Made by a program: the position numbers and the translations under genes
In this document: piece by piece, positions 1-23,904 of the stretch
Numbering within the stretch: position 1 is the stretch's first letter
Layout of the letters: every line of letters begins with the position of its first letter
Notes under the pieces: generated by a model
Told to the model about the DNA's origin: nothing
Database searches by the model: none
What the model saw: only the letters and a program-made list of their open reading frames with translations
Source of the DNA: a virus
DNA: 23,904 nucleotides
Direction: 5' to 3' (one strand)
Virus record (IMG/VR): IMGVR_UViG_3300032053_007366
Location: 1-23,904 of that record

Positions 1-1
1 T

Positions 2-58
2 TATTTGATACAAGAAATGGGCGGCTTCAGTCCAATAAATTTTAATTCTTGGATATAA
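2..58 (+). CDS. 3' end of an upstream gene (partial)
   Basis: Frame 2 is open from the window edge and reads YLIQEMGGFSPINFNSWI before a TAA at 56-58. It looks like an ordinary protein C-terminus, but 18 codons are too few to identify it. Frame 1 is also open, up to a TAA at 43-45, so the frame choice is a judgement based on composition. A TATAAT at 54-59 overlaps the stop but has no good -35 partner. Confidence 0.3.
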   Translation, partial: YLIQEMGGFSPINFNSWI

Positions 59-81
59 TATGATTAAGGAATTAAATTTTA

Positions 82-852
82 ATGAACAAAAATGCTCTTC
101 AAAATATATTAGGACATCCAGATCGTGATGAGCTAATTTCCAAATTAGTTATTGGTTTTCCTGCAGATCAAGTGCATGATTGGTTAAAAGATAAATATAC
201 AAATGTAAGTGAAGCAAAGTTTGTTATTGCTGAAAAATCTATTAAATCATTTCAGGCTAATTATTTAGATATTTATAGCATGATTCAAGAAGATTTGGCT
301 AAGACTAAATCTGCAATTGCCACTAATACAGAAGATCAATTAGAGTTAGCTGTTAAAAATTTACCAGCATATAAGAGCGTAATGCTTAAAACTGCTGGCG
401 AAGAATTAGATATTCGTCATATTGTAAAGAATTTGTGCGTAGCGGTTGAAACTCGTTTAGCCCAGGTTTTCGATGAAATTCAAGAAAATCCTCGTGACAT
501 AAATACTAGGATAGATAGATTATTAATTGATTATGCGGAAGTTCTTGGAAATATTCTAGAAAAATATTATAAATTCACTGAGGCGCCAGCAGATCAGGTA
601 GTTCAGCATAACGTTACTTTGCAGGTCGTAGATCAGCATATTTCGGTATTTCATGATGTAATGAAGGAAGTTTTATCCAAAATGGATTTGGAAACCTCAC
701 TTTATTTTATGGAAGTATTTAGCGATAAAATGTCTAAATTAAAAGCTCCAGACAAAGATGCCCCACCAAATACTGAAATGAGATTAGTGGAAGCTAAATT
801 GCTTAACGAAACAATCAGCAAAAAAATTAATGATACCGATGACAAAAAATAA
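82..852 (+). CDS. Hypothetical protein, possible small terminase subunit or other DNA-binding protein
   Basis: A 256-residue soluble, mostly helical protein with no signal peptide or membrane segment. Residues about 14-62 (a run such as DELISKLVIGFPADQVHDWL, then a helix rich in Ser, Ile and Lys) have the spacing of a helix-turn-helix: a short helix ending in Gly, a second helix ending in Trp-Leu, then a third amphipathic helix. Small terminase subunits of large phages often start this way. The rest is predicted coiled helix, which would suit oligomerisation. An AAGGA at about 65-69 lies some 12 nt before the ATG, a little far for a ribosome site. It overlaps the next gene by 14 nt. The large terminase lies about 5 kb downstream, so a packaging role is inferred from context and not shown. 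Confidence 0.75.
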   Translation: MNKNALQNILGHPDRDELISKLVIGFPADQVHDWLKDKYTNVSEAKFVIAEKSIKSFQANYLDIYSMIQEDLAKTKSAIATNTEDQLELAVKNLPAYKSVMLKTAGEELDIRHIVKNLCVAVETRLAQVFDEIQENPRDINTRIDRLLIDYAEVLGNILEKYYKFTEAPADQVVQHNVTLQVVDQHISVFHDVMKEVLSKMDLETSLYFMEVFSDKMSKLKAPDKDAPPNTEMRLVEAKLLNETISKKINDTDDKK

Positions 853-2644
853 ACAATCAATTATTGTTACACCATATTCTGATGAAGAATTGAAAGTAAC
901 TCCAGAGCTTGAAGATAAGGTCAAAAAATTAATAAATTTTTTTGGCGGAAAAGCTATTGATTATTATAAATTTCCAAATCCAAAAAGTGAATTAGATAAA
1001 CGTAAAGCATATCCAAATAATGATCAGTATGTTCATATTCCTGGGCAGCATAATACCGAAAAGTGGTTAGGTGCAGTTAAAGATATTTATTATAAAGAAA
1101 AAAATGGCGGCAATAGAGTTCAGTCAATTCGTCAAGTTACATCTGGATGGAATATAACTGAAACTTATGATTTTTTAAATTGGCTTAAGTTTTACGAAGA
1201 AGGAGCGCACTTGAAATACAAAACGGCACAAGTATGGTATGAAAATGGAGCGCCTGGTTATTTTCTGCATGTTAAGCCAGATCCAGTAAAAGAGCAGGCG
1301 AACGTTAATAATGCAGATTTTGATAAAGATTCCGAAGGTTCACAAGTGTCTTCTGTTGAAAAGAAAAAGATCATTGAAAAGCAAAGGGCAAAGATTATTG
1401 GAAGATTAGATTCTACTGAAAAATTATTGCGCTCTAATGAGGGTCAATTATTTGCAGGTAATGAATTAGAGTCTTTAATGGAAGCAATTTTCAATTTAAA
1501 GAAAAAGGTTCAATTAGTTAATAAACTAAGCATTGCTACAAGAATTTATGAAGATATGATTGTTCGCGAAGCTAACATATTGGGTCGTAAGGGGTTTGCG
1601 AAGGCTGCCAATGTATTATATTCAGTTGCTGATGGCGGAGAAATGCCAACTGCCGCTCCAGCCGCGCCTCCAGCAGAAGGATCTGGATCAGCGGGCGGGC
1701 TACCATCTATGGGTCCTGGAATGGGACAAATGCCGCCAGATAGTGCGCCAGTAGAAGCAGTACCACTTGAAGCTATAAAAAAAGAACCGAAAGAACCGAA
1801 AAAACCTAAAGGAATAGAAGAGTCTTTTAAAAGAATGGATACGGGAGGACTAACTGATGAAGATAGTTTAGAAGTTCAAGATGATGTATTAGAAGTTAGA
1901 GATCTTGATAATGAGCTGGTTGTTGAGGCTCAATCCATTCCACCAATTGATGAGCCAATGACAAGTTCTCCAGCTCCAGCAGCAAAAAATCCAACTCCAG
2001 CATTTACTCCTGTAGAAAATATTACAACTAAAGCCCCAACTAAAGAAAAGCCAGTAGATGATGAACCGCTTGAAGTTTCTGAAAGCGATATTCCTCCGAG
2101 CGGGTCGCCCGTCACGGTAATTACAAGTAATTTTGATAATAAACTTGATGCATTATTTGCAGACACTACAGTCGCAGATATTGTTGAAGAATTAGAAAGT
2201 TTATCTAAAGTATTTAAAACTAGAGAAATTCCAAGAAGATTATCTAGAGTAGATATGATGTTAGATAGTAAAGGTCTTGCAACATTTTTTCCTGCCCTAT
2301 CTGAAGCTCAAAATAAATCATTAGAAGCAAATAACTATTGTGCCACTCGTGTTGATGATATTCTTTCTAAATTACGAGGATCATTATCTGCTAAAGAAAT
2401 TGATTTACAAGGAAAAAATACTGATACATTATCACCAGAAATTGAAGGAATTAAGGGAACATTAAAGTCTCAAGATGACAAAGAAAAAGCAAGAAAACAA
2501 ATGAGAAAAGATCAAGAGGCTAGCGAACTTGAAGTGCAAGAAAAAGAAACTCCAGAAGTTGAAATTGAAGAAGATTTAGCTCCATCAATTCCAGCGGGAC
2601 CAGCACCAGCGGCACCTCCAGCAAAACCAAGACCATTAGTATAA
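839..2644 (+). CDS. Hypothetical structural protein with long Pro/Ala/acidic disordered regions
   Basis: I do not recognise this protein, which has 601 residues from the chosen start. An earlier in-frame ATG lies at 830. I prefer 839 because it gives the same 14-nt ATG-to-stop overlap seen at the next two junctions. Residues about 1-155 look folded, rich in Tyr, Trp and Lys. A helical segment follows (about 180-260), then a Pro/Ala/Gly-rich stretch (about 270-310), a charged low-complexity region, another helical block (about 430-520) and a Pro/Ala-rich end. A segment near residue 255, RKGFAKAANVLYSVADGG, weakly recalls the helical module of the three right-end genes. The alternation of folded blocks and flexible linkers resembles the portal tail and the 12504 gene, so a virion role is plausible but inferred. 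Confidence 0.75.
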   Translation: MTKNKQSIIVTPYSDEELKVTPELEDKVKKLINFFGGKAIDYYKFPNPKSELDKRKAYPNNDQYVHIPGQHNTEKWLGAVKDIYYKEKNGGNRVQSIRQVTSGWNITETYDFLNWLKFYEEGAHLKYKTAQVWYENGAPGYFLHVKPDPVKEQANVNNADFDKDSEGSQVSSVEKKKIIEKQRAKIIGRLDSTEKLLRSNEGQLFAGNELESLMEAIFNLKKKVQLVNKLSIATRIYEDMIVREANILGRKGFAKAANVLYSVADGGEMPTAAPAAPPAEGSGSAGGLPSMGPGMGQMPPDSAPVEAVPLEAIKKEPKEPKKPKGIEESFKRMDTGGLTDEDSLEVQDDVLEVRDLDNELVVEAQSIPPIDEPMTSSPAPAAKNPTPAFTPVENITTKAPTKEKPVDDEPLEVSESDIPPSGSPVTVITSNFDNKLDALFADTTVADIVEELESLSKVFKTREIPRRLSRVDMMLDSKGLATFFPALSEAQNKSLEANNYCATRVDDILSKLRGSLSAKEIDLQGKNTDTLSPEIEGIKGTLKSQDDKEKARKQMRKDQEASELEVQEKETPEVEIEEDLAPSIPAGPAPAAPPAKPRPLV

Positions 2645-2645
2645 T

Positions 2646-2858
2646 ATGATAAATAAAACTGAAAAGTTTATTGATAAGGCTAATAAGATACATAATCATA
2701 TTTATGATTATTCTCTTGTAAATTATCAGCATTCTCATAATAAAATTATATGTACAATTCATGGATTATTTAATCAAACACCCACAAATCATTTATCTGG
2801 ATATAATATTGTGTCAATATGGGAATATGATTGGAATTGTAATTATGAAATTACGTGA
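2646..2858 (+). pseudogene. Collapsed homing endonuclease (DUF723-like start joined to a Vsr-like end)
   Basis: A 70-codon ORF that reads as the two ends of a longer enzyme. Residues 7-52 match the repeat found at the N-terminus of many phage endonucleases (FIxKAxxIHxxxYDYSxVxY, then IICxxHGxFxQTPxNHLxG). That repeat should continue into a Cys-Pro-x-Cys knuckle. Here, straight after NHLSG, the protein jumps to YNIVSIWEYDWN, which resembles the very C-terminus of Vsr-like (EDxHD) homing endonucleases. The catalytic middle is missing, so an in-frame deletion at about 2801/2802 is inferred. The ORF starts 2 nt after the previous stop and runs 14 nt into the nucleotidyltransferase, whose start and probable ribosome site lie inside it. 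It is probably a non-functional scar, although it may still be translated. Confidence 0.7.
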
Positions 2859-3618
2859 ATTACTTTTTATAATACAAGCGACCCAAAAAGAAATAAAAGT
2901 TCCAGAGGCATTTATTTGCGGTGGTGTTTCAAGAGATAAATATATGGGGCGTTTAGATCATATTAATGATTTGGATATTACTAATGGGACAAATACAATT
3001 AATTATTTATCACAAGAGCTTGCTATTAAATTAAAAAGAAAATATAATGTAACTAGAAAGCCAATGCCAGATGGACATAGTACTATTTTTATTGGTGATT
3101 TAAAAATGGATTTTTCTTCTAATTTTAATGTTTCAGAAATTGATACTTATTTAAATAAGCTTGGAATTAATAAACCATCAGAAATGCAAAAAGAAATGTA
3201 TAGTAGAGATTTTACTTGCAATGCATTACTTATAGACACTGATCTTAAAAATATTATAGATATAACCAAGCATGGCTTCAAAGATATTAAAGCTAAAAAA
3301 ATTAAAACATGTTTAGATCCTTCAATTACTTTAACGTCTAATAGGAATAGAGTTGTAAGAGCAATTTATTTGGCATGTAAATTAGGATTTGATTTAGATG
3401 AATCAATAATTTCTTATGTACAAAAAAATCCTAATTCAGTAAAAATTTCAACTGAAAAATCAATGACAGAAAAATTAAATGAAGCTTTCGACAGGGACGC
3501 TGATAAGGCAAGCCATTTATTAAGTAAATTAAATTTATGGAAACTTGTGCCAATTTCAGAAAAGATTTACCCTTATTATGAAAAAAGTTTAAAAGGAAAA
3601 GTCAATGTCCCAAAATAA
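2845..3618 (+). CDS. CCA-adding enzyme / poly(A) polymerase family nucleotidyltransferase
   Basis: A 257-residue protein of the Pol-beta nucleotidyltransferase superfamily, class II tRNA nucleotidyltransferase type. The catalytic head is clear: FICGGVSRD at 23-31 (the GG-x-x-RD nucleotide-binding signature) and DLD at 42-44 with the two metal-binding Asp residues. A second signature, SRDFTCNAL, is followed by a stretch matching the IDP-FGG-DL-K region, and then by NRNRVVRAIYLACKLGF, matching the family's DPxRxLRAxRFAxxLGF helix. The enzyme would repair or add CCA ends of tRNAs, or tail RNA. It is shorter than full bacterial enzymes and appears to lack most of the body and tail domains. The frame is open from an ATG at 2761, but those 28 extra residues overlap the endonuclease scar and lack family similarity. 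The ATG at 2845 has a GGA about 9 nt upstream. It overlaps the next gene by 14 nt. Confidence 0.88.
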   Translation: MKLRELLFIIQATQKEIKVPEAFICGGVSRDKYMGRLDHINDLDITNGTNTINYLSQELAIKLKRKYNVTRKPMPDGHSTIFIGDLKMDFSSNFNVSEIDTYLNKLGINKPSEMQKEMYSRDFTCNALLIDTDLKNIIDITKHGFKDIKAKKIKTCLDPSITLTSNRNRVVRAIYLACKLGFDLDESIISYVQKNPNSVKISTEKSMTEKLNEAFDRDADKASHLLSKLNLWKLVPISEKIYPYYEKSLKGKVNVPK

Positions 3619-4363
3619 ACAATCTTATTTTCAAAATGGGCAAGGTAAAGATAGTCCTAATACCCCTACTCCTGGTAAAAAGAAATATAAATCTGATAAG
3701 GCAATTTTAGTTCAACCTCGTTTTGAAGAGCCATTATATAAAAATTATGATACATATGAAACTGATGGCGTAAGCGGCAAGGCTAAACATGGTCCTGGTG
3801 CCGGCTGGCACGATATGGGCAAATATAAAAGTATTACAGAATTTCTTAAAGCAAAAAGAAAAAAAATAAAAGATAAATATAAAGCAGATGATTCATGGAT
3901 TGAAGATAGCGGCAAGCTTAGTAAAAAAAAGAAGGCATATCGTAGGATGCAGCTTCTTTGCGCTTTTACTAAAACTGCTATTGATTTCGCAATTGATGAT
4001 CAAATAAATTCTATTTCTATTTTGCCGCCGGAAGGTGTATATAATGGATCAACTCCAATATCTGGTTATTTAGATAAATATTTGCCACAACATGATTTTG
4101 AAGGAAATTCTCCAGATAAATTGAATTTTGGTCAAGATTATACGGACGAATTTGATGATAAAAATGAAAAAGAATTATCTCAGGAAGAATTAGATAAATT
4201 AATTGAAAAATATTTATCAACCAAAGAGTCTCCTTTAATGGGTTTACCTAACGGAATAAAGCCAGAAGAAGATTTAGATGCCGATTATACAGTTAATGAT
4301 ATTAATCCAGAATATGGAACAACAGACTCTGGAAATACTACTTATGAGGGCGTAAGTCATTAA
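3605..4363 (+). CDS. Hypothetical protein carrying the YFQ...PTPG motif at its N-terminus
   Basis: A 252-residue protein of unknown function, highly charged and without membrane segments. Its start (MSQNKQS, then YFQNGQGK, then PNTPTPGKKKYKSDK) closely resembles two tandem repeats in the scaffold region at 19969-20424, and resembles the N-terminus created by the internal start at 19936. The middle (about 75-135) is a Lys-rich helical block with KKKKAYRRMQLLCAFTKTA. The C-terminal third is acidic and probably disordered. The shared motif suggests that this protein and the scaffold bind the same partner, or are processed the same way, in the prohead. That is inference from repeated sequence only. 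The start overlaps the nucleotidyltransferase stop by 14 nt. Confidence 0.78.
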   Translation: MSQNKQSYFQNGQGKDSPNTPTPGKKKYKSDKAILVQPRFEEPLYKNYDTYETDGVSGKAKHGPGAGWHDMGKYKSITEFLKAKRKKIKDKYKADDSWIEDSGKLSKKKKAYRRMQLLCAFTKTAIDFAIDDQINSISILPPEGVYNGSTPISGYLDKYLPQHDFEGNSPDKLNFGQDYTDEFDDKNEKELSQEELDKLIEKYLSTKESPLMGLPNGIKPEEDLDADYTVNDINPEYGTTDSGNTTYEGVSH

Positions 4364-4420
4364 AACTGTGATTATTATTACATATAAATGCATATATAGA
4401 AATCAACTCAGAGGTCATAA

Positions 4421-5431
4421 ATGTCTTTAAAGTCAAATGCACAAGCAGAAGAAACCAATCCCCAATTATTAATAGTGGTACAAGAGGACTCAAAATCTCA
4501 TAATTTTAATGAATCGCCTTTGGAAGTTGTAGAAATGGGGACTGAAGAACATGAAGGGCATAAGCATGAACATGAAGGGCATAAGCATGAACATGAAGAA
4601 CATGAAGAGCATGAACATGAAGAGCATGAACATGAGCAAAATCATGATCAATCAAATAATATTGAAATAATGGGTCCAGATGTTGAATTTGTTATTGATG
4701 AATTACCCGGCGCCCCCACAGGGACCGAAGACCCTCAACCAGTTATAGAAGTTCATGAGGCTGAGACACAAGAAGCTGTCGATTCAGAATCATCAAAACC
4801 AAAAAAGAATGAAAAATGGGATTGGGAGTCTAAAGGTCCTACAGGATTTGTTGCCTGGGTTCAAGGAAGAATTTCTGATATTCCAAAACATTCTGGCTAT
4901 GATTCTGCCGGTCTTGAAAGAGCATGCGCATATTTAGAAAGATTAGATAATGAAATTTCTAAAGCAATGAGATTAGATCTTGATGGTGAATTAGATGCTA
5001 ATAAAATTGAAGAAGTAAGAGCCAAAATTGATGACGGTATTTCAAGATTACAAAGCAGATTAGATAAAGTAAAGAAAACTAAAAAATCTAATAGAAAAAA
5101 GAAATCCGAATTTGATAGTGATGGCACTTTAGTTAAAGAAGCTCAAAAAATTACTGGAGTTAAAGGCGTATTTGTTACAACAGATTTATTAACATCTGGC
5201 ATTGCTAGAGTTTGTATTAATGGAGTTGTATCTGCAGGTCATGATATTGAAGATTTATTTTCAAGACAAGTTGAAAAGTTTAAACTTAATACTCGTGAAC
5301 AAGCCCAAGTTATGTGGTTATTAGCTGATATGGGCTATCCTCTTCGTAGAGATCGTGGATTTATGCCAGATGATGATTTTGATTCAACTGGTACTGAAGG
5401 CATGGATTGGTCACAAAACTTTAAAGGATAA
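4421..5431 (+). CDS. Hypothetical protein with His/Glu-rich repeat
   Basis: A 336-residue protein of unknown role. Residues 44-76 are almost entirely His and Glu (EHEGHKH twice, then EHEE/HEHEE units), a composition that binds Zn, Ni or Cu in other proteins. Residues about 80-130 are acidic and Pro-rich. From about residue 135 the protein looks folded: KWDWESKGPTGFVAWVQGRI, a coiled-coil-like Lys/Arg/Glu stretch (about 165-225), and a C-terminal domain with GVKGVFVTTDLLTSGIARV and QAQVMWLLADMGYPLRRDRG. The ribosome site AGAGG lies 6 nt before the ATG. A 57-nt gap upstream contains TATAAATG at 4383-4390. Position just before the terminase suggests a virion or packaging role, unproven. Confidence 0.78.
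   Translation: MSLKSNAQAEETNPQLLIVVQEDSKSHNFNESPLEVVEMGTEEHEGHKHEHEGHKHEHEEHEEHEHEEHEHEQNHDQSNNIEIMGPDVEFVIDELPGAPTGTEDPQPVIEVHEAETQEAVDSESSKPKKNEKWDWESKGPTGFVAWVQGRISDIPKHSGYDSAGLERACAYLERLDNEISKAMRLDLDGELDANKIEEVRAKIDDGISRLQSRLDKVKKTKKSNRKKKSEFDSDGTLVKEAQKITGVKGVFVTTDLLTSGIARVCINGVVSAGHDIEDLFSRQVEKFKLNTREQAQVMWLLADMGYPLRRDRGFMPDDDFDSTGTEGMDWSQNFKG
4547..4636 (+). repeat. In-frame tandem repeat encoding the His/Glu-rich tract
   Basis: A 21-bp unit (gaacatgaagggcataagca plus t) occurs twice without a mismatch at 4547-4567 and 4568-4588. It is followed by a decayed series of gaacat, gaa and gagcat blocks. All units are multiples of three, so slippage would lengthen or shorten the His/Glu tract without breaking the frame. 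It is coding sequence and not a CRISPR array, since there are no unique spacers. Confidence 0.8.
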
Positions 5432-5433
5432 TC

Positions 5434-6081
5434 ATGTCTAAATATACAAGACACCAATCAGTCATCTCAAGAAACTCTGACGAGTCTATTGGCGAAGATA
5501 ATTGGTTAAAACAATTAGAAAAAAGTTTAGAAAAAGCTGCCGTTCAACCAAAGTCCGTTGATTCAAACATGTTTGATCAAATTAATAGTATAATGAATAA
5601 TAAATCTAAATATCCTTCTGTCGCAGCTGCAGTTGAAGATATGAAAGAAAGAAGCGGATTAAAAGCTTATTTAGATAAAGTGTCTCATGATAAAGCTATG
5701 GCAAAAAAGGCTGGCGATGAAAATAATCTTTTTCATAAAGAAGTTAAAACAAAAGAAGTCATGCCAATTATTTTTATTAAATGTCCACAAATTAAAATAA
5801 CTTTTGAGAACTATATCAAAGAAAATAACGGCAACATTCCGGTTCCAGCCATTATTGACAAGATAAGATCTATTCATAGCAAAGACATTTCTGACGCAAA
5901 AGACTGGGATAATGATGATTTAATTGAATATGTAAGTGAACAAAATTTAAAAGCAAAATTAGATAATCCAGCTACCTCCAATATTGATCATAATTTAGGG
6001 ACTCGTGATGATATGAATGATTCTGATATTGATTCGGCTAATACAGATATGTTCTCTGCATTAACTCCAGTTAAGTTTTAA
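5434..6081 (+). CDS. Hypothetical protein preceding the terminase
   Basis: A 215-residue soluble protein that I do not recognise. Visible parts are a helical N-terminus (NWLKQLEKSLEKAA at about 24-37), a segment KYPSVAAAVEDMKERSGLKAYL (about 62-83), a more compact core with VMPIIFIKCPQIKITFENYI (about 110-130), and an Asp/Asn-rich tail. An AAAGGA ribosome site precedes the ATG, which follows the previous stop by 2 nt. The next gene, the terminase, follows after only 6 nt and lacks a clear ribosome site of its own, so its translation may depend on this gene. Its function is unknown; a packaging accessory is only a guess from position. Confidence 0.75.
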   Translation: MSKYTRHQSVISRNSDESIGEDNWLKQLEKSLEKAAVQPKSVDSNMFDQINSIMNNKSKYPSVAAAVEDMKERSGLKAYLDKVSHDKAMAKKAGDENNLFHKEVKTKEVMPIIFIKCPQIKITFENYIKENNGNIPVPAIIDKIRSIHSKDISDAKDWDNDDLIEYVSEQNLKAKLDNPATSNIDHNLGTRDDMNDSDIDSANTDMFSALTPVKF

Positions 6082-6087
6082 GTTACT

Positions 6088-9015
6088 ATGAGTAAAGACA
6101 ATAATTATGATAAAGATTTGTTTGATAAATTAAGGAAAGATTTATTAAATATCGATCCCGTTTTTTATTGTGAAAAGTATTTAACACTAGATGGTAAACC
6201 ATTTAGTTTGCACGGCAACGGCTACCGCCCTTTTGCAGATATCTATCGTTACATAGGAATTAAGGCATTAGAACCAGATGCAAAACCAGTTATTATTGTT
6301 AAAGGTCGTCAGGTCGGCGCCACAACAATGGCATCTGCACTTGAAATGTATTTCATGGGTAGTGGTTTATTTGGAACAGGCATTAAGCCGGCTATTAGAA
6401 TTATTCACGCCTTTCCACAATTAGAATTAGCTGCGGCATATTCTAAAACAAAACTCAATCAAATGATTATGTCTTCTGTTCCTGCAGAGGGCGAAGAAAA
6501 TAAAAAAGGAACTGCAAAGCCTAAGTCTCATATGCAGGCATTATTAGATCAATCTACTGCAACAAATGATAGCTTGCATTTCAAACAATTTCAGGGAGGA
6601 AACCATTTGTGGGTAGAATCTACTGGTATCGATGCTGACAGAATCATGGGTCGCCAATTATGTTTAGAAACAGATTTGCCAACACCTACTGGCTGGATTA
6701 AATTAAAAGACCTAAAAGAAGGAGATCAGCTTTTTGATGAAACAGGCAATATATGTAATATTACAAAATTACATCCTATAAATATCTCTCCAGAATCTTA
6801 TAGAATAATTTTTGATGATAATACTTTTGTTGATGCTTGCGCAGAACATCTCTGGGAAACATATACTAAAAATAATCGAAATAAAAAAACACCCGCAACC
6901 ATTAAAAATACAAAAGAAATATTAAAAACATTAAAAATTGGAAAAGAAAACAATCATTCTATTTCAAATTGTTTGCCAATTAATTATAAAGAAAAAGAAT
7001 TGGTTATTGATCCATATTTATTTGGATTATGGCTTGGCGATGGAGACAGGAGTGGAAGAATAGAAAGTGCTGACCCGGAAATATTAACTACTTTTAATCA
7101 TCATGTTAATAAATCTTCAATAAATCGTATTAATAATAGTTTTGGAAAAAGAAAATTAAGTCGTTCTAATTCATATAGAGTAGTTGGATTAACAACTAAT
7201 TTAACTAAAATTAATCAATTAAAAAATTCACACCCCAATTGCAGTAATAAAGATAAAGGATTTTATAATAAGCATGTCCCAGAACACTATATGCGCGGCT
7301 CTTTTGATCAAAGACTCGCTTTAGTTCAAGGACTAATGGATGCCGACGGTCATTGTGATAAAAATGGAAATATAGAATTTGTTCAGGTTAGAAAAAAATT
7401 GGCAGAACAAGTTTATGAATTAGTTTTAAGTTTGGGAATTAAGGCTTATTTTTATAAGCGTGAAAGCTGGAGATATAATAAACAATATCAAGATAAATAC
7501 AGAATTCGTTTTATAACTAATTTGCCAGTTTTTAGAATGAAAAGAAAATTAGAAAGAATAAAACATAATATTACTACAAAGTCTTCGCATAGATTTATTG
7601 TTAATATAAGCCCAATTAAATCAAAACCAATGAGATGTATTACTGTAGATAGCCAATCTCATTTATTTTTAATAACTAAAAAATGTATACCAACTCATAA
7701 TACTGCGGATATTATTTTCTTTGACGAAGTTCAAAAAACTACCGGCACAGCAATCGGAAATGCTTTAAAAATTCTAACTACTGCCAAATATGGTAAGCCA
7801 TCTAAAGGTGTACAAATTTATTTCGGAACACCAAGACGTAAGGGGAGCGATTTTTATAAGATGTGGCAAACGTCGTCACAACAATATTATTATTTAGGAT
7901 GTGAGGCTTGTAAGAAACATTTTCCATTATATACACCAGGAAGTGATGATTGGAAGACAATATGGTTGCATGGATACATTGTAAAATGTACACACTGCGG
8001 ACATGAACAAGATAAGCGCCCGGCTGCTGAACGTGGTAAATGGATTGCATTAATGGATTCTGATGATCCAGATTGTAAGATGATCGGATTTCATATCAAT
8101 CAATTATACATGCCAATGTTTACTCGCGAGGATATTGAAAACGAATTGCCAGGTAAACATGCCATTAATACTGAAAGAGTTTTTCAGAATGAAGTTCTTG
8201 GAGAATTTTTTCAAGGAGACTCTAGCCCAATTACTGTTGAAGAAATTGAACAACTATGTGGCGATCATGGTAGAAAATTTAGCGCCAGAGTTGAATCAAA
8301 CAAAAATGAAATTGTTATTATGGGAATAGACTATGGTGCTAGAGCCGATTTAGAACAAATGGCAAATCCAGATAAAAAAACTCAAGGGCAATCTTATAGT
8401 ACTGCAGTTATTTTATTAGCAAAAGGTCCAGGATTATTATCAATTGAATTTGCTTTAAAATTTAAAAGAAATGATATCGAAAGTAAAAAGGGAATAATAG
8501 ATCAGTTAATGAGACAATATAATATTGATTTAACTATTGGAGATATCGGATTCTCTCAAGACTTTTCTACTTTAATGCACACTGCACACGGAGATAAGTA
8601 TTTAGTTTCCCGTGCTCATAATAAAGTTAATAATCATGTTAAGTATTCTAATGATGCTTATCCAAAAGAAATTGTTTTTGAAAGAGATCATTATATTGGT
8701 GAACTATATGAACAAATGAAAAAGGGAATGATTAAATTTCCGTATGGCGATTATGAAAAAATTGGATGGTTAGTGGAGCATTGCGCTAGTATGGAGATAA
8801 AACCATCTATTTCAAGGGGTGGAGATCCAAGCATTCATTATGTTAAAGGCGGAACTCCAAATGACGGGTTTATGGCTTTACTTAACGCTTATATTGCTTA
8901 TAAATTTATTATTACAACAGGATTTACAAATAATAATCCGCTCTTGCAAAATCAAGACATGTCTAGTAGAAAAAAGCCATTAGTTCTGAGTGGTTATGTG
9001 AAAAGAAACATTTAA
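6088..9015 (+). CDS. terL: Terminase large subunit, GpA-like, with in-frame intein
   Basis: The DNA-packaging motor ATPase and nuclease. The precursor has 975 residues; removing the intein (192-538) leaves 628, normal for GpA-type large terminases. Walker A is VKGRQVGATT at 71-80. The intein sits immediately before Walker B, DIIFFDE at 541-547, which ends in the catalytic Glu. A four-Cys zinc ribbon (C605, C608, C634, C637) is typical of the lambda GpA group. The RNase-H-like nuclease domain shows its acidic residues in MGIDYG (D748), IGDIGF (D819) and PNDGFM (D926). No strong ribosome site precedes the ATG; the upstream stop is 6 nt away. The last 38 codons have a diverged duplicate at 9189-9305. 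Packaging must depend on protein splicing, because the intein separates the two halves of the ATPase site. Confidence 0.95.
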   Translation: MSKDNNYDKDLFDKLRKDLLNIDPVFYCEKYLTLDGKPFSLHGNGYRPFADIYRYIGIKALEPDAKPVIIVKGRQVGATTMASALEMYFMGSGLFGTGIKPAIRIIHAFPQLELAAAYSKTKLNQMIMSSVPAEGEENKKGTAKPKSHMQALLDQSTATNDSLHFKQFQGGNHLWVESTGIDADRIMGRQLCLETDLPTPTGWIKLKDLKEGDQLFDETGNICNITKLHPINISPESYRIIFDDNTFVDACAEHLWETYTKNNRNKKTPATIKNTKEILKTLKIGKENNHSISNCLPINYKEKELVIDPYLFGLWLGDGDRSGRIESADPEILTTFNHHVNKSSINRINNSFGKRKLSRSNSYRVVGLTTNLTKINQLKNSHPNCSNKDKGFYNKHVPEHYMRGSFDQRLALVQGLMDADGHCDKNGNIEFVQVRKKLAEQVYELVLSLGIKAYFYKRESWRYNKQYQDKYRIRFITNLPVFRMKRKLERIKHNITTKSSHRFIVNISPIKSKPMRCITVDSQSHLFLITKKCIPTHNTADIIFFDEVQKTTGTAIGNALKILTTAKYGKPSKGVQIYFGTPRRKGSDFYKMWQTSSQQYYYLGCEACKKHFPLYTPGSDDWKTIWLHGYIVKCTHCGHEQDKRPAAERGKWIALMDSDDPDCKMIGFHINQLYMPMFTREDIENELPGKHAINTERVFQNEVLGEFFQGDSSPITVEEIEQLCGDHGRKFSARVESNKNEIVIMGIDYGARADLEQMANPDKKTQGQSYSTAVILLAKGPGLLSIEFALKFKRNDIESKKGIIDQLMRQYNIDLTIGDIGFSQDFSTLMHTAHGDKYLVSRAHNKVNNHVKYSNDAYPKEIVFERDHYIGELYEQMKKGMIKFPYGDYEKIGWLVEHCASMEIKPSISRGGDPSIHYVKGGTPNDGFMALLNAYIAYKFIITTGFTNNNPLLQNQDMSSRKKPLVLSGYVKRNI
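6661..7701 (+). mobile_element. LAGLIDADG intein in the large terminase
   Basis: A 347-residue intein, precursor residues 192-538. It starts with Cys in CLETDLPTPTGWIKLKDLKEG (block A) and ends IPTHN, with Thr as the first residue of the C-extein. Block B is of the DACAEHLW type, and block F is RCITVDSQSHLFLITK. The penultimate His, final Asn and Thr+1 are all canonical for splicing. Between the splicing blocks lie two LAGLIDADG helices, LFGLWLGDGD (from about residue 311) and LVQGLMDADG (from 412), each keeping its metal-binding Asp. Both splicing and homing therefore look intact. The precise joined extein would read GRQL-TADIIFFDE. Insertion into the ATPase core is typical, because inteins persist where imprecise loss is lethal. 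Confidence 0.93.
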
Positions 9016-9165
9016 ATGTTTTGTAAAAAATGTAATATTTTATGATCTTATGCCAAGAAAACCACCAGCCTTGTGCTGGTGGTAATTGACTATTGGTTAA
9101 AAAATAACAACTATCCTAAAGATAACTATCAGATATTGTGCTATAATTGCAATTATACAAAATAA
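9016..9165 (+). pseudogene. Remnant of an HNH homing endonuclease
   Basis: An ATG directly after the terminase stop encodes MFCKKCNIL and then a TGA at 9043-9045. The Cys-x-x-Cys start is like the zinc-knuckle N-terminus of phage HNH enzymes. In the same frame, 9088-9162 encodes DYWLKNNNYPKDNYQILCYN followed by CNYTK and a TAA. This is the familiar C-terminal end of phage HNH endonucleases (YWLKKNNxPxxxQILCxNCN). The His-Asn catalytic centre that should lie between the two ends is absent, replaced by about 40 bases holding a strong hairpin. An internal deletion is the simplest reading. The short ORF could still be translated but would have no nuclease activity. Confidence 0.72.
9061..9083. 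terminator. Strong hairpin after the terminase, possible terminator
   Basis: A perfect 9-bp stem, ACCACCAGC / GCTGGTGGT, with a 5-nt loop CTTGT. It is GC-rich against an AT-rich background. On the + strand the following bases (AATTGAC) are not a good U-tract. On the - strand the hairpin would be followed by TTTTCTT, so it would terminate leftward transcription better. It may also act as an RNA end or as protection for the terminase message. It lies inside the HNH remnant. Confidence 0.55.
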
Positions 9166-9188
9166 GCTATCATATTATCAGCGACGGA

Positions 9189-9305
9189 TACAAATTTATT
9201 ATTACAACTGGATTTACAAATAATAACCTTCTTTTGCAGGATCAGCAATTAAGTTCACGAAATAAACCACTAGTATTAGGGGGATACGTACCAAGAAGAT
9301 TATAA
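9189..9305 (+). pseudogene. Diverged second copy of the terminase C-terminal tail
   Basis: This stretch translates, in one frame up to a TAA at 9303-9305, as YKFIITTGFTNNNLLLQDQQ followed by LSSRNKPLVLGGYVPRRL. The true terminase end (8899-9015) reads YKFIITTGFTNNNPLLQNQD followed by MSSRKKPLVLSGYVKRNI. By hand alignment 29 of 38 residues and 78 of 114 bases agree without a gap. Many differences are silent, so both copies evolved as coding sequence. Similarity stops abruptly at the shared Tyr codon; upstream the sequence belongs to the HNH scar and linker. There is no start codon, so the copy is not expressed alone. Confidence 0.9.
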
Positions 9306-9378
9306 ATACTTCATTTTAGTGGATATATTATTTATTGAGCATATAGAGTATAGTGGAATATAGTGGAATATAATGAGG
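9301..9378 (+). promoter_or_regulatory. Leader of the portal gene with three phased 10-bp units and a possible promoter
   Basis: Three head-to-tail 10-bp units, TATAGTGGAA, TATAGTGGAA and TATAATGAGG, occupy 9349-9378. The last supplies the TGAGG ribosome site 4 nt before the portal ATG. TTGAGC at 9335-9340 and TATAGT at 9359-9364, separated by 18 nt, could form a sigma70-like promoter. TATAAATA at 9301-9308 equals the T4 late promoter core. Such AT-rich matches arise easily by chance here, so promoter activity is only a suggestion. The ribosome site is convincing. Confidence 0.4.
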
Positions 9379-9382
9379 CTTC

Positions 9383-12300
9383 ATGGCTATTAATAAGAAA
9401 CAAAAAATTTGGGATGGTCCATCAAAATCAGATCAATATTTGGAAAATAGAGACAATATTCCACAAGTAAGCGCACTTATGTCTAAACACATATCTGCAA
9501 CTCGTCGTGATTCATTATCTGCTGAAGTAGATAAAGGATTGTTTAAAGATGGTTCTGGTCCAAATATAAATGATATTGGCGCTACTCAAAATTCCCACGT
9601 ATTATCATCTATTGGTTTAAAAAAATATGCACAGGTTGTTAGTGGTGGGGCTGGAGCATTTCGCGGCGGAAGCGGAGATACAGTAAAACAAACTCCAGAA
9701 GTATATTCTCCACTTTGGTTAAATAGTAATTTAAATCTTCCAAGAGATAGAGCTACCATTAATGCGTGGTGTAGAAGTTTTTATGCACTTAATCCATTTG
9801 TGCATAATGCTATTAATCTTCATAGTACTTATCCAATAAGTAAATTAAATATTAAATGTCCCAATAAAGATATTGAAAAATTCTTTAATGATATGATTGA
9901 AGAAATTGATTTAATGAATATTTGCGTGCAGATTGCGCAGGAATATTGGTTACTCGGAGAGTCGTTCGTATATGCAGAGCTAGATGAAAGCAAAGGAAAG
10001 TGGAGCCGTTTGCTTATTCAAAACCCTGATTATATGATTGTTAAGCGCACGGTTGTTGCTAACGAACCAATCATCATGTTGCGACCAGATGCTAATCTTG
10101 AAAAAATCATTTTCTCAAATAAACCAAGCGACATCGAACAACGTAAACAATTAAATCAACATATTATTGACTCAGTTAAACGTGGACAAAATATTCCACT
10201 AGATAATTTTCACGTTCATCATTTAGCTAGAAAAATTAGCCCATACGAAATTCGTGGAACAGGACTGCCAGTTTGTATTTTTAGACAGTTAATGCTTTTT
10301 GATAAGCTTAGAGAATGTCATGATGATCAAACTGAAGTATTAACAGATAAAGGATTTAAAAAAATCACTGATCTTGTTCATCAAACTACCGATTTAGCTC
10401 CTGATCCAAATTATGTTAATGGTGTAGAGTTAGATCAAGACGGCAAAATTACATCTATTTTGACAATGAAAGAAGATTTTAAAGTAGCATGTGTTAATCC
10501 TGAAAATAATAATGTTGAATATCATAAACCGATAGAATTGCACATGTCAAAATACACTGGCGAAATGTTGCATTTTACTGGTAAGCATGTGAATTCTTTA
10601 GTTACTCCTAACCACAAAATGTGGGCAAAAAAAAGAAATGGAAATGAATACGGCAATTTTGAAAAAATAAAAGCATCTGATTTTTGCGAAAAAGGCGTAT
10701 ATAAATTTCAAGCAAAAGCAAACTGGAATAATGGTAAAGAAGTAAGTGAAATAAATGTATTAGGAAATAACGTGCCGGTAGATATTTATTTGAAATATTT
10801 AGGGTATACTATAAGTGAGGGTTGTGTTGATACTTGTTTAAATAAAAAAACTCAACAATATCGAAATAGAACTAGTATTACTCAATCAGTAGAGTCTCCA
10901 TTTTATTTAAATATGAGAGAGACTACTGATAGTTTCGCGTCATTTTTAAATAAAAATGTTTGTCATGAAATTAAAGATAATTCAAATAATGGCAATCAAA
11001 ATTTATGGTCTGGGACGATTTGCAGTAAAGATCTTAATAAATATTTATTTGATCAAATCGGTATTAATAATAAATGTGACTCATTTAATAAAAAAATTCC
11101 AGAATGGATATTGCATTTAAGCAAGTCTCATTTGCAAGTTTTATTAGCCGCATTAGTAGATGGTGATGGAAGTAGAAAAATTATTGACAATAATACTGTC
11201 AGTTATAGATATACGACAGTGTCAGAAGAATTAGCAAATAATATTCAAGAATTAGTATTTAAATGTGGATATTCTGTTTTTATATCTAAAGATAAAAGAC
11301 CAAATAAATCTAGCTATGAATATACTGTGCGTTGGTCTGATAGTGAAATTGGCAGTTATCCAACAGTATGCAATAGTGATACTCAAAAAGCAGCTAAAAT
11401 AAATAAAGTTAATTATGATGGCATCGTTTGGTGCTTTGAAGTTCCTACCGGATTATTTATTACTAGAAGGGGTAATAGGATATCTATTCATGGAAATAGT
11501 AAATATGCGCAAGCTGATAATATGATAAACCCTTTAACAGTTGTTAAAATTGGTTCTGCGGAGTTTAAGCCAACTTTCGCTGACTTAGAGGCTTGGAGAA
11601 ATGTTTTTGAAGAGGCGCAATATGATAAAGATTTTAAAATCTTTACACATGAAGGGGTGACAGTTGAAAGAGTTGGTTATGGTCAAGGAATTTATGATAT
11701 TTCTGGAGATATCACTCAAATTATAAAAGAAATTTATGTTGGATTACAAGTTCCCCCAGTTCTTATGGATGGTGGAGCTGATACAACATATGCGAACGGC
11801 GGCGTCGCATTAGACGTTCTTCGTCAACGTTACATGCAATTTCGTAATATGATGTCTACTTGGCTAAAAAGAAAAATATTTGCACCAATCTCTAAGATTC
11901 AAGGGTTTTATGATTATAGTAATGGAGAGAAACAATTAATTGTTCCAGATATTGACTGGAATCATATGTCATTATTTGATGCTGGTGACTACATTAATAA
12001 TTTAGTTAATTTAACACAAGGACCAGATGCTGAACAAAAAAGAGCATCATTGCATACACTTTACCGTTCTATGGGTTTAGAATTTGAAGATGAAGTTCGT
12101 AAAATACGTAAAGAATCTATTCAATCTGCTATTTTTAGAAGAGAAAAAGCTGCTCTTGAAAAGATGGATCTGCACGCATTGAGATCATTAGATGAAGAAG
12201 ATGAAATTCCAGAACCAATTGGAGAGGCATTAACTGAAGCTCCACTTCCAGGTGAACAGCCAGGAGGAATGCCTGTAGCACCACCAGGCGGCGGAATGCC

Positions 12301-12421
12301 AGGATTAGATTTGGGAGGACCAGGTGGAATGTCACTGCCACCCCCGCTACCTCTACCAAGCGCTGCAGAAAACGCTCCGAGCCCTCCCCCGGCTCCTTCT
12401 CCCGAACCTCCGCCAGTTTAA
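9383..12421 (+). CDS. Portal protein with in-frame intein
   Basis: The head portal vertex through which DNA is packaged. The precursor has 1012 residues; removing the intein (312-705) leaves 618. The call rests on position directly after the large terminase, on length, and on portal-like segments: INAWCRSFYALNPFVHNAIN (about 125-144), a stem region with EYWLLGESFVYAELDESKGKW and IQNPDYMIVKR, then HHLARKISPYEIRGTGLPV before the intein. After it come KYAQADNMINPLTVVKIG, GVALDVLRQRYMQFRNMMS and a clip/wing-like remainder. The last about 70 residues are a Pro/Gly/Ala-rich tail (GGMPVAPPGGG, ending SPEPPPV) that is probably disordered and exposed. The ribosome site TGAGG is well placed. Portal function is an inference from context and partial similarity, but a strong one. 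Confidence 0.85.
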   Translation: MAINKKQKIWDGPSKSDQYLENRDNIPQVSALMSKHISATRRDSLSAEVDKGLFKDGSGPNINDIGATQNSHVLSSIGLKKYAQVVSGGAGAFRGGSGDTVKQTPEVYSPLWLNSNLNLPRDRATINAWCRSFYALNPFVHNAINLHSTYPISKLNIKCPNKDIEKFFNDMIEEIDLMNICVQIAQEYWLLGESFVYAELDESKGKWSRLLIQNPDYMIVKRTVVANEPIIMLRPDANLEKIIFSNKPSDIEQRKQLNQHIIDSVKRGQNIPLDNFHVHHLARKISPYEIRGTGLPVCIFRQLMLFDKLRECHDDQTEVLTDKGFKKITDLVHQTTDLAPDPNYVNGVELDQDGKITSILTMKEDFKVACVNPENNNVEYHKPIELHMSKYTGEMLHFTGKHVNSLVTPNHKMWAKKRNGNEYGNFEKIKASDFCEKGVYKFQAKANWNNGKEVSEINVLGNNVPVDIYLKYLGYTISEGCVDTCLNKKTQQYRNRTSITQSVESPFYLNMRETTDSFASFLNKNVCHEIKDNSNNGNQNLWSGTICSKDLNKYLFDQIGINNKCDSFNKKIPEWILHLSKSHLQVLLAALVDGDGSRKIIDNNTVSYRYTTVSEELANNIQELVFKCGYSVFISKDKRPNKSSYEYTVRWSDSEIGSYPTVCNSDTQKAAKINKVNYDGIVWCFEVPTGLFITRRGNRISIHGNSKYAQADNMINPLTVVKIGSAEFKPTFADLEAWRNVFEEAQYDKDFKIFTHEGVTVERVGYGQGIYDISGDITQIIKEIYVGLQVPPVLMDGGADTTYANGGVALDVLRQRYMQFRNMMSTWLKRKIFAPISKIQGFYDYSNGEKQLIVPDIDWNHMSLFDAGDYINNLVNLTQGPDAEQKRASLHTLYRSMGLEFEDEVRKIRKESIQSAIFRREKAALEKMDLHALRSLDEEDEIPEPIGEALTEAPLPGEQPGGMPVAPPGGGMPGLDLGGPGGMSLPPPLPLPSAAENAPSPPPAPSPEPPPV
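10316..11497 (+). mobile_element. LAGLIDADG intein in the portal protein, with an atypical C-terminal junction
   Basis: A 394-residue intein, precursor residues 312-705. It begins with Cys (CHDDQTEVLTDKGFKKITDL, block A). Block B contains LVTPNHKMW with the T-x-x-H motif. LAGLIDADG helices are YLGYTISEG (about 473-481) and LLAALVDGDG (about 586-595), both with the acidic catalytic residue. Block F is GIVWCFEVPTGLFIT, and block G is ISIHGN followed by Ser+1. The final Asn and Ser+1 are canonical, but the residue before Asn is Gly instead of the usual His, with a His one place earlier. Inteins without the penultimate His can still splice, sometimes slowly. The spliced junction would read KLRE-SKYAQ. 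It is clearly different from the terminase intein in sequence and length. Confidence 0.9.
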
Positions 12422-12503
12422 ATACTAAATTAACTGGAGCTTATATCGTATTTATGTATATTATAGCATTGCTTACGAATCTAACAAATTAAAGGATTGC
12501 ATA

Positions 12504-14057
<1,554 letters not shown>

Positions 14058-14058
14058 T

Positions 14059-15189
14059 ATGTCTAATTTGGGACCAAACTTTTATCCTAAATTAGTTCAA
14101 ATTTCTTCTGAACTAGGAATGAATCCTGAAGACCTTCTATCTGTTATGGTTTCAGAATCGGGTATAGATCCATCTGCTCATGAAAAACAATATGGAGCAA
14201 GTGGGCTTGTACAAATGATGCCAAGTACTCTTAAAGGATTAAAATTTCCAGGAACTGGTGCAGATTTTAGAACATTATCCGGTGAAGACCAATTAGATTG
14301 GGTTAAGAAACTTGTTCAGGGATATGCGAAAATGAATGGCGGACCATTTACTTCTGCTGCGCAATATTATGTTGGTAATTTTTTTCCAGTAGCATTAAAA
14401 TTACCAGGAGTTCATACAGGAAATCCAAACACTATATTTATTGAAGAAAACCCACAAACTATTAATATAGGCAATAGTCAATATAGTAGAAAATATTATA
14501 ATGTTGGTATTAAATTATCGCCAGATACAGAAAAAATGGCATATAAAGCTAATCCATTATTTCATGGCAGTATCCCTGGAGCAATTACTTATGGAGACAT
14601 GATGAAACGGGTTGATAAAAATAAAAGAAATCCTTTATACAGTAAAGCTCTTATATCTATGCATCAATCAACCGGCTATACTCCTAAACAAAATGCACCT
14701 TCGCAATTTTCAACAATACCTAGCGCTGTTAAACGACCAAGTGTATTACAAAATTATGAACAAATATTAAATAAATATTGGCAGCAAATTACAGCATCTG
14801 ATAAGTCAAATAAATCATTATATAATAAATTATTGCCAAATCATCAAATTTTAATAAGTATAGCGGCAAACAATCATAATGAAGCCGTTGAATTTTCTAG
14901 GATTTTAAGTACGGCATTAGACTCTGAATTATTATCGACTTCATATATTCATACAGATGGCAATGATGTTGAAATAGAATGCAGTATTGCAGGACCAAGT
15001 ATTGATTGTTTAGACGCTGTCAAACAGTTATCTAATTCAATTGCTGATACATTTAAAGTTGCTACACATAAACTTGGCGGGATTGAAGTTAAAACAAAAT
15101 GTATTATGAATAAAAAGTCATTTTATCAGCCTATTAGTTTAAAACAGGCTGATATCAATTATAGAACCTTTTTGCTAAAATTTATTTAA
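14059..15189 (+). CDS. Lytic transglycosylase (SLT domain) virion protein
   Basis: A 376-residue protein whose first about 140 residues form a soluble-lytic-transglycosylase domain that cleaves peptidoglycan. The signature is visible: the catalytic Glu33 in VMVSESGIDPSA, followed by the YGASGLVQMMPSTL motif (45-58), equivalent to the family's ES-xxxPxA and GAxGLxQxMPxT. A later Ala-Tyr/Gln-Tyr-Tyr segment (AAQYYVGN) matches the third family motif. Residues beyond 200 are unrecognised; a C-terminal part (about 265-350) looks like an alpha/beta domain. There is no signal peptide or membrane anchor, so it is not an exported lysis enzyme by itself. In phages such proteins are usually injected or tail/head-associated and open the wall during DNA entry. 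The ribosome site AGGAAG precedes the ATG. Confidence 0.88.
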   Translation: MSNLGPNFYPKLVQISSELGMNPEDLLSVMVSESGIDPSAHEKQYGASGLVQMMPSTLKGLKFPGTGADFRTLSGEDQLDWVKKLVQGYAKMNGGPFTSAAQYYVGNFFPVALKLPGVHTGNPNTIFIEENPQTINIGNSQYSRKYYNVGIKLSPDTEKMAYKANPLFHGSIPGAITYGDMMKRVDKNKRNPLYSKALISMHQSTGYTPKQNAPSQFSTIPSAVKRPSVLQNYEQILNKYWQQITASDKSNKSLYNKLLPNHQILISIAANNHNEAVEFSRILSTALDSELLSTSYIHTDGNDVEIECSIAGPSIDCLDAVKQLSNSIADTFKVATHKLGGIEVKTKCIMNKKSFYQPISLKQADINYRTFLLKFI

Positions 15190-15197
15190 GGAACCAA

Positions 15198-15593
15198 ATG
15201 GCGCTACATCATATTAATGTTTTACAAATAATAGAAGAATCAAAGGGTTCTGGAAAAACTATTGCAGAATTTTTATCAGTACTATTAAAAGATAGAGTTA
15301 TTGAAATTTATTTAGGTGATTCTTATGAAGAAATATCTACCGAACAAGTTTCGGTCAGTTATCCTGCGATTATTTGTGGTAAAGTAATTGGAGCATATAG
15401 AGAGTGTTTAATTATTAATGGCGGCTATGTTGATAGAATTACTAAAAAAATAAAAACTGGAAATTTATTATTCATTAGCGAGAGGGCAATTAGGGCACTT
15501 AATGAAGTTGATAGCATTGGAGTTTTTGAAGATTCATTATTAAGAAGTAGAGAGTCTTTGGAAGTTGGAAAACTATTTAAAGAAGAGCCATAA
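15198..15593 (+). CDS. Small hypothetical protein
   Basis: A 131-residue soluble alpha/beta protein of unknown function. Visible stretches are a helical start (INVLQIIEES), a Gly/Ser turn (SKGSGKT) that is too short for a Walker A motif, a beta-rich middle (SYPAIICGKVIGAYRECLII) and a helical acidic end. A TAAGGA ribosome site lies just before the ATG, overlapping the transglycosylase stop. It is followed after 3 nt by the next gene, so it is likely cotranscribed with the transglycosylase and the two genes after it. No motif assigns a role. Confidence 0.72.
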   Translation: MALHHINVLQIIEESKGSGKTIAEFLSVLLKDRVIEIYLGDSYEEISTEQVSVSYPAIICGKVIGAYRECLIINGGYVDRITKKIKTGNLLFISERAIRALNEVDSIGVFEDSLLRSRESLEVGKLFKEEP

Positions 15594-15596
15594 TAA

Positions 15597-16331
15597 ATGA
15601 GCGAAATTGATTTAATAATACGTTTTGCTGATAATTATTATAATAATTGTCAACAAATGGTGAAAGTTTCCCGCATCCGGAAACTTCCGGATGGAAAGTT
15701 TCGCGCAGTATCTCGTGATGGTAAAAATCTAGGAACTTTTAAATCTAGAGAAGCTGCTAAAAAGAAATTAAAACAAGAAGAATATGCTAATAGTTTTGAT
15801 CATTCAGATGCAGATGATTCTGTTATTGATTTAACAGATACAGAAGAATTTGCTTATTCTGCAGTAATGCGCCAATTAAGACAAAAGGCATCTAAAGAGC
15901 AAGTTATTTTATTTTTAAAGATGTTTAAAAATCAATTTGATAATGCAATAAAGAAAAAAATACAAAAACCAGAACGTGTAGCATTGCAAAATGCTTTGGT
16001 TACTTTTAATAAAGTACATAAAATTAAATTAGATAAAAAATTAACTAAAAATGCTGCAGTTGCCGAACTTGGTGATGCAGAGCATGTTGGAAAATACCTT
16101 TCTGATATTGTTAAATTTACAATAGCAAAAATGCAGCAAGAAAAAAGACTAAATGCATTACAAAAATTAAAACAAAAATTTTATTCTATGAATGAGAATG
16201 AAATTGCATCTAAAAATTTACCAGAATCTGCGGCAGTTGGGCAATCAATTACATTCGTTAAACATGTTTTATTTAATCATAATTCAAAATATATTAGAGA
16301 AGTTCTTAACTCTTTGGTAAGAAATCTATGA
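15597..16331 (+). CDS. Hypothetical protein with a short phage-type GKNLGTF...REAAKKKLKQ motif
   Basis: A 244-residue protein. Residues about 24-61 (KLPDGKFRAVSRDGKNLGTF, then SREAAKKKLKQEEY) form a short beta-hairpin-plus-helix motif that recurs at the ends of many unrelated phage proteins and is of unknown role. Residues about 75-244 are almost all helical and Lys-rich. A second ATG at residue 21 (15657) is possible, but the first lies 3 nt after the previous stop, as is usual here. A perfect GC-rich inverted repeat lies within the early coding part. The stop overlaps the phosphatase start by 4 nt (ATGA), suggesting coupled translation. Confidence 0.75.
   Translation: MSEIDLIIRFADNYYNNCQQMVKVSRIRKLPDGKFRAVSRDGKNLGTFKSREAAKKKLKQEEYANSFDHSDADDSVIDLTDTEEFAYSAVMRQLRQKASKEQVILFLKMFKNQFDNAIKKKIQKPERVALQNALVTFNKVHKIKLDKKLTKNAAVAELGDAEHVGKYLSDIVKFTIAKMQQEKRLNALQKLKQKFYSMNENEIASKNLPESAAVGQSITFVKHVLFNHNSKYIREVLNSLVRNL
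15674..15693. other. Perfect inverted repeat inside the coding region
   Basis: CATCCGGAA, a 2-nt gap (AC), then TTCCGGATG. In RNA it would form an 8-bp GC-rich stem with a 4-nt loop. It is flanked by direct repeats of GAAAGTTTC at 15662-15670 and 15694-15702. It starts about 77 nt downstream of the gene start and is unusually GC-rich for this genome. Confidence 0.6.
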
Positions 16332-17110
16332 TTGAAAGATTTAGGAAAGTTATAGATGGACTTTTTAGAGGGAGCGCACCAACTCCACATGATGTTCTTT
16401 TGTTAAAACAAAATCATGATATTAATAAAATAATTAGTTTAGATCAAGATGCTGGCAATAAAATTGCTCGCACATGTAAAATGCTTGGAATTGAGCACGT
16501 TATGATTCCATTAGATGCAACTAAAATATCATTAATGAAATTATTTCATCATGATATAAAAAAATTATTACTTGATAATGGTCCAACTTTTGTTCATTGT
16601 CATTTTGGTAAAGATCGCACCGGATTATTAATTGCTATTTTTAAAATAAAATATATGGGCATTAGTAATGAAGATGCTCTTAAAGATGCGCAATCTTTAG
16701 GGTTCGGATTAAACGTGTCTAAAAATTGGAGAGATTTGTATAAAAAACTTATACTAGAAACTAAGTCAAAAAAAGATTCTAATAATGCTGATATAGCTTC
16801 GGGTGAACAAAAGAGTATAGTAAATAATGAGCGAGAGAATGTGGGAGATAATAAGGACTCTTATTTGGATCAAGCAAATCAAGGGTCTTTTGCTCCGTAT
16901 ATAAATAAAACTAGACAATATCCCGCAGATTCCGTTTATAATAGCATTAATGACCAATCTCAGACTAGAGAAAATTATAAAACAAATAAGCCAATAAAAG
17001 AACATAATCTTGAGCATGATGTAATGCCACAAGTTGGTGTATTTAATAATGATGCAGGCGGCAGAGGATTTGGTCCAGTAGAAAATGCAGGCGGTTTCTT
17101 TTATGATTAA
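16328..17110 (+). CDS. Cys-dependent protein tyrosine / dual-specificity phosphatase
   Basis: A 260-residue protein. The N-terminal about 155 residues are a phosphatase domain: IDGLFRGSAPTPHDVLLLKQ (about 9-28), the usual entry strand and turn of this superfamily, then a PLDATK loop with a possible general-acid Asp63, then the P-loop VHCHFGKDRTG at 89-99. The P-loop has the nucleophile Cys91 and the phosphate-binding Arg97 (H-C-x5-R). HC-x-x-GKDRTG is characteristic of bacterial tyrosine and phosphoinositide phosphatases. The last about 100 residues are polar and disordered, ending in a Gly-rich tail (DAGGRGFGPVENAGGFFYD) of unknown use. The substrate could be phosphoprotein, RNA 5' end or lipid; the sequence does not decide. 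Translation is likely coupled through the 4-nt overlap upstream. Confidence 0.88.
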   Translation: MIERFRKVIDGLFRGSAPTPHDVLLLKQNHDINKIISLDQDAGNKIARTCKMLGIEHVMIPLDATKISLMKLFHHDIKKLLLDNGPTFVHCHFGKDRTGLLIAIFKIKYMGISNEDALKDAQSLGFGLNVSKNWRDLYKKLILETKSKKDSNNADIASGEQKSIVNNERENVGDNKDSYLDQANQGSFAPYINKTRQYPADSVYNSINDQSQTRENYKTNKPIKEHNLEHDVMPQVGVFNNDAGGRGFGPVENAGGFFYD

Positions 17111-17157
17111 AACATATTGTATCAAAAAACAAACAGCTTTGATTGCTAAGGATTTAT

Positions 17158-17814
17158 ATGTTAAAAATAATTAAAGCCTATGCGATTCAGATGTCATATG
17201 ATGTCTCTGATTCTGAAAAGACTAAGGCAGAGCAGGCATTATTGTATTTTAAAGCTTCAGAGAAGCTTTTAAAAAAAGCATCAGATCATTTAAATATTAT
17301 GAAGACTCCATTTAAAGAAAATCCTGATATGACGACTGAAGATGTAATGTCTGCCCGCGCAGCTATTAGAAGATTTAGAGATACTGTTATCGAAAATTTT
17401 AATGAATTTAAGGTAGAGGCTTTTAGATGTGTTCATATTATGCAACACTTTTCATCAGATACTCAAACTGTTAAATTAATGAAATCTTTTATTACATCAG
17501 TTGATAGTTTAGAGGTTTTAGTTAATGAATTTGCAGATCTTTTTACTGATTTACAATCTAAAGACTTTTCAAAAAATATTGTAGTATCCATGGAATCTAT
17601 TCAAAAAGAATGTAATGGATTAGATAAAATTATTGATGAAAGAATTGTTAATCACATTCAAACCAATATTCTATCTAAAAACTGGACAGATTCGATAAGT
17701 AATGACTTACAAATGAAAGTTGAGCAAAAAACTCCACTTATTTTAGATCTATTTAACAAAAGACAAGAACAATTAAATGAATTAATTAAGGAAAGAGGAT
17801 CGTCAGGTAATTAA
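17158..17814 (+). CDS. Hypothetical helical protein
   Basis: A 218-residue, almost wholly helical protein with heptad-like Leu/Ile spacing and no recognised domain. The frame is open further upstream (from a TTG at 17143), but the ATG at 17158 has TAAGGA 5 nt before it and is preferred. Segments include ALLYFKASEKLLKKASDHL near the start and a long C-terminal helix (NKRQEQLNELIKERG). The size and helicity would fit a scaffold, chaperone or tail-assembly helper, but none is supported by a motif. A 99-nt non-coding gap with a possible promoter follows. Confidence 0.75.
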   Translation: MLKIIKAYAIQMSYDVSDSEKTKAEQALLYFKASEKLLKKASDHLNIMKTPFKENPDMTTEDVMSARAAIRRFRDTVIENFNEFKVEAFRCVHIMQHFSSDTQTVKLMKSFITSVDSLEVLVNEFADLFTDLQSKDFSKNIVVSMESIQKECNGLDKIIDERIVNHIQTNILSKNWTDSISNDLQMKVEQKTPLILDLFNKRQEQLNELIKERGSSGN

Positions 17815-17841
17815 TATTTATAATTTTAACTGCATTATTAG

Positions 17842-17870
17842 TTGAAATTGTGGTAATAATACATTATATT
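17842..17870 (+). promoter_or_regulatory. Possible sigma70-like promoter before the 53-residue ORF and protease/scaffold
   Basis: TTGAAA at 17842-17847 and TATATT at 17865-17870, separated by exactly 17 nt, each match the bacterial consensus in five of six places. The pair sits in one of the few real gaps in the window, 44 nt before the small ORF. AT-richness makes chance matches likely, so this is a candidate only. Confidence 0.4.
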
Positions 17871-17913
17871 AATTGTAATTCTAACGAATTCTATCAACTG
17901 AAAGAGTGAACGA

Positions 17914-18075
17914 ATGTCCTTCCTAAAAACTGGTGACGGAAAAATAATAAATGTTCTAGATGATAAGAACATGACTGAAGAGCAGAAAAAGGCTCTCAAA
18001 GATTCATCTAAACAGATAAGTAAGCAATCCACTAACGATCAGGATGCTTCTGAAGTGAAAAATTCGGGGAGATGA
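17914..18075 (+). CDS. Small hypothetical protein (53 residues)
   Basis: The ORF begins MSFLKTGDGKIINVLDDKNM and continues with a Lys/Glu/Ser/Gln-rich hydrophilic helix ending KNSGR. It is polar, with no membrane segment. It fills an otherwise empty stretch, follows a candidate promoter, and its TGA overlaps the HNH gene's ATG (ATGA), as real neighbours do in this window. The ribosome site is weak (GAGTGA). Its function is unknown. As the last native gene before an inserted endonuclease, it may belong with the protease/scaffold gene downstream. Confidence 0.6.
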   Translation: MSFLKTGDGKIINVLDDKNMTEEQKKALKDSSKQISKQSTNDQDASEVKNSGR

Positions 18076-18758
18076 TAATATCATATATGTTAAAAATGTG
18101 TCACATATGTTTTGAAGAAAAGGATGTCTTATTTTTTTGTAAAAACAAAAATAATATCGATAAACTATCTATTCAATGTAAAAGTTGTGCAAAATACTAT
18201 AGAGATACGCATAAAGAAGAAAAATCTAAATATTTGTCTTCAAACGTAATACATAAACAAAAATACGCAATAGACAATAAAGATAGGGCTAATTTTTTGC
18301 GTCGTGAAAAAAGAAGAAATAATCCTGAAAAAACAAAAACACAGGCTAAAATTAATTATTTACGAAATAAAATCAAAATACGAGCAAAGCAAAAGCTTTT
18401 TTATATAAAAAATATAGCATATTTCCAGATTAAGAGCAAGAAGTATAGAAATCAAAATGTTGAATCTATTTTATTAAGAAATAGACAACGAAAGAGTCGG
18501 CTGAAATCTTATCCAACTATTAAACAATCAGAAATTGATTGTTTATTAAAAACAAATAATCATCAATGCTTATATTGTGGCATTAAAGTGATGAGAAAAA
18601 GTAATCTACATATAGATCATAAGGTTCCATTAGTTCGCAACGGCAGTCATACTATAGAAAATATGGCGCCATCATGTATGCAATGTAATTTGCAAAAGGG
18701 AACTAAAACGTCAGAAGAATTTATTAAACTATTAAGTGGTAACAATAATGCAAAATAA
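18072..18758 (+). CDS. Free-standing HNH homing endonuclease
   Basis: A 228-residue nuclease that looks intact. The N-terminus has a four-Cys zinc knuckle (C10, C13, C36, C39, in CHIC and CKSC), common in phage HNH enzymes. A long, very basic helical middle (about 45-150) probably binds DNA. The HNH fold is at the C-terminus: CLYCG (166-170), IDHKVPL with His183, an Asn at 197, and CMQCNLQKGTKT (202-213). The start could instead be the Met at residue 6 or 9; the ATG at 18072 gives a 4-nt overlap with the small ORF. It ends 11 nt inside the protease/scaffold gene, lodged between two morphogenesis genes like other free-standing homing endonucleases. No intron boundaries are evident. Confidence 0.9.
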   Translation: MIISYMLKMCHICFEEKDVLFFCKNKNNIDKLSIQCKSCAKYYRDTHKEEKSKYLSSNVIHKQKYAIDNKDRANFLRREKRRNNPEKTKTQAKINYLRNKIKIRAKQKLFYIKNIAYFQIKSKKYRNQNVESILLRNRQRKSRLKSYPTIKQSEIDCLLKTNNHQCLYCGIKVMRKSNLHIDHKVPLVRNGSHTIENMAPSCMQCNLQKGTKTSEEFIKLLSGNNNAK

Positions 18759-21700
18759 ATCTGGTTTTACTAAAATAGGCGAAGCATCTGCAATTAATCT
18801 TGAATCAATTGAATCATGTTTGCCAGCTGTTAGTGCGGAGATGCTAGAAGAGTTTAGAAAGACGGCGGCAGATCTTAAAAAAATTGCTCCAAAAGCAGAA
18901 GATTTCCTATACTTCTCAGCCGTAATGATGCATGCAGCTGAAGCTGCAGGACTTCATGATGATGGTACTCCGAGATTAAATGCTCGTGGAGAAAAGGTTG
19001 AAGTAGGTTGGGACAAATCTGGTGGCACTTGGCGCTGGATGAGCAACGATTCAAGTATTAAGCCTTATAAGAATTCTAATGGAGATATCTTTCCAGAAGA
19101 AGAATTAGTTAAAGCATATAAAAAGTGGCAGCACAAACCTCTATGTATCGATCATAAATCAAGTTCAGTCGATCATGTTAGAGGTTTTATTGTTGATACA
19201 TATTATGATCGCTCTTTAAAAAGAGTAATTGCATTATGTGCGCTTGATAAAGCAGGCTACCCACAATTAGCAAGACAAGTTTCTACTGGCGTATCTAATT
19301 GCGTATCTATGGGAACTGCAGTTGGAAGAGCAATTTGTACTGATTGTGCAAGAGTTGCAAGAACTGAAGCAGATTTCTGCGACCATATGAGAAAAAAGTC
19401 TTGTTATGGCGAAATTAATATTGATTTAAATCCAATTGAGTTATCAATTGTAGTTAATGGAGCTGATCCAAGAGCTAATATTAAACACATTATTGCTTCA
19501 GCTAATACATTAAATAGCTATCTAGAAACTCAAAGCAATAAATTAGCCAATTATGAAGCAACCATATCATATACTAAAGATGGCTCGCCCGATGGCTCAA
19601 TTCCAGATACCAAAACAATAAGTGGTAAGGATTTAGATAGCTTTAAACAAGATTTTGAAAGAGCCTTAGGCGAACTTAAGGAAATTAATTCAACAATTTC
19701 AGAAAATAATACTAATGATATGGTATCTAATCAATCCCCAGGTTTTGAATCTGAATCTGGCTTGGATAATTCTGGATTAGCTCCACCGCATGCAAGATAC
19801 GCATCCGATGATGTAGAGGTGGACTCTATAGCAGAGCTTCGTAAAGTAACAGCAGCAATTGAACTTAAGCTGAACCAAATGAAACAAAGCTTAGATAAGT
19901 TAGAAAAAACTTCTACAAAAATACAAGAGGAAAATATGTCTGGATCAAACAATATTAATAAAACTGGTTATTTCCAAGGTACGGAAGAGCCTACCCCTGG
20001 ATCTCCAAAATATACTGCCGACCCTCTTAACGTTAAGTTAAGAACAGATGGCGATAAACATATGGATGGCGAAACTCCATTTCCAGATACTGGTTCAGTA
20101 GATAGTCTTTATCCAGGCGATCTTGAAAAAAAGAAACTACTTGCTCGTGCAGAAGCGGAAGACAGAGCAATGAGACGTAATGCAATCGTTGCACTTGCAA
20201 AAGAAGCATTAGATAAAAAAGCTTATTTTCACAATGATGATGGCAAAAAAGAAAACCCAGGAACTCCAACTCCAGGCAAGCCAAAATATCAAGCTGATAA
20301 ATTGAATCTTGATGCCCGTGACGACGATAAACACATGAATGGCAAAAAACCATTTCCAGGTGTTGGTCCAGTTGACGGAATGTATCCAGAAGATATTAAG
20401 ACAAAAGAACTTCATAGCAGAGCCGCTCTTAGAGCCCGCTTTATTAAGGTTCCAAACTCTAACGGCACTCAAGACTTATCTAAGAGTGCATGGGAAGTTT
20501 TCTTGGGAGACAAATTATTATTAACTGCATCTGTTGAAGAATTATCTCGCGGACGCTCTGATGTTGGTTATGGAAACATTGCAACCAAAGAATACGGCGC
20601 TAAATTAATTGAAACAGTTAGAACTTTTGGTTCTGATGGTGTTAAAGCTCTTCTTAAACAAGCTCAAGTCGCACCAGAAGCAGCCCCAGAAGAAGCTACT
20701 CCAGAAGAAGCAGCTCCAGAAGAAGGCGAAGACAAGGGCGGTAAGGGTGATCCAAAGACTGCAGCTCTTAAATTAGCTGAAAAAGTTAGAGATCTTAGTT
20801 CTGATTTAGTGGAAGCTGTCAGAGCATTAGCTGGTGAACAAACTGAAATGGGTGAATCTGAAGGCGCAGGAGATATGGGAACTGCAACAGCATCAGATGA
20901 AACATTTAGTACAACTGCCTTTAATTCAGTTAGACACGAATTAAATGGTGCGCTTACTCAGGCTATTAAAGAGTCAGTTGCAACACTTAATGATCATAGT
21001 CAAGAATTAGAAATGATTTCTGGAATGTATGATAAGGGAGCAGTTAATTCTAATAATGAAGAAATAGTTGGATCTCTTGTTGAGGACGCGTTAACTGAAG
21101 CAAAATCAGCCGTTGCTGATGGTTTCAAATTAATGACAGCTTTTGTTAAGTATGCTCGTGGTACTAAAGCAATCGTAAAACGCGCTGAAATTGAAGCAGA
21201 ACTTAATGCACTAGCTGAGGGAGACACTATGAGCGCAGATACTCAAATGGGAGACGATTTAATGTCTCTTATCAATGATGCAAATGATGGTTTAGGTGAA
21301 GTTGCCGAATTAATGGCAGATGATAATGATGCAGAATTAGGATCTGAAGATTTTAATATTGAAGGTCTTGAGCTTTCAGACGAAAATTTAGATCTTACAA
21401 ATTCAGATGATAACGATGTAATAACTGGAACTCCTGAAGAATTAGCTAAGCAAAAATTTATGCCAGGAACTGAAGTTAAAGTTGCAAGTTATGATACCAG
21501 AGAAGGTCGCGCAGAATTACGCGCCAAATTAGCAGGAGAGTTTAATCCAATATTAGACCAAGCTCATCCAAGTGGTGGATTTACAACTGATTTAGATACG
21601 AAGCCAACTGGTGACTTAGCTAGAGTTGAGGATCTTGAAGAAAAACACAAGGCAATGCTTGATCTTGCAAATGCACCTCCAAAGGTTCGTAAAGAAGCAG

Positions 21701-22197
21701 AAGCTATTAACAGATTAGTTTCTGAAGGAAAACTTGATCCATCAGATTTAGAAGCACTTGTTGCGGAAGGTCTTGATAAGGATGCAGTTTCTTACTGGAA
21801 GAAATTCTATAGTCAAGTTGATGGTGGTTCTGAATTCGCAAGCGAGCTTGTAAAAGAGCATGTTAAAGCTGAACTTGAAACTGAAATCAATACTTACAAA
21901 GTTAAATTAGCTCGTTCTTATGAATTAGCTTATGATATGGCAGATCGAGGATTATGTCATCATGAAAGAAGCGCAATATCTGATCAAGTTGAAGAGATTA
22001 TGAAGTTTAATGATGACTCTTTTGAATCATTAAAAAGAGTAGTTGCAAGACATACTCCAATCATGCGCAAAGAAGCGGGTCGTATGCCACAAGTTGGATT
22101 CTTGGGCGACGGCGAAATTAATACGGCTGCTCCAGTTGATGACTATGCACAATTATCTGCAATGTTTTCAAAGAACACCAAAAGAGGATCTTTCTAA
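18748..22197 (+). CDS. Prohead protease fused to a long scaffold-like protein
   Basis: A 1149-residue protein. The N-terminal about 250 residues have the assemblin-type (HK97 prohead protease, S78-like) pattern: His136 in IDHKSSSVDHVRGFI, a strand VIALCALDK, then Ser187 in GVSNCVSMG, then LNPIELSIVVNGADPRA (about 227-243), matching the family's L-x-E-x-S-x-V-x-x-P/G-A motif. A Cys/His insert (C197, C200, C211, H213) right after the Ser could bind zinc. Residues about 265-390 are linker and coiled coil. About 400-560 hold two tandem YFQ/PTPG repeats. The rest is acidic and helical, as in scaffold proteins, with Glu/Pro/Ala linkers. Start: the frame is open from a GTG at 18736; the ATG at 18748, overlapping the HNH stop by 11 nt, is preferred. 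Expected role: build the prohead, cleave it, and leave. Catalytic residues are assigned by pattern only. Confidence 0.8.
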   Translation: MQNKSGFTKIGEASAINLESIESCLPAVSAEMLEEFRKTAADLKKIAPKAEDFLYFSAVMMHAAEAAGLHDDGTPRLNARGEKVEVGWDKSGGTWRWMSNDSSIKPYKNSNGDIFPEEELVKAYKKWQHKPLCIDHKSSSVDHVRGFIVDTYYDRSLKRVIALCALDKAGYPQLARQVSTGVSNCVSMGTAVGRAICTDCARVARTEADFCDHMRKKSCYGEINIDLNPIELSIVVNGADPRANIKHIIASANTLNSYLETQSNKLANYEATISYTKDGSPDGSIPDTKTISGKDLDSFKQDFERALGELKEINSTISENNTNDMVSNQSPGFESESGLDNSGLAPPHARYASDDVEVDSIAELRKVTAAIELKLNQMKQSLDKLEKTSTKIQEENMSGSNNINKTGYFQGTEEPTPGSPKYTADPLNVKLRTDGDKHMDGETPFPDTGSVDSLYPGDLEKKKLLARAEAEDRAMRRNAIVALAKEALDKKAYFHNDDGKKENPGTPTPGKPKYQADKLNLDARDDDKHMNGKKPFPGVGPVDGMYPEDIKTKELHSRAALRARFIKVPNSNGTQDLSKSAWEVFLGDKLLLTASVEELSRGRSDVGYGNIATKEYGAKLIETVRTFGSDGVKALLKQAQVAPEAAPEEATPEEAAPEEGEDKGGKGDPKTAALKLAEKVRDLSSDLVEAVRALAGEQTEMGESEGAGDMGTATASDETFSTTAFNSVRHELNGALTQAIKESVATLNDHSQELEMISGMYDKGAVNSNNEEIVGSLVEDALTEAKSAVADGFKLMTAFVKYARGTKAIVKRAEIEAELNALAEGDTMSADTQMGDDLMSLINDANDGLGEVAELMADDNDAELGSEDFNIEGLELSDENLDLTNSDDNDVITGTPEELAKQKFMPGTEVKVASYDTREGRAELRAKLAGEFNPILDQAHPSGGFTTDLDTKPTGDLARVEDLEEKHKAMLDLANAPPKVRKEAEAINRLVSEGKLDPSDLEALVAEGLDKDAVSYWKKFYSQVDGGSEFASELVKEHVKAELETEINTYKVKLARSYELAYDMADRGLCHHERSAISDQVEEIMKFNDDSFESLKRVVARHTPIMRKEAGRMPQVGFLGDGEINTAAPVDDYAQLSAMFSKNTKRGSF
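19925..19938 (+). promoter_or_regulatory. Internal ribosome site and in-frame start within the protease/scaffold gene
   Basis: AAGAGGA at 19925-19931 lies 4 nt before an in-frame ATG at 19936, as good as the ribosome sites of the real genes nearby (AGAGG before 4421, AGAGGA before 22228). The encoded start, MSGSNNINKTGYFQ, resembles the real N-terminus MSQNKQSYFQ of the gene at 3605. Confidence 0.6.
19936..22197 (+). CDS. Probable nested scaffold protein (internal in-frame product)
   Basis: Translation from the internal ATG would give the last 753 residues of the protease/scaffold gene, without the protease. This is the arrangement of lambda C/Nu3 and of herpesvirus UL26/UL26.5, in which a shorter scaffold is made in excess from within the protease gene. 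It would contain both YFQ/PTPG repeats, a conserved-looking domain (SAWEVFLGDKLLLTASVEEL onward), acidic helices and the C-terminal helical region ending NTKRGSF. A second possible internal start, with GAGGGAG 5 nt before an ATG at 21229, would give 322 residues. Expression is inferred from sequence only. Confidence 0.5.
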   Translation: MSGSNNINKTGYFQGTEEPTPGSPKYTADPLNVKLRTDGDKHMDGETPFPDTGSVDSLYPGDLEKKKLLARAEAEDRAMRRNAIVALAKEALDKKAYFHNDDGKKENPGTPTPGKPKYQADKLNLDARDDDKHMNGKKPFPGVGPVDGMYPEDIKTKELHSRAALRARFIKVPNSNGTQDLSKSAWEVFLGDKLLLTASVEELSRGRSDVGYGNIATKEYGAKLIETVRTFGSDGVKALLKQAQVAPEAAPEEATPEEAAPEEGEDKGGKGDPKTAALKLAEKVRDLSSDLVEAVRALAGEQTEMGESEGAGDMGTATASDETFSTTAFNSVRHELNGALTQAIKESVATLNDHSQELEMISGMYDKGAVNSNNEEIVGSLVEDALTEAKSAVADGFKLMTAFVKYARGTKAIVKRAEIEAELNALAEGDTMSADTQMGDDLMSLINDANDGLGEVAELMADDNDAELGSEDFNIEGLELSDENLDLTNSDDNDVITGTPEELAKQKFMPGTEVKVASYDTREGRAELRAKLAGEFNPILDQAHPSGGFTTDLDTKPTGDLARVEDLEEKHKAMLDLANAPPKVRKEAEAINRLVSEGKLDPSDLEALVAEGLDKDAVSYWKKFYSQVDGGSEFASELVKEHVKAELETEINTYKVKLARSYELAYDMADRGLCHHERSAISDQVEEIMKFNDDSFESLKRVVARHTPIMRKEAGRMPQVGFLGDGEINTAAPVDDYAQLSAMFSKNTKRGSF
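19969..20424 (+). repeat. Two tandem diverged repeats, YFQ/PTPG...DKHM...PFP...YP type
   Basis: Copy 1 (19969-20151, 61 residues) and copy 2 (20224-20424, 67 residues) align along their whole length. Shared residues are YF, PTPG-x-PKY-xx-D-x-LN, DKHM-x-G, PFP-xx-G-x-VD, YP-x-D and a final RA. The copies differ at many positions, so the duplication is old and both copies seem to have been kept. The first part also occurs at the N-terminus of the 3605 gene. Confidence 0.85.
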
Positions 22198-22227
22198 GAA
22201 ATTAGATAACTTAACATAGAGGATTAT

Positions 22228-22896
22228 ATGAAAAATAACAGTATATCTGATTTTGTCGCCGCAGCAATGGATGCAGTATTAAAAAGTGATGAACATAAAG
22301 CTCTTTTCAATACGCAATATAAATTTGCGTCTGATGAAAATGATGCAAAATGTAGTAAATGTGGCAGTGGTGCATGTGCCTGTGGTGATACCGCAGCAGC
22401 TGATACTGCATTTGTAGATGATTCTTCAGCTGATGATTTATTAGCCGCAGACTCTTTAGCTGATGATTTAGATGCGTCAGATTCGGCTGAAGAAATGTCC
22501 GCTTCTGCCTTTGATCTTGCAATTGATAGTTTATTAACTGCATCTGCAGCTCTCGATTCTGTTGGCATGGAAAAAAGCTCTTCTCTTAGCTTAAAACTAG
22601 CATCATTAGTAGTTGAAGCAAAGAAAAAAGATAAAAAAGACAATGATAGCATGTCGGCTGATGACAAGGCTAAGAAGAAAGCCAAAATGCAAGCTGCAAA
22701 AGAAAAAGAAGAAGCTGCAAAAAAGAAAGAAAAAGAAAAAGCAGCAAAAGCTAAAGAAAAAGAAAAAGCAGCAAAAGATGCACAATCTGCAAAAGATAAT
22801 GCCGCAAAAGCAAAAGCAAAGGCAGCAAAAGAAAAAGACATGCAGTCAGCTAAAGACAAAAAAGCTAAAGAACAAAAAGGTTCTTCTCAAAAATAA
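22228..22896 (+). CDS. Hypothetical protein: Cys cluster, acidic middle, Lys/Ala helix
   Basis: A 222-residue protein with three very different parts. The N-terminus (ISDFVAAAMDAVLKSDEH) resembles that of the next two genes. At 42-52 a cluster CSKCGSGACACG could bind metal. Residues about 55-93 are Asp/Ala/Ser-rich and strongly acidic. Residues 95-129 (FDLAIDSLLTASAALDSVGM onward) match the helical module of the next two genes. From 131 to the end it is a Lys/Ala/Glu helix with KEKEKAAK-type repeats, likely a single long charged helix. It has a good ribosome site, AGAGGA. A long antisense ORF over it is a composition artefact. The extreme charge would suit an internal head or DNA-associated protein; that is inference. 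Confidence 0.8.
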   Translation: MKNNSISDFVAAAMDAVLKSDEHKALFNTQYKFASDENDAKCSKCGSGACACGDTAAADTAFVDDSSADDLLAADSLADDLDASDSAEEMSASAFDLAIDSLLTASAALDSVGMEKSSSLSLKLASLVVEAKKKDKKDNDSMSADDKAKKKAKMQAAKEKEEAAKKKEKEKAAKAKEKEKAAKDAQSAKDNAAKAKAKAAKEKDMQSAKDKKAKEQKGSSQK

Positions 22897-22909
22897 TAGG
22901 TAAATAAAA

Positions 22910-23620
22910 ATGTTTAAAATCGGCAGCTTTGAAAATGAGATATTGCTGGGCATGGAGAAATCTTTGCGCGCGAATCAATCAGAAGAATCAAATCAAGGAT
23001 TCAATAAGCTAGCCAAAGCTGTCGATTTCTTAAACAACGCTGCGTCAATTTTTGATCAAGCCGACATGCACAAAGAGGCTTCAGAAATAACTAATATTTT
23101 ACAAAAAATAGCTCAAGACAATTACTCTCCATTAAAAAGAATGGATGCTTTAGCACCTAGAGAAGAAGAATCTAAAAATTCATTTTTTCAAAAGAATTTT
23201 CAAAAAATGGATTCTTTAATTAAATCAATGGCAGCAGGTACTGGTGTAGAAGTAAATTTTAGAGAAATTAGCGATTGGGGTACAGGTTGGCGTATATCTA
23301 TACCAGTACCATATACTGATGAAATAGTTGCAGCTATAGCGGCAGCAAAAAAAACTGGAGCTTCTGTTGTAGATTATGCTCAAATGCCAAAAACAAAACG
23401 TATGCTTGACCAATATGTTAATAAGTGTAATGCGCAAATTATAACAGCATTAAATGCACAGTTTCCTGGCTGGAACAAGTTTGCTATTATTGCAATTCAT
23501 GCAAATGTAAATAGAGAAAAATATGGCAATGATGTGCCCCAATTTAAACCATTTGGTACATATTTAGGAAGTGGCACTGGATATCATGAAAATTTTAATG
23601 AGCAACCAGATCAAAAATGA
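22910..23620 (+). CDS. Hypothetical protein with N-terminal helical module shared with neighbours
   Basis: A 236-residue protein. Residues 7-23 (FENEILLGMEKSLRANQ) and 31-68 (FNKLAKAVDFLNNAASIFDQ, then a stretch with Met-x-x-EA and ILQKIA) form a helical module also seen in the preceding and following genes. After a linker, residues about 100-225 look like a separate alpha/beta domain with EVNFREISDWGTGWRISIPV and a Gly-rich end (GTYLGSGTGYHENF). No enzyme motif is recognised. The stop overlaps the next start as ATGA. Position after the protease/scaffold, and an N-terminal module common to several genes, would fit a head protein whose N-terminus is a targeting or cleaved segment; this is not demonstrated. 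Confidence 0.78.
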   Translation: MFKIGSFENEILLGMEKSLRANQSEESNQGFNKLAKAVDFLNNAASIFDQADMHKEASEITNILQKIAQDNYSPLKRMDALAPREEESKNSFFQKNFQKMDSLIKSMAAGTGVEVNFREISDWGTGWRISIPVPYTDEIVAAIAAAKKTGASVVDYAQMPKTKRMLDQYVNKCNAQIITALNAQFPGWNKFAIIAIHANVNREKYGNDVPQFKPFGTYLGSGTGYHENFNEQPDQK

Positions 23621-23904
23621 TTAAAAAAAGCGTATTTGAAGATGAATTAATTAGGGGTATGCAATTGCAATTAGCTGCTAATGAACAATCTGCAGCTATT
23701 GATAATTTGGGCACCGCAGTAGAGAATCTACACTCAGCAGTTGAAGTATTTGAAGAAGCCGGAATGAAAGTAGAAGCTGATGCAGTATTAGATATTCTAT
23801 TAAAATTTGCGAAAGACCACAGAAAAGTAGTTGATCCACACACTAAAGGATTAACTTCTGAGAAAATGATTGCTAATTGGAAAGAACACGGTTCATGGTT
23901 TAAT
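23617..23904 (+). CDS. Partial gene, third member of the helical-module family
   Basis: The first 96 codons of a gene that leaves the window. It starts MIKKSVFEDELIRGMQLQLA and carries the shared module (NLGTAVENLHSAVEVFEEAG, then MKVEADAVLDILLKFA). Beyond about residue 66 it differs from its neighbour (DPHTKGLTSEKMIANWKEHG). The ATGA overlap with the preceding stop indicates coupled translation. Product unknown. Confidence 0.8.
   Translation, partial: MIKKSVFEDELIRGMQLQLAANEQSAAIDNLGTAVENLHSAVEVFEEAGMKVEADAVLDILLKFAKDHRKVVDPHTKGLTSEKMIANWKEHGSWFN

Follow-up and report, generated by a model that had tools for sequence, protein, structure and literature searches.

Two adjacent genes with a common helical module beside the head protease gene of an uncultured phage, and their possible part in prohead assembly

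Gene layout and relationship to phage G

The window, which is the whole 23,904-base virus record, carries three consecutive genes, here named A, B and C, immediately downstream of a protease gene. The features of interest are as follows.

6088-9015: large terminase gene
9383-12421: portal gene
18736..22197, + strand: protease gene (1153 residues), adjoining the A-B-C cassette upstream
22228..22896, + strand: gene A, probable split module, its parts set apart by an acidic linker and followed by a Lys-rich helical tail (76 orthologues; AlphaFold)
22228..22335, + strand: gene A residues 1-36, N-terminal helix element ending in YKFAS, a candidate protease motif (conservation; profile comparison)
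22495..22632, + strand: gene A residues ~90-135, helical hairpin, probable equivalent of module helices 2/3, holding LKLAS, a candidate protease motif
22910..23620, + strand: gene B, module plus a C-terminal domain seen only in the window
22910..23122, + strand: gene B module, residues 1-71 (profile E 5e-27; pLDDT 91-98 for residues 31-70)
23105..23116, + strand: KIAQ, closing the gene B module; candidate protease motif, found in few B proteins (5/72)
23123..23617, + strand: gene B C-terminal extension, predicted alpha/beta, weak KH-II/BolA-like match
23617..23904, + strand: gene C, module plus the start of a conserved tail, reaching the contig end
23617..23820, + strand: gene C module, residues 1-68 (profile E 6e-24; BLASTP with the B module, E 8e-13)
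23803..23814, + strand: KFAK, closing the gene C module; candidate protease motif (64/72 C proteins have K-x-A/G here)
23833..23904, + strand: start of the conserved region of gene C, DxHTKGLTxEKMxxNxKxHGxxFN (alignment)

Genes B and C overlap by 4 nt (ATGA) in the window. In relatives the genes run portal, protease, A, B, C, approximately seven further genes, and the major head protein. In the window the terminase and portal genes each contain an intein-like insert with a LAGLIDADG domain, and an HNH endonuclease ORF (18072-18758) is located just upstream of the protease gene.

The product of the 18736..22197 gene consists of a protease in its N-terminal ~270 residues, a long acidic region, and a C-terminus similar to gp21 of phage G. 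It matches the PHROG head maturation protease (E 1e-12) and shows 32% identity to gp19 of Bacillus phage G. The protease family profile recovered gp19 with an E-value of 6e-32 and gp21, which corresponds to the far end of the gene, with one of 2e-4; these are separate genes in phage G, whereas they are fused in the window. In a relative, L013, the capsid protein has 54% identity to gp27 of phage G, and its PHROG match is 'major head protein' (1e-77). Homologs of both the protease and the major head protein, the two proteins by which we recognize a phage G-like lineage, are therefore present, and by these comparisons the head genes share a remote ancestry with those of Bacillus (Lysinibacillus) phage G. 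This agrees with the preliminary description, which had placed the cassette right after a protease/scaffold gene: the upstream gene is related to gp19 plus gp21. While the gp19-gp27 region of phage G holds homologs of the protease, the gp21-like C-terminus and the major head protein, the module described below was not detected in positions 1-30000 of that genome. The protease also contains, at residues 408-429 and 493-522, two copies of a segment, K-x-(A/G/S)-YF..PTPGxxKYxxDK, which recurs at the start of the gene at 3605-4363 (E 7e-7); it constitutes a further shared module of linear type, the beginning of which resembles K-x-A.

The module of genes B and C and its distribution

Both sequence patterns that had been described from the genes starting at 22910 and 23617 are exact letter matches in each: the first reads FENEILLGMEKSLRAN in gene B and FEDELIRGMQLQLAAN in gene C, and the second AVDFLNNAASIFDQADMHKEASEITNILQKIA and AVENLHSAVEVFEEAGMKVEADAVLDILLKFA, respectively. 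The B and C modules share 37% identity over ~67 residues (BLASTP E 8e-13), and the family profile recovers both among the window proteins with the E-values listed above. The two modules are homologous. In its predicted structure the module begins with a short amphipathic helix, after which comes a tight helical hairpin; AlphaFold places the helices of gene B at residues 6-50 and 54-72.

IMG/VR was searched with two single proteins and two alignments, which yielded more than 100 loci, and the module was found in 151 distinct proteins by iterated profile search. At 72 loci two neighbouring genes of one strand, and no others, carry it; 28 of these pairs have a 4-nt ATGA overlap, and 71 either overlap or lie no more than 21 nt apart. 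The B/C pair is not universal, since seven loci possess a single copy. In a tree based upon 67 columns, C stands apart from B and forms one clade in 96% of the bootstrap trees, and the single-copy module genes cluster with B. The tree indicates two paralog clades, one of B and one of C, and a duplication of the module, in line with the preliminary description; together with the adjacency of the two genes in all 72 two-copy loci, this points to one old duplication, maintained as a linked pair. The single-copy loci include L003 (8521-9135), L004 (9989-10441), L114, L171 and L172. In the last of these the module is joined to a C-like tail (SSEKMVKNLKEKGWVF), a hint of an ancestral single gene.

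A profile search for the module elsewhere in the genome, conducted on the large records of relatives, returned only this gene pair. Eleven such records, ranging from 32 to 446 kb, contained no module outside this locus: ten full records had two strong matches each and the eleventh had one. In G003, a record of 446 kb, genes were called over 400 kb, and the 558 obtained included no copy beyond the two. The idea of a genome-wide tag is thus rejected, the module being confined to one locus in the eleven records.

No relative of the module was found among 84,980 bacterial and archaeal genomes. Named phages likewise gave none by tblastn with A or B, nor for the gene following C, and gene C itself had one weak, chance-like match there (E 0.04). 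Comparison of the module with Pfam and PHROGs produced only isolated sub-threshold matches, inconsistent among members. A match of gene C to the PHROG 'tail protein' phrog_24249 (E 0.003) is attributed to chance, 1 of 21 relatives matching, and a downstream gene, E (MTFKH..., L013:11400), was rejected as a fourth carrier because the likeness is merely a 13-column local motif. Two uncharacterised proteins of uncultured Caudovirales phage are present in BFVD: A0A6J5RIB5, a member of the gene B family (51% identity over 69 aa), and A0A6J5RM24, a member of the gene A family (50%).

Gene A and a candidate protease motif

The 76 orthologues of gene A follow one plan: an element at the N-terminus (residues 1-36), then an acidic linker, 41-192 aa long, a hairpin element and a Lys-rich tail. 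In the alignment rows printed, the net charge of the linker is -6 to -18 and that of the tail +11 to +19; among 22 sequences A34 is invariant and K32 is conserved in at least 90%.

Intact gene A does not match the module profile significantly (E 0.05-9). After removal of the linker by hand, its two pieces aligned in register over 59 of the 67 columns, with a score of 22.5 (E 5e-4), which was reached by none of 100 column permutations (maximum 18.3) and by none of 537 natural decoy concatenations from other head genes (maximum 20.8). AlphaFold predicts helices at residues 6-18, 88-111 and 115-140 with a disordered linker, and the helix boundaries and turn predicted for gene A agree with those predicted for gene B. 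Furthermore, in those relatives for which the locus was read through, gene A immediately precedes B. We consider that gene A is probably a split relative of the module. Alternatively, two generic helical pieces might have converged upon a module-like appearance, only B and C being related. The non-significant direct search, and the appearance of the match only once the linker had been taken out manually, are what one would then expect, but the permutation and decoy results, the agreement of helix and turn positions in the predicted models and the position of A next to B argue against convergence, which we judge to be the considerably less likely explanation. The 22228 gene had been credited with a weaker form of the module, split by an acidic stretch. 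This is upheld, because the permutation and decoy tests and the predicted helices agree, as a case of probable homology, short of proof.

The module of gene C ends with K-[ILFVMYT]-[AG] in 64 of 72 cases and that of gene B in 5 of 72 (Fisher B vs C 3e-25). In C the motif occupies the last turn of a predicted helix, which speaks against a cleavage site. The B protein of the window is among the five, its site being located between the module and the extension. In G003 the pattern K-[ITLVFYM]-A-[QSADENGY], which was picked after the sequences had been seen, is present within the first 90 residues of 15 out of 33 head-cluster proteins, including the capsid protein (LVKYAA) and the portal (KKYAQ), versus 31 out of 441 proteins elsewhere (Fisher 2e-8; 0/1000 shuffles), and ten control patterns were unenriched. 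The motif is kept at orthologous places at a frequency of 0.74 versus 0.33 for other K-x-b pairs (p 8e-6). With the pattern fixed, further loci, which being orthologous are not independent, gave enrichment in L027, L004 and L026 (0/1000 shuffles each), a weak result in L010 and none in L003; phage G, Tunturi_5 and an uncultured 485-kb phage each gave a p of about 0.03. In phage G, gp19 has K-T-A-A and K-I-A-G, for example. The bare K-x-A pair without residue classes was not outstanding in single loci.

We regard K-x-A as a candidate cleavage motif of the phage protease, a lead and not proof. From the frequencies in C and B it follows that cutting, if any, concerns C, perhaps A and the B protein of the window, and not B generally. 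Should the motif be right, it might allow maturation sites to be predicted across the whole uncultured clade.

Extensions, tails and possible function

Gene B is bare in 51 of the 72 phages, ending no more than 14 residues past the module. The remaining 21 possess a C-terminal extension of 51-168 residues, and at least eight kinds were distinguished. One of these is helical, has ~94 residues and occurs in about ten phages; that of L010 shows a weak match to DUF5661 (E 0.0098), below the cut-off. The extension in the window (~165 residues) was seen in the window alone, having no relative in IMG/VR and none in Pfam. Both its VIA Z scores to KH-II domains (up to 6.8) and its Foldseek E-values (0.7 or more) are within the range of unrelated folds.

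Gene C contains an optional middle part, a conserved tail (DxHTKGLTPEKMVxNLKxHGxxFN) and an acidic end (...LEV...FEDE); in the window most of this downstream part is unseen because the contig end cuts the gene. The preliminary description held that the portions downstream of the module differ, as different cargo would. That is correct for B, the extensions of which vary, and wrong for C, the tail of which is conserved.

In the same description the module was a portable capsid-targeting tag, carrying swappable cargo into the prohead and then removed, as with the internal proteins of coliphage T4. The differing B extensions, one of them weakly DUF5661-like, fit such a tag, as do the constant placement of the module near the N-terminus and, in the window, the K-x-A site between the module of B and its cargo. 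Against this, B is the module and little else in most phages, the C-terminus of gene C is conserved and not swapped, no other protein in the 400+ kb records carries the module, and the presence of a B extension is not significantly associated with the motif site (Fisher p 0.14). With the C tail conserved and no other protein of these records carrying the module, the general capsid tag is not supported, and we consider targeting followed by removal to be unlikely; a dedicated prohead-assembly module is favoured.

The targeting sequence is the sole conserved part of the T4 internal proteins (PMC3012670). Like gene B, the T4 proteins IPI-III combine a conserved N-terminal part, the CTS, with variable C-terminal parts, and in both systems a phage with a prohead protease has a possible protease site after the conserved part. 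Unlike the CTS, which is a short peptide, the module is ~67 aa in length and predicted to be folded, is without cargo in most phages, and is limited to two genes per genome. As an analogy, the T4 internal proteins would suit B in a minority of phages and not the whole system.

The T4 core proteins gp67, gp68 and gp22 are small, helical and highly charged, and their genes, like A, B and C, are situated between those for the portal/protease and the major capsid protein. Trimming of core and internal proteins is a known activity of the proteases of T4 and of phiKZ-like phages. The acidic and basic stretches of gene A resemble these highly charged core proteins, while the duplication of the module and the fusion of a scaffold-like region to the protease set the present system apart from them. 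In the giant phages SPN3US and phiKZ, head proteins, some of them paralogous, shed N-terminal propeptides at a short motif, AXE (PMC10052503); the motif here would be a different one, K-x-A.

The position of genes A, B and C suggests that their products are located in the head or its core. Perhaps B and C constitute instead a non-virion heteromeric chaperone or adaptor for the adjoining head (or neck) proteins, gene A being an unrelated charged assembly factor. Tandem, often overlapping paralogues are suggestive of a heteromer, there is one locus per genome, and the short helical hairpin may be TPR-like. The TPR comparison is weak, the best PDB profile match being Rap phosphatase J (E 0.028), with gamma-SNAP also weak and ComR_TPR (E 0.0023) under the cut-off; a fold search gave nothing significant. 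If the K-x-A motif is real, its presence at the end of the C module and the match of A to the module tie all three genes to the protease pathway, and we find the chaperone reading doubtful.

We propose that A, B and C form a prohead-assembly cassette of a huge-phage lineage, a reading to which, with the B-C assembly and the C/A cleavage that it entails, we give about an even chance. The module was duplicated and is retained as two co-encoded paralogues, B and C, the products of which would come together in the core of the prohead, along with the protease-scaffold protein. The phage protease would then cut C, and A, at the K-x-A motifs that end the folded element, and in some phages, including that of the window, B would likewise bring an added domain into the head. 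Another possibility, which we rate as rather improbable, is that the module is a folded prohead-entry domain, with B and C as a core pair, B doubling as a carrier of interchangeable passengers, and the protease recognising K-x-A, a motif that would be legible directly in the head proteins of the lineage.

Outside the phiKZ and T4 groups, little is known of how phages with very large genomes build their heads. The present results supply a module that has a name and can be searched for, present at 79 phage loci on contigs of up to ~480 kb and tied to the phage G head lineage, as well as a protease motif open to testing and a set of passenger domains that amounts to a natural series.

A few other genes of the region may be recorded. 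Several relatives contain an extra ORF shortly 3' of gene C (L010, 10282-11241; L015, 11383-12216; L026, 11066-11905), which looks like a mobile or homing gene. A tRNA nucleotidyltransferase-like gene (2761-3618) is found amid the packaging/head region of the window. Finally, a dual-specificity/tyrosine-phosphatase-like gene (16328-17110) is retained within the head cluster of relatives, and the end of its product, RGFGPxEN-GGFFYD, is similar between the window and L013.
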